Source: Polycladomyces abyssicola (GTDB lineage Bacteria > Bacillota > Bacilli > Thermoactinomycetales > JIR-001). From it: a stretch of 64,000 bases of DNA. Below, piece after piece: positions 1 through 64,000 of the stretch; position 1 is the first letter of the stretch; the number at the start of each line of letters is the position of its first letter. The DNA is taken from contig NZ_AP024601.1 in assembly GCF_018326425.1 (NCBI RefSeq), positions 2,406,001 through 2,470,000 of the forward strand, given 5' to 3'. The notes beneath the pieces are model-generated. The model had not been told where the DNA came from. It saw only the letters and a program-made list of their open reading frames with translations, and searched no databases. The position numbers were made by a program, and so were the translations under genes.

Positions 1-837
1 GTGGAGTACCTCGAACAATTTGGCGACTATCCCGTTTTGACCGTCAAACAAAAACTTCCACATCAAGGCGGAAATGACCGTGGGAATGGCCCAAGGAATC
101 AACACGGAAGCACGTACCCAGCCTCGTCCGATAAATTGCTTGTTCAACAACATCGCAATCCATAAGCCGAACACCAACTCCAAAGCGACGGAGATCACGG
201 TAAACACCAGTGTGTTTTCCAACGAAGCCCACATCCGCGGGTCTTGAGCAAATTGTCGATAGTATTGGAGTCCGACATAGTTGGGTGAAATCAACGCGGA
301 TTGAAACCCGTCCGTCAAACCGATAACGTCTCTCGGTTTCTGAAGTACGCCTTGTTTTTTCATATCTTCCAGTTCAGTGCGAATGTGCGAAAGCGACTGT
401 TTCACCTTTTGTGCGGTCTCGTTTTGGATGTTGGCATACTTCAAGTCGGGCGGAACCGGCTTAAAGTCCGTGAGCAAATCGTTTACTTGATCGTAACGCT
501 TTTTTACCCCTTTTTCCTGGTTGAGAAGATCGCTCAGTTTTTGCACTTCATCCCGTATGGCCTGCAGCCGGTCTTTCTGTGCTTTGGCGTGCTGAATTTC
601 AGAATCCAGAGCACTGATCAAAAACGGAGCAGTATTGAGATACCCTTCCATATCGATTCCGTATTGATCGTGTATCTCGGTTTTGGCCGGATTGTTTAAC
701 CGCACATCATGTAAGCTGATCCAAAAAGAACGGATCACCGGCCAGATCGCGATCAACAGAATGATGATCAGCGTAGGCAACACGAACAGATAGCCGATCG
801 ACCTTTCCGACAACTCCATACGCTTACCGATTTTCAT
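1..837 (-). CDS. Sugar ABC transporter permease, MalF type (partial, C-terminus beyond window)
   Basis: Inner-membrane permease of a carbohydrate ABC importer; 279 codons lie inside the window and the frame runs off the left edge. The N-terminus MKIGKRMELSERSIGYLF leads into a first membrane helix rich in Ile/Leu, ending near WPVIRSFWISL. Residues about 55-160 form a long, charged, Lys/Glu/Gln-rich insert with heptad-like spacing, then a normal MalF-type core resumes (NYVGLQYYRQF, ASLENTLVFT, AMLLNKQF). The insert resembles in position the large P2 loop of E. coli MalF and would lie outside the membrane. It is the last visible gene of a minus-strand operon, 153 bp downstream of the binding-protein gene. 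The MalG-type partner and any ATPase would lie beyond the window, or a shared MsmX-type ATPase could serve. Confidence 0.88.
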   Translation of the reverse strand, partial: MKIGKRMELSERSIGYLFVLPTLIIILLIAIWPVIRSFWISLHDVRLNNPAKTEIHDQYGIDMEGYLNTAPFLISALDSEIQHAKAQKDRLQAIRDEVQKLSDLLNQEKGVKKRYDQVNDLLTDFKPVPPDLKYANIQNETAQKVKQSLSHIRTELEDMKKQGVLQKPRDVIGLTDGFQSALISPNYVGLQYYRQFAQDPRMWASLENTLVFTVISVALELVFGLWIAMLLNKQFIGRGWVRASVLIPWAIPTVISALMWKFLFDGQNGIVAKLFEVLH

Positions 838-908
838 GTTGCGTCACCACTTTGTTGAAGGCTGATCGGGAGGGAGATCCACCACTCCCACTTGGTTCTT
901 TGAAAGAG

Positions 909-959
909 GCCGGGAGCCGTACCCCGTCTACAACCGGAACGGTGAAACGATCTCCCGGC
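909..959 (-). promoter_or_regulatory. Intercistronic hairpin between binding protein and permease
   Basis: GCCGGGAG (909-916) is perfectly complementary to CTCCCGGC (952-959), with a 35-nt loop. It lies in the 150-bp space after the binding-protein stop. Such elements often stabilise the upstream mRNA so that the binding protein is made in excess over the permeases; here that is inference. There is no U-tract, so it is not a standard terminator. Confidence 0.35.
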
Positions 960-989
960 TCACTATCTCGCGGTCTTTCCATCACTTGT

Positions 990-2270
990 TTACTGTTTTA
1001 CTACCTGTTTCAGTTTTTGCTCCATGTTCTTTACGGCTTGTTCCGCCGTTTGTTTCCCCACGATGGCTTTGGAAACTTCAATTTGGATGATGTCAGAGAT
1101 TTTCGGGTAATCCGGGGATACCGGACGAGGCACAGCTGCACTGACTCCTTTGACAAAGTCCTTTTGGGCGAACAACGGGTTGGCATTTTTTACAGCCGGA
1201 TCATTGTATGCCGGCAGATACGTCGGTGCCGATCCGCCATATTGCGCCGTGATTTTTTGACCTTCCAGACCCGTCATGAATTTCACCAGTTCCCAAGCCT
1301 CTTTCGGATGCTTGCTGTATCGGTTGATCCCCGTCATCCATCCGCCCAACGTGGCAGCCGAGCCATGGTCGCCGGCAGGCAACGGAGCGACGCCCACTTT
1401 ATCCTTCACTTTGGACTGTGCCGGATCTTGCACCAGTGCATACATATACGGCCAGTTGCGAATCAAAGCTGATTGACCTTCCAGGAAGGCGGTATGGGAT
1501 TCCAGCTCAGTAAAAGTGGTGATATTGCTCGGGACGAAGTCAGATTTGGTCACTTCGATCATTTTTTTCAAACCTTTGATGGTTTGCGGGCTGTTGATCA
1601 CCACACGCCCTTGCTCATCCAGGATTTTACCGCCATAGGCAGAAATGAACTCCAAGAAGTTGCAGACCAACCCTTCATATTGTTTCGCCTGCATCAGATA
1701 ACCGAATTTGGTGCCGCCTTTTCCCTTCGTCTGTTTGGCCATTTGAATCAGTTCGTCCCAGGTTTTCGGCGGTTGCTTGATCAGGTCTTTGCGGTAATAC
1801 AAGAGACCGGCATCGATAAATTTGGGCATCACCCATTGCTTGCCCTCGAACTTACCCGCTTCGACCGCACCGGGTACGTATTGGTTCATATCGATCCGGT
1901 CTTTTTGGATAAACCGGTCCAGCGGCAAGAGATAGCCCGCCTGGGCAAACTCCGAAGGCCAAATCACGTCCAAGTCGAATACATCGATTTCAGACGATTT
2001 GCTGGAGAGCATCGTCACGTACTGGTCATGGCTCTGACCCGTATCGGCCGGCATCTCCCGCACGACGACATCAATGTTGGGGTGTGTTTTTTCAAATGCT
2101 TCGACAATCTTTTTCGTTGCCGGCGTTACATCTTTTCCCCGGGCATAGACGATCTTCACTTTGCCTCCGCTACCGCTGTCCGCATCGGAACCACCCGGGC
2201 TGCAAGCCGTCAGTGATACCGCCATTGTTAACGCAAGACCAGCACTCACCCATTTTTTCCACTGTTTCAT
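990..2270 (-). CDS. Sugar ABC transporter substrate-binding lipoprotein
   Basis: Extracellular solute-binding protein, family 1, 426 residues, in the size range of maltose/trehalose-type binders. The ATG at 2270 is chosen because AGGAGGGG lies 8-9 nt upstream; an in-frame start 27 bp earlier lacks this. The N-terminus MKQWKKWVSAGLALTMAV has positive charges and a hydrophobic stretch ending in the lipobox LTAC, so it should be lipid-anchored at Cys. Family-1 features include the central DVIWPSEFAQAGYLLPLD region and the hinge segment GGWMTGINRYSKH. It sits after two dehydrogenases and before a MalF-type permease, so it probably captures the sugar that the operon degrades. The ligand cannot be read from sequence. 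Confidence 0.92.
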   Translation of the reverse strand: MKQWKKWVSAGLALTMAVSLTACSPGGSDADSGSGGKVKIVYARGKDVTPATKKIVEAFEKTHPNIDVVVREMPADTGQSHDQYVTMLSSKSSEIDVFDLDVIWPSEFAQAGYLLPLDRFIQKDRIDMNQYVPGAVEAGKFEGKQWVMPKFIDAGLLYYRKDLIKQPPKTWDELIQMAKQTKGKGGTKFGYLMQAKQYEGLVCNFLEFISAYGGKILDEQGRVVINSPQTIKGLKKMIEVTKSDFVPSNITTFTELESHTAFLEGQSALIRNWPYMYALVQDPAQSKVKDKVGVAPLPAGDHGSAATLGGWMTGINRYSKHPKEAWELVKFMTGLEGQKITAQYGGSAPTYLPAYNDPAVKNANPLFAQKDFVKGVSAAVPRPVSPDYPKISDIIQIEVSKAIVGKQTAEQAVKNMEQKLKQVVKQ

Positions 2271-2369
2271 GCGTGTTTCCCCTCCTGTTTGTTTCATTTA
2301 CTACCGTCACTTCATGATGACCACAACCGCTGATGCCACCATTTGTGTTAACCTGCTCCTTCCCACCTC

Positions 2370-3434
2370 CTAGTCGGTCTCATCCAATGTAACGGGCTTT
2401 CCCGTACGGGAAGAGGTATAGATCGCATCCAATATGCGGTGAATGTAAACTCCTTGTTCCGGCCGGCAAATCGGTTCTTCTTTTCCTTCAGCGGCGTCCA
2501 GGAAATTTTGCAACAACAGCAATCGTTCATTTTGCCGTTCGGGGTACAACACCGAATCGACGGGAACACCCGCTTCCTCATGAAAAAGCGTGATTTTACC
2601 GGCATTGAAGTCCATGTTGACGCCGCCTTCCTCGCCGTACAATTGCACATAGGCGCGATCTTTCTCAATATGGGCGGCCCAACTGACGTCCAGGATCAGC
2701 GTGGTACCGTTTTCAAATTTGATCATGGCCACCGCCAGATCTTCCACGTCAAATACACCCTGATCATTCACGGTTCCCCAACCGAAAAGCCCTTTCTTTT
2801 TCGGGCCAAATACGCTGTACGTCTGACCGAACACGGTCACCGGCCGGGGATAGTCGATCAACCAAAGTGCCAGATCCAACACGTGTACACCGATATCGAT
2901 GAGGGGGCCACCCCCCGCCTTCTCCATTGACGTAAACCAACTTCCCCAGCCAGGGATGCCGTTTCGCCGAATCCACCCCGTTTTCACATGATAGACAGTT
3001 CCCAGCTTGCCTTGATCCACCAGCCGTTTGAGTAACGTTGATTCTCCGCGGAAACGATTGTTTTGTCCGACCATCAGCACTTTGCCCGCCTGTTTGGCCG
3101 CATCCTCCATCGACTGCGCCTGGTCGGCGTTGAGCGCCATCGGTTTTTCGCACAAAACGTGTTTGCCTGAGGACAGCGCCTCCACCGCTACCGAGGCATG
3201 CAGAAAGTTGGGAAGGCAGAGAATGACTGCATCCAGATCATCCCGTTTCAGCATCTCCCGGTAATCGGTGTAAACGTGCGGAATACCGTGCCGGTCGGCG
3301 CGCTTCCGTGCTGTTTCCTCGTTTACGTCTGCGATGGCGAGGGCTTGCGCACGAGGCTCCTCTTGGATGGCGGCGAGGTGGGCTTCCGAAATCCCACCTG
3401 CGCCGATGATTCCGATCTTCCATGACTGTGTCAT
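2370..3434 (-). CDS. Gfo/Idh/MocA family NAD(P)-dependent oxidoreductase
   Basis: 354 residues with the two-domain layout of the family. The N-terminal Rossmann fold begins KIGIIGAGGISEAHL (GxGxxG), and the hinge signature CEKPMA carries the conserved catalytic Lys. The C-terminal substrate domain includes DIGVHVLDLALWL with its conserved Asp and His. Family members oxidise or reduce sugar hydroxyls, often at C3, or inositols. The start at 3434 has GGAGGAGCAGTC just upstream. It lies 14 bp downstream of a second family member and 99 bp before the binding protein. It is clearly divergent from its neighbour, so the two probably act at different steps. Substrate unknown. Confidence 0.9.
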   Translation of the reverse strand: MTQSWKIGIIGAGGISEAHLAAIQEEPRAQALAIADVNEETARKRADRHGIPHVYTDYREMLKRDDLDAVILCLPNFLHASVAVEALSSGKHVLCEKPMALNADQAQSMEDAAKQAGKVLMVGQNNRFRGESTLLKRLVDQGKLGTVYHVKTGWIRRNGIPGWGSWFTSMEKAGGGPLIDIGVHVLDLALWLIDYPRPVTVFGQTYSVFGPKKKGLFGWGTVNDQGVFDVEDLAVAMIKFENGTTLILDVSWAAHIEKDRAYVQLYGEEGGVNMDFNAGKITLFHEEAGVPVDSVLYPERQNERLLLLQNFLDAAEGKEEPICRPEQGVYIHRILDAIYTSSRTGKPVTLDETD

Positions 3435-3448
3435 GACTGCTCCTCCAA

Positions 3449-4492
3449 TTAGCCAACTTGGGTTGGTTGCAGTTGTACGATGCGTTTCTCTTCCGCAGAC
3501 CGGATGGCCGCCAGAATGACTTCCAGCGATTTCTTCCCTTCCTCGCCCGAGATGAGAGGAGGTTCACCGGAGAGGATGCTGTGGACGAATGCGTCGATCA
3601 CGCCGCTTTTGGTTTGTCCTCCCTCTTCGTTGGTGGCGATGGCGCCTACCTGATATCGTTCGACCGTGCCATCCCGAAGTTCGACGATCACTTGATCCAC
3701 CGGGTCTACCCCAATTTTCATAGTACCGTTTTCACAATGTAAAATAGTGCTGTTATCTTCATTCGGATAATGTGTCCAGCTCGCTTCCATGGTACCGATT
3801 GCACCACCGCGAGTACGCAAAATGATCACCGCGTTATCGTCCACGTCCGTTTCTTCCTTGTGCAACGTGTCCACCAATGCACCCACTTCCACAATCTCAT
3901 CCTGTAAGAGCCAACGGATCAGATCGGCCTTGTGGACACCCAAATCGCCCATTGCACCGACAAATGCCCGTTCTTTCCGGAAAAACCAACCGCCTTTTCC
4001 TTCAGCACTCCATTGTTCAGGACCGCCGTGGCCGAATGTCGTGCGAAACGTGAGCACTTTGCCCAATCTACCGCTCTCCAAAATCTCTTTCGCCTTAACG
4101 TGCGGCGGCATCAACCGCTGATTGTGTCCAATCATCAGGACCACACCGTTCTCCCGTGCCGCATCGATCATCGCCTGGGCTTCCTCACCGGATGTGGCCA
4201 TCGGCTTCTCACACAATACATGTTTCCCCGCACGCGCCGCCGCGATCGTCATCGGACCGTGTTCCACGTTGGGCGTGCAAACGCTGACGGCATCGATCGC
4301 ATCATCCTTCAGCAACTCCTGATAATCGGTATATACCTTGCCGCCATATTGATCAGCGAATGGTTTTGCCCGTTCTTCTACCACATCACAAAAAGCGACC
4401 AGTTCCACATGAGGATTTTCCGCGTATTCCGGAATATGACGATACTTGGCAATGCTTCCGCAACCGATAACACCCACTCGAATCTTGGCCAT
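3449..4492 (-). CDS. Gfo/Idh/MocA family NAD(P)-dependent oxidoreductase (second copy)
   Basis: 347 residues. The Rossmann motif GVIGCGSIAKYRH is near residue 6, VLCEKPMATSG is near residue 92, and the C-terminal domain has DLGVHKADLIRWLL with the catalytic Asp/His pair. The start ATG has a strong GGAGGAGGGG upstream. It follows the isomerase gene by 31 bp and precedes the other dehydrogenase by 14 bp, so one mRNA is likely. Two Gfo/Idh/MocA enzymes plus an AP-endonuclease-fold isomerase are the ingredients of 3-keto-sugar routes, in which a glycoside is oxidised at C3, cleaved by elimination/hydration and re-reduced; which enzyme does which step is not visible. Confidence 0.9.
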   Translation of the reverse strand: MAKIRVGVIGCGSIAKYRHIPEYAENPHVELVAFCDVVEERAKPFADQYGGKVYTDYQELLKDDAIDAVSVCTPNVEHGPMTIAAARAGKHVLCEKPMATSGEEAQAMIDAARENGVVLMIGHNQRLMPPHVKAKEILESGRLGKVLTFRTTFGHGGPEQWSAEGKGGWFFRKERAFVGAMGDLGVHKADLIRWLLQDEIVEVGALVDTLHKEETDVDDNAVIILRTRGGAIGTMEASWTHYPNEDNSTILHCENGTMKIGVDPVDQVIVELRDGTVERYQVGAIATNEEGGQTKSGVIDAFVHSILSGEPPLISGEEGKKSLEVILAAIRSAEEKRIVQLQPTQVG

Positions 4493-4522
4493 GTTTCATC
4501 CCCTCCTCCAATGTCTTTAGCC

Positions 4523-5491
4523 TTAGACCCACCACATATCGGTCAACTGTTCCTTCGGCAACACCTGTTTCAAGTTTTCAACCGCTTTTTGGAATCCTTC
4601 TTCCACCGACAGGAGAGCATCTTCATGCTCGATGCTGACGACGTAATCGTAACCCACCATCCGCAAGGCGCTCAGGATGTCCGCCCAAGTTTTCAGGTCG
4701 TGACCATAGCCAACGGTACGGAAAATCCAGGCCCGCTCCTGCATGTTGGCATACGATTGCATGTCCGTGAGCCCGTACATATTGACATTGTCGGGGTCGA
4801 TGTAGGTGTCTTTTGCATGGAAATGGTGAATGGCGCCCGCTTTCCCCAGGATTTTCACCGCAGCCACCGGATCGATGCCTTGCCACCACAAATGGCTGGG
4901 ATCCAGGTTGGCCCCGATTACCTCTCCCACTGCTTCACGCAGTTTCAACAACGTGGCAGGGGTGTGGACCAAAAATCCGCCGTGCAGTTCCAAAGCGATT
5001 TTCACATTGTGTTCTTCGGCAAATTTTCCCCACTCCCGCCAATAAGGAATCAGCTTCTCCTTCCACTGCCATTCCAGGATCTCTCGGTACTCATTGGGCC
5101 AGGGTGCGACGGGCCAACTGGGCATCTTGGCTCCTTCGTAAGCGCCGGGTGTGCCGGAAAAACAGTTGACAACCGGTACTTCCAGCTTTTCCGCCAGCAA
5201 CACCGTTTTCACAAACGTGTCATGGGATTGCTGTGCAAACGTTTTCTCCGGTGTCAATGGATTACCGTGACAGCTTAGCCCACTGATGATCAGACCACGG
5301 TCTGAAATCGCTTTCTTGAAGGCGCGCAATTTTGATTCGTCCTCGAGCAACTCATCTGGATTGCAGTGCGCATTTCCCGGGTAATTACCCGTCCCGATCT
5401 CCACTGCATCCAGTCCGGCTGCTTTGACGTAATCGAGCATTTCCTCCAACGGCATCTGCGAAAACAAGACCGTGAACACACCGAGTTTCAC
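4523..5491 (-). CDS. Sugar phosphate isomerase/epimerase-type TIM-barrel protein
   Basis: 322 residues of the xylose-isomerase-like TIM-barrel family (AP endonuclease 2 fold). A GTG start at 5491 is preferred because GGGGGAAACGTT precedes it; upstream in-frame codons lack a ribosome site. Visible metal-ligand type segments are IALELHGGFLVH, GANLDPSHLWWQG, IHHFHAKDT and VSIEHEDALL, giving the usual Glu/His/Asp set. Members isomerise, epimerise, or in 3-keto-glycoside pathways cleave C3-oxidised sugars by elimination and hydration. It is the first gene of the minus-strand operon, about 115 bp downstream of a CRE-like palindrome. The exact reaction is unknown. Confidence 0.85.
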   Translation of the reverse strand: MKLGVFTVLFSQMPLEEMLDYVKAAGLDAVEIGTGNYPGNAHCNPDELLEDESKLRAFKKAISDRGLIISGLSCHGNPLTPEKTFAQQSHDTFVKTVLLAEKLEVPVVNCFSGTPGAYEGAKMPSWPVAPWPNEYREILEWQWKEKLIPYWREWGKFAEEHNVKIALELHGGFLVHTPATLLKLREAVGEVIGANLDPSHLWWQGIDPVAAVKILGKAGAIHHFHAKDTYIDPDNVNMYGLTDMQSYANMQERAWIFRTVGYGHDLKTWADILSALRMVGYDYVVSIEHEDALLSVEEGFQKAVENLKQVLPKEQLTDMWWV

Positions 5492-5605
5492 AACGTTTCC
5501 CCCTTTTGTATGTAGCGATTGAGCATAGCGAGCAGTTCTTAAGCGAATTTTGAGATAATTGTGTGTAGATGCGCCGTTTTCGAAAAACACACACCTTTCG
5601 TCATA

Positions 5606-5620
5606 TCGAAAACGTTTTCT
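5606..5620. promoter_or_regulatory. CRE-like / LacI-family operator upstream of sugar operon
   Basis: TCGAAAACGTTTTCT contains a perfect 12-bp palindrome (GAAAACGTTTTC, 5608-5619). It matches the catabolite response element consensus WTGNAANCGNWNNCW at all but one position (C for T at position 2). It lies in front of the sugar operon, and ccpA is encoded in this window, so CcpA repression is the simplest reading; another LacI-family regulator is possible. Confidence 0.6.
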
Positions 5621-5718
5621 CCACTTCTAGCATAAAAAATCATGCGCAAAGATGCAACCGTTTGTATGATTCAAAAATAAACATCCATCCCTTACTGAGA
5701 GAAATCCGCCCGTTTCAG

Positions 5719-5747
5719 TTGGTCTCTTACCTGCTCGTGGCTATAAT
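5719..5747 (+). promoter_or_regulatory. Sigma-A type promoter for trmB
   Basis: TTGGTC (5719-5724), 17 bp, TATAAT (5742-5747). The predicted start of transcription is about 65 bp before the trmB ATG. Confidence 0.65.
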
Positions 5748-5817
5748 AGATAGGGAATCACCGGAGGCCCACCTTCGGGATCATCGGCAATACTACGAAC
5801 ACATAACGAGGGATACC

Positions 5818-6588
5818 ATGAGACTCAGAAGAAAACCGGAAGCAAAGGAATTTGTACGTCAACATCCACGGGTCATCAACGACCCGAAACAACTGCGCGG
5901 ACAATGGCGCACATTTCTTCAGACCGATCGCCCGCTCCATGTTGAGTTGGGCACAGGCAAAGGACGATTTTTATCCACCATCTGCGCTGCGAAACCCAAC
6001 ATTCATTGGATCGGAGTCGAACGGGTTGAAGAAGTCCTGATGCAGGCGCTCAAAAAAGCGGATGAACAGGACTGCAGCAATCTCCACTTTCTTTGGATGG
6101 ATATCGCGGAACTGGACGAGGTGTTCGACAGAGGGGAAGTGGCCCGTTTTTATCTGCATTTCAGCGACCCGTGGCCCAAAAAGCGGCATGCCAAACGCCG
6201 GCTGACGCACCGCGATTTTCTGGCCCAATACCAGAAAATCCTGGGACCGAAGGGGGAGCTGTTGCTCAAAACCGATCACCGGTCCTTGTACGAGTTTACA
6301 CTGGAGGAACTCGCCGTATGCGGTTATACGGTGCTGGAGCAGAGTGAAGACCTGCATCGCAGCCCTTATAGCGAAGGCAACATCATGACCGAGTATGAAG
6401 AAAAATTCGTCGCCAAGGGAATGCCGATCTACTACCTGCTCGCCCGACCGCCGGTAGAATTTCCGGAAGAAGTGTTGGAGAAGAGAAGGAAAAGAAAGAC
6501 TTGGCAGATCGACACGGGTCAAGAACAAGCAGATCATGAGACAAACCGGAATGATGACGTTTCTGATCCATTGACAGACCGGGATTAA
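5818..6588 (+). CDS. trmB: tRNA (guanine-N7-)-methyltransferase
   Basis: SAM-dependent enzyme that makes m7G46 in the variable loop of tRNAs. It has 256 residues with the family hallmarks: SAM-binding VELGTGKGRFL (near residue 40), acidic GVERVEE, and the diagnostic SDPWPKKRHAKRRL loop that carries the catalytic Asp. The ATG at 5818 is chosen because MRLRRKPEAK matches family N-termini and GAGGG lies just upstream; longer in-frame readings extend back through the promoter. The C-terminal tail after ARPPVEFPEEVLEKRRKRK is longer and polar compared with typical 210-230 residue members. It is monocistronic and divergent from the sugar operon. Confidence 0.95.
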   Translation: MRLRRKPEAKEFVRQHPRVINDPKQLRGQWRTFLQTDRPLHVELGTGKGRFLSTICAAKPNIHWIGVERVEEVLMQALKKADEQDCSNLHFLWMDIAELDEVFDRGEVARFYLHFSDPWPKKRHAKRRLTHRDFLAQYQKILGPKGELLLKTDHRSLYEFTLEELAVCGYTVLEQSEDLHRSPYSEGNIMTEYEEKFVAKGMPIYYLLARPPVEFPEEVLEKRRKRKTWQIDTGQEQADHETNRNDDVSDPLTDRD

Positions 6589-6643
6589 AAAGTGGAAACA
6601 TCCTTCAGCCGGACGATGCATACGTTCAGACGCTGCTTTCTCA

Positions 6644-6671
6644 TTGACTTTTGCCGTATATGTTTTATAAT
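6644..6671 (+). promoter_or_regulatory. Sigma-A promoter of rpsD
   Basis: TTGACT (6644-6649), 16 bp, TATAAT (6666-6671): a near-consensus promoter opening a leader of about 210 nt before rpsD. Confidence 0.75.
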
Positions 6672-6677
6672 AAGGTT

Positions 6678-6886
6678 TTGTATGGCTCAAATCTCCCTGG
6701 GGTTTGAGGATAGCACGCAAAGTGATGGTGATGGATCACCCTCACTGGTTCGCTCCGTGAATGACGGCTGTAACGTTTTCACGGATGTCCGGCTTTTCGC
6801 CGCTATCCGGAAAGTACGGGCAACTTCGCGAACCAGCCATCCCGTCATTTGCATTCCAACGCAAATGATGAAAGGGGAGCTTCAGT
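6678..6886 (+). promoter_or_regulatory. Structured rpsD leader (candidate ribosomal protein S4 autoregulatory element)
   Basis: A long untranslated leader lies between a strong promoter and rpsD. It contains several potential stems, including CATTTGC (846-852 of the 6-kb block, i.e. 6846-6852) pairing with GCAAATG (6861-6867) just ahead of the AAAGGGGAGC ribosome site. In Bacilli, S4 represses its own gene through the leader RNA; that this leader does so is inference from position, length and structure. Confidence 0.55.
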
Positions 6887-7486
6887 ATGGCACGTTATAC
6901 TGGACCTCGTTGGAAACTGAGCCGTCGTCTCGGCATTTCTCTGTCTGGCACCGGAAAAGAGTTGAAACGGCCGTATCCGCCGGGTCAACATGGTCCGGGG
7001 CAACGCCGGAAGCTGAGCCAGTACGGTCTTCAGTTGCAGGAAAAACAAAAACTGCGTCTGATGTACGGTCTGAACGAAAAACAATTCCGCAATCTCTTTG
7101 ACCGTGCAGGCAAAATGCAAGGGGTTCACGGTGAGAACTTCATGAAGTTGCTCGAATCCCGCCTGGACAACCTGGTGTATCGCCTGGGCTTCGCCCGTAC
7201 CCGTGCACAAGCACGGCAATTGGTGGTACATGGACACATCACGGTCAACGGGAAAAAAGTGGACCGTCCGTCCTATCAAGTACAGGTGGGCGACGTAATT
7301 GGCCTGCGCGAAAAGAGCCGCAACCTGCAAGTGGTCAAAGAAGCGCTGGAAGATCGGCAATTCCTGCCGGAATATCTCGAGTTCGACGAAAGCAAAATGG
7401 AAGGCACCTACAAACGTCTGCCTGAGCGTTCCGAACTCCCGGCGGAAATCAATGAGCGGATGATCGTGGAGTTCTACTCCCGTTAA
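6887..7486 (+). CDS. rpsD: 30S ribosomal protein S4
   Basis: 199 residues, full length for S4. It begins [20 protein letters not shown], has the conserved [12 protein letters not shown] segment, and an S4 RNA-binding domain around residues 90-155 ([33 protein letters not shown]). It is a primary 16S-binding protein needed for 30S assembly. In Bacilli rpsD stands alone rather than in the alpha operon, and the tyrS neighbour matches that arrangement. AAAGGGGAGC is 6 nt upstream of the start, and a clear terminator follows. The N-terminus lacks the zinc-binding cysteines found in some S4 proteins. Confidence 0.98.
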
Positions 7487-7502
7487 TCCTCTTTTTACCC
7501 AG

Positions 7503-7536
7503 CCACTCCATTCGTTTTGGATGGAGTGGTTTTTCT
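7503..7536 (+). terminator. rpsD intrinsic terminator
   Basis: CCACTCCAT (7503-7511) pairs with ATGGAGTGG (7521-7529), followed by TTTTTC. It ends the rpsD transcript 17 bp after its stop codon. Confidence 0.85.
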
Positions 7537-7565
7537 TTACAAATCATCCATTATGGGGTGATACA

Positions 7566-8276
7566 ATGGCCACTTTTTTGTTGTTGCACAGTCCCTTCGT
7601 CGGTCCAGCCACATGGAACTGGGTTGCGCAAGTATTGAAACAACGAAAGATTCCCGCTATCGTTCCGATTTTGCGACATCGTAAAGATGAACCCCCGTAT
7701 TGGAAACAACATGTGGAGCAAGTTGTGACGGCCTTGGAACATCTCACGCCCAAAGAGCCTATCATTCTGGTGGCACACAGTGGTGCGGGCGTACTGATCC
7801 CGGCCGTGGCCGACGCCATCCAGCAACCGGTCATCGGTTCCGTTTTTGTCGATGCTCTCATTCCCCAAGATGGGAAAAGCCGATTGGATTTGTACAATAC
7901 AAAAGAAGCAGCGGACGAATTCCGCCGGCAAGCACGGGACGGCATGATTCCACCATGGACCGAAGATGATCTGAAGACGGCGATCCCCGCACCTTCCGTG
8001 CGTCGCGCCTTTGTGGCCCAATTGTACGCGACGCCGCTGGCCATGTACGAAGAGGCCATCCCCGTCCCGGACGGTTGGCCTGACCATCCTTGCGTCTACT
8101 GGAAATGGACGGAACACTACGAATCGCAACGCCGAATCGCGGAGCAAGCAGGTTGGCGCTGCATCGAAACAAAAGTCGGCCACTTTTACCTGTTGCAGGA
8201 ACCAGAAGTGGTCGCCGATCAACTGGTGGAAATTGGTAACCATTTGTTGCAGCAAGCCGGTTTGGAACCGTTTTGA
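7566..8276 (+). CDS. Alpha/beta hydrolase
   Basis: 236 residues. The N-terminal beta strand FLLLHSPFVGPATWNW supplies the oxyanion-hole loop. The nucleophile elbow is VAHSGAG, with Ser near residue 83. A C-terminal KVGHFYLLQEP gives the probable catalytic His, and VFVDALIPQ is a strand-5 segment with Asp. It is an AB-hydrolase-6-like protein of the esterase/lipase fold; the substrate is unknown. The ATG at 7566 is used because upstream in-frame codons lie in the rpsD terminator. The ribosome site is weak (GGGGTG). It sits between the rpsD terminator and a convergent terminator shared with tyrS, so it is probably monocistronic with poor translation. Confidence 0.8.
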   Translation: MATFLLLHSPFVGPATWNWVAQVLKQRKIPAIVPILRHRKDEPPYWKQHVEQVVTALEHLTPKEPIILVAHSGAGVLIPAVADAIQQPVIGSVFVDALIPQDGKSRLDLYNTKEAADEFRRQARDGMIPPWTEDDLKTAIPAPSVRRAFVAQLYATPLAMYEEAIPVPDGWPDHPCVYWKWTEHYESQRRIAEQAGWRCIETKVGHFYLLQEPEVVADQLVEIGNHLLQQAGLEPF

Positions 8277-8315
8277 CAACAAGGACGCATCCCACCATCG
8301 CAACTAAAACGGGAA

Positions 8316-8376
8316 GGGCCCGATTTCTCGTCAAGTGAAGCAATTCCAGAAACGAGAAAATCGGGCCCGCTTTTTT
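8316..8376. terminator. Bidirectional terminator between hydrolase and tyrS
   Basis: GGGCCCGATTTCTCGT (8316-8331) pairs with ACGAGAAAATCGGGCCC (8352-8368); six T residues follow on the plus strand. On the minus strand the same hairpin is followed by TTCCCGTTTT, so it can end tyrS as well. Confidence 0.85.
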
Positions 8377-8377
8377 G

Positions 8378-9631
8378 TTAAACCAACTTCACTTTAGCAA
8401 ATTTGCGTTTTCCCACCTGTACCACCATTCCATCCTCAACAGGAAGATGCTGATCGACATCCGTCACTTTTTCTTGGTTGACGCGAACCGCCCCCTGCTG
8501 GATCATCCGACGCGCTTCGCCATTAGACGAAACCAACTTCAAGGTGGACAGCAGTTGCACCACCCACATCTTGCCGTCTTGAAGTTGACCCGCCGCGATC
8601 GTCACTTCCGGGATATCTTCCGGCAGGGCATTTTGCTGAAACACTTGGCGGAAATGGCGTTCAGCCTCGTCAGCGGCCTCCCGTCCGTGATACATGCGCA
8701 CCAGGGTATGAGCCAGCTTCATTTTGGCGTCCCGTGGATGAATGGTCCCGTCGGCCAGCCCTTTTTTCAGCTTCTCCAACTCTTCGTTGGACAGATCGGT
8801 CGCCAGCTCAAAGTATTTCACCATCAATTCGTCCGGGATGGACATGGCTTTTCCGTAAATCTCCTGCGGCGGTTCCTGGATGCCGATGTAGTTGCCCAAG
8901 CTTTTGCTCATCTTTTTGACGCCGTCCAACCCCTCCAACAGCGGCATCATCATGATGACCTGTTCGGGCAGACCGTATTCGCGTTGGAGTTGGCGACCCA
9001 TCAGCAGGTTGAACTTTTGGTCCGTTCCTCCCAGTTCAATATCGCTTTTCAGTGCGACTGAATCATAGCCCTGCATCAACGGATAGAAAAATTCATGCAC
9101 ACTGATCGCCTGGCCGCTGTGATACCGCTTAGAGAAATCGTCCCGCTCCAGCATCCGGGCGACTGTGCATTTGGCGGCCAGTTCGGCTACTTCAGCAAAT
9201 GTCATCGGCGACAGCCACGTACTGTTGAAATGGATTTCCGTTTTGGATTGATCCAGCACCTTGAACAACTGGTCGGTGTAGGTTCGGGCGTTTGCCTTCA
9301 CCTCTTCTTCCGACAACTGACGACGGGTCTCCGATTTTCCCGTCGGATCGCCGATCCGACCCGTAAAATCGCCGATCACCAATTGGACGACGTGCCCCAG
9401 TTCTTGGAACTGGCGCAGTTTGTGCAATACCACCGTATGACCGATGTGGATATCCGGCGCGGTGGGATCCAATCCCAATTTCACCTTGAGCGGCCGGTTG
9501 GTTTCAATGGAGTGACGCAGTTTTTCCTTCAATTCTTCCTCCGGGATGATCTCGGCCACACCGCGGCGGATGACAGCCAACTGCCGCTCGATCTCCCGTT
9601 GAACTTCCGGTTTGATCTCCGTCGTGCTCAT
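8378..9631 (-). CDS. tyrS: Tyrosyl-tRNA synthetase
   Basis: 417 residues. It charges tRNA-Tyr. The class I signatures are PDIHIGHT (HIGH-type, near residue 44) and KMSKSLGN (near residue 225). The C-terminal S4-like RNA-binding domain is visible as [19 protein letters not shown]. The HIHIGH-like variant and the spacing resemble the TyrZ class of Bacillus rather than TyrS proper. The ATG at 9631 is chosen because AAGGAAGGG precedes it by about 6 nt; in-frame starts lie 6 and 27 bp earlier. It is expressed from a tyrosine T-box leader, and in Bacillus it also neighbours rpsD and acsA. Confidence 0.96.
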
Positions 9632-9659
9632 TTCCATCCCTTCCTTCTTCGTTAACATA

Positions 9660-9945
9660 AAAAAACCCCATCCTCAAGGGACGAGGTTCACCCGCGGTAC
9701 CACCCTTTTTGAAAGCAATGCTGCTTTCCGCTCGTTCGGATAACGGGTAAGTCACCCCCGTCGCACGAAGCCTGGACCTGTCTGGTCAATCCCCTTTTTC
9801 CGAATGACCATAAACAGTCCAATCGGCCTCATGCGAAGCTCCCAGGTGTAATTCGCACGGCGGGAACCACTGGTTCACACCAACCACCAGCTCTCTGTAG
9901 GGTCCGATCCGCCGGCTACTCGTCCTGTTCATCACTGCTCTCTGA
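9660..9945 (-). promoter_or_regulatory. Tyrosine T-box leader with terminator
   Basis: Read on the minus strand, it has a T-box sequence AAGGGTGGTACCGCG (complement of 9692-9706) followed by an intrinsic terminator, CCTCGTCC/GGATGGGG (about 9664-9684) with a run of T. Upstream in the stem I region GAATTACACC presents UAC (complement of 9848-9850), a tyrosine codon, as the specifier. Uncharged tRNA-Tyr should stabilise the antiterminator and switch tyrS on. Confidence 0.92.
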
Positions 9946-10009
9946 TGGACGCGTCGCAAATTGACGCGATTTTGTCGAAGATTTCAATGATCCTCCCAAA
10001 CAATGCCTG

Positions 10010-10018
10010 TGATATAAT
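10010..10018 (+). promoter_or_regulatory. Extended -10 promoter of the PBP gene
   Basis: TGATATAAT (TG-N-TATAAT) ends at 10018. No good -35 hexamer is seen at 17 bp. It lies 30 bp before the PBP start codon. Confidence 0.5.
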
Positions 10019-10048
10019 ATTACCGTTAAACGAGGAGGGTATCAAGCG

Positions 10049-12130
10049 ATGGAACACCGTGATTCACCTTCATCCCCGGCGGCAAAAAAACAGTCGCTGG
10101 GTTTCCGGATTTTCAAAGGCTTTCTCTATTCTTTATTCTTCGCTGTGATCCTGATACTCACGTTGTCGATTGGTGCCGCAGGTGTCGTTGCGGGTTACGT
10201 CGCTTCGCTGGTCAAAGATCAGCCAGTGCTGAGCAAGGCCGACTTTGAGAAGAAATTAACGGGATGGTCTCAAAACAGCCAAGCGTTTTTCCGTGACGGG
10301 CAACTGATCGGCCAGCTCAGGGGGGACGAAAACCGGAAAATCGTGACTGCGGAGCAAGTGAGCCCCTATCTGATCAAGGCTTTCATCGCAACGGAAGATC
10401 AACAGTTCTACGAACATCACGGAGTGGTTCCCAAAGCCCTGTTTCGTGCGGCCCTGCAACAGGTGATGCATAGCTCGGTGACCACCGGCGGCAGCACGAT
10501 CACACAACAGGTCGTCAAGAACACCATCTTGCAAGACCAGTCGCAAACCCATGAACGCAAGGCGCGGGAAATCTTCATCGCGTTGCGCATGGAAAAGATG
10601 TTCAGCAAAAAGGACATTCTGAACGCGTATCTGAACAGCACATACTACGGAAAAGATCCCAACGGCCGCAATATGTTGGGAGTGGAAGCTGCGGCTAAGG
10701 GGATCTTTGACGTCAGCGCCAAAGATCTCAACTTGGCACAAGCCGCCTACATAGCAGGTATGGTCCAACGGCCCAACGCATACAACCCGTTTTTTGCCGA
10801 CGACGGTTCCACGCTGAAAGCCGGGAAAGAGCGCATGAAGGTCGTGCTGGACCGGATGCTGAAAACCCATAAGATCACCAAGCAGGAATACGACCAAGCG
10901 TTGGCGTTCAACCTGCAGGCCTCACTGGCCAAACCGAAACCCAGCGCCTATGAGAAGTACCGGTATGTAATGGACGCGGTCGAAAAACAAGCGGCTGAAG
11001 CCCTTATGAAAGTAGATGGTCTGGATCCGGCTCAGCTGAGAAAGCAGGGCAAGTATTGGGCTACGATGGAAGAATACCGGAAACGGGTGCTAACGGGCGG
11101 ATACCATATCGAAACGACCCTTGACAAAAATCTGTTGGATACGATGGAACAAACCACCAATCGGATTAAGTTCGCTCCTCCGGCCAACATCCGGGTGAAA
11201 GTGGGGCCCAAAGGCAACCGCAAATGGGTGGTGAAAAAGAACCAACTGCAACAGGTCGGCGCCACGTTGATCGATGTAAAAACGGGGGCGTTGCTGGCAT
11301 TCGTCGGCGGACGGGAGACCAAAGTGAATCACGCGCTGGACTATCCGCGCCAACCCGGATCTACGATAAAACCCTTGCTGGATTACGGACCGGCGCTCGA
11401 TCTCGGTCTGATCACACCGGAAACGAAGATCAAGGACGAAGAGCTGAAAGCAGCGGACGGTACGGGTAAAACCTATAAAAATGCCAACAAAAAATATGCA
11501 GGAGACGTGACGGCCCGCGAAGCATTGGCCAAATCGCTCAACATCCCGGCCATCAAGGTGTTCCGGATGGTAGGTAAGGAACGTGCCTTCAGCTACCTGG
11601 AGAAAATGGGCTTCCGATTCCATCCGTACGACGGGGAAGCTTCCGCCATCGGCGGACTTACCTACGGCTTCACGGTTCAGCGGATGACTGCCGGATATGC
11701 GGCCTTAGCCAATCATGGTCAATTCAACGAGCCGTACATGATTCAGAAAATCATCGATTCCTCCGGGAAAGTGGTGTATGAACACAAACAGAAACCTGTA
11801 CAGGTTTACTCTCCGAATGCCGCATACACCACTACTGACATGTTGCGCGATGTGATCAAAAACGGCACAGGAAAACTGATCGGTCAACGGATCCGCGGTT
11901 ACGACATCGCGGGCAAATCGGGAACCACGCAAAATCAATACGACGTGTGGTTCATCGGTTATTCCCCCCGCGTGGCGTTGGGCGTATGGGTCGGATACGA
12001 CTACAACAAAAAGATGTACAACGATACCGTTGCGAAGGAAGCATGGGCCACTTATTTCAAGGCGATCATGCAGTCTGACCCCAATCTTCAACCTAAGGGC
12101 GAACGTTTCGTCGCCCTGGGTGTGCAATAA
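10049..12130 (+). CDS. Class A penicillin-binding protein (transglycosylase/transpeptidase)
   Basis: 693 residues. It polymerises and cross-links peptidoglycan at the outer membrane face. A cytoplasmic tail is followed by one membrane helix (about residues 23-50). The GT51 domain carries AFIATEDQQFYEHHGV with the catalytic Glu, GGSTITQQVVKN and the NSTYYG motif. The transpeptidase domain has STIK (within PGSTIKP), KSLN (SxN) and KSGT. GAGGAGGG lies 9 nt before the ATG. It resembles PbpG/Pbp2d- or PonA-type Bacillus enzymes, but which paralogue cannot be decided. It interrupts the tyrS-acsA neighbourhood relative to B. subtilis. Confidence 0.93.
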   Translation: MEHRDSPSSPAAKKQSLGFRIFKGFLYSLFFAVILILTLSIGAAGVVAGYVASLVKDQPVLSKADFEKKLTGWSQNSQAFFRDGQLIGQLRGDENRKIVTAEQVSPYLIKAFIATEDQQFYEHHGVVPKALFRAALQQVMHSSVTTGGSTITQQVVKNTILQDQSQTHERKAREIFIALRMEKMFSKKDILNAYLNSTYYGKDPNGRNMLGVEAAAKGIFDVSAKDLNLAQAAYIAGMVQRPNAYNPFFADDGSTLKAGKERMKVVLDRMLKTHKITKQEYDQALAFNLQASLAKPKPSAYEKYRYVMDAVEKQAAEALMKVDGLDPAQLRKQGKYWATMEEYRKRVLTGGYHIETTLDKNLLDTMEQTTNRIKFAPPANIRVKVGPKGNRKWVVKKNQLQQVGATLIDVKTGALLAFVGGRETKVNHALDYPRQPGSTIKPLLDYGPALDLGLITPETKIKDEELKAADGTGKTYKNANKKYAGDVTAREALAKSLNIPAIKVFRMVGKERAFSYLEKMGFRFHPYDGEASAIGGLTYGFTVQRMTAGYAALANHGQFNEPYMIQKIIDSSGKVVYEHKQKPVQVYSPNAAYTTTDMLRDVIKNGTGKLIGQRIRGYDIAGKSGTTQNQYDVWFIGYSPRVALGVWVGYDYNKKMYNDTVAKEAWATYFKAIMQSDPNLQPKGERFVALGVQ

Positions 12131-12322
12131 TGTCGAAATATGCTAAATATACAGCAAACTGGTATGGGCTCCATCGCCACGGATGATCAAATGAGAACGT
12201 GTCTGTTACATGCATTCTGATGCTGGTGAGAATCACTATGCTCAAATGTCAGTCAACCTGCAAAAAACTACTCTTCTTACGCCATTACCAGACATGCTCG
12301 GCACGGTGTTCCTCGTTACTAT

Positions 12323-12357
12323 CAAAAAACCCCCGGGTATAAACCCGGGGGTTTTTC
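12323..12357. terminator. Bidirectional terminator between PBP and acsA
   Basis: ACCCCCGGGT, 4-nt loop, ACCCGGGGGT flanked by A-runs on the left and T-runs on the right. It can serve both convergent genes. The 238 bp between the two genes hold no other feature. Confidence 0.85.
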
Positions 12358-12368
12358 TGCTTCTACTC

Positions 12369-14096
12369 TTAATCTTCCATCGTTGACAAGTCGCCGGTAG
12401 GTAATCCCAACTCCCAAGCTTTGAGTACACGCCGCATGATTTTTCCGCTGCGCGTTTTGGGCAGTTTGTCCTTGAATTCGATTTCGCGCGGGGCTGCGTG
12501 AGCCGCCAGTTTCTCCTTTACATGCTTCCGGATCTCCTCTTTCAGCTCTTCGGACGGCTGATATCCCGACCGGAGTGCCACAAACGCCTTGATGATCTGT
12601 CCCCGGACGGGATCCGGTTTGCCGATGACGCCCGCCTCCGCCACCGCTGGGTGCTCCACCAGTTTGCTTTCCACTTCGAACGGTCCCACATTTTTTCCGC
12701 CGGTGACGATCACGTCATCCAACCGTCCCTGGAACCAGAAGTACCCCTCTTCATCCATATAGGCGGAGTCACCTGAGATGTACCATCCCGGAATGCGGAA
12801 ATACTCTTGGTATTTCTCAGGGTTTTTCCATATGGCACGCATCATGGACGGCCAAGGTGTGCGGATGGCCAGGTTACCCATTTGGTAGGGCGGCAGTTCG
12901 TTACCCTCGTCGTCGATGATCGCCGCCTTCACACCGGGAATCGGTCGTCCCATCGAGCCGGGCTTGATCTCCATGGACGGGTAGTTGGCAATCAGAATGG
13001 CGCCGGTCTCGGTCATCCACCACGTGTCATGGATACGTTGATTGTACACCTTCATTCCCCAACGGATCACTTCCGGGTTGAGCGGCTCACCCACGCTTAA
13101 TACATGGCGCAGGGAAGAGAGGTCGTATTTTTTTACCACATCATCCCCCGCCGCCATTAACATGCGGAAAGCCGTCGGTGCACTGTACCAGACGGTGACC
13201 TTGTACTTTTCAATGGTTTGGTACCAATCGTCCGGGCTAAATCGTCCGCCGCGCACCACATTGGTGACCCCGTTGAGCCACGGCGCGAAGATACCGTAGG
13301 AAGTGCCCGTCACCCAACCGGGGTCCGCCGTGCACCAATATACGTCGTCCTCCTTGAAGTCCAGCACCCACTTACCTGTCTGGTAATGCTGGATCATGGC
13401 ATTATGAACATGATACACTCCCTTGGGTTTCCCGGTCGACCCGGAAGTGTAGTGAATCAGCATTCCATCCTCGCGGTCCACCCACTCAATGTCCAATTCC
13501 GGTGAAGCATTCGCCATTTCCTTGTGAAAATCATAGTAGCCTTCCGGCAGTTCCCCCTGCGCACCCACCAGAATGATGTGCTTGAGTGCCGGCAACTCAT
13601 CCACCGGAACACGCGGCAACAAAGCGGGAGTCGTTACCAAGGCGACCGCTTCGCTGTTTTCCAGCCGATCGCGAACAGCCGCTTCCATAAACGCTTCAAA
13701 CAACGGGCCCACGATGGCCCCGATTTTGATCGCTCCAAAAAAGCTGAAATATAATTCCGGAGTGCGGGGCATGAAAATAAAGACACGATCCCCTTTTTGG
13801 ATACCGATTTTACGGAGTACATTTCCAAAACGGTTGGATTTCTCTTTCATCTCAGCAAAGGTATAGCGTTCCTCTCGGTTGGGATCGCTGTAGATCAGAG
13901 CCAGTTTGTTTTTTCTTTCTTCCGACTCGGCGTGACGATCAATCGCTTCGTATGCGGCGTTCACCTTACCTGTCTCGTACCAGGAAAAAGCCTTTTCTGC
14001 TTCCTTCCAATCAAATTCGCGAGCGGTCTTTTCGTAGTCCGGCAGGTTGGCTTCCTTCACGGTCACAGCCAAGCGTTCCGTCTCCATCATTTTCAT
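12369..14096 (-). CDS. acsA: Acetyl-CoA synthetase
   Basis: 575 residues. It activates acetate to acetyl-CoA with ATP through acetyl-AMP. ANL-superfamily motifs include HYTSGSTGKPKG (P-loop-like A3, near residue 230), WWMTETG (A5), YISGDSAYMDEEGYFWFQGR (A7/A8) and the C-terminal KTRSGKIMRR, whose Lys is the site of reversible acetylation in this family. The ATG at 14096 has AAGGAGGGC upstream; a longer in-frame reading would run through the CRE. It is shorter than proteobacterial Acs and matches the Bacillus AcsA size. Neighbours tyrS and ccpA fit Bacillus order, but acuABC is absent here. Confidence 0.95.
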   Translation of the reverse strand: MKMMETERLAVTVKEANLPDYEKTAREFDWKEAEKAFSWYETGKVNAAYEAIDRHAESEERKNKLALIYSDPNREERYTFAEMKEKSNRFGNVLRKIGIQKGDRVFIFMPRTPELYFSFFGAIKIGAIVGPLFEAFMEAAVRDRLENSEAVALVTTPALLPRVPVDELPALKHIILVGAQGELPEGYYDFHKEMANASPELDIEWVDREDGMLIHYTSGSTGKPKGVYHVHNAMIQHYQTGKWVLDFKEDDVYWCTADPGWVTGTSYGIFAPWLNGVTNVVRGGRFSPDDWYQTIEKYKVTVWYSAPTAFRMLMAAGDDVVKKYDLSSLRHVLSVGEPLNPEVIRWGMKVYNQRIHDTWWMTETGAILIANYPSMEIKPGSMGRPIPGVKAAIIDDEGNELPPYQMGNLAIRTPWPSMMRAIWKNPEKYQEYFRIPGWYISGDSAYMDEEGYFWFQGRLDDVIVTGGKNVGPFEVESKLVEHPAVAEAGVIGKPDPVRGQIIKAFVALRSGYQPSEELKEEIRKHVKEKLAAHAAPREIEFKDKLPKTRSGKIMRRVLKAWELGLPTGDLSTMED

Positions 14097-14126
14097 TTTC
14101 TGCCCTCCTTGTTTCGTCGACCCTCG

Positions 14127-14140
14127 TGAAAACGCCTTCA
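14127..14140 (-). promoter_or_regulatory. CcpA operator (CRE) in the acsA leader
   Basis: TGAAAACGCCTTCA matches TGWAANCGNTNWCA at 13 of 14 positions. It lies between the acsA promoter and start codon, where bound CcpA would block elongation. In B. subtilis acsA is CcpA-repressed. Confidence 0.75.
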
Positions 14141-14149
14141 TTATCCACT

Positions 14150-14177
14150 ATTATAACATAGATTGAAACATTCGCAA
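14150..14177 (-). promoter_or_regulatory. acsA promoter
   Basis: On the minus strand TTGCGA (complement of 14172-14177), 16 bp, TATAAT (complement of 14150-14155). Confidence 0.65.
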
Positions 14178-14191
14178 TTTATATGACACAA

Positions 14192-14223
14192 CAACCGCCG
14201 ACCTTCCATTTGGCAGGCGGTTG
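14192..14223 (-). terminator. Hairpin downstream of mtnN
   Basis: CAACCGCC (14192-14199) pairs with GGCGGTTG (14216-14223); on the minus strand it is followed by TTGTGTCATATAAATT. It is a weak terminator candidate for the mtnN transcript. The surrounding 14160-14426 interval contains no gene that can be supported. Confidence 0.45.
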
Positions 14224-14426
14224 CGACAATTGTCCTCTGATATCATTCATCGCAACGATGCTTTTCATTCTTTTCGAAATAGTGCCTGATTAAGTGAAAA
14301 ACCGTCTTCCGCCCTCTGCTCCACATCCTTACGTTGAAGCCGTTCGGCAGAAAGACGGCTTTCGCTCGTGTACCAGTTTGTCAACAGGTTCTCTCTTGGG
14401 CCGGCAGTTCCATTTCCGGATACATT

Positions 14427-15125
14427 CTATCCGTTCCACCGGTTTAACATCTCCCGCACGATTGCGCAGGATCGTTCAGCGGCCAGCTTCGTAAATTCGG
14501 CAAAGTTAACGTTGGCCGAATGATCCGCCCTGTCAGACATGGAGCGGATCACGACGTACGGAACTCGGTTCGCGTAGCAAACGTGGGCCACAGCGGCCCC
14601 TTCCATCTCCACGCAGACGCCCTCCCATTTTTCTCGCAGTTCGGCCACTTTTTCCGAGCTGGAGATGAATTGATCACCGGACAACACTTTTCCTTTCACC
14701 GTTTTGACATCCGCCGCTTGCTGGGCCGCCTCCTCAGCCAACCGTATCAAACGTTCATCGGCGGGAAAGACCGAGACCGCCTGGAACGGGATTTGACCGG
14801 GAGCGAAACCCAAAGCCGTAACATCCATATCATGTTGTTGACATGACGTGGAAATCACCAGATCCCCGATGTCCAGATCCGGGTGCAATGCCCCCGCCAC
14901 ACCGGTAAACACGATCGCCTTTACGTTGAATCGGTCGATCAGGATTTGCGTGCAGATCGCCGCATTCACTTTGCCCACACCGGACTTGCACACTACGGCG
15001 TCCGTACCGGCCAACCGACCCCGGTGATAACGGATGCCGGCGTGCTCCTCCACTTGTTCGGTTTCCATTTCCTCCAGAAACAGAGCGACTTCTTCCTCCA
15101 TCGCCCCGATTACACCGATTGTCAA
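14427..15125 (-). CDS. mtnN: 5'-methylthioadenosine/S-adenosylhomocysteine nucleosidase
   Basis: 232 residues. It hydrolyses MTA, SAH and 5'-deoxyadenosine to adenine plus a thioribose or homocysteine conjugate, in methionine salvage and methyl-cycle detoxification. The N-terminus MTIGVIGAMEEEV, the central FTGVAGAL segment and VCVEMEGAAVAHVC (ligand Met-Glu) with the late MSDRAD motif (catalytic Asp) are diagnostic. A TTG start at 15125 is supported by GAGGAGAACG 8 nt upstream. It lies 28 bp downstream of ccpA on the same strand, so the two may be co-transcribed; that pairing is not seen in B. subtilis. Confidence 0.95.
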   Translation of the reverse strand: MTIGVIGAMEEEVALFLEEMETEQVEEHAGIRYHRGRLAGTDAVVCKSGVGKVNAAICTQILIDRFNVKAIVFTGVAGALHPDLDIGDLVISTSCQQHDMDVTALGFAPGQIPFQAVSVFPADERLIRLAEEAAQQAADVKTVKGKVLSGDQFISSSEKVAELREKWEGVCVEMEGAAVAHVCYANRVPYVVIRSMSDRADHSANVNFAEFTKLAAERSCAIVREMLNRWNG

Positions 15126-15153
15126 CGAACGTTCTCCTCTCTCCCGTTAATTT

Positions 15154-16179
15154 TCACAGCTCTTGTATCCGAGTGGAATCGCGCAACTCCAACCGATATT
15201 GCAATACTACCTGCGCACTCTCCACCGGCTCGTCGTTCATGTATTTGGTCAACAAGCGCATGGCCACAGCGCCGATGTCATACATCGGCACGGCCACCGT
15301 GCTTAACAACGGGCGCACTCGCGTGGCCAGCGGAATATCGTCGAATCCGATGATGGAGATGTCTTCCGGCACGGATCGACCGGCATCCTGCACCGCATGT
15401 AAAGCTCCGACGGCCATTTCATCACTGCAGGCAAATACGGCGGTAGGCGGTTGATCGGTTTCCAAGAGACTGTGCATCGCTTCCAATCCGGAACGGTAAC
15501 GATAGTCACCGATACGGACCAATTCCTCGTTGAAAGGCAATCCATTCTCTTCCAATGCTTGTTTGTAGCCCAAGTAACGGGAATAGCCGTTGACCGGATC
15601 AGTCAGCGGGCCGCCGATCAAGGCAATGCGTTCGTTACCCTCCCGGATCAGCGCCGTAGTTGCTTCCTTGGCGGCCTGTACCTGATCGATGACCACAGAC
15701 GGGCGGTCACCTACAGGATCTTGCGTTCCAGCCAATACGATGGGCACATGCGCTTCGGCAAAGACCTGTCGATGCTCGTCCGTCACTTCACCGCCGAGGA
15801 ACAGCAGCCCGTCCACCTGTTTCTCCAAAAACGTCTCGATCAGCTGTAATTCTTTGTCCTTTTTGTTGTCCGAGTTACTCAGGATGATATTGTAGTGATA
15901 CATGTTGGCGATATCCTCAATGCCCCGCGTTAACTCAGCAAAAAATGCATTGGAAATGTCGGGGATGATCACCCCCACAGTTGTCGTCCGTTTGCTGGCC
16001 AATCCCCGCGCGACTGCATTGGGCCGATATCCGAGATTGCGGATTGTTTCCAATACCTTTTTTCTTGTAGCGGGTTTCACATTGGGATTTCCATTGACCA
16101 CACGCGAAACCGTTGCCATGGATACACCGGCTTCCCGTGCCACATCATAAATGGTAACTGCTTCTCGTTTCTTCCCCAT
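15154..16179 (-). CDS. ccpA: Catabolite control protein A
   Basis: 341 residues of the LacI/GalR family. The N-terminal helix-turn-helix [20 protein letters not shown] and hinge [19 protein letters not shown] match CcpA closely. The C-terminal periplasmic-binding-like domain follows ([39 protein letters not shown]). CcpA with HPr-Ser46-P binds CRE sites to repress or activate carbon genes. The ATG at 16179 is used; GGAAG precedes it by 8 nt, and a GTG 15 bp upstream is the alternative. Two CRE-like sites occur in this window, at acsA and at the sugar operon. It lies next to aroA(G), as in Bacillus. Confidence 0.95.
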
Positions 16180-16375
16180 TGTTATCTTCCACACCCAATT
16201 TACATTTTTTTCACGTTCCGTTATCCAACATCACCGCTGGGGAGCGGCTTCCTTTCAATGGAAACCGTCCCATTCATCGTGATGATCGTCCTCTATCTCA
16301 ATATCACATTTTACCACAGGATTTCACGTATTTTCATCGAGTCCCACCAGTTTCCTCATTAGCTTGTCCGGAAAT

Positions 16376-16410
16376 CAAAAAAAGAACCGGAGTCACCTCG
16401 GCTCTTTTTC
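16376..16410 (-). terminator. Terminator downstream of the 16417-17610 gene
   Basis: On the minus strand AAGAGCCGAG pairs imperfectly with CTCCGGTTCTT and is followed by a T-rich tail (TTTTTTTG). It separates this gene from ccpA. Confidence 0.75.
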
Positions 16411-16416
16411 TTTCCT

Positions 16417-17610
16417 TCAGGAGCCGGACAATTGCAGCACATACGGCAAGGTTTCCCCCGTCACACTCGTCCATGCTTGTGGAGTGCCGCGATTGATCCA
16501 TATCACCGGCATTTTGGGCGCCCACGCCTCAAACAGCGGACGGGCCGGTACCAAACGAGGGGTAAGCGTCGGCGTATCGGGATGTTTTTGTTTCCAATCC
16601 TCCAACAAAGCCATTGCATGGGATTCTGATGTGAACAAGTCGATCATAAGATGACCGCTGTCCTGTGTCAACGGCACCAATTCTCCTCGACTATCGACAA
16701 TCACCCAGACGGACTGTAATTCAGCCAATGCCCTGCACACTTCCCAACCATTGGCAATCCCTTGCCCCTGACGAATCGCCTGTTCCAACGCTTGTAATCC
16801 AGCTTGAGCGGAAGCGGCCGATTCTTCGGCTTGCGCGTCAGCAGACTGGGAAGCTGTGGGAGTAGCTGAAGGTGACGTGTTCGGTGACGGTGTTTGTTGC
16901 AACGGTGGCGTATCGTCGCTTTGTCGAATTAATGCCTCCATATGCCGGGCTTCCAGCATTACTTGTTCGGGATAACCAAACTGCAAAAATGGCGCCTCAG
17001 CCCCTACCTCCTGACAGCGCCGGGCAATCCGGGACCACGGAATAAACGTCGTCGTTCCACCGCATTGGCGGCTGATCTGCTCGCAATCTTCCTCCGTCGC
17101 ATACACCGCAACCGTGTATGTATCCTTGGCATATTCCACCAACAACATCTGTTCATCCCTTACCGGCACCCAGCCACCGCCTTTGCGACCCAATTGTGCC
17201 ACGGCATATTCCCTCCACAACCGTGCGGCCGTGGTACGGTCCAAAGTCATTCGGGTGGGATGTCCGGGATTCACCACAAAGCCGTCGTGACCGGCACGCA
17301 GCGTTTTGGGGACCAGTGTCCAAGCAGATTCCGCCATCAATCGGGGCGATCCCGGTGTTTGCAATCGGATCGCTTGCAAAGCTTCCGGATCCATCACCAA
17401 CACCAGTCGTTTGTTTTGCGGTGAGGGACCCGGTGCCAAGACGGGTTTTTCACTCCCCCCCTGTTCCGTTGCCAGCATCAGCGTACGCAAGGGGGTCCCG
17501 TTTTTTGCCAGATGGATAAACCAATCATCCTGCGTCATCCGTCCGGCCGAGACTTCATGCAACCACATCTGCTCATTCTGAACGGCCTGCATCCATTCGT
17601 GTTGACTCAC
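16417..17610 (-). CDS. Hypothetical protein with SseB-like segments
   Basis: 397 residues; not recognised with confidence. It starts at a GTG with AAAAAGGGGGCG upstream. The N-terminal third contains YEYAV-like and VLVMDPEALQAIRL segments. A Pro/Ser/Thr/Gln-rich linker (about residues 235-275) joins it to a C-terminal part with ELVPLTQ, LMIDLFTSESHAMALLEDW and RPLFEAWA, which recall SseB/enhanced-serine-sensitivity domains where a Phe-Thr-Ser strand is conserved. No signal peptide or membrane helix is seen, so it is probably cytosolic. It lies between aroA and ccpA with terminators on both sides. Function unknown; the SseB likeness is tentative. Confidence 0.7.
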   Translation of the reverse strand: MSQHEWMQAVQNEQMWLHEVSAGRMTQDDWFIHLAKNGTPLRTLMLATEQGGSEKPVLAPGPSPQNKRLVLVMDPEALQAIRLQTPGSPRLMAESAWTLVPKTLRAGHDGFVVNPGHPTRMTLDRTTAARLWREYAVAQLGRKGGGWVPVRDEQMLLVEYAKDTYTVAVYATEEDCEQISRQCGGTTTFIPWSRIARRCQEVGAEAPFLQFGYPEQVMLEARHMEALIRQSDDTPPLQQTPSPNTSPSATPTASQSADAQAEESAASAQAGLQALEQAIRQGQGIANGWEVCRALAELQSVWVIVDSRGELVPLTQDSGHLMIDLFTSESHAMALLEDWKQKHPDTPTLTPRLVPARPLFEAWAPKMPVIWINRGTPQAWTSVTGETLPYVLQLSGS

Positions 17611-17651
17611 CTGATTCGCCCCCTTTTTCCTTTTTAACCACATTGTAACGC

Positions 17652-17690
17652 AAAAAAGGGAGAAATGGAGACGGAAGCCCCATTTCTCCC
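17652..17690 (-). terminator. aroA terminator
   Basis: GGGAGAAATGG (17658-17668) pairs with CCATTTCTCCC (17680-17690); the minus-strand continuation is TTTTTTG. Confidence 0.85.
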
Positions 17691-17750
17691 CAAACTGTCG
17701 ATAATGTAGCTCTGGACTTCGGCCACCCTTCACAAACGGAAGTGATGATT

Positions 17751-18836
17751 TCACACCAAATCGTACGTTTGACGCAATTGCATCAGCAATTCTTCCAGTT
17801 GGTTGAGATTGATTTGCTGCCCGGCATCTGACAACGCCACCGAAGGCTCCGGATGAGCCTCCACCATGATGCCATCCGCCCCCGCAGCCAATGCCGCTTT
17901 GGCGATGGGCAACAGGATATCACGCCGGCCGGTGGAGTGACTGATGTCCACCAACACGGGCAGATGGCTTTCTTGTTTCAAAATGGGAACAGCCGAAATA
18001 TCGAGTGTATTTCGCGTCCATTTTTCATAAGTACGAATGCCGCGCTCGCACAGGATGACCTGTGTGTTGCCGCGGGAGACAATATATTCCGCCGCAAACA
18101 GGAATTCCTCCAGTGTCGCCGCCAAGCCGCGTTTCAATAGCACGGGCTTACGAACAGAGCCTGCCGCTTTCAAGAGCTCAAAGTTCTGCATATTACGTGC
18201 ACCGATCTGGATCACATCTACATATTGAGTCGCCATCTCGATATCGGCCGGATGAACAATTTCACTGACCACTTTCAAGCCGAATTCATCAGCCACCCGG
18301 CGCAGGATTTTTAGCCCCTCTTCTCCCAAGCCCTGAAAGTCGTAGGGAGACGTGCGCGGTTTGTACGCACCGCCACGGATCAAGCGAATTCCCAATTTGC
18401 TCATCGTTTGCGCCACTTGCCGAACTTGTTCCTCCGATTCGACCGAGCAAGGTCCCGCCACCATGACGTTACGCTCCCCGCCGACCGGAAAATCGCCCAC
18501 CATGACGACGGTGTCCTTCGACTGACGCTTCCGGCTGACCAACAATGCCTTTTTGTGGTCATCTTCCAACAGGCTCAATGAAGCCTTGAAAATCTGCTTG
18601 AACAGATGGCGGACGGTATTGTCGTCAAACGGTCCTTCGTTATGTTCCACAATTCGTTCCAGCATGTCTTTTTCCCGAATGGGATCGAACTTTTGAACAC
18701 CGTATCGTTTTTTGATTTCCCCGATTTCCTTTACCACTGACGCACGTTCATTGATGATCCGAAGCAATTGCAAGTTGATGTCGTCCAGCTTCTGCCTCAA
18801 CTTTTCAATCTGTTGGTGACTCAATACTCTCCCCAC
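17751..18836 (-). CDS. aroA: 3-deoxy-7-phosphoheptulonate synthase / chorismate mutase
   Basis: 361 residues. It is a bifunctional shikimate enzyme of the Bacillus AroA(G) type. Residues 1-90 form an AroQ-class chorismate mutase ([30 protein letters not shown]). The rest is a DAHP synthase of the KDO8P-synthase-like class ([63 protein letters not shown]). The chorismate mutase part senses chorismate and prephenate for feedback control in this family. A GTG start at 18836 follows AAGGGATGG. In B. subtilis it lies beside ccpA and ytxJ; here the order is kept, with one hypothetical gene inserted. Confidence 0.95.
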
Positions 18837-18926
18837 CCATCCCTTATGAAAAATTTTCGCTTATTATAGCGCAGAAGGAGCGGGATGTCACCCCAGACCA
18901 GTAAAATGGGCGTAAGAAAAAACGAA

Positions 18927-19673
18927 TCAATGATGACGGATTAAATGGCTTGCCCACTGCAAGATATCCTGGTCCTGGGCGGGAGAGGAGAAAAATTGCA
19001 CTTTGGGCTGTTCACCCGGTGTGATGACGACCGAGGTGGGAAACTGGACGATATCATGGTCCGTGGAACCATCCCATTCTTCTCCCACGCGTTTCAACAG
19101 CATCCGCAATGTATCAGCATCGGGCACTTTTACCAAAATCAATCGGTCCACTTGCCTGTACCAATCCGATCCCGTCTGATCGATCAGGAAACGCAAAGCG
19201 CCGGGATACACCAGAGCCGTCGCGGATGAGATACGGGCCGGCCATTGATCCGGTGTGAGAATCCGAACGGTATCCCGATGCGGGATGCGGACGGTATCGG
19301 CAGATGTCGCCAAGATGGTGTATTCGGGGTCAACCGTTTCTTCAGCCCCATTCTGCGCTACACTGATGGAAGAAACGGACAGAGACGATACGGGTGTTTG
19401 GTCATGCTCACTGCGATACGGAATATAGGCCAACAGGAAAATGGATATGCCAACCGCCACCCATCTGACCAGTGAGAGCCCGTTTGCTGAATGGGGAGCC
19501 CGGGCTTTAATCCGGATGTTTTCCAACGTGTCGACCAGTGCGATCATATCCTGCAGGTCCCGTTTGCAATCAGCACACTCCGCCACGTGGGACTTCAGAC
19601 GCATACGGTCGGTTTCCTCGATTTCCCGGTCCACGTATAGCTGAATGAGCTGATCCATGTCCCTGCAAGACAT
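18927..19673 (-). CDS. Anti-sigma factor with putative zinc-finger (zf-HC2)
   Basis: 248 residues. The N-terminal zf-HC2 motif HVAECADCKRDL (His-x3-Cys-x2-Cys, residues about 28-39) sits in the anti-sigma domain. One membrane helix follows at about residues 66-85 (LVRWVAVGISIFLLAYI). The remaining 160 residues would be extracytoplasmic and are not recognised. It lies 16 bp downstream of an ECF sigma gene on the same strand, the classical cognate pair: at rest it holds the sigma factor at the membrane, and an envelope signal releases it. GGAGTGG precedes the ATG. What is sensed is unknown. Confidence 0.88.
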   Translation of the reverse strand: MSCRDMDQLIQLYVDREIEETDRMRLKSHVAECADCKRDLQDMIALVDTLENIRIKARAPHSANGLSLVRWVAVGISIFLLAYIPYRSEHDQTPVSSLSVSSISVAQNGAEETVDPEYTILATSADTVRIPHRDTVRILTPDQWPARISSATALVYPGALRFLIDQTGSDWYRQVDRLILVKVPDADTLRMLLKRVGEEWDGSTDHDIVQFPTSVVITPGEQPKVQFFSSPAQDQDILQWASHLIRHH

Positions 19674-19689
19674 CGCCCGCGTCCACTCC

Positions 19690-20238
19690 TTACCCTTTTT
19701 TCGACAAACGCTCTTTCAACATCTTCCGCGCACGAAACAGCTGCGTTTTGACTGTTCCCTCCGGGATCTCCAATTCTTTACTGATCTCAGTATATGACAG
19801 GGAGTAAAAATGACGCAATACGATGACGCGTCGATAAATCTCGGGTAGATTTTGAATCTCCTCTTTCACCCGTTCCAGAAGCAAACGCTGTTCCACTTGC
19901 TCCTCCACCGAGGCCATGCTGGTGGTCGGAGGAGGTTCCGAATGTATAAACGCGTCTTCCAGCGCGACCAGCTTCAAACTTTTTTTCCGTTTCTGGTCAC
20001 GGAAACGGTTGGTCATCATCGTCCGCAACCATGCCTTAAGCGACTTTTCGTAAACGTATTTATTGGATTTGCGATGTGCTTGCCAGATCGTCTCCTGCGT
20101 CAGGTCTTTGGCGTCCTCGGGATTTCCCGTCAGTCGGTAGGCGATATGATACAGGTAACGCCGATGCTGTTGCAGGCGTTCCATAAAGTCATCCGCCACC
20201 AACTTCCGTGATGAGACTCGCATTTCCTTTGAGCTCAT
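19690..20238 (-). CDS. ECF-type RNA polymerase sigma factor
   Basis: 182 residues. Region 2 is at about 20-90 (LYHIAYRLTGNPEDAKDLTQETIWQA, AWLRTMMTNRFRD). Region 4 is at about 120-175 (LPEIYRRVIVLRHFYSLSYTEISKEL, EGTVKTQLFRARKMLKERL). Regions 1.1 and 3 are missing, as in ECF factors. The start has AGAGGAGGTTGTC upstream. It is encoded just ahead of its likely anti-sigma factor and 43 bp after ytxJ, so co-transcription with ytxJ is possible. It resembles SigW/SigX-type envelope stress factors, but the regulon cannot be assigned. Confidence 0.92.
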   Translation of the reverse strand: MSSKEMRVSSRKLVADDFMERLQQHRRYLYHIAYRLTGNPEDAKDLTQETIWQAHRKSNKYVYEKSLKAWLRTMMTNRFRDQKRKKSLKLVALEDAFIHSEPPPTTSMASVEEQVEQRLLLERVKEEIQNLPEIYRRVIVLRHFYSLSYTEISKELEIPEGTVKTQLFRARKMLKERLSKKG

Positions 20239-20281
20239 GACAACCTCCTCTGTTCCTCTTTCTCCCGTTAGAACCCGTTTT

Positions 20282-20632
20282 TCAGGTGTGTGCGGCTACC
20301 GCTTGTGCCAGACTTTCTTGAGTCACGTTCCAATGGGAAGCGTGCCAGACGGCTTTTCCATCCTTGATGAGTAGCGCTTGCGGTGATTCATGTTTGACTT
20401 GCAGCTGTTCCGCGATCGCGTTGGAGACCGGACGATGTTCAATCACGGTGACCACGCCCATCCGAACGGATTTGGCCTGCGATGTGCCGGAAAAAGCACG
20501 AAACGCTTCAAATGCTTCGGCACTGATCGGGCATTGGGTACTGTGTTTCAATAGCAACAGCGGCTGTTTCCGGGATTCTTCCAACCAAGACTCCCATTGT
20601 TCCTCCGAGGTAATCAACGGCAATTCGCTCAT
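20282..20632 (-). CDS. ytxJ: YtxJ-like bacillithiol system protein
   Basis: 116 residues with a thioredoxin-like fold. The segment LLLKHSTQCPISAEAFEAF carries a monothiol CPIS motif at the usual redox position, as in YtxJ-family bacilliredoxin-like proteins (DUF2847). The family is proposed to handle bacillithiol mixed disulfides. The ATG at 20632 has AAAGGGTGG upstream; an in-frame GTG 9 bp earlier is the alternative. In B. subtilis ytxG-ytxH-ytxJ precede aroA; here the same set occurs, with an EamA-type gene inserted between ytxH and ytxJ. Confidence 0.85.
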   Translation of the reverse strand: MSELPLITSEEQWESWLEESRKQPLLLLKHSTQCPISAEAFEAFRAFSGTSQAKSVRMGVVTVIEHRPVSNAIAEQLQVKHESPQALLIKDGKAVWHASHWNVTQESLAQAVAAHT

Positions 20633-20651
20633 TTCATCCACCCTTTCTGCA

Positions 20652-21086
20652 CTAAGATCCTTCGGTGTCTCCCAACAACAGCACCCCTGCCACCACTAAC
20701 ACAATGCCTATCAACTTGGTTAGGGTAACTGATTCACCAAACACGATAATGGACAAGAAATAGGCGATAACAGGGAAACCGCCCACGATCGGCATGACGC
20801 GACCGATCTCCCCGTATTGCAGGGCTTTAAAATAAAAAAACTGGGCGAACAGCACACCAAATACACCGCCGATTACGACAAACACCAATGACTGGGCATC
20901 GGTTGCACGAAACAGGTGTGCTTTGCCGGAAGTCACCAAAAATGCCGTGACCAGCAACGATGTGACCGACGCGCGGACGAACAGCGCCAAGGTGGGATCG
21001 GTCCGAGACAACCCCAACTTTTCAAAAACGGGCGCGATCCCGAAACTAAGCGCCGCCAGCAGCGCGTACACAATTTCTTTATTCAT
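20652..21086 (-). CDS. Half-size EamA/DMT family transporter
   Basis: 144 residues and about five membrane helices: one EamA repeat only (IVYALLAALSFGIAPVFEKLGL, VFVVIGGVFGVLFAQFFYFKAL, VMPIVGGFPVIAYFLSIIVF, LIGIVLVVAGVLLLGD). Full-length DMT exporters have two such repeats, so this one probably works as a homodimer, as do other single-repeat members; it is not an obvious truncation. The likely start is the ATG at 21086, 7 nt after GAGG. It is 19 bp upstream of ytxJ on the same strand. Substrate unknown; small metabolite efflux is typical. Confidence 0.8.
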   Translation of the reverse strand: MNKEIVYALLAALSFGIAPVFEKLGLSRTDPTLALFVRASVTSLLVTAFLVTSGKAHLFRATDAQSLVFVVIGGVFGVLFAQFFYFKALQYGEIGRVMPIVGGFPVIAYFLSIIVFGESVTLTKLIGIVLVVAGVLLLGDTEGS

Positions 21087-21282
21087 TATCATACCTCGTT
21101 TGGACCTTTTTGTCCCATGTATATGTTTTGTCCAAACGGGTTAGACACGCTCTTATCAGGATATCCTTTGAATCGGGTGCAACCTGGTGCTTGTCCGTCG
21201 ACAACACTGTTGATTTATTACCCACCCGCTCATCCGCAATTAACCTGTAATATTTTCCATTTTCTAACTAACTCAGAAGCCA

Positions 21283-21299
21283 CTCGACTGAGAGTCGAG
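21283..21299 (-). terminator. Hairpin after ytxH
   Basis: CTCGACT, loop GAG, AGTCGAG is a perfect 7-bp stem 22 bp after the ytxH stop. There is no strong U-tract, so termination efficiency is uncertain. Confidence 0.4.
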
Positions 21300-21320
21300 C
21301 GCCGTTTCCCATTTTCCGCA

Positions 21321-21662
21321 TCATCCGTCTTTTTGGGTGTCTGACGGCTCTCCTTCCGTTTTACGGATGTCGACCCACATCTGTTCCTTTCGCATGTTAT
21401 CTGCAGTTGTACTTAGTTCGATCCATTTGGATCTGGCCACTTCTTTGGCCTCTTCCCATTGTTCCGGGGTGATGTCAGCCTGTTCCCTAATCGCCTCCAT
21501 CCACTCCCGCCCTTTTTCCTTGGCAATATCCCAGCGTTTGCCCAGCTCTTCCCGCATCTCACGACCCGTTTTGGGTGTCAACAACAAGGCAACAGTCGCT
21601 CCGATCAAACCGCCCACAACAGCCCCCAACAAAAAATTCCTTCCACCCGTTTCTTTCGCCAT
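21321..21662 (-). CDS. ytxH: YtxH-like general stress protein
   Basis: 113 residues. An N-terminal glycine-rich membrane-associating helix (FLLGAVVGGLIGATVALLLTP) is followed by the diagnostic KTGREMREELGKR and a long amphipathic, charged coil. This is the YtxH/gas-vesicle-like layout. The B. subtilis gene belongs to the SigB/SigH-controlled ytxGHJ operon; regulation here is not visible. The ATG at 21662 is preferred because GAGGAG lies 8 nt upstream. Confidence 0.87.
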   Translation of the reverse strand: MAKETGGRNFLLGAVVGGLIGATVALLLTPKTGREMREELGKRWDIAKEKGREWMEAIREQADITPEQWEEAKEVARSKWIELSTTADNMRKEQMWVDIRKTEGEPSDTQKDG

Positions 21663-21691
21663 CGGCCACACTCCTCTCTTCCAAATCTGCT

Positions 21692-22081
21692 TTATTTATC
21701 ACGAGGTCCCTGCCGTTGAAGAAACCACTCCATTACCGCTCCCACCACGGACAACACACTGCCCAGTCGACGGCGCACCGATATCACTTGTTGGTGGAGG
21801 CCGGTGGAAAGCTCCTGTAAACTGGTTCCCGCGGTGTGAAGCGATCGTAGAAGCGGATCGATCCAGTCAGTCTTCTCACGGACATCAGCAACCAACATCC
21901 GCACTTCCTGCATCATGGAGCGGGATTCCTGCAATGTCTCCGACAATTGTTGCTCCACTTGTCGAACGGTTTTTTCGATCGATTCCACCGCACGATTCCA
22001 TTTCAATAAGGAAATGATCAAAAAAATGACCAATACCAAAAACGAAACCGCGATCATCATCAAACTGATTGCAATCCACAT
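21692..22081 (-). CDS. ytxG: YtxG-like DUF948 membrane protein
   Basis: 129 residues. One N-terminal membrane helix (WIAISLMMIAVSFLVLVIFLI) is followed by a heptad-rich coiled coil (SIEKTVRQVEQQLSETLQES), typical of DUF948. The start at 22081 follows GAGGAGGGGC. It is 29 bp upstream of ytxH, so translation in one operon is expected. Role unknown; its family is linked to general stress in Bacillus. Confidence 0.85.
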   Translation of the reverse strand: MWIAISLMMIAVSFLVLVIFLIISLLKWNRAVESIEKTVRQVEQQLSETLQESRSMMQEVRMLVADVREKTDWIDPLLRSLHTAGTSLQELSTGLHQQVISVRRRLGSVLSVVGAVMEWFLQRQGPRDK

Positions 22082-22132
22082 CGGACTGCCCCTCCTCGCC
22101 CGTTCTTTCCCCAACATTTCAGAAGAAAAACG

Positions 22133-23908
22133 TTAACGACCCGGCCGAGCCATTCGTTCAATGTGAATCCCGGCTCCTACCGGATACCTTTCGGGTATGG
22201 AGACCGGCAGTCTCCCCCTCAACGGGATCTGGCCCGTCAGTGCCTTTACACCTGCGTCCAACGATACGGGGTTGGAGCCGTACAATGCCAAGTATGTCGT
22301 TTTTCTCGGTAACACAGCCACATCATAAGGCGTATTCAGGCCCAAGGCGACAACCGGTTTTCCCGTCTCCTCCAACTGGTGGACCAACGCCGCTTGCTGC
22401 GGGTGCAATACGGCACCGGTGAGACCCACGATCACTGCATCCGCCTCTCTCGCCTTCTCCACCGCCCGCTTACGCTCAGCCACTGCGGGATCGGCATCAA
22501 CCCCCAACGCTTCCACACGGAACCCCTGATCGGACAACCGTCGGCTCAAGGCCACCGGTTTTTCGGGTGAAACCACCAGTACGCGCGGTAACCACTCGGG
22601 GCGCAATGGCAGACGTCGGTCCGGGTCCTGTACCAGCGTGACGGCGCGTGCGGCAACCGCTTCTGCTTGCCGGGCCGCCTGCGGCGTTCCCACCATCCGT
22701 TCCGCTTCGTCCGGGTACGCATACACTTGTTTGGCGACGGCATGCTTGCCCAGCCGCTCCGCTTTGAGACGTAAAATGCGACGAACCGACTCATCGATTC
22801 GCTCTTTGGAAATCTTCCCACTTTGAACCGCCTGTTTGACTGCCGCAATCGCGGATCGTTGTGCGGAAAGAGAATGGGCAACCAGAACCATGTCCGCTCC
22901 TGCTTGAATCGCCCGAACGGCGGCTTGTGGTGTGCCGAATCGTTTGGCGATCGCACCCATCTCCATGTCGTCCGTAATGATCACTCCCTGAAATCCCAGC
23001 TCCTCCCGTAACAATCCGGTCAACGCACGGCGAGACAACGTGACAGGGGTATCCGGTGTGGAATCGATAGCCGGAAAAGTGATGTGTGCGGTCATGATCA
23101 TGTCGGCACCGCCCCTGATGGATTCCCGAAACGGCACCAACTCGACCGCATCCAACCGTTTGCGATCATGGGTCACCGACGGCAGACCAATGTGGGAATC
23201 GACATGGGTGTCCCCGTGGCCCGGGAAATGTTTGACCGCCGTCAGCACCTCCCCCTCATGGTAACCGCGGATGGCTGACGTACCCATCGCAGCCACCATC
23301 CGGGGGTTTTCGCCGAACGAACGAACCCCGATCACCGGGTTGGCCGGATTTTTGTTCACATCCAGCACCGGGGCCAAATTGAGGTTGATTCCCATAGCGC
23401 GCAATTCCCGTCCCACCGTTTTGGCCGACACGTAAGCAATTTCCGGATCAACCGTCGCCCCCTGTGCCATGTTGCCGGGAAACACCGTTGCCCCGTCGAC
23501 TCGGGTGATGTCCCCACCCTCCTGGTCGACAGCGATCAGCAGTGGTACGTGAGGCTCAGACGCCACGGCCAGTTGTTGCAACTGATTGGTCAACTCCCCC
23601 ACTTGGCGCGGGTTTTGGAGGTTGCGCGAAAACAGGATGACACCGCCCACATGATGACGGCGGATCAGTTCACGGGCATGAGCCGAGAAGCCGGAGGACG
23701 ATCCCCATCTGTCCGTTTGGAATCCCACCATAAACATCTGGCCCACTTTTTCGTCCAGACTCATGCGGGACAACGTCCGGTTCACCCATGTGGCATCCAC
23801 CTGCGACAACGGGCTGCGGATGTTGAGCGGAACGGCCGACGGAAGACTGATCAACACCATGAATACCAACGCTGTGATGCTCCATCTGCCGATCCGTCCA
23901 GTATTCAT
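22133..23908 (-). CDS. nagZ: Beta-N-acetylhexosaminidase, GH3 family
   Basis: 591 residues. It removes N-acetylglucosamine from muropeptides or glycosides in peptidoglycan recycling. An N-terminal signal/anchor (ITALVFMVLISLPSAV) suggests export. The GH3 N-domain includes LLIAVDQEGGDITRV and the NagZ loop KHFPGHGDTHVDSH, whose Asp/His pair gives the acid/base dyad. The nucleophile Asp lies in ITDDMEMGAI. A C-terminal domain of about 190 residues is present, as in the two-domain Bacillus NagZ (YbbD) and unlike Gram-negative NagZ. GGAGGGAAGGGG precedes the ATG. nagA lies 10 kb away rather than adjacent. Confidence 0.93.
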   Translation of the reverse strand: MNTGRIGRWSITALVFMVLISLPSAVPLNIRSPLSQVDATWVNRTLSRMSLDEKVGQMFMVGFQTDRWGSSSGFSAHARELIRRHHVGGVILFSRNLQNPRQVGELTNQLQQLAVASEPHVPLLIAVDQEGGDITRVDGATVFPGNMAQGATVDPEIAYVSAKTVGRELRAMGINLNLAPVLDVNKNPANPVIGVRSFGENPRMVAAMGTSAIRGYHEGEVLTAVKHFPGHGDTHVDSHIGLPSVTHDRKRLDAVELVPFRESIRGGADMIMTAHITFPAIDSTPDTPVTLSRRALTGLLREELGFQGVIITDDMEMGAIAKRFGTPQAAVRAIQAGADMVLVAHSLSAQRSAIAAVKQAVQSGKISKERIDESVRRILRLKAERLGKHAVAKQVYAYPDEAERMVGTPQAARQAEAVAARAVTLVQDPDRRLPLRPEWLPRVLVVSPEKPVALSRRLSDQGFRVEALGVDADPAVAERKRAVEKAREADAVIVGLTGAVLHPQQAALVHQLEETGKPVVALGLNTPYDVAVLPRKTTYLALYGSNPVSLDAGVKALTGQIPLRGRLPVSIPERYPVGAGIHIERMARPGR

Positions 23909-24057
23909 CCCCTTCCCTCCTTTCTCTCTTTCTTTCGGTTGACTGCGGGGTATTCTTTTTCACACCTGCATCCTATCACAGTCGGTCGGGAATGACTATC
24001 CGAAATCCCTTAAAGTTGTTCGAATCTTTCCCGCTGGTCGTAATGGGTTGCACGCGC

Positions 24058-24063
24058 TATAAT
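24058..24063 (+). promoter_or_regulatory. -10 element upstream of the dehydrogenase gene
   Basis: TATAAT at 24058-24063 gives a leader of about 130 nt. The -35 (TGGTCG at 17 bp) is poor. Confidence 0.4.
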
Positions 24064-24200
24064 GGGATAGGTGAGAAATGAAACACAGTTTCGTAACATG
24101 AAATGGGGCCTCCAGATTTAGTCCTGTTCGAATAAGCGAAGCGTGCGTATTGTTCAAATTCGCCCTGCAAAAGAAGACTGTGGAGAAAGGAGAACACATC

Positions 24201-25286
24201 ATGTCGAATGTCAAATCGATCGTCGTGATGAAAGGAGACCAGACAGGCCAGGAGTTATTGGAAGAAGCGCTGCGTGTTCTCGATCCCAACGTGATCGGAT
24301 TGAACTTGGAGTTTCTGGAATTTGATCTCAGTCTGGAAAACCGCCGGAAAACGAACAACCAAGTTGTCTTGGAAGCAGCGCAGGCGATGAAACGGACCGG
24401 TTTCGGTCTGAAAGCGGCCACGATTACACCGGAGGAAAAAGGGGATGTGGGCAGTCCCAACGCTATCCTGCGGCGAGAAATCGACGGTAAGGTGATCGTC
24501 CGCACGGGACGCAGAATCCCCGGCGTGCGACCGGTCGCCGGTACGTATGCCCCGATCTCCATCATCCGGATGGCGGTCGGTGACGCCTATGGCGCCAAGG
24601 AATGGCGCGAAGGGGAAGGTATGGATGAAGTGGCGTATCGGACGGAAAAAATCGACCGTAAAACGTGTCGTGCCGTGGCTGAATTCGCCTTCCGTCACGC
24701 CAAGAAGACGAACGCCAAAGTGTTTGGCGGTCCCAAATACACCGTCAGCCCCGTGTATGAAGGCATGTTGAAGGAAGAAATGGACGCGGCCAGCAAGCGG
24801 TATCCCGAAGTGCGATACGAGCCTCAACTGATCGATGCCACTTATGCCTTGCTGCTCAACAGCTCGGGGGAACCGATGGTGATACCGGCCCTCAACCGGG
24901 ACGGCGATTGTTTGAGTGATTTGGTATTGCAGTTGTTCGGATCGATCGCCGGTGCCGAATCCATCCTGATGAGCTTCGACGAAGATTTCAACCCGAAAGT
25001 GGTGATGGCGGAAGCACCGCACGGGACAGCTCCTTCGTTGTATGGCAAGAACATCGCCAACCCCATGGCCATGATACTGGCAGGTGCTTCTTTGCTCACT
25101 TATTTCAATGATCCCAAAGCCAGCGCCGCCTCTCGCGCCATCTATGAAGCCACCATCGAAACGGTGCGCGAAGGAGTACGAACAGCCGATTTGGGCGGCA
25201 ACGCCACCACCACCGAATTTACCAATGAAGTGATCAACAAAGTGCAAACCAAACTGGAAGTGTGGAATACGCTGCAAGGTTTTTGA
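24201..25286 (+). CDS. Isocitrate/isopropylmalate-family dehydrogenase (divergent)
   Basis: 361 residues of the beta-decarboxylating dehydrogenase fold. It starts SIVVMKGDQTGQELLEEAL, matching the GDGIGPE region but altered. GRRIPGVRPVAGTYAPISI replaces the usual substrate Arg loop, and the metal/substrate site shows IDATYALLLN and LNRDGDCLSDLVLQLFGSI. The cofactor loop EAPHGTAPSLYGKNIANPMA resembles the NAD/NADP motif of Icd/LeuB. It is shorter than Bacillus Icd (about 420 residues) and lacks the phosphorylation-loop context. AGAAAGGAGAAC precedes the ATG. It may be an isocitrate dehydrogenase variant or act on a related 2-hydroxy acid. Confidence 0.82.
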   Translation: MSNVKSIVVMKGDQTGQELLEEALRVLDPNVIGLNLEFLEFDLSLENRRKTNNQVVLEAAQAMKRTGFGLKAATITPEEKGDVGSPNAILRREIDGKVIVRTGRRIPGVRPVAGTYAPISIIRMAVGDAYGAKEWREGEGMDEVAYRTEKIDRKTCRAVAEFAFRHAKKTNAKVFGGPKYTVSPVYEGMLKEEMDAASKRYPEVRYEPQLIDATYALLLNSSGEPMVIPALNRDGDCLSDLVLQLFGSIAGAESILMSFDEDFNPKVVMAEAPHGTAPSLYGKNIANPMAMILAGASLLTYFNDPKASAASRAIYEATIETVREGVRTADLGGNATTTEFTNEVINKVQTKLEVWNTLQGF

Positions 25287-25298
25287 GTAAACGCAAAC

Positions 25299-25321
25299 GC
25301 CCGCTCTCCGTAAGAGCGGGC
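25299..25321. terminator. Hairpin between convergent genes
   Basis: GCCCGCTCT (25299-25307) pairs with AGAGCGGGC (25313-25321). A T-rich tail is better on the minus strand (GTTTGCGTTTACT), so it suits the secreted-protein gene as well as the dehydrogenase. Confidence 0.6.
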
Positions 25322-25339
25322 ATTCGTATATTCAAAGCG

Positions 25340-26212
25340 TTACAATGTATCGGAAGACGAAGCGAACGGATCGATCCCGTCCAACAAGCGTTCCGTTTGC
25401 GGCTGTTCGTCGGTTGTGCCGGTTGAAGTTTGTTTTTCTCTACCGGAAATATCGGGACAATGTCGCTTATGCCATTTTTTCAACTGTTGGCGGAACATCT
25501 TTTTCAATTGCTGCACTTCATCCCGCACATCCTCTCGCTTTAATCCCAATGATGCCGCCACGTCGCGCCACTGTTTTTGCGATGTTTTCATCGCGACCAC
25601 TTGCGCGATGTCTTTCCCGCTTGCTTTGGCCAACACTGCTGCTTTGACAACGTCACGCGGCTTCAATTGATAGCGTTGGATCAATTGGCTCAGTTGTTGC
25701 GGATCTTTTCCCAAGTAGGAAGCTACCGTCTGCAACGCGACTTCCGGATGACGGTGCAGGAACAACCGGATCAGACGATCCTTCGGCAGTATTCGCGACA
25801 GTTCCCGTCTGAACGCCTGACGGTCAACATGGAAAGATTCCGCAACTTGCCCCCAAGTTTTCCCCTTTTTTGCTGCCAGAACCGTCTCGATTTTTTGTCC
25901 GCTCAATTTGGCGATCACTGCCGCCGGTACCAACTGTCTGGGGAGGGTTCCACGATCAAGCAGGGACTGGACTTCGGTCACACTGATACCCAGATACTGC
26001 GCAACCTGCTGTACCAGTAGCTGTTTGTCTTTTTTCGCATCTGTTGTTGTCTCCCCATTGCTCAACAGCTGAGTGCGGGCTGTGGATGCGAACCACGAAA
26101 ACGGAGTCGATCCGCTTTGCTTTGCCTGCGCGATATGTTGAACCCCCATTACGCCACTGATCAACAATCCCGCCGCAGTTCCCGTGATGATCACCGTTTT
26201 CAGTCTGAGCAT
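25340..26212 (-). CDS. Secreted protein with internal duplication (uncharacterised)
   Basis: 290 residues; not recognised. An N-terminal signal sequence (MLRLKTVIITGTAAGLLISG...) suggests export. Two homologous units of about 90 residues follow: AAVIAKLSGQKIETVLAAKK with TWGQVAESFHVDRQAFRREL, and AAVLAKASGKDIAQVVAMK with QWRDVAASLGLKREDVRDEV. Each unit looks like a helix-turn-helix-like fold placed outside the cell. A low-complexity Thr/Gln tail ends the protein. The ATG at 26212 has GGGAGTGAG upstream. It lies divergently ordered after the two-component genes on the same strand, 173 bp downstream of the kinase start-side operon end region is empty. A sensory or cell-surface role is only a guess. 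Confidence 0.72.
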   Translation of the reverse strand: MLRLKTVIITGTAAGLLISGVMGVQHIAQAKQSGSTPFSWFASTARTQLLSNGETTTDAKKDKQLLVQQVAQYLGISVTEVQSLLDRGTLPRQLVPAAVIAKLSGQKIETVLAAKKGKTWGQVAESFHVDRQAFRRELSRILPKDRLIRLFLHRHPEVALQTVASYLGKDPQQLSQLIQRYQLKPRDVVKAAVLAKASGKDIAQVVAMKTSQKQWRDVAASLGLKREDVRDEVQQLKKMFRQQLKKWHKRHCPDISGREKQTSTGTTDEQPQTERLLDGIDPFASSSDTL

Positions 26213-26384
26213 GTGTCTCACTCCCGTCATCAAACTTTTGTCTATTATCTTAACCACAAATCATGACGAAATGATGACGAAGCTGCGACGAAACATAATC
26301 GGGGGCATGGAATATCATCTGCATCGCTTTCCCGGCTTGCTCTATCTTTGCCCTGCAAGGAAGAAATGATGAAGGACATCCGAA

Positions 26385-27791
26385 TCATCCCCTGTTTCCA
26401 TCCGGTAACCAAATGGTGAAACAGGTGCCTTTTCCCGGTGTGCTGTCCACCCAAATCTGGCCACCATGGGACTTCACCAATTGACGGACGATGGCCAAGC
26501 CCAGTCCTGTTTCCCCTCCTTGTCGTGAGCGGGAGGGATCTGCTTTGAAAAATCGATCCCAAATCCGGGTCAGTTGCTCCTCCGTCATCCCGATCCCTGT
26601 ATCCTCCACCCGAATCCGGGTTCCGTCGTCGGCTTTGTCTGCCGTGACGCGCACCCATCCATGTTCGGTGAATTGGAGTCCGTTCTTCACCAGATTGATG
26701 AGGATTTGCATCAATCGGTCGTAATCGGCGGTGACCATCAGATCCCGAGGTGCGTCGATTTCCAACCGCAACCCTTTTTCCTCGGCTGCGGGGCCCAGTT
26801 GTTCGGCCACGATCTCCAACACCTCGGCGATCGGAATTTGCTCCTTTTTCAACTCGATTTTCCCGGCCCGAATCTTTTCCAAATCGAGTAATTCGTTGAT
26901 CAAACGAATCAACCGCATCGTCTCCCGCTTCATGGATGCCACCGCTCTCATCCGCTCCTCTTCCGTTGTCAAACTTGACTCCAATCCTTCCAACCACCCG
27001 CGTATGGAGGTGAGCGGCGTGCGCAATTCATGGGAAACGTCGGAGACAAACTGCTGCCGGCGCAGTTCGAATTGACGGATCTCCTTCTCCCACACTGCCA
27101 ACCGCTCAGCCATGGCATTCAGATCTCTGGTCAGCTCCACCAATTCCAGTGGGCCGTTTTTCATCTCTGCACGTGCATGATAACGTCCCTGCCGAATCTC
27201 ACTGGCCAACCTGCGCAAAGCTTCAATACGACGGGCCCATCCCCGCGTGAACCATCCACTGAGCAGCAGCGCCACCACCAACGCGACCGCTGCAGCCAAC
27301 AGGAATCCAACACGGATCCGCCGGATCGCCCGCTGAATTCCTTCCACTGGTGAAAAAAGAATCCACGCCCGCAATTCTGTTTGATTTTTGTCCGGGAAAA
27401 TCACCCACGTCACCGGTTGATTACCGATCCGCTCCCGTCCGACTACCACTTTTCCATGCATCAACCGGTTTTTCACATCGGAACTGATCGTGACACCGCT
27501 TCCCCTTAACCCGGTTGGAAACAATACCCGCCCTTGTCCGTCAACTTGCAGTACATGGATGTCTCTGGCGCTCAACACCGGCCACAATTGTCTCCATCGA
27601 CGTAGCAATTCACTATCCGTAGAGGTATTGGGAATCACTGTTTGGCCAATCTCCCTCAATTCCCGCCATTTTTGCTGATACAAAAAGTTTTGGACCACCA
27701 CCGATGTGATCCCTGACATCAGAAAGACAGCCGTCATCAACACCGCGATCTGTGCGGCTAACATCTTGTGAAATAACTTACCGTTTTTCAT
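26385..27791 (-). CDS. Sensor histidine kinase
   Basis: 468 residues. Two membrane helices (about 10-32 and 150-175) bracket an extracytoplasmic sensor domain of about 120 residues, followed by a HAMP segment (GWARRIEALRRLASEIRQGRY). The H-box is FVSDVSHELRTPLTSIRGW. The ATPase domain has N-box LVKNGLQFTEHG, G1 DTGIGMTEEQL and G2 GGETGLGLAIV. It phosphorylates the OmpR-type regulator encoded just upstream, whose 3' end it overlaps by 14 bp. The start at 27791 (MKNGKLFHKM) is favoured; an ATG 12 bp upstream is possible. It resembles BaeS/ResE-type kinases; the signal is unknown. Confidence 0.92.
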   Translation of the reverse strand: MKNGKLFHKMLAAQIAVLMTAVFLMSGITSVVVQNFLYQQKWRELREIGQTVIPNTSTDSELLRRWRQLWPVLSARDIHVLQVDGQGRVLFPTGLRGSGVTISSDVKNRLMHGKVVVGRERIGNQPVTWVIFPDKNQTELRAWILFSPVEGIQRAIRRIRVGFLLAAAVALVVALLLSGWFTRGWARRIEALRRLASEIRQGRYHARAEMKNGPLELVELTRDLNAMAERLAVWEKEIRQFELRRQQFVSDVSHELRTPLTSIRGWLEGLESSLTTEEERMRAVASMKRETMRLIRLINELLDLEKIRAGKIELKKEQIPIAEVLEIVAEQLGPAAEEKGLRLEIDAPRDLMVTADYDRLMQILINLVKNGLQFTEHGWVRVTADKADDGTRIRVEDTGIGMTEEQLTRIWDRFFKADPSRSRQGGETGLGLAIVRQLVKSHGGQIWVDSTPGKGTCFTIWLPDGNRG

Positions 27792-28476
27792 CAGCTTCGG
27801 CATCTTCCCACTTGTACCCCACACCCCACACGGTATGAATCCATTCCTTTCCCGGGACGGCAATCTTTTTTCGCAACCGCCTGATATGCGCATCGACCGT
27901 GCGCTCGTCTCCATAGAAATCGTATCCCCAGACGGCATCCAACAACTCCTCACGTGAAAACACACGGCGCGGATGACGCAGAAAATGGCACAACAGATCA
28001 AATTCCCTGGGGGTCAACTGCTCGATCTTCACGCCGTCCCGCCATACTTCCCTCGTTTCACACCGTACGGCAAAATGCCGGGTGCGGATCCAGTCTCCTT
28101 CTGTATCGTCCTCCTTGAGGTAACACCGCCGTCTGATCGCTTTGATCCTGGCCATTAGCGCCAGTGGGCTGAATGGTTTGGTCACGTAATCATCCGCCCC
28201 GATTTCCAAACCCAACACCTGATCCGACTCCTGTGTCCGGGCAGTCAACAGGATGATGGGAACGTCAGATTCCCGACGGACGCGTTGGCAGATCGTGATC
28301 CCGTCCATTTTGGGCAACATCCAATCCAAGATCAACAGATCAAACGGTTGACTTTTCCATATTTCCCATGCCGTTTGACCGTCATGGACAAATTGGGCGG
28401 TAAACCCTTCTTTATCAAAAAATAATGACAGCATCTCACAAACAGCTGAATCATCCTCCGCTACCAAAATCCGCAT
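27778..28476 (-). CDS. OmpR-family response regulator
   Basis: 232 residues. The receiver domain has the acidic pair VAEDDSAV, phospho-acceptor Asp in LLILDWMLPKMDG, Thr in LLTARTQ and Lys in DYVTKPFSP. The C-terminal winged helix includes LTPREFDLLCHFLRHP and VWGYDFYGDERTVDAHIRRL. It is a transcription factor phosphorylated by the overlapping kinase. The ATG at 28476 has GGAGAGGGGG upstream. A possible promoter TTGCCA-N18-TATGCT lies just ahead. No gene of the regulon is evident nearby except perhaps the secreted repeat protein. Confidence 0.94.
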   Translation of the reverse strand: MRILVAEDDSAVCEMLSLFFDKEGFTAQFVHDGQTAWEIWKSQPFDLLILDWMLPKMDGITICQRVRRESDVPIILLTARTQESDQVLGLEIGADDYVTKPFSPLALMARIKAIRRRCYLKEDDTEGDWIRTRHFAVRCETREVWRDGVKIEQLTPREFDLLCHFLRHPRRVFSREELLDAVWGYDFYGDERTVDAHIRRLRKKIAVPGKEWIHTVWGVGYKWEDAEADEKR

Positions 28477-28550
28477 AAAAAACCCCCTCTCCGTTCCCTG
28501 CTCCCATTTCAGCATAGAGAACGTGTGAGGGGGTTGGCAAGTTGTGATCA

Positions 28551-28937
28551 CTATATCCCTTCAGCAGGTTGGACCAGCACGAAGTGGTTGCCGTATAAGT
28601 CTTCAAAGATGGCTTGTACACCCCACGGCACTTCCTCCGGCTCACGCACGATCTTCACGCCTCGGCCGCGAAGTTCCTCCACCGTTTTTCGACAGTCGCG
28701 GGTGCTGAACACCCAGTGGGACACATTACCTGTTTGCAGCGCCGTTTCCGTTTCATGGGGTTGATGAAGCACAATCACGACATCCTGCTGCTCCCGGGGA
28801 CGGATCGTCACCCAGCGGTAACCGGGACCGTATTCGGCATTGTCCTGTACCTCGAATCCCAATTTTTCCGTGTACCAGGTCAGGGCTCGGTCATAATCAT
28901 CCACCACCACGGTGACATGCGTTAGTTTCTCGATCAA
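28551..28937 (-). CDS. VOC family (glyoxalase/bleomycin-resistance fold) protein
   Basis: 128 residues forming two beta-alpha-beta-beta-beta units: KLTHVTVVVDDYDRALTWYTEKLGF and SHWVFSTRDCRKTVEELRGRG. Metal-ligand positions His (residue 8, LTHV) and Glu (AIFEDLYGNHF) are kept. A TTG start at 28937, 7 nt after GGAGGG, is preferred. Members are lyases, dioxygenases or drug-binding proteins; the reaction here is not identifiable. It lies 74 bp upstream of the response-regulator gene on the same strand. Confidence 0.85.
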   Translation of the reverse strand: MIEKLTHVTVVVDDYDRALTWYTEKLGFEVQDNAEYGPGYRWVTIRPREQQDVVIVLHQPHETETALQTGNVSHWVFSTRDCRKTVEELRGRGVKIVREPEEVPWGVQAIFEDLYGNHFVLVQPAEGI

Positions 28938-29023
28938 GTTCAATCCCTCCAATCATCTGTCAACATTTTGATTTGGTTGCACATCTTACTCATTCCACGA
29001 ACGTATGTACGATCCCTGCCATC

Positions 29024-30145
29024 CTAATGATAGATCGTACCGTCCCACACATATTGTTGAAGTGAACGAGGTTCGATCTCCACCCCGATCCCCGGGCCGT
29101 CCGGTACGCGAACCCGTCCTCCGACCGGTTGAACGGGCAACAGGTTTGATAACGGATTCTCCATTGCATCCCACTCCACCGGCTCCACCTCCTCGCCCGC
29201 CATTTTACTCCATGGCGGGAGACAGCTTTGCGCCAGTACGGCGTATAGCCGGGACAATATCCCGTCAAACGCGTGCGGAGACACGCGCACTCCGAGATGA
29301 CGGGCCATCCGGAGCGTATCGAGGAAATTTCCCACTCCACCCAGATGTGCCGGGTCTGGTTGGATGACATCCAAGGCACCCTGATGCCACCAGTATAGAA
29401 AGCGCTGCGGTTTTGAACCGTTTTCTCCTCCTGCTATTGGAATCTGACATCGAGACCTGAGCATCCGGTAAGCGGCAACCGAATCCAATGGAAGCGGTTC
29501 TTCAAACCACAACCAGTGATCGCTTTCGCTAAATACTTTGATCCACTGACTGGCTGCAGCCAAATCGTAACTCTGATTGGCATCCACCGCCCATTTCACG
29601 GCTCCTCGTAGGGTGGAGATCAATGCGGCAATGTGCTGTTGATCCTCTTTGATCGGCTTTCCGCCTACTTTTACCTTGACCAGACCGAATCCGCCCTCGT
29701 CCACCGCTTGTTTCACCATGTGAACCGATCGGTCAATCCAGTCGGGCCGATCTGTGTAGGATTGGAAGGAGGCATAAACCGGCACCTCGTTTCTCCTCCG
29801 CCCACCCCACAAATCGCAAACTGACAACCCTGCCCGCTTGGCTACGATCTCTGTCAACGCCATGCTGAGACCCGCCGCGATGCGCGGATGCCACTTGCGG
29901 ACGGTGGTCACCAGCTCCCCGCGGTTGAGACAACTTTTACCAAGCAAATAAGGAATGACACGATCTTCGAAACCCTTCACCAATGTGGGCAGCCAGTCGG
30001 TACACTCTCCCCACCCCGTGAGGCCGGAAGCGGTACAAATCCGAAACCACATACTTGCCCGATAATTTTTCCATCCATTTGCATCACCGTAAGACTCCGA
30101 GAGCCGCCAAAACAACGGGTAAGTTTCCACCGCTTTGATTTGCAT
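29024..30145 (-). CDS. Mandelate racemase/muconate lactonizing-type enolase superfamily enzyme
   Basis: 373 residues. The capping domain is at the N-terminus (MQIKAVETYPLFWRL). The barrel carries LVKVKVGG (Lys-x-Lys base), AVDANQSYD (first Asp), WFEEPLPLD (Glu), IAGGEN (Glu) and a distal SPHAFDG with His, the mandelate-racemase-type base. Members abstract a proton alpha to a carboxylate for racemisation, epimerisation or dehydration of sugar acids. The ATG at 30145 follows GTGAGG. It is isolated, 190 bp from neighbours. Sugar acid dehydratase is a plausible but unproven role. Confidence 0.88.
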   Translation of the reverse strand: MQIKAVETYPLFWRLSESYGDANGWKNYRASMWFRICTASGLTGWGECTDWLPTLVKGFEDRVIPYLLGKSCLNRGELVTTVRKWHPRIAAGLSMALTEIVAKRAGLSVCDLWGGRRRNEVPVYASFQSYTDRPDWIDRSVHMVKQAVDEGGFGLVKVKVGGKPIKEDQQHIAALISTLRGAVKWAVDANQSYDLAAASQWIKVFSESDHWLWFEEPLPLDSVAAYRMLRSRCQIPIAGGENGSKPQRFLYWWHQGALDVIQPDPAHLGGVGNFLDTLRMARHLGVRVSPHAFDGILSRLYAVLAQSCLPPWSKMAGEEVEPVEWDAMENPLSNLLPVQPVGGRVRVPDGPGIGVEIEPRSLQQYVWDGTIYH

Positions 30146-30338
30146 CAAACCTCACCTTATTCTCCAATCCTATACTTACTTTTCTTCATATCATTAGTCT
30201 GATCTTCATGATCATCGCTATACCAGTGGCCGACGAAAAAAAGCAGAAAAGAAAAAAGACGGGAGACCCGTCGAAATTGCCGACAGCGTTCCGCGTCCTG
30301 AATCATGTAAAACCCTATTATTCCTCTCAAAAAAAGTG

Positions 30339-30629
30339 TTACCGTTTTCCCCCGCCACCGGGACCTTTACGTTTGCCGTGCAAGATGTCCATACCCATCT
30401 GTGGATTAGTACGAACCGAATCAGCGAATTGGTGTAATTCATTCTTGTCCACATCAGCTTGCGTCACATTGAGCAAATAATCCAACACGGCACTCATGCC
30501 GCCTTTTTCCCCCGCTCTTCTGGCCCCCTCCAGAATGCCCTTCAATTGCCGTTCGCTCAATACCTGTTGGCCTAAAATGGAGTTAATCATCTGCGTTAAC
30601 TCTTTGATCGACGGCGCGTTTCCCGCCAT
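30339..30629 (-). CDS. Small uncharacterised protein (possible spore-associated)
   Basis: 96 residues; not recognised with confidence. It is helical and polar (SIKELTQMINSILGQ, GILEGARRAGEKGGM, NVTQADVDKNELHQFADSV) with a basic Gly-rich tail (KRKGPGGGGKR). The ATG at 30629 is preferred, 7 nt after GGAGGG. It sits beside the Gly/Tyr-rich mini-protein array and near two RsfA-type genes, which suggests sporulation. A loose likeness to SpoVIF-type proteins was considered; no firm assignment. Confidence 0.6.
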   Translation of the reverse strand: MAGNAPSIKELTQMINSILGQQVLSERQLKGILEGARRAGEKGGMSAVLDYLLNVTQADVDKNELHQFADSVRTNPQMGMDILHGKRKGPGGGGKR

Positions 30630-30667
30630 ATCCAATCCCTCCATCATTTGATATCCTCTCCTTCACC

Positions 30668-30790
30668 TTATGTCGGCACACCGGGCACGGAACGGACAGC
30701 CGCCCCATTTTGGTGCCCAAATCCCCTCAGCTTCTCAAACGTGGCAACAGACCAAACCGTCAGCAGTAAAACGACATATACTAAAAACAT
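30668..30790 (-). CDS. Candidate 40-residue membrane mini-protein
   Basis: An ATG at 30790 opens a 40-codon frame: hydrophobic MFLVYVVLLLTVWSVATF, then basic/polar EKLRGFGHQNG. The stop lies 38 bp before the 96-residue gene, so an operon is possible. GAGGGTG touches the start codon, which is poor spacing, and the frame overlaps a plausible forward promoter. Treat as tentative. Confidence 0.3.
   Translation of the reverse strand: MFLVYVVLLLTVWSVATFEKLRGFGHQNGAAVRSVPGVPT
30775..30783 (+). promoter_or_regulatory. Sigma-K-like -10 element
   Basis: CATATACTA fits the mother-cell sigma-K -10 pattern CATANNNTA, about 50 bp before the first mini-protein start. The -35 AC dinucleotide context is unspecific, so this is suggestive only. 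Confidence 0.35.
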
Positions 30791-30824
30791 CACCCTCAGC
30801 GTAGCAAAAAAGAGGTGTTTTCCC

Positions 30825-30938
30825 TTGTCCGATTTCTCTCCATACTACGACGACGTTGCTTACAGAGTACTATTGCTGTACCTTTTGACCATCGCCACGA
30901 TTTTCTGGTTTGTCGGTGCTTTGGATGTTATCCCATAA
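30825..30938 (+). CDS. 37-residue membrane mini-protein, divergent member of the array
   Basis: A TTG start at 30825 with AGAGGTG 7 nt upstream opens a 37-codon frame: MSDFSPYYDDVAYR, then LLLYLLTIATIFWFVGA. The hydrophobic core LLTIATIF is close to LLVIATIF of the three downstream copies, which supports common descent. It lacks their Gly/Tyr repeat and begins with acidic/Tyr residues instead. Confidence 0.6.
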   Translation: MSDFSPYYDDVAYRVLLLYLLTIATIFWFVGALDVIP

Positions 30939-30988
30939 TTGGTCCTTTCGCCCACGGGTATTCGCCTGTACACCTAAAATCTGCGGAG

Positions 30989-30997
30989 CATAAGGTA
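30989..30997 (+). promoter_or_regulatory. Sigma-K-like -10 element before the array
   Basis: CATAAGGTA matches CATANNNTA; an AC dinucleotide lies 15 bp upstream. It precedes the degenerate first copy by about 30 bp. Confidence 0.4.
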
Positions 30998-31028
30998 TAG
31001 CAACCAGGAACAAAGGGAGGAAGCCAAA

Positions 31029-31145
31029 ATGCCTGCTATGGATTTGGTCTCGGCCTCTGCCGCCTCCTGATTTTCCTGTTGGTGATTGCCACCATCTTTG
31101 TTTACGCCGGTGTCGGCATCAGTTACACTTGTAAGCTCTATCGTA
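31029..31145 (+). pseudogene. Degenerate first copy of the Gly/Tyr-rich mini-protein
   Basis: After ATG and a GGGAGGAAG ribosome site, the reading frame is off by one. In the correct frame the sequence gives YGFGLGLCRLLIFLLVIATI and then FVYAGVGI, clearly homologous to the three intact copies downstream. The ATG frame reaches TGA after 13 codons. The C-terminus also lacks a stop at the usual place. A one-base loss near codon 2 explains the damage. Confidence 0.7.
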
Positions 31146-31176
31146 AGTATAGAAAGGAAGAAAAGGGGTACGATTC

Positions 31177-31293
31177 ATGGGCTACGGTTACGGCTATGGT
31201 TTCGGCATCGGTTTTCGCCGACTGCTGATCTTCCTGCTGGTCATCGCCACCATCTTCGTCTTCGCTGGTGTCGGCTTCGGCTACTATTGCTAA
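31177..31293 (+). CDS. YjcZ-like Gly/Tyr-rich mini-protein, copy 2
   Basis: 38 residues: MGYGYGYGFGIGFRR, hydrophobic LLIFLLVIATIFVFAGVGF, end GYYC. The layout (Gly/Tyr head, two Arg, one membrane helix) is that of YjcZ-family sporulation proteins, which are abundant in coats or late sporangia of Bacilli. AAAAGGGG precedes the ATG by 9 nt. It is the first intact copy in a tandem series. Confidence 0.75.
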   Translation: MGYGYGYGFGIGFRRLLIFLLVIATIFVFAGVGFGYYC

Positions 31294-31330
31294 ACAACAT
31301 TCCCTGATTCCATTGAAAGGAGGGGAGAAA

Positions 31331-31447
31331 ATGGGCTACGGCTACGGTTACGGCTACGGCTTCGGCATCGGCCTACGTCGACTGCTGATCTTCTTGCTGG
31401 TCATCGCCACCATCTTCGTCTTCGCCGGTGTCGGTTTCGGCTACTAA
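31331..31447 (+). CDS. YjcZ-like Gly/Tyr-rich mini-protein, copy 3
   Basis: 38 residues: MGYGYGYGYGFGIGLRR with an extra GY unit relative to copy 2, then LLIFLLVIATIFVFAGVGF and end GY. AAAGGAGGGG is optimally spaced. Nucleotide identity with copies 2 and 4 is very high through the membrane segment, so duplication is recent or maintained by gene conversion. Confidence 0.77.
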   Translation: MGYGYGYGYGFGIGLRRLLIFLLVIATIFVFAGVGFGY

Positions 31448-31489
31448 GGACGAAGGCATTACGAAAACTCTGTTTAAGGGGATGATCGC

Positions 31490-31606
31490 GTGAGCTACGG
31501 TTACGGTTACGGTTTCGGCATCGGTTTGCGTCGACTGCTGATCTTCCTGCTGGTCATCGCCACCATCTTCGTCTTCGCTGGCGTCGGTTTCGGTTACGGG
31601 TGGTGA
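31490..31606 (+). CDS. YjcZ-like Gly/Tyr-rich mini-protein, copy 4
   Basis: 38 residues from a GTG start with AAGGGG upstream: SYGYGYGFGIGLRR head, the same membrane helix, end GYGW. It is the last member of the array and is followed by two hairpins, the first of which is a good terminator. Confidence 0.75.
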   Translation: MSYGYGYGFGIGLRRLLIFLLVIATIFVFAGVGFGYGW

Positions 31607-31615
31607 CCTGATTCT

Positions 31616-31638
31616 CCCCTGTTTCCCAGGGGACTTTT
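31616..31638 (+). terminator. Terminator of the mini-protein array
   Basis: CCCCTG, loop TTTCC, CAGGGG, then ACTTTT. A second hairpin, AAAGGGCCC/GGGCCCTTT (31656-31679), follows. Confidence 0.75.
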
Positions 31639-31693
31639 CCATCCATCGTTTTTGCAAAGGGCCCTATTGTGGGCCCTTTATTCGTGTATCGGT

Positions 31694-31721
31694 AAAAACC
31701 CCCTCTTTGAAAAAAAGGGGG
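31694..31721 (-). terminator. Terminator of the RsfA-like genes
   Basis: On the minus strand CCCCC pairs with GGGGG across an A/T-rich loop and is followed by TTTTTA. Confidence 0.65.
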
Positions 31722-31749
31722 CTGCCGACACGGACCATACCACTCGCAA

Positions 31750-32169
31750 TCAAAAACCATGAATGCGCGCATGATTTCGTTTGCCCAACAACTCCAGCAA
31801 CAATTGGTATTCCTCCAGCAGCATTATCTCGAAAAACTTCATGTCCCCTTTTAGCTTGTGATTTTCTTTTAACAATGTTTCGTATTGTTTCTGTTGGGAT
31901 TCGATCACTTTTTCCAACTTATCGATCCGTTCTTTCAGTTGCTTTTGCTCCCGTTCCCATTGGTTTCGAATTTTTTTTGACGAGATCCATGACATCTCCT
32001 GGTGGGTGCTTTGAATCTGCTTCCATCGTTCATAACAAGCGTTCGGCGTTTTCCCGATTTTTTCGGCAGCTTTTTCAAAGACCTTTTTTCTGGTCAATCC
32101 CACCTTTTGACACAAAGTCACCCAATGGATTAACATTCGGTCCTCTTCTTCACTCCACGAGCGGGACAA
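31750..32169 (-). CDS. RsfA-family transcriptional regulator (Myb/SANT-like)
   Basis: 139 residues. The N-terminal SANT-type domain has SRSWSEEEDRMLIHWV and GKTPNACYERWKQI, the RsfA-family hallmark. A long coiled coil follows (REQKQLKERIDKLEKVIE) and a hydrophobic C-terminal helix. RsfA (PrfA) of B. subtilis is a prespore regulator that tunes sigma-F genes. A TTG start at 32169 is chosen because GAGGTG lies 6-9 nt upstream. It is 37 bp downstream of a second RsfA-like gene, probably one operon. Confidence 0.82.
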   Translation of the reverse strand: MSRSWSEEEDRMLIHWVTLCQKVGLTRKKVFEKAAEKIGKTPNACYERWKQIQSTHQEMSWISSKKIRNQWEREQKQLKERIDKLEKVIESQQKQYETLLKENHKLKGDMKFFEIMLLEEYQLLLELLGKRNHARIHGF

Positions 32170-32206
32170 CGACTGCACCTCTTTCTCGGCTGCTCTCTAT
32201 CTCAGT

Positions 32207-32791
32207 TTATGACTGGGAGTCGCTGTTCGTATCCACGCTCGTCTTATCCAATAAAGAATTGGCTTCCGTCGGTTTGGCAGGTACCGTCGACCGTTCTCCC
32301 GTTTCCGATCCGTGCGGGTCCAACGGGCGCAACATTTTCAGCAGTTGTTGATATTGCTTCAGCAACCGGTTCATCGAATCCCCGCTAAAAACGGGTTGAG
32401 TGAATTGTTCACGCTCCGCCATCAGTCGGGCCAGCTCCTGCTCTTGTTCTTTTCTCTTGCGTTCCAGCTCTTCTACACGCATACGAGTCCGTTTCCACTC
32501 TTCCTCATGTTTTTGGAGAAACAAAAGGATGTCCTGAAAGCGGAACGGCTCCTCGGCTTGTCGTTTCTTCAATTGTTTGGCCACACGCTGCCGCTTGGCT
32601 TCCTGAAAAGCGGCCACTTCTTTTCTTCTCAATACCGCGTTCCACCGAAAACCGCAGGCACCGGGGGTACGACCCAACTTTCCGCCAACTTCAGCGAACG
32701 CGTTCAATTGTGATCCTCCTTCCCGGATACAACGGAGGACCGTGTCTACCAGCAAACGATCTTCTTCTTCCGTCCATCGGCGCCCTTTCAT
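32207..32791 (-). CDS. RsfA-family transcriptional regulator, paralogue
   Basis: 194 residues. The SANT-type domain [18 protein letters not shown] and [17 protein letters not shown] gives a strong family match. A Lys/Glu/Gln-rich coiled coil (residues about 75-130) and a polar Ser/Thr tail follow. Paralogous RsfA-like genes are common in spore formers and are made in the prespore. A good ribosome site (GGAGAGA) precedes the ATG. It heads the minus-strand pair. Confidence 0.86.
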
Positions 32792-32876
32792 CGTTCTCTC
32801 TCCTTTGCCTCATTCTATCTCTAACTTATTGAGAACCCGGCCGGATGGTGCATACCGTTATCTTGTCTTTCAAAAA

Positions 32877-32908
32877 AAAAGTCCGCCCAAAACATGGGGG
32901 ACTTTTTC
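32877..32908. terminator. Terminator downstream of the DUF309 gene
   Basis: AAAAGTCC and CCC pair with GGG and GGACTTTT across a short loop, with one bulged G; A-run on the left and T-run on the right make it usable in both directions. The rest of 32792-33100 shows no supportable gene. Confidence 0.65.
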
Positions 32909-33100
32909 TGCTGATTGACTAGGACGCATCTGGGTTGAGTTTTTTCCTCTCGCACCTGTTCAATGAACTTAAAGGTCGCTAGCCAGTAAGTGGTCACCTT
33001 TCCCTCGGATCTATGAACGACCGGATACTCCTATCCGAAATAGTTTCCTACTCCAGTCGGCGGCGATGGAAACACACCGGTCGTATAACAGATCTAGCTC

Positions 33101-33532
33101 TTAAGCGTTTGTGTCGCTTTCATCTTTCGATTCATTTCGGTTCTGCTGGTGAAGGGCGGGCAGGGGACAGACACCCAGACCCAGCGCCTCCACTTCCTGA
33201 GGGTCGAGGACCGACGGTTCTTCGGGAAGCGTAGACAGACACTGCTGCAACCACTCCAGCACACGGCTCACATTGACACCGTCCTTCTCAGGGGCAAACG
33301 TCGACAAATACCCGATCGCGGAGCGGGCCAGCTTGCGGGCGCCGCGGATTTTTCCCCGTTTCAGCTGGTGCATCACCGCAGCCACTTGAATCAGTCCATG
33401 ATAAAAGTCGTTGTGCCGCTGGGTTTGCCACAGCTCCTCCAGCACTTCGTGCGCCTCCCAATACTCTTCGGCGTAATAGTGTGAGAAAAAAGTAAGATAC
33501 AGCGGATGAAAACCCATGGTGCTTTGTTTCAC
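33101..33532 (-). CDS. DUF309 domain protein
   Basis: 143 residues. The DUF309 signature EEYWEAHEVLEELWQ (HExLExLW type) appears near residue 20, followed by the helix YHGLIQVAAVMHQLKRG. The C-terminal 30 residues are polar. The GTG start at 33532 overlaps the nagA stop codon (GTGA), with GGAGG 7 nt upstream, so translation is coupled. The family is small, all-helical and of unknown function, often beside unrelated genes. A metal-binding role has been suspected from the conserved His/Glu. Confidence 0.85.
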   Translation of the reverse strand: MKQSTMGFHPLYLTFFSHYYAEEYWEAHEVLEELWQTQRHNDFYHGLIQVAAVMHQLKRGKIRGARKLARSAIGYLSTFAPEKDGVNVSRVLEWLQQCLSTLPEEPSVLDPQEVEALGLGVCPLPALHQQNRNESKDESDTNA

Positions 33533-34707
33533 TCCCTTTCCTCCGCTTCTGCGATCAGGCGCCCCTTCACCCATACGCGAAGAACCCGGCAATTTTCGTC
33601 CGTCATCACGATATTGGCCCATTTCCCGATTTCCAGACTGCCCATCCGATCATCCAATCCCAGTTTTTTCGCCGGTACGAGGGATGCCATCCGGACTGCT
33701 TTCCATAGGGGGATATGGGCGTAACGTGCTATATTGCGAACCGCTGCGTCCATCGTCAGCAAACTTCCAGCCAATCCGCCGTCCTCCAGTGTCGCTTTCC
33801 CTTCTTTGGCATACACGGTCAAACCGCCCAGCTCATATCTGCCATCCGGGAGCCCCACGGCACGGATACCGTCGGAGATAAGCAATAGACGGTCCTTATC
33901 CTTCACCTTGGCCAACAAGCGAATCACTGCGGGATGAACATGAAAACCGTCAGCGATCACTTCCGTTGTCAAGCGATCATCCGTCAACACCGCCCCGACT
34001 GCCCCCGGTTGACGGTGGTGAAGACCGGTCATGGCATTGAAACAGTGTGTGGCGTGTGTCACCCCGGCAGTGATGGCATCCTGCATTTCCTCATATGTCG
34101 CACCTGTGTGACCGGCGGAAACCACCACACCGCGGTCGGCAAAAAGCTGAATCAACTCCAGCGCTCCCGGCCGTTCCGGGGCCAGTGTCACCCATCGTAG
34201 CCATCCGTCAGAGGCATTCCACGCCCATTCAGCATCCTCCGGTCGGGGATCTGAGATATACGCCGGGTTTTGCGCGCCACGATGACGCGGACAAATCCAC
34301 GGTCCTTCCAGATGGACACCCAATATTTCCGCCCCTTCTCGCATTCGTGGAGCTTCTGCGGCAACATTGGCCAACGCCCTCTCCAGACGTGGGCGATCCA
34401 TCGTCATGGTCGTAGCCAAAAAGCCGGTAACCCCGTGACGTGCCAATGTTTTCGCCATGGTGCGAAGTGATGACGGCGTTCCGTCCATCACATCCGCCCC
34501 ACCCGCACCGTGAACATGTACATCGATCAAGCCAGGCCAGATAAACCCGGTCGTTTTTTGCACAAGTCCTCGTTTCCCATACTCCTCCAAGTACGGGCCT
34601 ACATACAGAATTCGTTCCCCTTGAAAGACCACCATTCCGTCATCCAATATTCCATCCGCCAACACCACACGACCGCATATGGCGGACCACTCGCCCGAAG
34701 GCACCAT
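33529..34707 (-). CDS. nagA: N-acetylglucosamine-6-phosphate deacetylase
   Basis: 392 residues of the amidohydrolase superfamily. It converts GlcNAc-6-P to GlcN-6-P in amino-sugar and cell-wall recycling. Visible signatures are WPGLIDVHVHGAGG (metal His-x-His), HLEGPWICP (Glu ligand), VSAGHTGAT, THCFNAMTGLHHR and ISDGIRAVG with the catalytic Asp. The ATG at 34707 follows GAGGTGAAGGGA; upstream in-frame codons pass through a terminator and are not credible. nagB and nagR are not adjacent. A Fur-box promoter and a terminator lie upstream, so nagA expression may depend on readthrough or on a promoter inside 34708-34800. Confidence 0.94.
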   Translation of the reverse strand: MVPSGEWSAICGRVVLADGILDDGMVVFQGERILYVGPYLEEYGKRGLVQKTTGFIWPGLIDVHVHGAGGADVMDGTPSSLRTMAKTLARHGVTGFLATTMTMDRPRLERALANVAAEAPRMREGAEILGVHLEGPWICPRHRGAQNPAYISDPRPEDAEWAWNASDGWLRWVTLAPERPGALELIQLFADRGVVVSAGHTGATYEEMQDAITAGVTHATHCFNAMTGLHHRQPGAVGAVLTDDRLTTEVIADGFHVHPAVIRLLAKVKDKDRLLLISDGIRAVGLPDGRYELGGLTVYAKEGKATLEDGGLAGSLLTMDAAVRNIARYAHIPLWKAVRMASLVPAKKLGLDDRMGSLEIGKWANIVMTDENCRVLRVWVKGRLIAEAEERE

Positions 34708-34801
34708 TCCCTTCACCTCACCCGTGCCCGTAGGGTGCACTTGGTTTTCTCTCAGCTTAACCCGCTGAAGATACCTCGTCAACCGACCTTCTGCAACGGA
34801 T

Positions 34802-34827
34802 AAAAAAGAAAAGCCCGCCGGACGGGC
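34802..34827 (-). terminator. Terminator ahead of nagA (3' end of sRNA candidate)
   Basis: On the minus strand GCCCG, loop TCCGG, CGGGC, then TTTTCTTTTTT. It lies 95 bp upstream of the nagA start, so it ends a short upstream transcript. Confidence 0.75.
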
Positions 34828-34883
34828 AGGCAAAAGGGGTTCCATGCACATTCCATCAAAAGGGAAGGATCAAACTCTTAATT

Positions 34884-34902
34884 GATATTGATTCTCAATA
34901 TC
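34884..34902. promoter_or_regulatory. Fur box
   Basis: GATATTGATTCTCAATATC is a perfect 8-3-8 palindrome and matches the 19-bp Fur consensus GATAATGATAATCATTATC at 15 positions. It overlaps the predicted start of transcription of the minus-strand promoter at 34909-34937. Confidence 0.7.
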
Positions 34903-34908
34903 GGTTAT

Positions 34909-34937
34909 AGGATACCTGAATTTGTCGGATCGGTCAA
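34909..34937 (-). promoter_or_regulatory. Promoter of the sRNA candidate
   Basis: TTGACC (complement of 34932-34937), 17 bp, TATCCT (complement of 34909-34914). Confidence 0.6.
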
Positions 34938-34965
34938 TACCCCCACTCACAAAGAAAAAGACCAG

Positions 34966-35130
34966 GAGATTCCTGGCCACATGAAAGAGGGTCAAGATTA
35001 GGAGTTAAGAAGCGTGGTAGCTTAAAGCTACGGGCTGTTGCCAGCCTGATCCCATGCGTGGGTGTCATGGGATCGTTGCACCGATGACCGGCACGATTGA
35101 GCAAGGAAGATGAACATCGTTCACCTTCGT
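34966..35130 (-). ncRNA. Candidate structured RNA with own promoter and terminator
   Basis: On the minus strand TCGACA-N17-TACAAT (complement of 35136-35164, with a TGG extension) starts an RNA of about 165 nt. It folds into successive perfect stems: TGAAC/GTTCA, GATCCCATG/CATGGGATC, GGCTG-GCAA-CAGCC (a GNRA-type loop) and GTAGCT/AGCTAC. A terminator CCAGGA/TCCTGG with TCTTTTTC ends it near 34966. No good protein frame fits the stems. I do not recognise it as a known riboswitch, 6S, SRP or tmRNA. Confidence 0.55.
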
Positions 35131-35135
35131 TGGAC

Positions 35136-35164
35136 ATTGTACCATTATTCCCGAATTTTGTCGA
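35136..35164 (-). promoter_or_regulatory. Promoter of the structured RNA
   Basis: TCGACA (complement of 35159-35164), 17 bp, TACAAT (complement of 35136-35141) preceded by TGG. Confidence 0.6.
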
Positions 35165-35202
35165 TATTTGCTTGAATTTTTCTTGATGAAAAGGATATTC
35201 GT

Positions 35203-35990
35203 CTAAGAGCGAAGCCTTTTACGAAAGAACGGGAACACCGGGAACAAAAATGCACGTTTCTTTTCCTGCGAACGTTTCACAACGCGAAACAGGGAACGGA
35301 TCTCTTTGTTTCTCGGGTCGGCTTCGACTGCCAACCGAAGGTGTTCTACGGCTTGATGAAATTCCCCCACTTGCATCAACACTTTGGCACAACGCTGGTG
35401 CAAAAGCGTGTCCCCTTCGTGATACCAGTTGGCAATTTCCAAATGCAACAATGCCTGCCGCCGCCGACCTGTCCCGGCATACACCTCCGCCAACAGGGCG
35501 TGTCCCAGGCCGTCTCGCGGATTCAACTCCAAACCGCGTAACAAATGCGATTCGGCAGCTTGCATCGTACCTTCCGTTGCGAGCAGATACCGGGCGTACT
35601 CGCGGTAAGCGGGGCTGAAATCGGGATGTTCCCGCAGGAGTTTGCGGTACATCTCTCCGGCTTCTTCCATTTTCTCCAACCGTTCAAAAATCATGGCGAG
35701 AAGCAAATGTGCTTCGGCTGATTGCGGCATCTGTTGAAGCGCTTTTTCCACCGTCTCTTTCGCCGCTTCATAGTGGCGCTTCCGATATTCCAACCAAGCC
35801 AATTCCAGATAGTGAGAGGCTTGCGGATCCGATGCGATGCGACGCAACAAACGCGCGCGGGAACGACGGTAATCAAGGGAACTCAAGAGCTTGTCCGAAG
35901 GCTGAAAAGACCAATCGGACCCCAGAGCCAGAGCTTGTCCGAAGGCTGAAAAGACCAATCGGACCCCAGAGCCGTGCCGGAGCCTGCCAT
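35203..35990 (-). pseudogene. TPR-repeat protein disrupted by a 44-bp tandem duplication
   Basis: The ATG at 35990 has an excellent GAGGAGG site but reads only 35 codons (MAGSGTALGSDWSFQPSDKL...) before a stop, because a 44-bp unit is present twice. Removing one copy leaves 744 nt, exactly 248 codons, and joins SDWSFQPSDKL to LSSLDYRRSRARLLRR. The downstream part has about four tetratricopeptide repeats (HYLELAWLEYRKRHYEAAKE, AEAHLLLAMIFERLEKMEEA, GHALLAEVYAGTGRRRQALL, AKVLMQVGEFHQAVEHLRLA) and a basic tail. TPRs mediate protein contacts; the partner is unknown. The promoter GTGACA-N17-TACAAT lies about 90 bp upstream of the ATG. Confidence 0.75.
35886..35973. repeat. Perfect 44-bp direct tandem duplication
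   Basis: Copies at 35886-35929 and 35930-35973 are identical over 44 bp. Each unit contains a short inverted pair TCCGA/TCGGA. The unit length is not a multiple of three, so copy number switches the frame of the TPR gene. Confidence 0.95.
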
Positions 35991-36130
35991 CAAAGATTCC
36001 TCCTCTTCCCTTTTTCTGCTCGATCCGAAGTATTTCACACCTATACCGATCACAACCGTGCCACGGAAATAACGCTTTGATTGTATCGTATTCGACAAAT
36101 CTTGTCACGGTTTTTCGACAAATTTTTCAC

Positions 36131-36159
36131 GAAAAAAAGCGGGATTTTTCTCTCCCGCT
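36131..36159. terminator. Terminator downstream of ypuI
   Basis: AGCGGGA (36138-36144) pairs with TCCCGCT (36153-36159), with a T-run on either strand. Confidence 0.8.
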
Positions 36160-36177
36160 CATTTTTTCCCATATGAT

Positions 36178-36702
36178 TTACGTTGCGGATGATACGTTGG
36201 TGATGTGCTTCTGCATCCGCACCCGCGTGATGTAGTCCGTCTCGTAATATTCCAGTTCATCACGAAGCTGCTCAAAGATTTTGGATAGTGTCAGCACGAG
36301 CTGCCTAAGCGACTCCGCCGGTTTCCTGCGAAACGAAATCGCGTCCATGCTGGTGTAGCAGTACCGTCCGTCCTCTTCGTACACCTCGTTCCGGGGATAG
36401 TAGAAATTGTACACACATGTGTGCACAATTTCGCTGAGGACTTTTTCCGCGAAATCCTGATTAAACTTGGCACGACGGAGAACGAGGCTGACCTTCTCAT
36501 AACCGATTTCGCAGGCTACGCTCAGGTGCCGGAGATCACTCAGAAATTCCCGGTAATATTCCTCCATCCCCTCTCGGTCATCGGTCTCTTCCAATAGCTG
36601 CGGAACACTGGTGTAGTTCAGAAAGGACTCCAACATCGTCTTGGCTTCTTTCAGTTTTTCGCGAGTCAACACACACAACTCTTTGGTCTGCTCGGCAGGC
36701 AT
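36178..36702 (-). CDS. ypuI: YpuI-like DUF3907 protein
   Basis: 174 residues. The C-terminal half, AEKVLSEIVHTCVYNFYYPR through YTSMDAISFRRK to LRDELEYYETDY, matches the YpuI/DUF3907 pattern, including the strongly conserved ELEYYETDY end. It is an uncharacterised, cytosolic, mostly helical protein of Bacillales. The ATG at 36702 is best supported by homology; AAGGGGG lies 12-13 nt upstream, a little far. A TGT-TATACT extended -10 lies near 36760. It is divergent from the MFS gene. Confidence 0.82.
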   Translation of the reverse strand: MPAEQTKELCVLTREKLKEAKTMLESFLNYTSVPQLLEETDDREGMEEYYREFLSDLRHLSVACEIGYEKVSLVLRRAKFNQDFAEKVLSEIVHTCVYNFYYPRNEVYEEDGRYCYTSMDAISFRRKPAESLRQLVLTLSKIFEQLRDELEYYETDYITRVRMQKHITNVSSAT

Positions 36703-36956
36703 GCTGTTGCGAGTACCCCCTTGAAGAATCATCCATATCGTTGGCTTCACGTTAAGTATAACATGTTTGGGGTGACAACAGACAGCGGAATCCATCACCA
36801 GAAGGTTCATCCCCAACCATGGCACCAGCGCGCAAGCCAGAGTCAGGACTGATCTGAAATGTTATTTTTAAAATATTGCTAATATAATGCTCCAAAATTG
36901 ATACAATGGGATAGGAAAACAGGGTGATCTCATTTTTGATGATAAAGGAGCTTACG

Positions 36957-38212
36957 ATGAAAGTCCATCTGTTCTTGCCACTAAAAGTCCGTCCGTTTCG
37001 TCTGTTGATCACCGGTCAAATTTTTTCCGATTTGGGCAATTGGCTGGATTTCATCGCATTAAACGCCATTTTGGTGTTTCAGTGGAAAATGGGTCCGGGT
37101 GAAATGGGGATATTTCTCGTCGTCTTCGGGTTGCCGTGGATCGTGTGCGGTCCGCTCCTGGCGGTTTGGAGTGATCGCTATCCGCGCAAGACGATCATGA
37201 TCGGCTGTGACATCGCCCGGGTGTTGCTCGTATTGGGACTGTATTGGGTGGACAACTTCTACTTGCTCCTGTTGCTTGTCTTTTTGAAGGGTACATGCGG
37301 CGCGATGTTCGATCCCGTACGGCAAGGGATGATCCGCAGCACCGTTCCGGCAGATCTGCTGAAACAAGCCAACGCACTCAGTCAGACGGTGCTGACCGCC
37401 ACCAAAGTGCTCGGCCCCTCACTGGGAGCGGCACTTTTGACGGTGACATCCCCACAAACGGCCTTTTTGGTGGAAGCGGTCGGTTTCGTATTATCCGCTT
37501 GTTCCTTGATATTTTTACCGAAAACAAGATCGGTACTATCAGAAGGAAAACACAACCCTTTTGGTTGGAATTTCGAGAGGGAGTCGGTCACATCGGAGCA
37601 CGGCCTGTTCTCCTGTTCGGGCTGATTTGTTCCTCCATCGCCATGTGGATGATCTTTTTGATCGAGGGCTTGGGTTCCGTTTGGACCCGCTTGATGGGAA
37701 TGCCTTCCACCGCCTACGGTACGCTGGTGGCCGTGGTCGGTTGCGGCAACGTGATCGGTTCGATCGTGGTGGGAGCATGGCGAAAAGCCCCGCACCCGTT
37801 GGGATTGATCCTGGGTTCCCATGTGGTGTTCGGGCTGTTGACAATGATCAACGGACTGGGAAGTTTGGGATGGATGCCGCGGGATTTGGTTCTGTATGCC
37901 TGTGTGTGGGGCATCGTCGGTTTTGCTAACCCATTTTCCACGGTTTCCTTCAGTACCCTGTTGCAGACCGAAACCCCGGAACACTTGATGGGACGGGTGA
38001 GCAGTGTTGTCACCGCCGTACAAAACGCCGCCATCCTGATCGCCCCGATGGTCGGCGCTTGGCTGGCCGAGTGGATCGGAGTGAGCCAGGTGTTTATCGT
38101 CTCCGGTGCCGGATTGATCCTTTACGCTATGATCATGAGCATCCGCCTGCCCCGGTTGTTGCGCTCGGCGAAGTCGGTTCCCGCCGATCGGCAGCATTCG
38201 TTTCCGTTTTGA
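36957..38212 (+). pseudogene. MFS transporter gene with a frameshift
   Basis: The ATG at 36957 (AAAGGAGC upstream) opens a 12-helix MFS protein (PFRLLITGQIFSDLGNWLDF, GPLLAVWSDRYPRKTIMIG, LVFLKGTCGAMFDPVRQGMI). After GKHNPF, near 37550, the frame runs out of homology and stops at 37625. The next frame continues WLEFREGVGHIGARPVLLFG through the remaining helices to 38212. Adding one base near 37540-37560, in an A/C/T-run area, would give one protein of about 418 residues, like EntS or macrolide-type exporters. It may be a real lesion or a sequencing error. Confidence 0.8.
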
Positions 38213-38306
38213 TGACCTCTTACATTTAAAACATTTTTCGTAGTGATTTTCATTTCACCGTGTTGTACCATGAAACTTGTCAACTCAACCCATCCGAGGT
38301 GATCAT

Positions 38307-39674
38307 GTGAAGAAGTGGTTGTCCCTTGTCATTATTTTTTCCATTTTGTTGCTTTCGGGATGCTCTTTGTTGATACAAGCGGCACAGACAACCAAACCTG
38401 AACAGACAAAACCTCAATCCAAAAAAACAGAACCGCTGAAACCTTGGCAAAAAATCAAGCCCGAAGATTTCCGCGCAGCCACAACGCCGGAAGGAATGGT
38501 CAAGGAAGGGCCGGGCAAATATGCGGGTTACGACTATGACGCGGCGGCCCTGCAAAGTGAATTGGCCAAATTGCCGAACGGCCTTTCCACCGATCAATTG
38601 TACAACCAGCTGATCTATTATTTGGCTGAGAATTACAAACCGATCGTGGACAAGCTGGACCACTTCGACACTTCCTTCGAAATCCGCAACAAAACACCGG
38701 ATGACTTGCGCGTTCACGCCCCGGACGCCAAAAAGCTGAATGTCGCCATCCTACTGGACGCGAGCGGCAGCATGGCCGGGAAAATCGACGGGAAAACCAA
38801 AATGGAACAGGCCAAAGAGGCGATCGGGCGGTTTGCCTCCCAACTTCCGGACGGGACCACCGTTTCCCTGCGGGTCTATGGCCACAAAGGGACCAACCAA
38901 GCCAAGGACAAAGCGATGTCCTGCAAGAGCAGCGAAGTGGTGTATCCCTCCGGTGCCTATGATGCCACCCGATTCCAACAAGCGCTGGGACGTTTCCGTC
39001 CGGCGGGATGGACACCGCTCGCCAAGGCCATCCGTGATGCCCAATCGGACTTGGTCGCAAACAACGGCCCCAACACGGAGAATATCGTCTACATCGTCAG
39101 CGACGGCATCGAAACCTGTGGCGGCGATCCGGTGGCTGCGGCACAGTCTTTGCATCAATCCAACATCCATGCAGTGGTCAACATTATCGGATTTGATGTG
39201 GACAATGCCGGGCAAAAAGCGTTGCAGGCGGTGGCCGACGCCGGTGGCGGGGAATTTTCGACAGCCCAGGATCAACAGGAGCTGGAGATGTATCTGGAAC
39301 AGCAATACACCCAAATGTGGTTGGCCTGGACCAACTGGGGCAACACCAACTGGATTGATGTCAACAATCAATACAATGCCAAATGGCAACGGCTGCAGTT
39401 GATTGCCGGTTTTTCCGGCAGTCAGTTCGCCAACAAACTGCAGACAGAGCGACAGCATCTTGAAAGCGCACTGTCATTTCTGGATCGCAAAAACAAACTG
39501 CAGGACGGTCAGTATTCCGACCTGAGCAGCAAAATCAGCGATCGATACAATGCGTTGGAAGCCTACCGACAACAGCGGTATGATGAGCTGGACCAAATCT
39601 TGACCGAGAAAAGAGACAAGCTGCAGGCATTTATCGAACAGAAACAGCAGGAGATGCAAAAGAAATACGAATGA
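38307..39674 (+). CDS. VWA-domain lipoprotein
   Basis: 455 residues. The GTG at 38307 follows GAGGTG; WLSLVIIFSILLLSGC is a lipoprotein signal with Cys anchor. A Lys/Pro-rich linker precedes the von Willebrand A domain (about residues 145-330) with the MIDAS motif LLDASGSMAG, later GGWTPL-type Thr and SDGIETCGG Asp. The C-terminal third is a Gln/Lys-rich coiled coil (RQQRYDELDQILTEKRDKL). It resembles YwmC/YwmD-type exported VWA proteins of Bacillus. It is probably metal-dependent in adhesion or assembly at the membrane surface; the partner is unknown. Confidence 0.85.
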   Translation: MKKWLSLVIIFSILLLSGCSLLIQAAQTTKPEQTKPQSKKTEPLKPWQKIKPEDFRAATTPEGMVKEGPGKYAGYDYDAAALQSELAKLPNGLSTDQLYNQLIYYLAENYKPIVDKLDHFDTSFEIRNKTPDDLRVHAPDAKKLNVAILLDASGSMAGKIDGKTKMEQAKEAIGRFASQLPDGTTVSLRVYGHKGTNQAKDKAMSCKSSEVVYPSGAYDATRFQQALGRFRPAGWTPLAKAIRDAQSDLVANNGPNTENIVYIVSDGIETCGGDPVAAAQSLHQSNIHAVVNIIGFDVDNAGQKALQAVADAGGGEFSTAQDQQELEMYLEQQYTQMWLAWTNWGNTNWIDVNNQYNAKWQRLQLIAGFSGSQFANKLQTERQHLESALSFLDRKNKLQDGQYSDLSSKISDRYNALEAYRQQRYDELDQILTEKRDKLQAFIEQKQQEMQKKYE

Positions 39675-39684
39675 ACACAACAAC

Positions 39685-39708
39685 GCGCCCCTTAGTGATA
39701 AGGGGCGC
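39685..39708. terminator. Hairpin between VWA gene and small minus-strand gene
   Basis: GCGCCCCTTA, loop GTGA, TAAGGGGCGC: a perfect 10-bp stem. It overlaps the last codons of the minus-strand gene. The T-run is weak on both sides. Confidence 0.6.
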
Positions 39709-39868
39709 TATGGTGATACTCGATCGTGCGAGCGATGATTTCATTCAGGTCCTCCGGGCCGATGGAAGACACGTCTCCCCGGATAACGATGTGGGAGTTC
39801 AGCTCCTCTTCCTTCAACAGATCGTACAGATCGGGTGAAACAGTCAGTACCAGCGTGGACAACTTCAT
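39692..39868 (-). CDS. Small hypothetical protein
   Basis: 58 residues: MKLSTLVLTVSPDLYDLLKE, then VIRGDVSSIGPEDLNEII. Not recognised. The ATG at 39868 has AGGTGG 5 nt upstream. It has a plausible alpha/beta pattern, and its 3' end forms half of the hairpin at 39685-39708, which is unusual for a coding region. Tentative. Confidence 0.45.
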   Translation of the reverse strand: MKLSTLVLTVSPDLYDLLKEEELNSHIVIRGDVSSIGPEDLNEIIARTIEYHHSAPYH

Positions 39869-40036
39869 TGTTTCCACCTGAATCACCTCTTCGGTGTTCG
39901 TTGATGTGCTGACTGTTAACCATTCCTTAACTTTATTATGAAGCGGGCCACGACGTGTTGCAACCATAGGTCACCCAATTTGATCAGGGAAAAATCAAGG
40001 AGCTTGTGATTGGGATCTGAGTGTGCCTCCTGTGCG

Positions 40037-40453
40037 TCAACGCACCAACAAGGCATGATCCACCTTGATGCAACGGTCCATCACGACGGTCATGCCGTGT
40101 TTTTTGGCATAATCGGCCGCTTCCTCATTCACAACTCCCTGTTGCAACCACAGCACTTTAGCCCCCGCTTTCACCGCTTCCTCGGCAACCGGCATCACAT
40201 GCTCACTGCGGCGGAACACATCGACGATATCGATCGGTTCGTTGATCTCCAACAGCGAAGCATACGGCTTTTCTCCCAACACCGGACCGGACAGATTGGG
40301 ATTGACGGGAAAAATCCGATAACCGGCATCCTGCATGGCTTTGGCGATCATATAGCTGGTTCGCTCCGGGTTGTCGGACAATCCGACGACGGCGATGTTT
40401 CGGGCCGATGACAAAATTTCGCGCCGCTCGGCATCACTCGGGTTTTGATGCAT
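40037..40453 (-). CDS. CoA-binding domain protein (YccU-like)
   Basis: 138 residues of the CoA-binding Rossmann fold. ARNIAVVGLSDNPERTSYMI is the nucleotide loop, YRIFPVNPN and LGEKPYASL follow, and the family end is VLWLQQGVVNEEAADYAKKHG with VVMDRCI. These single-domain proteins bind CoA but have no known reaction. GGAGCGGTT precedes the start; GTG or ATG are adjacent codons and ATG at 40453 is given. Isolated, with empty DNA of about 390 bp upstream. Confidence 0.87.
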   Translation of the reverse strand: MHQNPSDAERREILSSARNIAVVGLSDNPERTSYMIAKAMQDAGYRIFPVNPNLSGPVLGEKPYASLLEINEPIDIVDVFRRSEHVMPVAEEAVKAGAKVLWLQQGVVNEEAADYAKKHGMTVVMDRCIKVDHALLVR

Positions 40454-40842
40454 CACAACCGCTCCTTTACAAAGGTCTTGTCTGGTAAATCAAACGATTT
40501 GATCTGGATTCACCACTTACTATACCGCAGGAGCAGGCAAAAAACACCCGCTTCACTTTCGGACACCCCAATGCCTCCATCTGTATCAATTTCTGGATGG
40601 AATATTTTTCTGTATTTTCAACAGAGAAAATCCCAGGAATAATAGAAGTAAGGACAATGATTCCGCTTCCATTGTCCCCTTCACCTCCCCGCTCGAGGAG
40701 CTGTGGATTGATCGTTGTATTCATCACCGAACGAGATGTGCCCATCCCTTGTGCGGTGTGAAGCGATCGATCCCACAGCCCTCCTTTTTACCGCTCCCAT
40801 GATGACTCTTGCACCACAACCCAGATGATTTCCGCTCATCTA
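40454..40842. other. Intergenic stretch with one hairpin
   Basis: No supportable gene. GGACAATG (40652-40659) pairs with CATTGTCC (40670-40677), followed on the minus strand by a T-rich run, so it could be a terminator for the gene at 40843. Confidence 0.4.
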
Positions 40843-42003
40843 TCATTCCTCCAGCTTCGGCCACGGTGGCTGGGGCATGTTTCGTTCCCGGATCCGGTGG
40901 ATTTCCGGTGCAAGGTCATAGTCAACCCGATATTGCTCAAAGCTCCATATACCGTCCTGCCACTCGGCGACCGTGTAACAGGCGATCGGCCGTCCGTCCC
41001 CGGGGATGGAAACAGAAGAAACGTTCAACACGATCCGATCTCCCAACAACGTTACGGAAGGCTGATGCCAATGACCGGCAGCGATGACGCGTGCTTCCGT
41101 TTCACCGTAATATTTTTCACCTTCCGTTCTCAACAGATCCGGCCGGGGTAACGGTCGGTGCGTGGATACCGGGGAAGCGTGGCATACCAACAAGGCTTGA
41201 CCGGGAGCGGGATCAAATGTCAGCGTCACCGGCAACGAGCGGAGGAAGTCCAGCCGTTCTTCACCCAACCGTCTTCGATTCCACTCCAGATGGGCACGAA
41301 ACCGTTCCATCCGTACCGGATCGGAAGCGGCTTCCGTTTCGATCGGCAGTTGTCCTGTCACCATATCATCGCAATTGCCGCGCACCATCGCGACGCCTTC
41401 CGCCCGTAAGAGATCCACTACTTCCTCCGGGGAAGGACCCAGAAAGACGATATCTCCCGCACACACCACGGCATCAAACGGTCCCCGCTCACGGATTTCC
41501 CGTAACACCGCCTTCAGGGCCGTTACGTTTCCGTGAATGTCGGAAAACAGGGCGATTCGCATGTTTCTCTCCTCCTTTGCTTTCATCCGATATTTGATCT
41601 CCGTTTCCCCCACAATGTAAAACCCCAGTCGCTCGTACAAACGTCGGGCGGGGTTCATTTTGAGCACCTGCAGTGTGACAGCCGCCCCCTGCTGGTACGC
41701 TTCCTCCAGCAACTGCCGGATCAGTGTCGTGCCGATCCCGCGGTTTTGGAAGATGGGCAACAGCTCGATATGACGCAGATCCCACTCATCCTCCCGACGA
41801 TCCACAGCGAAAACACCGGCAGGATGTCCGTCCACCTCGATGATCTGATCCACTCCGGGTTGGAATTTCCGTTTCATGTCCGCCCGTTCGGCGGCATCAT
41901 CCCATCCGCGCAAACGCTCCACGTACCGACGCATGTTAGTTTTGTTCAGCGCAAACACAAATTCGAAATCTGCGTCCGTGGACGGACGCAATCGCACCTT
42001 CAT
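40843..42003 (-). CDS. GNAT acetyltransferase fused in frame to a calcineurin-like phosphoesterase
   Basis: 386 residues. Residues 1-140 are a GNAT acetyltransferase (acetyl-CoA loop LPIFQNRGIGTTLIRQLLE, MNPARRLYERLGFYIVGE). There is no stop before residue 148, where MRIALFSDIHGNVTALKAVL begins a metallophosphoesterase (VVCAGDIVFLG, MVRGNCDDM, LLVCHAS, VIAAGHWHQPS). The second part has its own AAGGAGGAG site and ATG at 41562, so it may also be made alone (about 239 residues). The first ATG (42003) overlaps the stop of the preceding gene (ATGA). The YfcE/YmdB-like phosphoesterase substrate is unknown. Confidence 0.82.
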   Translation of the reverse strand: MKVRLRPSTDADFEFVFALNKTNMRRYVERLRGWDDAAERADMKRKFQPGVDQIIEVDGHPAGVFAVDRREDEWDLRHIELLPIFQNRGIGTTLIRQLLEEAYQQGAAVTLQVLKMNPARRLYERLGFYIVGETEIKYRMKAKEERNMRIALFSDIHGNVTALKAVLREIRERGPFDAVVCAGDIVFLGPSPEEVVDLLRAEGVAMVRGNCDDMVTGQLPIETEAASDPVRMERFRAHLEWNRRRLGEERLDFLRSLPVTLTFDPAPGQALLVCHASPVSTHRPLPRPDLLRTEGEKYYGETEARVIAAGHWHQPSVTLLGDRIVLNVSSVSIPGDGRPIACYTVAEWQDGIWSFEQYRVDYDLAPEIHRIRERNMPQPPWPKLEE

Positions 42004-42738
42004 ACCAGCCATCCTCCGGCTTTGAGATAAGCCGCACTCCGTTTCACTTCCTCCATTGGGGAAACTCCTTCCCTGCACGCATCCTGTTCCACGATAAACC
42101 ATTCTGTCCCCGCTTCCGTCCCGGCCGACATCACCGCCCCCACATCGAGTAGGCCGGAACCGACGGCGGCGAAAAAGCGATCAGGTGCATCCTCCATATC
42201 TTTCAGATGTATGAACGGTACGCGACCGGCATAGCGATGGATATACTCGACTTCCGAAATTCCCGCTTTTTTCAACCAATAAACATCCAGTTCAACCTTC
42301 ACCCCTGCCTCCGACCGGTCTGCCTTGCACCCGCTGTTCCAGTTCAAAGTCGTGGTGATGATAACCAAACCGCAAACCGTGCACCCGACATACACGGGCA
42401 ATGTCAATCAGATCGCGAACCAACGCTTGCACCTCATCCATTTGGGTGAACCGCCCCGGCTCCACCCACGGGCAAATCAGCGTGTCGCATTCGATGGTCT
42501 GATGAAAGGAAATCACGTCCGGGAGAGATGTTTTCAGCTCCTGCAATCCCACATGACTGGCGATCGGATGCAATCCGGTCTCCTGCAGCAACTGCCGGAT
42601 CTCCTCTGCGCATTTTCCGTAAAATCCGGCAAATTCCACCCCGCGGTAACCCATCCGGGCAATGGTGTGCAGCACGGTCGCCATATCCTGTCCCATTTCC
42701 CGCCGCAAGGTGTACAGTTGAAGTCCGATTTGAGGCAT
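42000..42738 (-). pseudogene. Sugar phosphate isomerase/epimerase-type gene, frameshifted
   Basis: The ATG at 42738 (AGAGGGGGG upstream) reads MPQIGLQLYTLRREMGQDMA, GYRGVEFAGFYGK, YHHHDFELEQRVQGRP and then leaves the family pattern and stops near 42292. The next frame resumes AGVKVELDVYWLKKAGISEV, FIHLKDMED and runs to 42000. Compared with the family, about ten residues are missing at the junction (near 42300), so a small deletion not divisible by three is likely. The remainder matches TIM-barrel isomerases like the one at 4523. Its stop overlaps the GNAT start. Confidence 0.75.
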
Positions 42739-42781
42739 AGACGTTTCCCCCCTCTGCTTCTTGCGCAAATGTCTAAACTAA

Positions 42782-43014
42782 GGCGTATCTGGTGAATACT
42801 GTCCAATTGCTTTCCCGGTTCGCACTGCCTGCACCCTCAGGGAAGTAGGGCATGGCCGCTTAAGACCCGGAGCGCAGGCCGTGGGCAAAATTCGCTTCGC
42901 CTAGAGGAAGTTGCCAGGGATTTCATTCCTGCTTTTCCGGGTCTTCGCTCGGCAGGACTTGTAGTCGACACCTGGGAAAGCATTTGCTCCCTCACGGATG
43001 ACCAGACACGCTCC
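42782..43014. mobile_element. MITE-like element with GTGTC-type terminal inverted repeats (copy A)
   Basis: Left end GGCGTATCTGGTGAATACTG and right end (reverse) GAGCGTGTCTGGTCATCCGT share an imperfect inverted repeat GCGTRTCTGGT. About 233 bp, no coding frame. Relatives occur at 51873-51999 and 58606-58662, which share end sequences such as GGTGAATACTGTCCA. Confidence 0.5.
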
Positions 43015-43084
43015 AGGCCATGCTTGGTACATCCATCAGGCATGACACCTTCACATTTCGATCTTGTACGGAATAATCCTGTCG

Positions 43085-44989
43085 TTATTTGTCGGCATGA
43101 CCGTATTTGTTTCGGTAGTGGGACAAGACCAAAAGCGGCCATATGTAGCCATAACTGTGATAATGAATGTAAAATTGCCCAGCCAAGCCAGCACCTGTAG
43201 GATATCGGAAGACGCGGGGATCTTTCTTTTCCAGCAGTTCCAGAAGACAACGGACACCCGCCTTGATCTCCGGCGTCGGTCGATCATGTACAGCTATTAG
43301 TGCATCAAGGGCCCACGCCGTCTGGGAAGGAGTACTGAAGGAAAGCGGTACATATCGCCGCTCCTGATCGCTCCGACAAGATTCCCCCCAGCCGCCGTCC
43401 GGGCGTTGCACGCGTAACAGCCAACGAACGCCCCGTTGTACAGTCGGGTGACGCAAATCCCAACCCGCTGCGGCCAAACCGGTCAATGCCGCCCACGTTC
43501 CGTACACGTACGCGATCCCCCAACGGCCGAACCACGATCCGTCCCACTGCTGATGTTCCGTCAACCATGTGACGGCTCTTCTGATCACCGGATGACGGCG
43601 ATCCAACCCAGTATACCGGCACACACACTCCAGTGTTCGGCCGGTCAGGTCGGCCGTGGACGGGTCGGTCCACACCGTGCGGGAGTCGTGAAACGGCAGC
43701 AACCAACGCGGCCATTTCTTGTCCGTATTTTTTTCAAATGCCGCCCAGCCGCCGTCCTGGTTCTGCATGGAAATCATCCAGGTCATGCCGCGCTCCCACG
43801 CTGACCGGTATTCTCCTCCCAGTTGACATGCGGCTGGCGTCAATGCACGCAAACAAACCGATGTGTCGTCCATATCCGGATTCAGGGTGTTGATATCGGA
43901 AAAACCCCATCCTCCCGCAGGCACACCCGGATTTTTCAGCTCCCAGTCCGATCGTTTCGTCTGTTGACGGGACAACAGATAACGGAGACTCCGCTCGATG
44001 GCAGGATGATCCGGCTTCAAGCCACTTTTCAATAATGCATACGTGATCAGGGATGTATCCCATACAATGGAAGTGGTTTCCTGCAGATGAAGACCCTCAT
44101 CCAACGGACAGACAAACGCTCGCAATCCCTGCATCGCCCGCACCAAGACCGGATGATCCTTGGGATAACCCAGCGCCAACAAAGCAAACACCATCAAAAA
44201 CGTCGAGGTAAAGTAACTATACAGCGTGCCGTCGGGTTCCAACCATCCAAGCATGAACGCCTCCGCCCATTTCAACGCTTCCTCGCGTCTGGACAATGTT
44301 CCGAATGCTCCGGCGGGATACGATGCGAAAGCGCCGTTTACCCACTCGTTCAATGGCGAATCCGACAGGATGGACGGGAGATCATCCGGTTTCATCCCTT
44401 CCCAACCGGACAGATCGGGCCGTTCCGGAAGCCAGGCCACATACTTCCGATCCGCCGCCGCCAGTATGGGCACCACATGAACGCGGGTAAATCCGACCAA
44501 ATCAAACAGATTGACGGGAAACCACAGGGGCAGCAGTAAAAACTTTATCGGTACCCTGGGATACCGGTCCCAAGGGAGATGCCCCAATAGTGACAGGACT
44601 ACTTGGGTAAGTGAACCCACTTGTCGTAAGCCGCCTCGGTGCAGGACGTATTCGCGTACCCGTCTCGCGTCCCAGCTCCTCTTTTGCCAGGCGCCAGCAT
44701 ACATCAGGGCCACACTGGCATCCACCGTCGCAGACAAATTTCCTTCGGTCTCATCTTCGTACACCCGCCAAATCCCGTCTTTGTCCTGTCTGGCCAGAAT
44801 CCGCTCCACCAATCCCTCTTCCAACCGTTTATCCCGCACTTCCAACAACTTCATCAGCAAGATCATATAGGCATCCGTCATAACGCCGCTTTCAAAACAA
44901 AAAATCCACCGGCCGTCGGCTTCCTGACACCGTAGCAAGGTTTCACGCAAACGGTCGATTGTCGCTTCCACCCGTTCCATCAAAGACAT
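43085..44989 (-). CDS. sqhC: Squalene-hopene/sporulene cyclase
   Basis: 634 residues. It cyclises linear C30/C35 isoprenoids at the membrane. The acid motif LNPDMDDTSVC (DxDD) lies near residue 350. QW repeats are visible: QNQDGGWAAFEK, QQWDGSWFGRWG, QRPDGGWGES. The N-terminal alpha-alpha barrel begins DRLRETLLRCQEADGRWIF. In spore formers the homologue makes sporulenes late in sporulation; hopanoid synthesis is the alternative. The ATG at 44989 has GGAGGGGGAGAG upstream. The start of the operon faces a palindromic repeat. No squalene synthase genes are seen nearby. Confidence 0.93.
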   Translation of the reverse strand: MSLMERVEATIDRLRETLLRCQEADGRWIFCFESGVMTDAYMILLMKLLEVRDKRLEEGLVERILARQDKDGIWRVYEDETEGNLSATVDASVALMYAGAWQKRSWDARRVREYVLHRGGLRQVGSLTQVVLSLLGHLPWDRYPRVPIKFLLLPLWFPVNLFDLVGFTRVHVVPILAAADRKYVAWLPERPDLSGWEGMKPDDLPSILSDSPLNEWVNGAFASYPAGAFGTLSRREEALKWAEAFMLGWLEPDGTLYSYFTSTFLMVFALLALGYPKDHPVLVRAMQGLRAFVCPLDEGLHLQETTSIVWDTSLITYALLKSGLKPDHPAIERSLRYLLSRQQTKRSDWELKNPGVPAGGWGFSDINTLNPDMDDTSVCLRALTPAACQLGGEYRSAWERGMTWMISMQNQDGGWAAFEKNTDKKWPRWLLPFHDSRTVWTDPSTADLTGRTLECVCRYTGLDRRHPVIRRAVTWLTEHQQWDGSWFGRWGIAYVYGTWAALTGLAAAGWDLRHPTVQRGVRWLLRVQRPDGGWGESCRSDQERRYVPLSFSTPSQTAWALDALIAVHDRPTPEIKAGVRCLLELLEKKDPRVFRYPTGAGLAGQFYIHYHSYGYIWPLLVLSHYRNKYGHADK

Positions 44990-45064
44990 GTCTCTCCCCC
45001 TCCGTTCTTTCTCCCTGCTACCTACCACCTTATTCAGCGGGGGAGAAAAAAAGAAAAGAGACTG

Positions 45065-45170
45065 CCTGACAAAGTGGTTGGAGTAGCGCAATTCCGGGTA
45101 CGCGATTTCCCGTCGAGTATGCAGCGAAGACGGGAAATCGGAACTCGCGTGACTTTGTCAACAACCTGAA
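45065..45170. repeat. Palindromic repeat upstream of sqhC (copy 1)
   Basis: CGATTTCCCGTC and GACGGGAAATCG form a perfect 12-bp stem, and the outer arms CTGACAAAGT and ACTTTGTCAAC are also complementary. A related stretch (GCGAAGACGGGAAAT, then TTGTCAACAACCTGA) recurs at 57420-57470. Confidence 0.7.
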
Positions 45171-45185
45171 AAAGGAAGATTGCAT

Positions 45186-45225
45186 AGAAAAAGCCGGGTT
45201 CCCCCTTGTTAGGGTTTGCCCGGCT
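45186..45225 (-). terminator. namA terminator
   Basis: AGCCGGG (45192-45198) pairs with CCCGGCT (45219-45225); TTTTTC follows on the minus strand. Confidence 0.75.
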
Positions 45226-45322
45226 ACAAATGATTGATAAAGTTCATGCAGGGGTCAATGCCCGTTTTTCCTCCAGCACCCTGTTTATGAAGAGGAGGGT
45301 GTTTCCCGATTCACCTCACTCC

Positions 45323-46342
45323 TTAAAACGCCCGCGCATACTGCTGAGGCAACACGTGAGACCGTCCCAACGCCAACGCTGCGTTATTGGCCCAATAGGG
45401 ATCGCGCAGCATGGCCCTTCCAACAGCCACCATATCGGCTTGCCCATTTTGCAACACCATTTCCGCCACTTTCGGATCATCCAAACCGCCAACAGCGATC
45501 ACCGGCACCCCCACCGCTTCCCGAATGGCGGCGGCAAACGGTACCTGGTAACCCGGTACACCCGTCTTGATCGGCGGGGCCACAGGGCTTTCACCGCCAC
45601 TGCTTACGTCGAACGCATCCACCCCCAGTTCATGGAACAGACGGCAACGCTCGATCGTATCTTCCAAAGTGTACCCGCCTTCCGTATATTCCACAGCCGA
45701 CAGCCTCATCAAAAGCGGCATATCGTCAGGAATCCGTCGGCGAACCGTCTGAATCACCTCGGCGGCAAACCGTTCCGGTTCTCCGTATTCATCCGTACGA
45801 CGGTTGGAAAGCTTGGACAGGAATTGATGGATCAAATACCCATGAGCACCGTGCAATTCGATCGTATCGAATCCGGCGGCCACTGCCCGTTCTGCGGCCT
45901 TTCCAAACGCCTCTACCAACTCCTTGACTTCGTCGGTGGTCAACTCATGCGGTACACGAAACCGCTCCGAAAACGGAATGGCCGACGGCGCCTGGGGACG
46001 AAGGCTTTCCGACTCCGCTTTTCGACCTGCGTGTGCGATTTGGATACCTACTTTGGCTCCATATTGGTGACACGCTTCCACAATGCGCCGGAACGACGGA
46101 ATATGTTCATCCGACCAAATTCCCAGATCCCTGTCAGTGATGCGACCGTCCGGATGTACGTCCGTCATTTCGATCATGATCAGGCCCGTTCCGCCGACAG
46201 CCCGGGAAACATAATGAACGTAATGCCAGTCGTTGGGATGACCGTCCAAAGTGTCCACGCTGTACTGACACATCGGAGACATCATGATGCGGTTTTTAAC
46301 CGTCATCCCCCGTAACGTAATAGGATCGAACAAACCCGCCAT
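45323..46342 (-). CDS. namA: NADPH dehydrogenase, old yellow enzyme family
   Basis: 339 residues, FMN-dependent. It reduces activated C=C bonds, nitro compounds and quinones with NADPH. YqjM/NamA-class marks: RIMMSPMCQYSV with the redox-tuning Cys, IQIAHAGRKA, substrate His pair region IELHGAHGYLIHQFLS, and phosphate-binding DMVAVGRAML. The start ATG at 46342 is preceded by GGAG and GAAG; a GTG 12 bp upstream is the alternative. Monocistronic with its own terminator. Typical role is xenobiotic and oxidative-stress detoxification. Confidence 0.94.
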   Translation of the reverse strand: MAGLFDPITLRGMTVKNRIMMSPMCQYSVDTLDGHPNDWHYVHYVSRAVGGTGLIMIEMTDVHPDGRITDRDLGIWSDEHIPSFRRIVEACHQYGAKVGIQIAHAGRKAESESLRPQAPSAIPFSERFRVPHELTTDEVKELVEAFGKAAERAVAAGFDTIELHGAHGYLIHQFLSKLSNRRTDEYGEPERFAAEVIQTVRRRIPDDMPLLMRLSAVEYTEGGYTLEDTIERCRLFHELGVDAFDVSSGGESPVAPPIKTGVPGYQVPFAAAIREAVGVPVIAVGGLDDPKVAEMVLQNGQADMVAVGRAMLRDPYWANNAALALGRSHVLPQQYARAF

Positions 46343-46354
46343 CGCTTCTTCCAC

Positions 46355-46782
46355 TCCTCCATCGCGAATGTGCCGTACTTTTTTATCATAGCAAAAATAT
46401 CATCGGAAAGTGAAGTAGATTGTAAAAGGTAAGTTGTTATGGATGCTGTAGCCAATCGAAACCGGTAAAAGAGGTAAAGGTTGACTGATAACCTACGGTA
46501 AAGTTATCCCCCATTTCGATTCCCTTTTTTCCATTTCCCTATTCCTGTTCGCATAAAATACCCCTAGGATCATGTCGGAATCTCACCAAACCGAATCCAA
46601 GCAATGACTTCCTTTGGAGAAGTGTGTTTATTCCCACGAAGCTGCTATGCCTACCAAACAAATCCGCAAATGAAAATCATTTGTATGATCCATACAACGT
46701 TCACTTGATATTTGTGAAAAAGAAGTGTACGATTATAACAGCTACTTAATAATAATTATTCTAATTAAGGCAGGGAAATAAT
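46355..46782. other. Intergenic region with a dyad and a promoter
   Basis: No gene is supported. TTGTATGATCCATACAA (46681-46697) is a perfect 7-3-7 dyad, and TTGTGA-N16-TATAAC (46712-46739) is a promoter candidate for the cation exporter. The dyad could bind a metal-responsive repressor, but it lies upstream of the promoter. Confidence 0.45.
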
Positions 46783-47718
46783 GTGAAAACATATGATTAC
46801 CATCACCTGAATCACGTAAAAGAACAGCAATCATCAAAGAAAACATTATGGATTACCCTATTGCTGACTCTAGTTTTTACAGTCGTAGAAATTGTAGGTG
46901 GCTGGTTATCCAATTCTCTCGCTCTATTGTCCGATTCGGCTCACATGATTTCGGATGTTTTCGCTCTGGGATTGAGCTTAACTGCCAGTTATCTGGCAAC
47001 ACGAAACCCAAATCGGAAATACACATTCGGTTTCCTTCGTTTTGAGATCATTGCTTCATTCCTAAATGGGCTGGCACTCGTCGTAATTGCCATTGGCATA
47101 TTCATTGAGGGTATACACCGATTGATTCAGCCGCGAGACATTCACATGCAATTGATGTTGATGATCGCTATAGTGGGGTTGATTGTCAACATTGTTCTCA
47201 CCACCATTCTCAGTCGAAGCTCAAAGGAAGAAGAAAATTTGAACATTCAAAGTGCACTCTGGCACTTTATCGGAGATTTGCTCAGTTCCGTCGGGATTAT
47301 TGTTTCTTCCTTTCTAATTTACCTTACAGGTTATTCCATTTTTGATCCATTGATCAGTATGATCATTGGTGGGATCATTTTCTACGGGGGGGCAAAGATT
47401 ATCCGAGAATCCTTTCTGATTTTGATGGAAGCTGTGCCTGACAAATTTGATCTTGATTCCATCCGCGAAGAAATCAGCAAGGTGGAAGGGGTAAAGGATG
47501 TCCATGAATTGCATTTGTGGGCTGTTTCCACTGACCATTACTCTTTAACGGCGCATGTTTTCATACACGAAGATGTTCAACCGTTTGAGGTGATCCAGGA
47601 AATCAATCATATCCTCAAAGAAAAATATGGGATTCAACATTCGACCATCCAAACCGAACATCCTGCTATTCATGATCATGGAGATTACGGAAAACAATTT
47701 TTAACGACAAAATCCTGA
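46783..47718 (+). CDS. czcD: Cation diffusion facilitator (CzcD-like zinc/cobalt exporter)
   Basis: 311 residues. Six membrane helices, with zinc-site residues in LLSDSAHMISDVFALGLSL (His-x3-Asp) and ALWHFIGDLLSSVGIIVSS (His-x3-Asp). A C-terminal cytosolic domain follows (VEGVKDVHELHLWAVSTDHYSLTAHVFI). It exports Zn2+, and often Co2+ or Cd2+, by proton exchange. The GTG start has AGGCAGGGA upstream. The N-terminal stretch YDYHHLNH adds His ligands. Its DNA is clearly more A/T-rich than its neighbours, a sign of recent transfer. Confidence 0.92.
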   Translation: MKTYDYHHLNHVKEQQSSKKTLWITLLLTLVFTVVEIVGGWLSNSLALLSDSAHMISDVFALGLSLTASYLATRNPNRKYTFGFLRFEIIASFLNGLALVVIAIGIFIEGIHRLIQPRDIHMQLMLMIAIVGLIVNIVLTTILSRSSKEEENLNIQSALWHFIGDLLSSVGIIVSSFLIYLTGYSIFDPLISMIIGGIIFYGGAKIIRESFLILMEAVPDKFDLDSIREEISKVEGVKDVHELHLWAVSTDHYSLTAHVFIHEDVQPFEVIQEINHILKEKYGIQHSTIQTEHPAIHDHGDYGKQFLTTKS

Positions 47719-47858
47719 TCACCACTGGCTTAAATAACCAGAACATTATTCAAAATAAAATTAATTTTATGATATATATGGGGATCAATGCGGATGATCT
47801 GGATCAGACACACCCTGCAACGTCCAGGACAATATCAATCCCATCAATAACAAACATC

Positions 47859-47928
47859 AAGCAGACCTATCGGGTCTGCTTGACAAAGCTTCATGGGCGT
47901 CTACCGGACATACACATGGTAGACGCCC
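47859..47928. terminator. Two hairpins between czcD and the kinase-like gene
   Basis: AAGCAGACC/GGTCTGCTT (47859-47881) and GGGCGTCTACC/GGTAGACGCCC (47895-47928). They separate two convergent genes; U-tracts are weak. Confidence 0.5.
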
Positions 47929-47952
47929 TCCGCCGTTCATCAGATCGTTCCT

Positions 47953-48636
47953 TTAATTTTTCATCCATTTTTTCAAGAGTGCGTTCAACAATTGACGTCC
48001 AAATTCTTGCACGGAGAAATTCCCGGCCGCTTTTTGTGCATAGTAGGCTCGCTTTACCATTTCCATCATCCAAATCGGGATCTTCTTCCCTGCGATATAC
48101 GGATAGTACAAATGATAGGCTTGAACGAGGTGATCCCAACGTCCGTCATTGCCCGGTTTCACATATTCAGACACGTCGATAAGTTTGGCATGACCATCTT
48201 GCAACAGCACGTTTTTCAGATGAATATCACGCGGATTCAAGCCGACACTCCGTGCATACTGACGGGCTTTTTCCACTTCGTCGATGATATTTTCGGGGAT
48301 GTTAACGCCCTGGACTAGACAATCGTACAAGGTCATGCCTTCCTCGTAGCTCAAAACGAGATAGCGGTCTCCCGCACCGTGACACACGGCAAAGTAAGGG
48401 GAACCGGCCAGCCGTTGATATGCCCGATATTCGTCCTCTTTGGCGTCCACCCGTTCCTTCGTGTACACCTTGAACACAATATCCCGATATTCCGGATGTT
48501 GTACGACCACTGCATCCGTACCAACGCCGATTAACTTCAACGGCGGCGGCAAAAACTTGACAGTGACGGGCTCATTTTCCGGGTTGTACTCCAATTCAAT
48601 TTGCTCTAACAGCGGTTCAACCGGTTTCCAAAACAT
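47953..48636 (-). CDS. Serine/threonine protein kinase-like protein
   Basis: 227 residues of the eukaryotic-like kinase fold, short form. KLIGVGTDAVVVQH replaces the Gly loop, IVFKVYTK supplies the ATP Lys, VGLNPRDIHLKNVLL is the catalytic loop (RDIHLKNV, with Asp) and AKLIDVSEYV stands for the DFG region. It resembles YrzF/RIO-like small kinases of Bacillus. The ATG at 48636 has GAGGAGGG upstream. Activation segments are short, so kinase activity is uncertain. It is divergent from the DUF3054 gene. Confidence 0.8.
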   Translation of the reverse strand: MFWKPVEPLLEQIELEYNPENEPVTVKFLPPPLKLIGVGTDAVVVQHPEYRDIVFKVYTKERVDAKEDEYRAYQRLAGSPYFAVCHGAGDRYLVLSYEEGMTLYDCLVQGVNIPENIIDEVEKARQYARSVGLNPRDIHLKNVLLQDGHAKLIDVSEYVKPGNDGRWDHLVQAYHLYYPYIAGKKIPIWMMEMVKRAYYAQKAAGNFSVQEFGRQLLNALLKKWMKN

Positions 48637-48780
48637 CCAGGCCCTCCTCGCTGGTTGAAAGCTCGCGTTTTGTAGCGACGACATTTTGCGTTCACGCGGG
48701 CCGCCGCCTTTTTTTCGGTCACATCGGTCCAAGATTCCCCATCTTTCGGTTATACTGAAACGGGGAAAAGGAGGGATACG

Positions 48781-49167
48781 ATGCAAAGAAGCACGTCCAT
48801 GATCAGTATGATCGCCGGTGATCTGTTGGTATTGGTGCTGTTCACCGTAATCGGTCGAATCAGTCATTACCTGCCTTTGAATGTTGGTGCCATCCTTTGG
48901 ACCACGTTTCCTTTTGCGCTTGCTTGGCTGGTAATCGCCCCGTTGATGGGGCTATACCGCTCGGATGTACAGACCCGTTTTCTTTCCGTAACTTGGCGCG
49001 TGGGGCTAACAGTGTTGATTGCCGCACCGCTGGGCTCGTATTTGCGCGGCATTCTTCTTGGGCACCATATCATTTTCATTTTTTACGTGGTCACGACAGT
49101 TACGCTTCTGTTGATGATGTGGTTGTGGCGATGGGGTTTTACCTGGCGGCAACGTCGATCCCGATGA
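48781..49167 (+). CDS. DUF3054 membrane protein
   Basis: 128 residues and four membrane helices (MIAGDLLVLVLFTVIGRISH, LWTTFPFALAWLVIAPLMG, GLTVLIAAPLGSYLRGILL, FIFYVVTTVTLLLMMWLW). The pattern GD....FT..GR.SH matches DUF3054, of unknown function. AAGGAGGG precedes the ATG. Its 3' end overlaps the convergent cbiB gene by 29 bp. Confidence 0.83.
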   Translation: MQRSTSMISMIAGDLLVLVLFTVIGRISHYLPLNVGAILWTTFPFALAWLVIAPLMGLYRSDVQTRFLSVTWRVGLTVLIAAPLGSYLRGILLGHHIIFIFYVVTTVTLLLMMWLWRWGFTWRQRRSR

Positions 49168-50128
49168 TGGCGACTGCCAGTATACAGACATACAACCCCG
49201 TCGTCCAATACAATACACGGATGGATTCACAAATATGACGCGGATGCAACGCCTCCTTGGGATCGCCCAAATACCCCCGGTGAGAAGGCACACCCCGGTA
49301 CCAATTGGTTCCACCCAGCCGAATGCCCAAGCCGCCTGCCATCGCGGCCTCGGGAATACCGCTGTTGGGGCTGGGATGCCGATGTGCGTCTCTCCTTATT
49401 ATTTGCCATGCATGACGCCCATCCAAACGTAAAAAGACCATAGCCGCCAACATGGGCCATACGGTTAAACGAGCTGGCAACCAATTGACGACATCGTCCA
49501 GCCGGGCGGAAGCCCATCCCAAATACAGATACCGCTCATCCCGATACCCGACCATGGCGTCCAGCGTGTTGACCGCCCGGTACGCCATCGCCAGCGGGGC
49601 ACCGCCGATCGCCGCAAAAAATAACGGCGCGGTTACCGCGTCCACGATATTTTCGGCGATCGTCTCCACCCCCCCGCGCACGATTTCCCCTTCATCCAAC
49701 CGCTCGATGTCCCTGCCTACCACCATGGACAACGCGCGCCTCGCTTCTGCCAGATTCCCTTTGACCAGCGGTGACCAGATCGCCTTGCCCGCGTCCGCCA
49801 ATCCTTTCGTCGCGATGGTGGTGGCGACAAGTACCGTTTCCAGTCCCCACCCCAACCATGGGTGGACAGCCTCTGCCAATATCACCAGCAACCAAGTAAC
49901 GGCAAACGCTCCCCCCGCCACTACGACCGGCAAAACGATCCCCAGCAAACGAACGCGCGTCGGTGTAAGGGCTGCCCTCTCTTTCCATCTACCCATGATG
50001 CGTCGCAACCTTTTTTCCGTCGCCGCAATCACTTTCCCCATTCCGACGACGGGATGCGGCAGCCAACGGGGATCGCCGATCAAACGATCCAATATGTACG
50101 CGGCCAGCAACATCCATGCGGTCATCAT
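49139..50128 (-). CDS. cbiB: Adenosylcobinamide-phosphate synthase
   Basis: 329 residues. It attaches aminopropanol phosphate to adenosylcobyric acid. The integral membrane protein begins AAYILDRLIGDPRWLPHPVVGMG (CbiB/CobD signature) and includes DTADAGKAIWSPL-like GLADAGKAIW, VSRDTE-like VVGRDIERLDEGEIVRG and FAAIGGAPLAMAYRAVNTLD. The start overlaps the cbiZ stop (ATGA). It pairs with CobD, encoded 6 kb away, which supplies aminopropanol phosphate. Confidence 0.92.
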   Translation of the reverse strand: MMTAWMLLAAYILDRLIGDPRWLPHPVVGMGKVIAATEKRLRRIMGRWKERAALTPTRVRLLGIVLPVVVAGGAFAVTWLLVILAEAVHPWLGWGLETVLVATTIATKGLADAGKAIWSPLVKGNLAEARRALSMVVGRDIERLDEGEIVRGGVETIAENIVDAVTAPLFFAAIGGAPLAMAYRAVNTLDAMVGYRDERYLYLGWASARLDDVVNWLPARLTVWPMLAAMVFLRLDGRHAWQIIRRDAHRHPSPNSGIPEAAMAGGLGIRLGGTNWYRGVPSHRGYLGDPKEALHPRHICESIRVLYWTTGLYVCILAVAIIGIDVAAR

Positions 50129-50808
50129 CCGCTCAACGCCTCCGTCAACGCGCGGTATACCGCTTGTCCCACCGCTTGTCCCAGAGGGGTGGCCAAACCT
50201 GCATAATGATGCACCACACCTTCTACGGTACGTTGGGAAGCCGCCACCGCCACCACGTCGGTGGTTGTTCCCGTTGCCTGATCCCCGTCCCGGTCTTTTA
50301 CGCCCAGTACCTGCAATGCAGCCGATTTCGCTTCGGTCGCCGTGATCACCGTGTTGACCATGGCGGCTTCGGTCAGCCGCCCGTCCACCAACAGCAGGAT
50401 ATTAATCGTTCCCGGCGACGGCACATCCCTATAAATAGGCCCCGGTTTGCCCGCCCGTGCTGCATTGCTCACCCCCGCCGTCACCACAGCCGTCACCGTC
50501 ACCCCTGTTTCCGACCGCTTCACCACAGCAGCGCGGTCCGTCCATGCTGCTGTCAACAGGGCAACAGTCCGATCCGCATCAAATCCGTGATCCGCCATCC
50601 ACTTTTTTGTCTCACGGATGGGGTCGGCTTCACAATATCCATGCGGTACGTGACGGTTCACCAGATGATTGGTCTGGCGCCAACCGCCGTTGACCGGTGC
50701 ATTGCTGAGTACGCTCCACTCCCGCTCCATCCGAATGGAAACATAATCTGCCCCGATGCGATAGGAAACGCCGTTTTCCGTCCATTGTCGTATCTGCGTT
50801 GAATGCAT
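50125..50808 (-). CDS. cbiZ: Adenosylcobinamide amidohydrolase
   Basis: 227 residues. It cuts the aminopropanol side chain from (pseudo)cobinamides to yield cobyric acid, a salvage and remodelling step. The CbiZ signature runs VTVTAVVTAGVSNAARAGKP, SPGTINILLLVDGRLTEAAM and the later TATEAKSAALQVLGV. GGAGGTTAAC precedes the ATG. It is translationally coupled to cbiB, giving a compact salvage pair: CbiZ makes cobyric acid, CbiB reattaches the linker. Confidence 0.92.
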   Translation of the reverse strand: MHSTQIRQWTENGVSYRIGADYVSIRMEREWSVLSNAPVNGGWRQTNHLVNRHVPHGYCEADPIRETKKWMADHGFDADRTVALLTAAWTDRAAVVKRSETGVTVTAVVTAGVSNAARAGKPGPIYRDVPSPGTINILLLVDGRLTEAAMVNTVITATEAKSAALQVLGVKDRDGDQATGTTTDVVAVAASQRTVEGVVHHYAGLATPLGQAVGQAVYRALTEALSG

Positions 50809-50889
50809 GTTAACCTCCGGATTTTTCTTGGTTCGTTTCTATCATATCGGAAATGAGAGAGGAAGACGATGGCATGATGAAAAAAGGAA

Positions 50890-50915
50890 AACCTGTTGGA
50901 CAAATCCAACAGGTT
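50890..50915. terminator. uppP terminator
   Basis: AACCTGTTGGA (50890-50900) pairs with TCCAACAGGTT (50905-50915), with T-runs on either strand. It lies before the cbiZ start, so cbiZ needs its own promoter or readthrough. Confidence 0.85.
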
Positions 50916-50923
50916 TTTCGATA

Positions 50924-51739
50924 TTACAGTACAAGCAGACCGTACACTACCGCAACGGCGAAACGGTAGAGGGCAAACGGGGTAAGCTTGACTTTGTCGA
51001 TCAGCTTGAGGAAGTATTTGATCGCCAACATCGCCACCACGAACGCAGTGACAAATCCCGTGATGAACAGCGGAAGATCGTGAATAGACAGTTTGTCCCA
51101 GCTTTCATACAAATCTTTGGCCGAAGCGGCCACCATCATGGGCACGGCGAGGATAAACGTGAACTCCGAAGCGGTTTTGTGGTTCATGCCCACCAACAAT
51201 CCGCCCGAGATCGTCGAACCGGACCGCGAAAATCCGGGCCACAGGGCCAAGCATTGAAACAGGCCGACCGAAAACGCTTGTCCATATGTTACCTGGTCCA
51301 GACTGGTGGCTTTGGGCCGCGCCCGGCGGAACACCTCTGCCAAGATCATGATCACCCCGCCGGCAACCAAACCGATCAGTACGGTATTGGCAGTAAATAA
51401 TTTGTGTTTAATATAATCATGGAACAATCCACCCACCACGACGGCAGGAATCATCCCACACAAGATGTGAAGAGCGTTGAGATGTCCCTTTTGCCCATCG
51501 GTCCCTTCTTCTGGTAACTTGTACAATCCCACGATATTGAGGATTCGTTTCCAGAAGACCACCACAACAGCCAATATCGATCCGAGCTGAACGACCACTT
51601 CAAACGTGGAAGCACGATCGGTACCTTGAAATCCGAGCAGATGACCGACCAAAATCATGTGACCGGTGGAAGAAACGGGTGCAAACTCCGTCAACCCTTC
51701 CACCATACCCAAGATAAGACCGATGATGATATCCGGCAT
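50924..51739 (-). CDS. uppP: Undecaprenyl-diphosphatase
   Basis: 271 residues. It recycles the undecaprenyl lipid carrier after cell-wall synthesis and can give bacitracin resistance. BacA-family motifs are [19 protein letters not shown] (Glu-rich first motif) and [21 protein letters not shown] (second motif). About eight membrane helices are present. GGAGTTGAA precedes the ATG. Monocistronic. Confidence 0.94.
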
Positions 51740-51872
51740 GATGTTTCAACTCCATGTTCGTTTTCTTTGCTGATGGCGTTTCCGTTGGTTGCTTCAACGT
51801 TATACCAGAACCGATCCCAGCACCACCCTTTCGTTTCCCGAAACTGTGTCCAAAGCGGTTAGTGTCCTATGA

Positions 51873-51999
51873 GGTGTGTCTGACAAATCCCTTTGTCCGG
51901 GTGGCCTTTTCCCTCTTGCTCCTGGTTTGGATTCACTCAAAGGTCGCCTTAGGGTTGAGGACGCCCTCCCACAGGTATCAACAATGACCGGACACACCC
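51873..51999. mobile_element. MITE-like element with GGTGTGTC terminal repeats (copy C)
   Basis: Left GGTGTGTCTGACA and right (reverse) GGTGTGTCCGGTCA form an imperfect terminal inverted repeat; about 127 bp with no coding frame. The rest of the 570-bp gap before thiM (51740-52312) holds a small GGATGG/CCATCC hairpin (52158-52174), a TGT-TACAAT extended -10 (52202-52210) and no gene. Confidence 0.45.
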
Positions 52000-52312
52000 C
52001 CAGCATCTATACCTAACGCCTATTGTAGCAAAGTGTTTCACCACCACTCCATATCTTGGACGCACAGTTCAAAAAAACGAAACGGGGTAAAGATCCGACC
52101 TTCAGTTAAACACGAAAACATGAAAATAAAATGAGAAACGGATGAACAGAAGGGAAAGGATGGTTTTTCCATCCAAATGCGGATGTGAGTTTCTCAGAAA
52201 ATGTTACAATTGTCAAGTGAAGAAGAAGACACACAAATGGTTCAAAGGACATCATCCGTGAGTCCGGGTGCGGCAAACCCTTTTCAACTTTGTATCATGA
52301 GGAGGATTTGTT

Positions 52313-53143
52313 ATGGAAATCCGCACATTCGCAGAACTGTTGAACCGCGTGAGAGAAATGCGCCCGTTGGTTCATCACATCACCAATACGGTGACGATTA
52401 ACGATTGTGCCAATATCACCCTGCACACCGGCGGTGCTCCCGTCATGGCGCATGCGCCGGAAGAAGTGGAGGAAATGGTAGGATTGGCGTCCTCCTTGGT
52501 GCTGAACATCGGCATGTTGACGTCGTCTCAAGTGGCGGCCATGCTGTTGGCGGGGAAACAAGCAAACCGTCGCGGCATCCCCGTGGTATTGGACCCGGTG
52601 GGCGCCGGTGCGACCCATTTTCGAACGGAAAGTGTCCGGCGCATACTAGAAGAGGTTCAAGTGACCATCGTCAAGGGAAATGCTGCGGAAATCGCCACAT
52701 TGGCGGGGGAGCGGGCCGAAGTGCGCGGTGTGGACGCGGGCGAAGTGGCCGCTGATCCCATTCAGGCGGCACAAACACTGGCCCGGCAACTAAGCACCGT
52801 GGTGGTGGTAACGGGGAAAACGGACATCATCACTGACGGTACCCGAACCGCTTGCGTTGACAACGGGCATCACATGATGGGATGCATTACCGGAACTGGC
52901 TGTATGGGCGCCTCCGTCCTCGGTTGCTTTGCTCCGGTGGCTGACGATCCTTGGATCGCTGCTGTCGCCGCCGTCACCGCCTACACGATCGCGGGAGAGA
53001 TCGGCGGAGAGATCGGCGGAGAATCGGCAGACGGACCGGGCAGTTTCAAATGGCGGTTCTTCGATGCGATGGCCGGACTGAACGCTGAAAAAATCGCGGA
53101 GAAAGCAAAAATCCGGCAGGTCGCACCCTCACCGAACCTTTGA
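52313..53143 (+). CDS. thiM: Hydroxyethylthiazole kinase
   Basis: 276 residues of the ribokinase superfamily. It phosphorylates 4-methyl-5-(2-hydroxyethyl)thiazole in thiamine salvage. Motifs: PLVHHITNTVTINDCANI, PVVLDPVGAGAT, VKGNAAEI and the catalytic GCITGTGCMGASVLG. ATGAGGAGG precedes the start. A short Gly/Glu/Ile repeat (EIGGEIGGES) near residue 235 is encoded by a repeated 12-bp unit, a likely slippage site. No TPP riboswitch was recognised upstream, and thiE/thiD are not adjacent. Confidence 0.94.
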   Translation: MEIRTFAELLNRVREMRPLVHHITNTVTINDCANITLHTGGAPVMAHAPEEVEEMVGLASSLVLNIGMLTSSQVAAMLLAGKQANRRGIPVVLDPVGAGATHFRTESVRRILEEVQVTIVKGNAAEIATLAGERAEVRGVDAGEVAADPIQAAQTLARQLSTVVVVTGKTDIITDGTRTACVDNGHHMMGCITGTGCMGASVLGCFAPVADDPWIAAVAAVTAYTIAGEIGGEIGGESADGPGSFKWRFFDAMAGLNAEKIAEKAKIRQVAPSPNL

Positions 53144-53152
53144 GAAGATGCC

Positions 53153-53200
53153 CCCCCTTCGCACACGGTCTCGATCAATCGAAATGACTGGCGAAGGGGG
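53153..53200 (+). terminator. Hairpin after thiM
   Basis: CCCCCTTCGC (53153-53162) pairs with GCGAAGGGGG (53191-53200) across a 28-nt loop; TGAGAAGATG is repeated on both sides. Weak U-tract. Confidence 0.5.
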
Positions 53201-53255
53201 AATCTGAGAAGATGCTAATACACTCCTACCGTTCGTTTCTCATCCCAAAATCAGT

Positions 53256-53285
53256 TTGATTTTTTCGGCAAAATGTGCGTATAAT
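53256..53285 (+). promoter_or_regulatory. Promoter of the antisense RNA
   Basis: TTGATT (53256-53261), 18 bp, TATAAT (53280-53285). Confidence 0.6.
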
Positions 53286-53291
53286 ATGAGT

Positions 53292-53393
53292 AAGAAGAGG
53301 AGGAGCCCTTGGTAAGGGCCGCGTTCAAACAAACTCAGATCACGAAAAAGTGACCCCGAAGCTTGCCGGCCCACGGGTCACTTTTTTCGTGAT
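53292..53393 (+). ncRNA. Candidate antitoxin RNA (RatA-like arrangement)
   Basis: A forward promoter starts an RNA of about 100 nt with a 5' hairpin (GCCCTT/AAGGGC). It ends in a long hairpin whose right arm carries TTTTTT (53375-53393). Its last third is complementary to the 3' end of the convergent 34-codon toxin mRNA. This is the geometry of TxpA/RatA and BsrG/SR4 of B. subtilis, where the antisense RNA binds the toxin mRNA 3' end and triggers RNase III decay. Confidence 0.6.
53339..53393. terminator. Shared long inverted repeat at the convergent toxin/antitoxin 3' ends
   Basis: ATCACGAAAAAGTGACCC (53339-53356) pairs with GGGTCACTTTTTTCGTGAT (53375-53393), one extra T. The A/T blocks give a U-run on each strand, so it can end both transcripts. 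Confidence 0.85.
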
Positions 53394-53482
53394 GTCACGA
53401 CGTGAACGATGACTTGTATCACCAATACGGTCGTTGCGATGACCTGCAAGACCAGCGATAGCAAAGAGATCGTTTCCGCCAC
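53378..53482 (-). CDS. Candidate type I toxin, small holin-like membrane peptide
   Basis: 34 residues from a GTG with AAAGGAGGTG 8 nt upstream: MAETISLLSLVLQVIATTVL, VIQVIVHVV, then a charged TSRKK end. One membrane helix and a basic C-terminus are the hallmark of Fst/TxpA/BsrG-type and holin-like toxins of Firmicutes. An ATG 6 bp upstream is too close to the ribosome site. The last codons overlap the antisense RNA. A possible promoter TTAACC-N16-TATTGT lies near 53555-53585. Small size makes this a prediction rather than a certainty. Confidence 0.6.
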   Translation of the reverse strand: MAETISLLSLVLQVIATTVLVIQVIVHVVTSRKK

Positions 53483-53804
53483 AAGCATCACCTCCTTTCT
53501 CCGCCAGATGACGAAGAAAGGAACGCGACCCGCTCCTCAGACTCCTCCTCCACAATAATTCCACACGAACGACGGTTAACCCTTCCTGAGTCTATTTCTG
53601 AAATATCGATTCATTACAAGAGTATTTGACCTTGAACGCGATAGTGACACATAGCATATGACCGATGAATCCGGACGAAAATGTGTATTTCAAAAAGAGC
53701 AGTCAGAAACCACTTTCGGGTAAACGAAATAAACGGCCCACACCGAAAGCGACGAGGGGCTGATATATTGGAAATCCGGCGGGGGACGGGGAAACCGTTC
53801 CAAA

Positions 53805-54062
53805 TTGCAGTTCAAGCGCTCCCTGCAGGAAGTGATCCCTCCCTATTTCCGCATGTTAGTAAAGCAGGGGGAGTTCAAAGAGGCCGTTCGACTGATCAAG
53901 CGAAAAGGTATCCCCGCCGACGTGCGACAATCCTGCTATACTTACATGATGAAGGAACTGAGCTTCCCCATGATCGATTGGAGTGAACCGTCCCGAACGT
54001 TGACGCCCACCATGGTTGCCACGACAACGGGGAGATGGTTTTTTGTGAAGGGAGACAAATGA
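53805..54062 (+). CDS. Small hypothetical protein (uncertain start)
   Basis: 85 residues from a TTG: QFKRSLQEVIPPYFRMLVKQ, FKEAVRLIKRKGIPADVRQS, YTYMMKELSFPMIDWSEPS. Not recognised; helical and basic. In frame upstream to a stop at about 53733 there is no ATG or GTG, so the true start may be the CTG at 53760 after GAGGGG. Base composition is typical of the region. It could be a remnant of a larger gene. Confidence 0.45.
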   Translation: MQFKRSLQEVIPPYFRMLVKQGEFKEAVRLIKRKGIPADVRQSCYTYMMKELSFPMIDWSEPSRTLTPTMVATTTGRWFFVKGDK

Positions 54063-54158
54063 TCATTGAAAATGGCTGTTTCCTAAAAGAACATTTTTGA
54101 ATATCCAAACACCCAACCACATCGCCATCGAACTAGCAATGATGTACAGCACAATCAT
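54063..54158 (-). CDS. Candidate 31-residue membrane peptide
   Basis: MIVLYIIASSMAMWLGVWIF followed by KNVLLGNSHFQ; one membrane helix. The ribosome site is weak. It converges on the end of the upstream plus-strand gene. The 54159-54281 stretch shows nothing else. Tentative. Confidence 0.25.
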   Translation of the reverse strand: MIVLYIIASSMAMWLGVWIFKNVLLGNSHFQ

Positions 54159-54281
54159 GACCGTTTCAAATCCAACACTATGAATTCCCCCGTTACCTCC
54201 ACGCCATATTTACGTAAATGGTAGACACATCTGTAATGGAATATGGCATCCCGAAACGAAAAGCAATCCCTACACATGGCA

Positions 54282-54878
54282 TCATGACGGGTTCCACGGC
54301 TCTTCCTCCCATCCGTCTCTGCTTCGGCGAACCGCCAACACTCCACCGTGCGGCAGGGAAAAATCCCACAGTGCACGCGGATTCCGTTTCACCCACTTGG
54401 CATGAAACAGGCGAATCGGGCCTGCGTGGGCAACCGCCACCAATGTATCCCCACTTCCGTAGCAAACGGCCACTGCTTCCAACCATCGGCTTATGCGTTG
54501 TTCCATCTCCTGCAAACATTCTCCGCCGGGCGGTGACACACACCAGGGATCATCATACCAGCGCCGCAAATGTATTTCTTCGTTCGCCGCAATCTCGTCG
54601 TACGTTCGCCCTTCCCATTCTCCGAAGCCACATTCACGCAACAAAGGTGTGATCGTAAGCCGCACCAACGGATGATGAGCAGCAATTATGGATGCCGTTT
54701 CTTTGGCGCGACACAAATCACTGGTGTAGATCGCCGACACCCGTTCCCGGGAAAGTCGCTCCGCCACCATACGCGCCTGTTGTCTCCCCCGCTCATTGAT
54801 TGGATCATCCCAATGGCCGACATACCGTCCCTGCCGGTTGCCCTCCGTCTCTCCGTGACGCACCCAGATCAGCCGCAC
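54282..54878 (-). CDS. cobC: Histidine phosphatase, probable alpha-ribazole phosphatase
   Basis: 198 residues. The N-terminal RHG motif LIWVRHGETEGNRQGRYVGH carries the phospho-His, and the second His is in VAVAHAGPIRLF. In cobalamin assembly CobC removes the phosphate from alpha-ribazole-5'-P or adenosylcobalamin-5'-P. The assignment rests on its position 4 bp after cobS; broad phosphoglycerate-mutase-like activity is the alternative. A GTG start follows GGAGGTGAG. Last gene of the cobD-cobU-cobS-cobC run. Confidence 0.85.
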   Translation of the reverse strand: MRLIWVRHGETEGNRQGRYVGHWDDPINERGRQQARMVAERLSRERVSAIYTSDLCRAKETASIIAAHHPLVRLTITPLLRECGFGEWEGRTYDEIAANEEIHLRRWYDDPWCVSPPGGECLQEMEQRISRWLEAVAVCYGSGDTLVAVAHAGPIRLFHAKWVKRNPRALWDFSLPHGGVLAVRRSRDGWEEEPWNPS

Positions 54879-54882
54879 ACCC

Positions 54883-55611
54883 TCACCTCCACACGCAAAA
54901 TGCGACCAACACCGTCGCCTCCGTTACTTCCACGATCGCGCCGTACACGTCACCCGTCAATCCACCGATCCTGCGGATCACTCGCCTGGCCATCCACACC
55001 GTCACCACCAGGGTGATGGTCAACGGTAACATGGCAAGCCAACCGTCTGCCACCGCGAGCAGGATGATGCCGAAAGCATACGCACCGGCCACCTGCCACC
55101 CTGTTAGCGCTGCTTTCAACTGGGAACCAACCCCGTCCTGCCGAACATACGGCCAGAAATATATGGCCGACAGGATTGCCATCCTACCGGCCACGGGGGC
55201 GGAAAACAGCGCAGCTGCGGCGCTAAGACCCATATCATGCACCGCAGCCATTTTCACCAATATCACAAACAATGCGGCCAAAACGCCCATCGCCCCGACC
55301 CGGCTGTCCTTCATGATGGTCAAGGTTTGTTCACGGTCCCGGTTGGCCCCCATCCCGTCCGCCGTATCCATCAATCCGTCCAGATGAAGGCCTCCCGTCA
55401 GTCGCACCCACACCCCCACAACCAGTACGGTGCGAATCCAAGGAGGCAGCCAAGGCTCCGTCAACCAGTTGAACCCGGCGAGGCACAACCCGATCACACC
55501 GCCCACCGCAGGATAGAACACTGGACTGCTTCTCCATCCGTCCGAATGAAGCAAACGGGCGGGGATGGGTATACGCGTCAAAAAGGCCAATGCGGACCAA
55601 AATCCTCTCAT
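54883..55611 (-). CDS. cobS: Adenosylcobinamide-GDP ribazoletransferase
   Basis: 242 residues, integral membrane. It joins AdoCbi-GDP and alpha-ribazole to make adenosylcobalamin (phosphate). Motifs are FWSALAFLTRIPIP, FYPAVGGVIGLCLA and HLDGLMDTADGMGANRDREQTLTIMKDSRVGAMG (listed piecewise: HLDGLMDTADGMG with its Asp-rich site, then MKDSRVGAMG). The ATG at 55611 overlaps the cobU stop (ATGA), and GGAGG is upstream. Confidence 0.93.
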   Translation of the reverse strand: MRGFWSALAFLTRIPIPARLLHSDGWRSSPVFYPAVGGVIGLCLAGFNWLTEPWLPPWIRTVLVVGVWVRLTGGLHLDGLMDTADGMGANRDREQTLTIMKDSRVGAMGVLAALFVILVKMAAVHDMGLSAAAALFSAPVAGRMAILSAIYFWPYVRQDGVGSQLKAALTGWQVAGAYAFGIILLAVADGWLAMLPLTITLVVTVWMARRVIRRIGGLTGDVYGAIVEVTEATVLVAFCVWR

Positions 55612-56147
55612 CCTTTCAACCTCCAGGGAATCCCCGAAACCACCATCCACACTTCATCGGCGAATCGGGCAGTGAGTTGGTTGACTCTCCCCAACGCTTC
55701 CTGAAACAACCGCCCCATCGGTGACAGGGCCACACCGCCCAATCCCGTTTCATCGGTGACGATCACCGTTTTTTGTCGGCTAAAACAGGGAAGGAACCGG
55801 TTCCATTCCGTTTCCAGCTCTTCAGGCAATCGGCGAAATTTCTCCCGGTCTGATTCGTCGATACCCATCACCCGGTTGGCCACCCATGAGGAAAGGGAGT
55901 CAATCAGTACGATGTCGTAGGGTTCGGGATGGGACAGCCACTTTTGCGGTTCCAGCGGCTCCTCGATCAATCCCCAATCGTGCGGGCGACGTTGGCGGTG
56001 AAGCTCCACTCTCGCCCGCATCTCTTCATCCCGGGGAGTCCCACCCGTGGCAACGTAGAGGACACGCCCTCCCCAAGACCGGCAGATTTCTTCCGCGAAG
56101 GCGCTTTTGCCGGAACGAACTCCGCCGGTCACCATCACCACGCTCAC
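55608..56147 (-). CDS. cobU: Adenosylcobinamide kinase / guanylyltransferase
   Basis: 179 residues. It phosphorylates adenosylcobinamide and adds GMP to give AdoCbi-GDP. The P-loop is VTGGVRSGKSAFAEE, VLYVATGGTPRDEEM holds the GMP-acceptor region with the His in HRQRRPHDW, and VLIDSLSSWVAN is the Walker-B-like strand. A GTG start overlaps the cobD stop (GTGA). Full length. Confidence 0.94.
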   Translation of the reverse strand: MSVVMVTGGVRSGKSAFAEEICRSWGGRVLYVATGGTPRDEEMRARVELHRQRRPHDWGLIEEPLEPQKWLSHPEPYDIVLIDSLSSWVANRVMGIDESDREKFRRLPEELETEWNRFLPCFSRQKTVIVTDETGLGGVALSPMGRLFQEALGRVNQLTARFADEVWMVVSGIPWRLKG

Positions 56148-57274
56148 GAAGAAGCCGCCTCCTCATCCTGATCCAGACATTGTTTCAGGACCTTCACCAA
56201 CCGTTCATGCTCTTCGTCCGTCCGCACGGCCACGCGGAAATAACGCTCGTCCAGTCCGGGGTAATCAGCACAGTTACGAATCAGAATCCCCTGCCGTCCC
56301 AGTTGTTCCTGCAACCATGCCGCTGTTTTTCCCTCCCGTTCAAGACGAACCATGAGATAGTTGGTTTCGCTCGGGTACACTTTCAACCCCGGGATTCGGC
56401 TCAACTGCATGCGCAAAGACATCCGCGCCTGCTGTACCCATTCACGAACCCTCTGTTCGTACTCCTGATCCTGAAGGGCCGCTTCGCCGAGCACCTGTGC
56501 GACCGTATTGACGCTCCATGGAACCTGACGTTGTTCCAATCGTTTGACCCACTTGGGACTGGCCACCGCATAGCCGAGACGAACCCCTGCCAACGCATAG
56601 AATTTGGTGAGAGAGCGGAGCAGGATCACGCTAGGGTACGATTCGATTTGGCCAATCAACGACATGCGCTCCCCGTCGGGAATGAAATCGAGAAATGCCT
56701 CATCCACCACCAGTACCGTCTGGCAACGTATCGCCTCTTCGGCCACCTGTTTCAGCTCGTCAAAGGAGATGCGAAGTCCAGTCGGATTGTTGGGATAGCC
56801 CAGAAACACCAGATCTGTTTTGCGCACCAGTTCGCAAAGGCGTTCCACCGGCGGCAAAAAATGACTCTCTTCCTCCCCATACAGTGGGACAATCTCGATG
56901 TCACGCTTTTTGGCACTGCTGGTATAAGCCGAAAATGCAGGATACACGATCCCGACAACCGACGGCCGCACCACATCCAGAATCAGCTCGATCAACTCGG
57001 CCGCACCGTTGCCAATGGCGATCCGGGTCGGCGTCAGATTGTGCCGCTCTGCCAACAACGCCTTCAACCTTCGCGACCGGGGGTCTGGATACTGGGTGAT
57101 CACCGGTAATCTTTCCGTTTCCAGTATTCCTTTCAAGGCCTGCTTCACCGACGGCGGAGGACCGAAAGGCACGATATTGGCGCTGAAATCCAGGAACGAA
57201 TCGGGGTCACGACCGAACAACTCAGATGCCGTCACTCTGTCGCCACCATGACCATAACGTTCCAACCGGGACAA
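56144..57274 (-). CDS. cobD: L-threonine-O-3-phosphate decarboxylase (PLP aminotransferase fold)
   Basis: 376 residues of the HisC-like fold. It makes (R)-1-amino-2-propanol phosphate for the nucleotide loop. Features: DFSANIVPFGPPPSV at the N-terminus (CobD-typical), NGAAELIELIL, GYPNNPTGL, VVDEAFLDF (PLP Asp) and RSLTKFYALAGVRLGY (PLP Lys). CobD rather than HisC is chosen from context (cobU, cobS and cobC follow with overlaps). A TTG start at 57274, 6 nt after GGGAGGGG, is proposed. It lies 254 bp after nrdB. Confidence 0.9.
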   Translation of the reverse strand: MSRLERYGHGGDRVTASELFGRDPDSFLDFSANIVPFGPPPSVKQALKGILETERLPVITQYPDPRSRRLKALLAERHNLTPTRIAIGNGAAELIELILDVVRPSVVGIVYPAFSAYTSSAKKRDIEIVPLYGEEESHFLPPVERLCELVRKTDLVFLGYPNNPTGLRISFDELKQVAEEAIRCQTVLVVDEAFLDFIPDGERMSLIGQIESYPSVILLRSLTKFYALAGVRLGYAVASPKWVKRLEQRQVPWSVNTVAQVLGEAALQDQEYEQRVREWVQQARMSLRMQLSRIPGLKVYPSETNYLMVRLEREGKTAAWLQEQLGRQGILIRNCADYPGLDERYFRVAVRTDEEHERLVKVLKQCLDQDEEAASS

Positions 57275-57310
57275 ACTGATCCCCTCCCCAATTGATGTGT
57301 ATTCGCCAAA

Positions 57311-57333
57311 AGGCAGGGCATCGGGCCCTGCCT
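57311..57333 (-). terminator. Terminator between nrdB and cobD
   Basis: AGGCAGGGC (57311-57319), 5-nt loop, GCCCTGCCT (57325-57333); the minus-strand tail is TTTTGGCG, a modest U-tract. Readthrough into cobD is possible. Confidence 0.65.
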
Positions 57334-57405
57334 GAGAAACCATTCATTACTCTTGGAAAAACGGACACCCTCGTTTAGAGGAGCGGGTCCGAATATCCTG
57401 AGCGA

Positions 57406-57472
57406 CTCTAGCCGTCGCTACGAAGCGAAGACGGGAAATGCGAATCCCCGTTTTTTGTCAACAACCTGAGCC
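57406..57472. repeat. Partial second copy of the palindromic repeat
   Basis: GCGAAGACGGGAAAT and TTGTCAACAACCTGA are shared with the element at 45065-45170, in the same order. The partner arm is degenerate here. Confidence 0.5.
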
Positions 57473-57527
57473 CATGGACCGATTCTCTTTCCATTTCACC
57501 ATGTTTCCGCCACCAAATCAATGAGAA

Positions 57528-58562
57528 TCACAAATCACCGAAGTCCAATCCGCCCGCTTTGGCGTAATTGGTTACCTTTTGCTCGAAGAAATCTGTTTTG
57601 GTTTGGTTCAGGTTGGAAAAATGCTCCACCCAGCGCAAGGGATGTTCTGTCTGTTCCGGATACAGAATGCCGAAGCCGAGCCGTTTCATCCGCTCATTGG
57701 CCAAATATTTGATGTAACGTTCAATCAGCTCATTGCTCAACCCGTCGATTTCGTTGTTAGTGATGTATTGCCCCCACCCGATTTCATGCTGTACGGCCGT
57801 ACGGGTCATGTCACGCAACTCTTCGATCCGTTCGGGCGTGAACAAGTTCGGGTTCTCCTTTTGCATCTCTTTCATCATGTTTTGGAAGAGCACGACATGG
57901 GTCAGCTCATCCCGTTGAATATATTTGATGATCGTGGCTGTGGCCGTCATTTTTCCTTGCCGGGCCAACGAATAAAAGAAGGTGAATCCGCTGTAGAAGT
58001 AAAGAGATTCCAGCAGGAAGTTGGCCATGCACGTTTTGACAAACTGCCAGTCGTCCTGATGTTCGACAAACTGTTGATAGAGATCGGCGATGAACCGATT
58101 GCGGCGCAGCAGGTGTTCGTCGTTCCGCCACTCGTCATAGATGTTTTCCCGGGTCTGCGCCGAACAGACGGTATCCAGGATATAGCTGTAGGATTGGGCG
58201 TGAATCTCTTCCTGAAACGCCTGGATGTTGAGCAGTGACGCCACTTCCGGTGCCGTGACGTACTCCCGGATGTTGGGCAGGTTTTCGCACTGAATGGAAT
58301 CCAAAAAGTTGAGAAACGAAATCGTTTTGTCAAAAGCGCGCCGCTCGGCCGGTGTCAGCTCCTCAAATTGTTTGACATCACCGGTCAGCGATATCTCCTC
58401 GGGAATCCAGAAGTTGTTCAGCATCGTGCGATACAGTTTGTACGCCCAATCATACTTGATACGGTTCCATTCCCGCAGGTTGGTGGTGTTGCCGTTGATC
58501 ATGCGCTGGGTGCCGCGTTGACCGTGTTCGTTGAAAATCTTTTTTCGTTGCAGTTTCTCCAT
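57528..58562 (-). CDS. nrdB: Ribonucleotide reductase beta subunit (class I)
   Basis: 344 residues. It carries the diiron-tyrosyl radical. Ligands and radical Tyr are visible: FQEEIHAQSYSYI (Glu-x2-His-x3-Tyr), MANFLLESLYFYSGF (Glu), IQRDELTHVVLF (Glu-x2-His). It therefore fits an Fe- or Mn-tyrosyl radical subclass rather than a Tyr-less one. AGGAGGAAAGAG precedes the ATG. It pairs with the large subunit encoded 156 bp upstream on the same strand; between them lies a 57-bp repeat. Confidence 0.95.
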   Translation of the reverse strand: MEKLQRKKIFNEHGQRGTQRMINGNTTNLREWNRIKYDWAYKLYRTMLNNFWIPEEISLTGDVKQFEELTPAERRAFDKTISFLNFLDSIQCENLPNIREYVTAPEVASLLNIQAFQEEIHAQSYSYILDTVCSAQTRENIYDEWRNDEHLLRRNRFIADLYQQFVEHQDDWQFVKTCMANFLLESLYFYSGFTFFYSLARQGKMTATATIIKYIQRDELTHVVLFQNMMKEMQKENPNLFTPERIEELRDMTRTAVQHEIGWGQYITNNEIDGLSNELIERYIKYLANERMKRLGFGILYPEQTEHPLRWVEHFSNLNQTKTDFFEQKVTNYAKAGGLDFGDL

Positions 58563-58605
58563 ATCTCTTTCCTCCTACCGATCAAGCATAAGCAGAGCTG
58601 GATTC

Positions 58606-58662
58606 GGGTGTGTCGGTGAATACTGTCCACATTGCTCCCTTACGGAATGACCTGACACGCCC
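58606..58662. mobile_element. Short GGTGTGTC-type repeat (copy B)
   Basis: GGGTGTGTCGGTGAATACTG at the left and (reverse) GGGCGTGTCAGGTCATTCCG at the right: an imperfect terminal inverted repeat with almost no interior, 57 bp. It shares both ends with copy A at 42782-43014. It lies between nrdA and nrdB. Confidence 0.5.
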
Positions 58663-58718
58663 TCGTCACTCATCCGGGCAAAATCGATCCACCCGCAGTC
58701 TCAGCGTTAGGACACACT

Positions 58719-60932
58719 TCAGGACGAACAGCTGACGCATTCTTCCACTTCCAGCGATTGATTGCGCACATAGTAGACGGTTTTCAACCCGTTTTCCCAC
58801 GCGGCCAAATACATGGACAAAAATGCCTTGGCGTTGGTGTCCGGCGTGATAAACAGATTGAACGACTGCGACTGGTCGATGTGGCGTTGACGGATGCCTG
58901 CAGCACGAATGCTCCACATCTGGTCGATCCGGTGCGCCTCTTTGTAATACCAGAAGGTTTTCTCCGATAGATTGGGGGCGGTCTGCGGAATCAGCGCTCC
59001 CCGTTTCTCCTCGACAAAAAACTTGGCATACACCGGATCGATCCCGGCAGTCGAACCGGCGATGAGCGAGGTAGACCCCGTCGGTGCGACGGCGATCATC
59101 CAAGCATTGCGCACCCCGTATCGACTCACTTCCTCCCGCAGTGTTTGCCAACGCTCTCCGGTGTAACCGCACCGGTCAAAGAACGCGCCTGTCTGCCACT
59201 CGCTTCCTTCAAATGCCGGATACGCTCCTTTTTCCTTGGCCAGTTCCATCGAGGCCCGGATCGTCTGATAAGCGATCTCCTCAAACGACCGATCCGCTTC
59301 GGCCAGATGTTCTTCCGATTCCCAATCGATCCCTTTCTGTGCCAAGTATTGATGGTATCCGCTCGTACCCAATCCGACGGCCCGGTACTTGCGGTTGGTC
59401 ACTTCCGCCTGTTTTACCGGATACAGGTTGAGATCGATCACATTGTCCAACATGCGCATCTGGACCGGGATGATACGCGCCAAATCCGCCAGGTCTGTGA
59501 TCCGTCCCAAATTGATAGACGACAGGTTACAGACGACGAAGTCCCCCGGTTTTTGCTTAGTGACGATGACACCGTCCTCCAACTCCTCACTGATCAGCTC
59601 GGTCGGGGACATGTTTTGGCAAATCTCCGTGCACAAGTTGGAAGAATAGATCATTCCCTTGTGTTTGTTGGGATTGAGTCGGTTGACCGTATCGCGGAAG
59701 AACAGAAACGGTGTCCCGGTTTCATAGGCGCTCACCATGATACGCTTCATCACTTCAATCGCCGGGATTTCCTTACGGCTCAGTTCAGGATGGTTGACAC
59801 ACGCCTCATACCGCCGTTCAAACTCATCTCCCCAGGAGTCTTCCAGGCTGAACCCCATCACTTCACGCACTTCGTGCGGGTCGAACAGGTACCACATACC
59901 CCGTTCTTTCACCCGACGCATAAACAGGTCGGGAATGCATACGCCGGGAAAGATGTCGTGCGCTTTTAACCGGTCGTCCCCGTTGTTGGTTTTCAGGTTC
60001 AAAAAGTCCAGGATGTCCGCGTGCCACACGTCCAAATAGATGGCGAACGCCCCTTTACGCACACCCAGTTGATCCACCGCCACGGCAGTATTGTTGAAAT
60101 TGCGCACCCAGGGGATAACACCGCCGGAAGCGCCTTTGTGCCCGCGAATTTTGGACCCTTTGGAGCGAACTTTTCCCAGATAAATGCCCACACCGCCGCC
60201 GTGTTTGGACACCTGGGCGGTGGCGGTGTTGGTATTGTAAATAGACCACAGCGTATCGTCCACGGTATCGATGAAACAGGAAGAGAGCTGGTGCAACGGC
60301 CGCCCCGCATTGCTCATCGTCGGTGTCGCCACCGTTACTTCCAACCGGGACAACACATCGTACATCCGTTTGGCCCACGTCAACCGGTCTTTCTCTTTCA
60401 TCGCCAGATGCATCGCGATCACCATAAACCGCTCCTGCGGCAACTCCATCACCGCACCGTCATAATCCCGCACGAGATACCTGTCCGCCAAAATCTTCAA
60501 TCCGATGTAATGAAACAACCGGTCTCGCTCCGGACGAATTGAGGCTTCCAGCTCACGGATTTCCGTCTCGGTGTAGTGTTCCATCAGATAAGAACCGTAC
60601 AACCCTTTCGCCGTCAACTTTTGGAGCAGGTCGTAAAAATCGCCATATGCCCGCTGTTTACGGTCATATCCCCGGTTGTGCGCCGCCGCACGATACAATT
60701 CCTCTGCCAGCAAACGGGCGGCGACAAACTGCCAGCCCGGTTGTTCTACGCTGGTTTGTTCCACCGCCGTTTGCGCCAAAGTGCGCAGGATCTCCCGCTC
60801 CGACATCCCTTCCCGCAGCTACGCTCGGGCAACGACGATCAGTGATTGGGCATCGAGATCCCCCGTCTCTAGGCACACCGAGCGAACGAGCGACTCCCAG
60901 TCCAATTCTTTCTTCATCTCTACTTGTACCAT
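58719..60932 (-). pseudogene. nrdA: Ribonucleotide reductase alpha subunit (class I) with an in-frame amber codon
   Basis: 737 codons from the ATG at 60932 (GGAGAGGG upstream), with TAG at codon 38 (60819-60821). Before it comes MKKELDWESLVRSVCLETGD, an N-terminal helix typical of these enzymes; after it LREGMSEREILRTLAQTAVE continues in frame. Reinitiation at the ATG at 60806 would give 695 residues. Catalytic parts are intact: SSCFIDTVDD (Cys), SSNLCTEICQN (Cys, Glu), VVCNLSSINLG (Cys), TVYYVRNQS (Tyr pair) and the C-terminal EECVSCSS. No ATP-cone is seen. It is controlled by a B12 riboswitch. Whether the gene is dead, recoded or mis-sequenced is open. Confidence 0.85.
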
Positions 60933-60963
60933 CTACAAGCACCCTCTCCATTTCAGATGCGGA

Positions 60964-60999
60964 TAAAATAAAAACACTTCCCTAACAAGGGAAGTGTTT
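60964..60999 (-). terminator. Riboswitch expression-platform terminator
   Basis: On the minus strand AAACACTTCCCT, loop TGTT, AGGGAAGTGTTT, then TTATTTTAT. It lies 40 bp before the nrdA start and ends transcription when the riboswitch is off. Confidence 0.88.
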
Positions 61000-61125
61000 G
61001 ATGGGACACCAATCCAGCCGTGAACACAAAAACGGCACGACCCGCACAAGCCGATCACACCGATCGCGACACGCGGCACATCAAACACCTCCCTATCCTC
61101 GTAGGTCAACGGTGTTGTCGGAAAA

Positions 61126-61391
61126 GGCAGGTCTCCTGGCTCATGGATCATCGCATGGGGGGCTGCTGGTGGATGTCTCGAAAACAGGTTGATGCCGGGA
61201 ATCTTGTTTCCCACTCGCTCCTGTTTCGCTACATCCCCCGGCCCCCTGATGGCCGTGTCTTCCCGTCTTTCGATAGTGACAAACGGCCCGGCTCCCCATT
61301 CACAGTGGCGGGACCGCGCCGGATTTTCACCGGCTTCCCTCTTCGGGAGTGGACAAACCACTCCACCTTTTCCCACGGTATGTCGTTGTCC
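61126..61391 (-). promoter_or_regulatory. Cobalamin riboswitch
   Basis: On the minus strand the B12-box core GCCACTGTG, the preceding CCGGTGAAAATCCGGCG stem and the closing GAGACCTGCC are all present, giving an aptamer of about 265 nt. It controls a terminator in front of nrdA. Elsewhere, such riboswitches switch off B12-independent enzymes when B12 is plentiful; a class II reductase is then expected elsewhere in the genome. Confidence 0.93.
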
Positions 61392-61403
61392 AAAAGTAGG
61401 TTC

Positions 61404-61433
61404 ATTGTATCTTATCGGTTTTCCCATTGTCTA
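61404..61433 (-). promoter_or_regulatory. Promoter of the riboswitch transcript
   Basis: TAGACA (complement of 61428-61433), 18 bp, TACAAT (complement of 61404-61409). Confidence 0.65.
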
Positions 61434-61603
61434 ACTTCTTTATCTGCCAAAAACAGACGAAAAATGAATGACGGGGGATCTATTCAAACACCATACCTTG
61501 TATGAGTCTTTTATGATCAATACTACAACTTGTGTTTTCTATTTCCAGCAATCATCTCGATCTCCTTCACCATGCCCCGAATGCATCTAGTTACTGGAAG
61601 GTC

Positions 61604-61627
61604 AAGAAAAAAAGCCCCCTTAGGGGA
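61604..61627 (-). terminator. Terminator of the methyltransferase gene
   Basis: On the minus strand CCCC, loop TAA, GGGGGC, then TTTTTTTC. Short stem but a strong U-tract. Confidence 0.6.
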
Positions 61628-61662
61628 CCAGCATGTCGACCGAATCACGCGTAAACTGATAG

Positions 61663-62331
61663 TCACTTCTCAAGCCATACCTCCAATCCGATCGTATCCT
61701 CTTGAATCTTGCATGTCTGAAATTTACTCTTTGATACCAACTGCCTAAACTCCTCTTTCGTATAAGCCCGTTTGATGAGCATCAATCGAAATATCCATTT
61801 TGTCAGGAGGTATTGAAATCCTGTCAAACCCAACTCCTCTTCTATGTGTTTGTCCACTGCTTCCGGGGAAACATCTCCCCGTAAATCGATGATCACAGCT
61901 TTTCCGCCGTCCTTCAACACTCGATTCATCTCGTCAAGGGCAGCGACGGGCTGTGAAAAGTTTTTAAAGGCCGCTCGACAGACGATAAAATCAAATGTTT
62001 GATCATCAAAGGGCATTCGGGCAGCATCCCCTTGACGAAAGTCAATTTCCACACCCGCTTCTTTGGCTTTCTCCCGCGCAATTTCCACAAACTTTTTACT
62101 GATGTCCAAACCGGTTATTTTGTAATTACCGAGTTTTGCAAGTTCGATCGACAAGTATCCCGGGCCAGAGGCAAGCTCAAGAACAGCGGCTTCTTCCGGG
62201 ACACATGCAGCCACCTTTTCCGCATCTTTTTTGTATTCCTCAATGTTGTTCTGAGTACTTTTCGCGTACCACGTGGCAATGGGACCGTCCATTCCAATTC
62301 CCTTATAACCCTTTTGGGCTTTTTTGGACAT
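61663..62331 (-). CDS. Class I SAM-dependent methyltransferase
   Basis: 222 residues. Motif I is VLELASGPGYLSIELAKLG, motif II GLDISKKFVEIAREKA, then FRQGDAARMPFDD and FDFIVCRAAFKNF, the UbiE/Methyltransf-11 pattern. Substrate unknown; small molecules are usual. GGAAGTGAT precedes the ATG at 62331. It follows a PadR-type remnant by 31 bp, an arrangement common for drug- or phenolic-responsive operons, so it was probably under that regulator before the gene was broken. Confidence 0.87.
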   Translation of the reverse strand: MSKKAQKGYKGIGMDGPIATWYAKSTQNNIEEYKKDAEKVAACVPEEAAVLELASGPGYLSIELAKLGNYKITGLDISKKFVEIAREKAKEAGVEIDFRQGDAARMPFDDQTFDFIVCRAAFKNFSQPVAALDEMNRVLKDGGKAVIIDLRGDVSPEAVDKHIEEELGLTGFQYLLTKWIFRLMLIKRAYTKEEFRQLVSKSKFQTCKIQEDTIGLEVWLEK

Positions 62332-62362
62332 ATCACTTCCTCCATATAAAAAAGGAGTGGAC

Positions 62363-62562
62363 TTATTCCCCAGTGTCAATCTCTGTATCAGAGGCGATGA
62401 ACTGGCGAAGCCACTCTTCGCTCCAAGTAATCCGTTCGGGGATAAGCAAAGGTAATAGGGAGATCGCTGCAGGAAATTCTGGGAACTCCTGGGCCGGTGT
62501 TGAAAGCATATCCCGCAACCAATCCCGAGCGATTTGTAACCCTTTCTCGGTCAGTTCGTGAC
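62363..62562 (-). pseudogene. PadR-family regulator, C-terminal remnant
   Basis: The frame HELTEKGLQIARDWLRDML, then FPEFPAAISLLPLLIPERIT to a stop at 62363 matches the end of the PadR winged helix and the start of its C-terminal dimerisation domain. The N-terminal DNA-binding part is missing, and an IS605-type mini-element abuts the break at about 62562. No matching N-terminal half was found beyond the element. Confidence 0.75.
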
Positions 62563-62828
62563 TTGCCCCACACGGCTAAAGCCGTGGGCTTCTCGCTTCA
62601 TCTGGCGTGGCAACCCACATCCATCCACGATGGCTTCGTCCAAGCCTAGTGAGTTTAGTTTATCGAGATTTCGATCGCAAAGTAGTTTTAAGTGTTTTCG
62701 CACTTTTCTACATAATTGTACCAAAATTCTGTCGGACTTGCAAGAGGGCTTAAGCCCTCCCTCGTCCGACGCTCGCTTTCATCCCAAACCTGAAGGGCTG
62801 GGTTTTCCCGCTCGCTCTTTATAAGAGC
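62563..62828 (-). mobile_element. Internally deleted IS200/IS605-type element (both ends, no transposase)
   Basis: Read on the minus strand: left-end hairpin GAGGGCTTAAGCCCTC, a promoter TTGCAA-N17-TACAAT, a short tnpB-like start (CGAAAACACTTAAAACTACT), then directly the right end GTGGGTTGCCACGCCAGATG and a hairpin ACGGCTTTAGCCGT. The right end is shared with the tnpB element at 63780-63885. About 265 bp, consistent with a PATE/MITE derivative that retains both ends. Confidence 0.65.
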
Positions 62829-63148
62829 ACACGTACAGCTAGAGCTAAAGGTGAGCCTTGAAACGTTGGTGACATAGTCACTATTTTACTAATGCCCTCT
62901 GTCGATACTGCCTGGGGAGGTGGAGGATGTGCCATTCTAGACTACGTCCGATACAAACATTTATTGATAGCCCAATACCATATCGGCGAAGGGCTGTGAA
63001 ACTGGAAAGGACAATTGCGCTATGTAATGTTTCTCATAATTAAAGAGACAATTTCCGCCGTTGACGGTCTCCTCTTATCCCTGTCCAGCCCTCTTCATGA
63101 TGCATATTATTGAAATACACCGAAAGAAATTTCAGGGGAGAGGGTTTC
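62829..63148. other. Intergenic stretch without recognised gene
   Basis: About 320 bp with several frames open only briefly. No promoter, repeat or RNA was recognised. Confidence 0.5.
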
Positions 63149-63691
63149 TTGATCGCGTTTGCTTATTTGCCGGTCGTACTGTATGTGGGGTTGGAATGGT
63201 TACGGAAACCGCCAGTAAAGGAAATACGCCATTATTGTCTATCCACTTACATTCTAGGGTTGGCGCTTTTTTTGTTGGTGGTTGCACCTACCGCGATCTA
63301 CTTTATGGACCCGAAGCCGACAATAGGAAATCCATGGTTTGTTTTTGGGATCATGATCGGTTTGTCGGGTGTCTGGATCAGAGCTTCCGCCATGCACACC
63401 TTGGGTAGATTTTTCAGTCGTTTCATCGGGATTCAACAGGGACATCACTTGGTGCAATGTGGATGGTACCGATACATTCGCCATCCGGGTTATTTGGGGA
63501 CGATGTTGGTTTTTTTGGGATTTGCCATATCCACATTGTCAATAACGGCGGTGATAGCCAATCTGATAGTGTACTTGGCCGCGTATTCCTACCGTGTGAG
63601 CGTGGAGGAACAGATGCTGGAGAACCAATTCGGGGAGGCGTACCGGCGGTATCGGGAATCTTCCTGGCTCTTGATTCCGTTTGTGTTTTAA
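63149..63691 (+). CDS. Isoprenylcysteine carboxyl methyltransferase-like membrane protein
   Basis: 180 residues. Five or so membrane helices and the ICMT/PEMT core GWYRYIRHPGYLGTMLVFLG, with the conserved RHPxYxG. YSYRVSVEEQMLENQFG and YRRY complete the family pattern (VxxEExxLxxxFGxxYxxY). Bacterial members methylate unknown lipids or small molecules. A TTG start at 63149 follows GGGGAGAGGG. It lies between the deleted IS element and a tnpB element. Confidence 0.85.
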   Translation: MIAFAYLPVVLYVGLEWLRKPPVKEIRHYCLSTYILGLALFLLVVAPTAIYFMDPKPTIGNPWFVFGIMIGLSGVWIRASAMHTLGRFFSRFIGIQQGHHLVQCGWYRYIRHPGYLGTMLVFLGFAISTLSITAVIANLIVYLAAYSYRVSVEEQMLENQFGEAYRRYRESSWLLIPFVF

Positions 63692-63779
63692 GTCGAAGCT
63701 ATTTTTAAAAACGGATGATGTTTTTGAGATTGATGATGTCAATCCTCGAATTTAGGCACTTTTCTCCATCACCGGAGTA

Positions 63780-63885
63780 TCGTCTTGCTCCACACGGCTC
63801 AATTACCTGAGTCTCTCCCTTTGTTCGCCATGGGCTTCTCGCTTCATCTGGCGTGGCAACCCACATCATCCGCGATGGCTTAATC
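63780..63885 (-). mobile_element. Right end of an IS200/IS605-type tnpB element
   Basis: After the tnpB stop the minus strand reads GTGGGTTGCCACGCCAGATG then GAAGCGAGAAGCCCATGG, shared with the mini-element at 62563. In this family the region forms the 3' scaffold of an omega (reRNA) guide. It carries an extra 30-bp segment relative to the mini-element. Confidence 0.6.
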
Positions 63886-64000
63886 CTAGAAAAGTGTTAG
63901 TTCTAATAGCTCGTATCTCGGTCCAGGAACGTATCCCATCGCTCGAAGCTGGATATTTCTTGCGGCATTGACATCTCTGTTAGTCACATATCCGCATGAG
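63886..64000 (-). CDS. tnpB: TnpB (IS200/IS605 OrfB) C-terminus, partial
   Basis: The last 37 codons are inside the window: SCGYVTNRDVNAARNIQLRA then MGYVPGPRYELLELTLF and stop. CGYVTNRDVNAARNI is the RuvC III motif with its catalytic Asp. TnpB is an RNA-guided nuclease that helps keep the element in place. The rest lies beyond the window. Confidence 0.85.
   Translation of the reverse strand, partial: SCGYVTNRDVNAARNIQLRAMGYVPGPRYELLELTLF

Follow-up and report, generated by a model that had tools for sequence, protein, structure and literature searches.

Simple-sequence-repeat contingency loci consist of many short units, and a change in unit number shifts the reading frame. The locus described here, in Polycladomyces abyssicola JIR-001, shares this frame-shifting property, but has two long units that arose in a single lineage. 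In pneumococcus, capsule phase variants of serotypes 3, 8 and 37 arise by spontaneous intragenic duplication, including in cap8E and tts (Waite et al. 2001, 2003, as cited in PMC4243769). Like these variants, the JIR-001 locus carries a perfect duplication that disrupts an ORF, and a return to one copy would repair the gene; reversion has been observed in pneumococcus and affects a surface capsule, whereas here a single genome and a generic TPR gene are concerned. Tandem units of tens of bases also make up the 57-bp dop repeat of M. tuberculosis (PMC12817950), although the M. tuberculosis repeats are located in promoters and vary in number across lineages and within populations; the duplication considered here lies in coding sequence and is known from a single genome. 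More generally, RecA-independent replication misalignment accounts for most of the loss and gain of direct repeats shorter than approximately 200 bp (reviewed in PMC8047081). The JIR-001 duplication also resembles an ordinary tandem-duplication frameshift of the kind associated with gene decay, being derived, unique, apparently recent and accompanied by other frame breaks nearby, and nothing tested sets it apart from such a mutation.

We analysed a 64,000-nucleotide stretch of the JIR-001 chromosome (hereafter the window, to which all coordinates refer), in which a TPR gene runs from its native ATG to its stop on the minus strand (35203-35990) and is interrupted by the duplication. The perfect 44-bp tandem duplication reported in the preliminary description of this DNA was borne out by repeat search, with the ATG-side unit (35930-35973, minus strand; first in the reading direction, and also supported by relatives with one unit) and the TPR-core-side unit (35886-35929, minus strand; second in the reading direction) being 100% identical and forming exactly 2.0 copies. 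The expected chance occurrence of such a pair is negligible, at approximately 1e-20 per genome. A search for further copies, as had been proposed, recovered just these two occurrences of the unit from the whole single-contig 3,197,230-bp genome with three mismatches allowed, and no other perfect tandem duplication with a period >24 bp was present within 464 kb of the genome (the 64-kb window plus 20 other stretches). We rejected the idea that the repeat forms a structured RNA element, as the RNA folded no better than shuffled sequences (z = +1.55), and no Rfam family matched there. Elsewhere in the window, an imperfect 160-bp tandem repeat (31181-31597; 2.7 copies, rich in GGCTAC/GGTTAC) adjoins two Myb-like genes, and this region is also repetitive in both congeners.

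The native ATG is located at 35990-35988 on the minus strand and is directly preceded by GAAGAGGAGGAATCTTTG, which sequence inspection identifies as its ribosome-binding region (35991-36008, minus strand). With two units present, translation from this ATG yields a truncated 35-codon ORF (35883-35990, minus strand) ending at TGA 35885-35883. Removal of one unit leaves 788 - 44 = 744 nt, equivalent to 248 codons including the stop and a 247-aa protein. The intact orthologues of both congeners (L005 and L006) have exactly this length of 247 aa. Unit number thus alters the reading frame as originally claimed, since 44 is not a multiple of three and the relatives agree. A 301-aa ORF with a GTG start codon (35203-36108) is open across both units and was rejected as a real gene because the GTG falls within the predicted -35 box of a promoter-like site (GTGACA-17-TACAAT; 36080-36108, minus strand), the hexamers of which are conserved in both congeners.

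The other two genomes of the genus (G001 and G002) each contain one 44-bp unit and an intact 247-aa gene, with the same ATG and the same ribosome site as P. abyssicola. This makes the duplication a derived feature of the P. abyssicola lineage, relative to close relatives in which the gene is intact. Use of this ATG by both sister species also substantiates its earlier designation, together with the strong ribosome site, as the true start; neither congener starts downstream of the repeat, and the intact gene of the one-unit species indicates that the duplication alone parts the ATG from the TPR frame. No tandem array was found at the duplication site in any of the 29 homologous loci examined, nor was a tandem duplication detected within the gene at any of these (0/29), the only array being a 14-bp intergenic pair at L009. 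Most other genomes of the order contain homologues with approximately 35-54% identity, often flanked by DUF3907/ypuI on the upstream side and by nagA or DUF309 genes on the downstream side, and in many of those with an assignable start a conserved YRRxRA-like motif follows approximately 20 residues after it. Scans of contigs with the protein and with a 50-bp pattern returned no match, although very near records may be left out of these. Assignment to the TPR proteins held, with profile matches exceeding curated cut-offs and a helical-repeat fold in the predicted structure, and a PDB sequence search with the protein returned generic TPR matches only. Judged from sequence comparison, this is an order-wide conserved, syntenic and generic TPR gene.

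Two further genes of the window stood out in the comparison of the three genomes. The DUF3907 (ypuI) gene (36178-36699, minus strand) showed a dS of 0.09 to G002 and 0.43 to G001, with neighbouring genes at approximately 0.2-0.4, a contrast for which local recombination is a possible explanation. A VWA-domain gene with an apparent lipoprotein signal (38277-39674, plus strand) was present in the window and in G001, and was mostly missing at this location in G002.

We consider it reasonably probable that the locus represents a genuine, recent 44-bp tandem duplication in the P. abyssicola JIR-001 lineage, and that it is a potentially reversible mutation rather than an evolved switch. A recent lesion, put forward in the preliminary description as an alternative, is accordingly the best reading, given single-unit sister species and an undecayed frame. 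Under this scenario, the conserved TPR gene would be interrupted just after its start, with the native ATG frame ending after 35 codons, and the full-length protein would be largely lost, perhaps with residual product from weak in-frame TTG starts. Replication misalignment could occasionally delete one copy and restore the frame. Such restoration by copy loss, at some low rate, is a property of all tandem duplications of this kind and size.

Outside the duplication, the TPR frame is open, shares 94-95% protein identity with the relatives and has a pairwise dN/dS of 0.08-0.14, with purifying selection acting on the intact TPR core. Changes on the P. abyssicola lineage (16 synonymous, 6 non-synonymous) did not differ from those in the relatives (26 and 7, respectively; Fisher p = 0.75), and a rough Poisson bound places any unconstrained period at approximately 15-20% of the lineage or less. 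The undecayed frame points to a lesion of recent date or to a product that continues to be made, and is equally compatible with a still-expressed gene. This second option, in which the duplication is real and the gene is not off, appears rather unlikely overall. It proposes re-initiation at an in-frame TTG overlapping the new stop (35884-35886, minus strand), or a start at an in-frame TTG within the first unit (35956-35958, minus strand; 251 aa), both putative weak sites, leaving a TPR protein with only its disordered N-terminus missing or replaced. Consistent with this, the TPR core is undecayed and the final two bases of TTG 35886 open the new stop codon (TTGA), a stop created by a G-to-A change at 35883 that is specific to the window. 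Structure prediction for the intact G001 orthologue shows disorder over residues 1-16 and a first helix starting at 23; re-initiation at TTG 35886 would start the protein at residue 21. However, TTG is a poor start codon, and ribosome-site pairing is weak at TTG 35886 (-3.2 kcal/mol) and TTG 35958 (-6.0 kcal/mol) compared with the native site (-13.3 kcal/mol). Expression is thus likely to be much reduced, though not certainly absent. The earlier statement that the gene is switched off stands insofar as the strong start is disconnected and a stop follows after 35 codons, and goes too far insofar as weak in-frame TTG starts remain.

With respect to the origin of the duplication, its junction shows no microhomology, a signature left by template switching, break repair and assembly overlap alike. 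The ancestral sequence contains a GCTCT direct repeat, with two copies 38 bp apart, and a one-step slip on this repeat was rejected because it would duplicate 38 bp and not 44. The Unicycler assembly of the JIR-001T chromosome combined ONT Flongle reads with NovaSeq paired 150-bp reads (PMC8210696; DRX274628, DRX274629), and an artefact would require that pieces overlapping by 44 bp were joined unmerged in a strain that truly has a single unit. We judge this improbable. The exactness of the copy, the lack of microhomology, the single unit in both relatives and the low yield of the Flongle long reads in the hybrid assembly all point in its direction, yet an array of 88 bp fits within single 150-bp Illumina reads and sits in unique sequence, making an assembly error less likely. 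Furthermore, no similar perfect duplication was found in 464 kb of the assembly and, as weak evidence, the substitution at 35883, specific to the window, is situated three bases outside the array. A genuine duplication would most plausibly have arisen by replication template switching or break repair, rather than by a simple slip between pre-existing repeats.

Frame breaks were also observed in two further genes of the window. An MFS transporter gene (36924-38212, plus strand) has a window-specific 4-bp deletion near 37544, approximately 1.6 kb from the TPR gene, and forms one intact ORF of approximately 420-430 aa in both congeners. A xylose-isomerase-like TIM-barrel gene (42003-42738, minus strand) is split between two frames near 42315 and is whole in both congeners. 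Neither break involves repeats, and both occurred in the same lineage as the 44-bp duplication.

Taken as an evolved switch, in which selection maintains gain and loss of the 44-bp unit as a toggle of the TPR gene, the phase-variation-like design originally suggested is highly improbable. In its favour, 44 is not a multiple of three, the start codon is closely followed by the array, tandem repeats of similar size are variable in number elsewhere among bacteria (57-bp dop repeat of M. tuberculosis, PMC12817950), and pneumococcal capsule can be lost reversibly through intragenic duplication (PMC4243769). Against it, the ancestor was single-unit, neither congener nor any of the 29 homologous loci has a tandem array there, the gene is a conserved, syntenic and generic one, there are two copies only with no second state observed in one P. 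abyssicola genome, and neighbouring genes of the same lineage carry ordinary frame-breaking indels. We give equally little credence to a mixed population of this thermophilic filamentous bacterium toggling an order-wide TPR protein between high and low expression by the 44-bp unit, with the window-specific TTGA overlap sustaining weak basal expression when two units are present.

Beyond the two points that follow, the duplication is an ordinary tandem-duplication mutation. If real, it would deprive the type strain of the genus, wholly or largely, of a TPR protein retained across most of the order, which matters wherever JIR-001 serves as a reference strain. Ultimately, the strain would then represent a natural knock-down, in which loss or reversion could help to reveal the role of an uncharacterised TPR gene.

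Follow-up and report, generated by a model that had tools for sequence, protein, structure and literature searches.

We found that nrdA, which encodes the large subunit of the class I ribonucleotide reductase of Polycladomyces abyssicola JIR-001, a thermophile from sediment, is interrupted by an in-frame amber codon. This is probably a nonsense allele of recent origin in a backup gene that is only conditionally expressed, and it would be tolerated because a riboswitch turns nrdA off when B12 is available and the class II enzyme NrdJ, with B12, covers its role. We propose that a recent C-to-T mutation in JIR-001 turned the conserved Gln38 codon into TAG and would largely disable the B12-independent class I reductase, with a presumably near-null effect. 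When B12 is present, the cobalamin riboswitch, if it acts like its characterised relatives, would stop transcription before nrdA, and the intact, B12-dependent NrdJ would then supply deoxyribonucleotides. Under such B12-replete growth, the allele may have risen by drift or laboratory passage. Nonsense alleles and the B12 riboswitch-nrdAB arrangement are both already known, and this would be an ordinary nonsense allele; we found no earlier report of it in the openly licensed literature (CC0, CC BY, CC BY-SA).

The amber codon and its conservation

The window, which is the whole 64,000-nucleotide stretch of DNA analysed, carries nrdA on the minus strand as a single frame of 737 codons without frameshift, from an ATG at 60932 to a stop at 58719-58721 (Table 1). 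A preliminary description of this DNA had reported one in-frame TAG at codon 38 with homology on both sides. This was borne out: the TAG at 60821-60819 is the sole internal stop in the 737 codons, and the protein of the congener G001 is 81% identical over the 37 residues before it and 96% identical over the 689 residues after it. The lesion is therefore a stop within homologous coding sequence whose orthologues are intact. Pfam families PF00317 and PF02867 span residues 139-722 of the full frame, and the read-through frame scores over the curated cut-offs of TIGR02506 (615 bits vs 341) and NF006665 (1080 vs 1057). In an alignment of 34 sequences, C219, C434, C468, C732, Y720 and Y721 are invariant and C735 is nearly so. 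We take the cysteines to be the catalytic and C-terminal ones and the tyrosines to be those of radical transfer, in agreement with the earlier statement that all catalytic residues are retained.

Table 1 Features of the nrdAB region in the window
Feature	Position	Strand	Basis
Cobalamin riboswitch aptamer (RF00174)	61109..61385	-	99.4 bits vs gathering score 31.5; in both congeners too
Antiterminator 5' strand, predicted (AGGGAGGUGUUUGAUG), pairs with 61003-60988	61079..61094	-	minimum free energy fold z = -3.55; identical in 3 species
Terminator hairpin, then T-rich tail	60972..60999	-	12 pairs; overlaps antiterminator 3' strand
Shine-Dalgarno, full-length nrdA (GGAGAGGG)	60942..60949	-	sequence; duplex -6.9 kcal/mol; nine bases before ATG 60932
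nrdA codons 1-37	60822..60932	-	sequence; coding conservation across genus
In-frame amber codon, nrdA codon 38	60819..60821	-	sequence; both congeners CAG
Downstream open frame from Met43, 695 aa, possible restart product, all RNR domains inside	58719..60806	-	PF00317, PF02867
nrdB, class I small subunit, 344 aa, intact	57528..58562	-	NF007184, 480 bits vs cut-off 310
Aminotransferase, CobD/CobC-type by context; cobalamin role inferred from neighbours	56144..57274	-	PF00155
cobU	55608..56147	-	PF02283, 157 bits
cobS	54883..55650	-	PF02654, 183 bits
Histidine phosphatase, cobC-type by context	54282..54878	-	PF00300, 179 bits

We aligned codon 38 in 109 relatives (29 loci from a whole-genome search and 80 from genome contigs), of which 102 were left after removal of 7 rows duplicated between the two sources. 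All 109 carry a sense codon at this site, which is CAG or CAA in 37 of them. Gln38 is present in 30 of the 102 distinct rows overall and in all 22 distinct rows of the close clade (L002-L023), where it is the only invariant residue among the first 50. Both congeners, at 95-96% identity, carry CAG, the kind of codon that had been expected at this position. Since the congeners have CAG and no relative has the stop, the amber codon is, on this alignment, a single C-to-T substitution on the branch of P. abyssicola, one of three sequenced species.

Stops were seen in 10 of the 48 congener ORFs aligned to the window between 18.5 and 61.4 kb. In nrdB and an enolase-family gene the stop is ahead of the ATG, and in a GNAT gene it is ahead of the domain; six further ORFs, which lack a Pfam match, resemble shadow ORFs, and the tenth is nrdA. 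Because a domain criterion alone would set nrdA aside too, its case rests on the conserved upstream codons and on Gln38, not on Pfam. Automatic annotation would probably choose ATG 60806 as the start, but it is barely credible that nrdA begins there and that the upstream homology is non-coding, as codons 1-37 behave like coding sequence across the genus (11 nonsynonymous vs 13 synonymous singletons, P = 0.0009 vs neutrality) and Gln38 never varies within the clade. The preliminary description had named relatives that start at this ATG as contrary evidence, but the relatives do not start there: besides the coding conservation of the upstream codons, Met43 corresponds to an internal residue and is replaced by another amino acid in 7 of the 22 close rows.

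The change concerns one base in one genome, with one genome per species compared, and might stem from a mistake in assembly or base calling, or from a variant limited to the sequenced colony. We consider this distinctly improbable. Consensus errors at isolated C/T positions are uncommon with Illumina data, and the change is a substitution, not an indel. The genome is a single contig of 3,197,230 bases from a Unicycler hybrid assembly of Flongle (Nanopore) and NovaSeq (Illumina) reads, sequenced from a single-colony culture in BSW-1 medium (PMC8210696), which makes the mis-sequencing considered earlier unlikely.

Possible restart at Met43 and decoding of the amber codon

Among the rivals to a nonsense allele, a functional restart is the main one and sequence error comes second, while readthrough is unlikely. 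In the first, ribosomes ending at the TAG would re-initiate at ATG 60806 (Met43), 12 nt beyond it, and make an active NrdA of 695 aa without two of the N-terminal helices. We hold this to be unlikely, though less so than the other rivals. GGGAAGGG lies between the TAG and this ATG and can form a duplex of -7.0 kcal/mol, but its best Shine-Dalgarno register is flush with the start codon, which agrees with the poorly spaced ribosome site noted before. The 695-aa form was modelled as well as the read-through protein (mean pLDDT 87.6 and 87.1, respectively); however, AlphaFold is insensitive to truncation. Within codons 1-37, the ratio of nonsynonymous to synonymous changes (N:S) is 6:3 on this branch vs 5:10 in the congeners, which would favour a restart, but the difference is not significant (p = 0.21), nor does 6:3 differ from neutral (P = 0.34). 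Constraint after the stop is equally expected if the restart product is functional. The invariance of Gln38 in the clade (22/22) indicates that the lost part probably matters.

The model places helices at residues 12-23 and 28-38 before Met43 and at 45-58 and 67-87 after it, with Gln38 ending the second helix. No Pfam match to the ATP-cone, an optional domain of the large subunit, was obtained in the NrdA frame at E up to 1. From about residue 4, the N-terminal helices of the model can be superposed on the large subunits of E. coli, human and Aquifex. For B. subtilis NrdE, which is a functioning enzyme, the alignment starts no earlier than model residue 37-51, depending on the entry among those listed. 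According to an excerpt of PMC6572854, the partial cones of class Ib enzymes correspond to the final two helices of the cone. On our model, two helices would be lost in a Met43 restart and the remaining piece of the cone would be of class Ib size; a working product is conceivable. Like class Ib NrdE with its truncated ATP-cone, as excerpted there, this product would keep just the last two cone helices; unlike class Ib NrdE, the protein is of NrdA type and the putative truncation would arise through a nonsense codon. The flush Shine-Dalgarno register and the invariant Gln38 speak against a restart product as good as the original NrdA.

A functional restart would, if true, be a step towards a class Ib-like N-terminus and the more interesting outcome. 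We strongly doubt the further reading that amber codon and restart together represent a functional natural trimming that leaves a secondary and seldom expressed reductase with a class Ib-like partial cone. Such trimming, if true, would exemplify in a living organism the path by which class Ib is hypothesised to have arisen, namely cone truncation in a secondary RNR (PMC6572854, in excerpt).

Functional readthrough or suppression of codon 38 had also been raised in the preliminary description, and we regard it as very unlikely. Every catalytic residue is still present, and in-frame stops under purifying selection, including a CAG/TAG example, are described as widespread in bacteria in an excerpt of PMC7918605. 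However, none of the 109 relatives shares the stop, and the genome encodes two members of the RF-1 family (362 and 357 aa), in line with one RF1 and one RF2. TAG also ends 5 of 38 ordinary ORFs in the window, in a rough count that includes shadow ORFs. As for the suppressor tRNA that had been proposed as a check, ARAGORN found no CUA anticodon on 19 stretches covering 53 Rfam tRNA sites, in a screen that is incomplete, as tRNA-Ile(GAU) and tRNA-Ala(UGC) were also unfound by the same searches. A lax tRNA search added nothing, and the rRNA loci gave no tRNA; two 16S genes were reported in the genome vs four rRNA clusters in PMC8210696. Like the two missing tRNAs, this probably reflects a limit of the search.

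Cobalamin riboswitch, NrdJ and B12 genes

The nrdA leader combines a cobalamin riboswitch aptamer with an antiterminator and a terminator (Table 1), and we infer the usual off-by-B12 layout. A cobalamin riboswitch precedes nrdA in all three loci of the genus and in none of 17 other loci scanned. Instead, NrdR-box-like repeats are found upstream in the close clade outside the genus, where all 20 loci score at least 12/16 with an NrdR-box consensus, compared with 8-9 for the three genus loci. The region at 60940-61385 (minus strand) looks like a regulator swap, with a riboswitch in the genus where close relatives have NrdR-box-like repeats.

A cysteine-rich frame, GLCGSCRFCVHG, at 61020-61079 (minus strand) between the riboswitch and the nrdA terminator, is kept in the three species. 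It was considered as a leader peptide and rejected: it sits within the antiterminator fold, what looks like its ribosome site is the antiterminator strand, and a motif scan recovered it in 0 of 107 other loci. We treat it as RNA structure rather than a gene.

An intact nrdJ was found, as the preliminary description had suggested checking. It encodes an open 1121-aa, B12-dependent class II enzyme (TIGR02504, 604 bits vs cut-off 400), and the genome gave no match to the class III NRDD family. Genes for B12 synthesis, uptake and adenosylation are present, and three further cobalamin riboswitches adjoin genes for cobalt transport, corrin synthesis, B12-type uptake and adenosyltransferase. Because of the riboswitch and terminator, the intact NrdJ and these B12 genes, nrdAB should normally be silent and dispensable. 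The earlier suggestion of a silenced gene for which a class II enzyme suffices thus gains from NrdJ and also from a feature absent from that account, namely that the whole unit lies behind a cobalamin riboswitch. In the clade member G022, only an NrdJ-type match was found, and class I therefore appears dispensable within the clade.

Work by Borovok from 2006 reportedly described B12-riboswitch control of Streptomyces nrdABS, and the present locus is similar in having a cobalamin riboswitch before a B12-independent nrdAB-type isozyme. The same likeness holds for Bacillus methanolicus, in which an excerpt of PMC4342826 lists a B12 riboswitch (AdoCbl) ahead of nrdAB. Unlike these systems, as far as those accounts go, nrdA carries an amber codon here and the cobalamin nucleotide-loop genes of the genus follow nrdB. 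In delta-proteobacteria, B12 repression of the B12-independent reductase NrdDG has been proposed (PMC545781, in excerpt).

The aminotransferase, cobU, cobS and phosphatase genes are located 3' of nrdB in all three species of the genus (window 54282-57274 on the minus strand, L177 and L180). Among 80 other loci, cobU/cobS adjoin nrdAB in none, and two weak phosphatase matches were seen. From this gene order, nrdAB and the cob genes possibly form a single operon in which one B12 riboswitch precedes both a B12-independent reductase and genes of B12 synthesis. Between nrdB and the cob genes, hairpins occur in G000 and G001, and none in G002 by the same scan, so co-transcription of nrdB and the cob genes and a polar effect of the amber codon are no more than possible. 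Elsewhere in the window, cbiB and cbiZ (49139-50808, minus strand) represent cobinamide synthesis and salvage.

Age and possible consequences of the allele

We counted N:S from single-lineage substitutions among the three species, dropping three-state sites (14, 1 and 5). For nrdA as a whole, N:S is 21:66 on this branch vs 28:130 on the other two (p = 0.25), and for the codons after codon 38 it is 15:63 vs 23:120 in the two congeners (p = 0.58). The corresponding values are 6:19 vs 5:61 for nrdB (p = 0.065) and 7:68 vs 23:164 for nrdJ (p = 0.67), for which G001 was compared over 1063 residues only. Pooling nrdA and nrdB gives a weak N:S excess on this branch at p = 0.049, a hint of relaxed selection rather than the signature of an old pseudogene.

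Since N:S after the stop does not differ from that of the congeners, any neutral phase must have been short. If the stop ended selection, the neutral share of the branch is at most ~8% for the whole of nrdA and ~6% for the post-stop codons (95% upper bounds; the model is simple and takes no account of transition bias). Apart from the stop, nrdA is intact and under strong constraint, which supports a recent loss, if the stop kills nrdA. The preliminary description had read the intact catalytic residues as pointing to a very recent change or to readthrough. The first alternative is strengthened by the downstream constraint, and the second is weakened by the stop being private to this genome, by the lack of a CUA tRNA in the incomplete screen and by the presence of RF1.

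Belinky et al. 2021 (PMC7918605, in excerpt) described in-frame nonsense alleles in bacterial genes that are otherwise under constraint. The nrdA allele resembles them as a single CAG-to-TAG change with homology and constraint on both sides; it differs in that the excerpted set needed the stop in two or more genomes, and here it is present in one. A nonsense allele in nrdA would illustrate that a riboswitch which silences a backup enzyme can shelter such an allele within it. If the allele is null, the strain would depend on B12 for DNA synthesis. For annotation, any NrdA of 695 aa predicted in this genome would be a truncated form.

Two other features of the window were observed. A direct repeat at 62581-62651 and 63827-63896, with matching parts of 41 nt (98%) and 30 nt (77%) ~1246 nt apart, flanks a PEMT/ICMT-type methyltransferase gene and looks like the ends of insertion elements. 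A T-box leader is located at 9674-9941 on the minus strand (122.7 bits).
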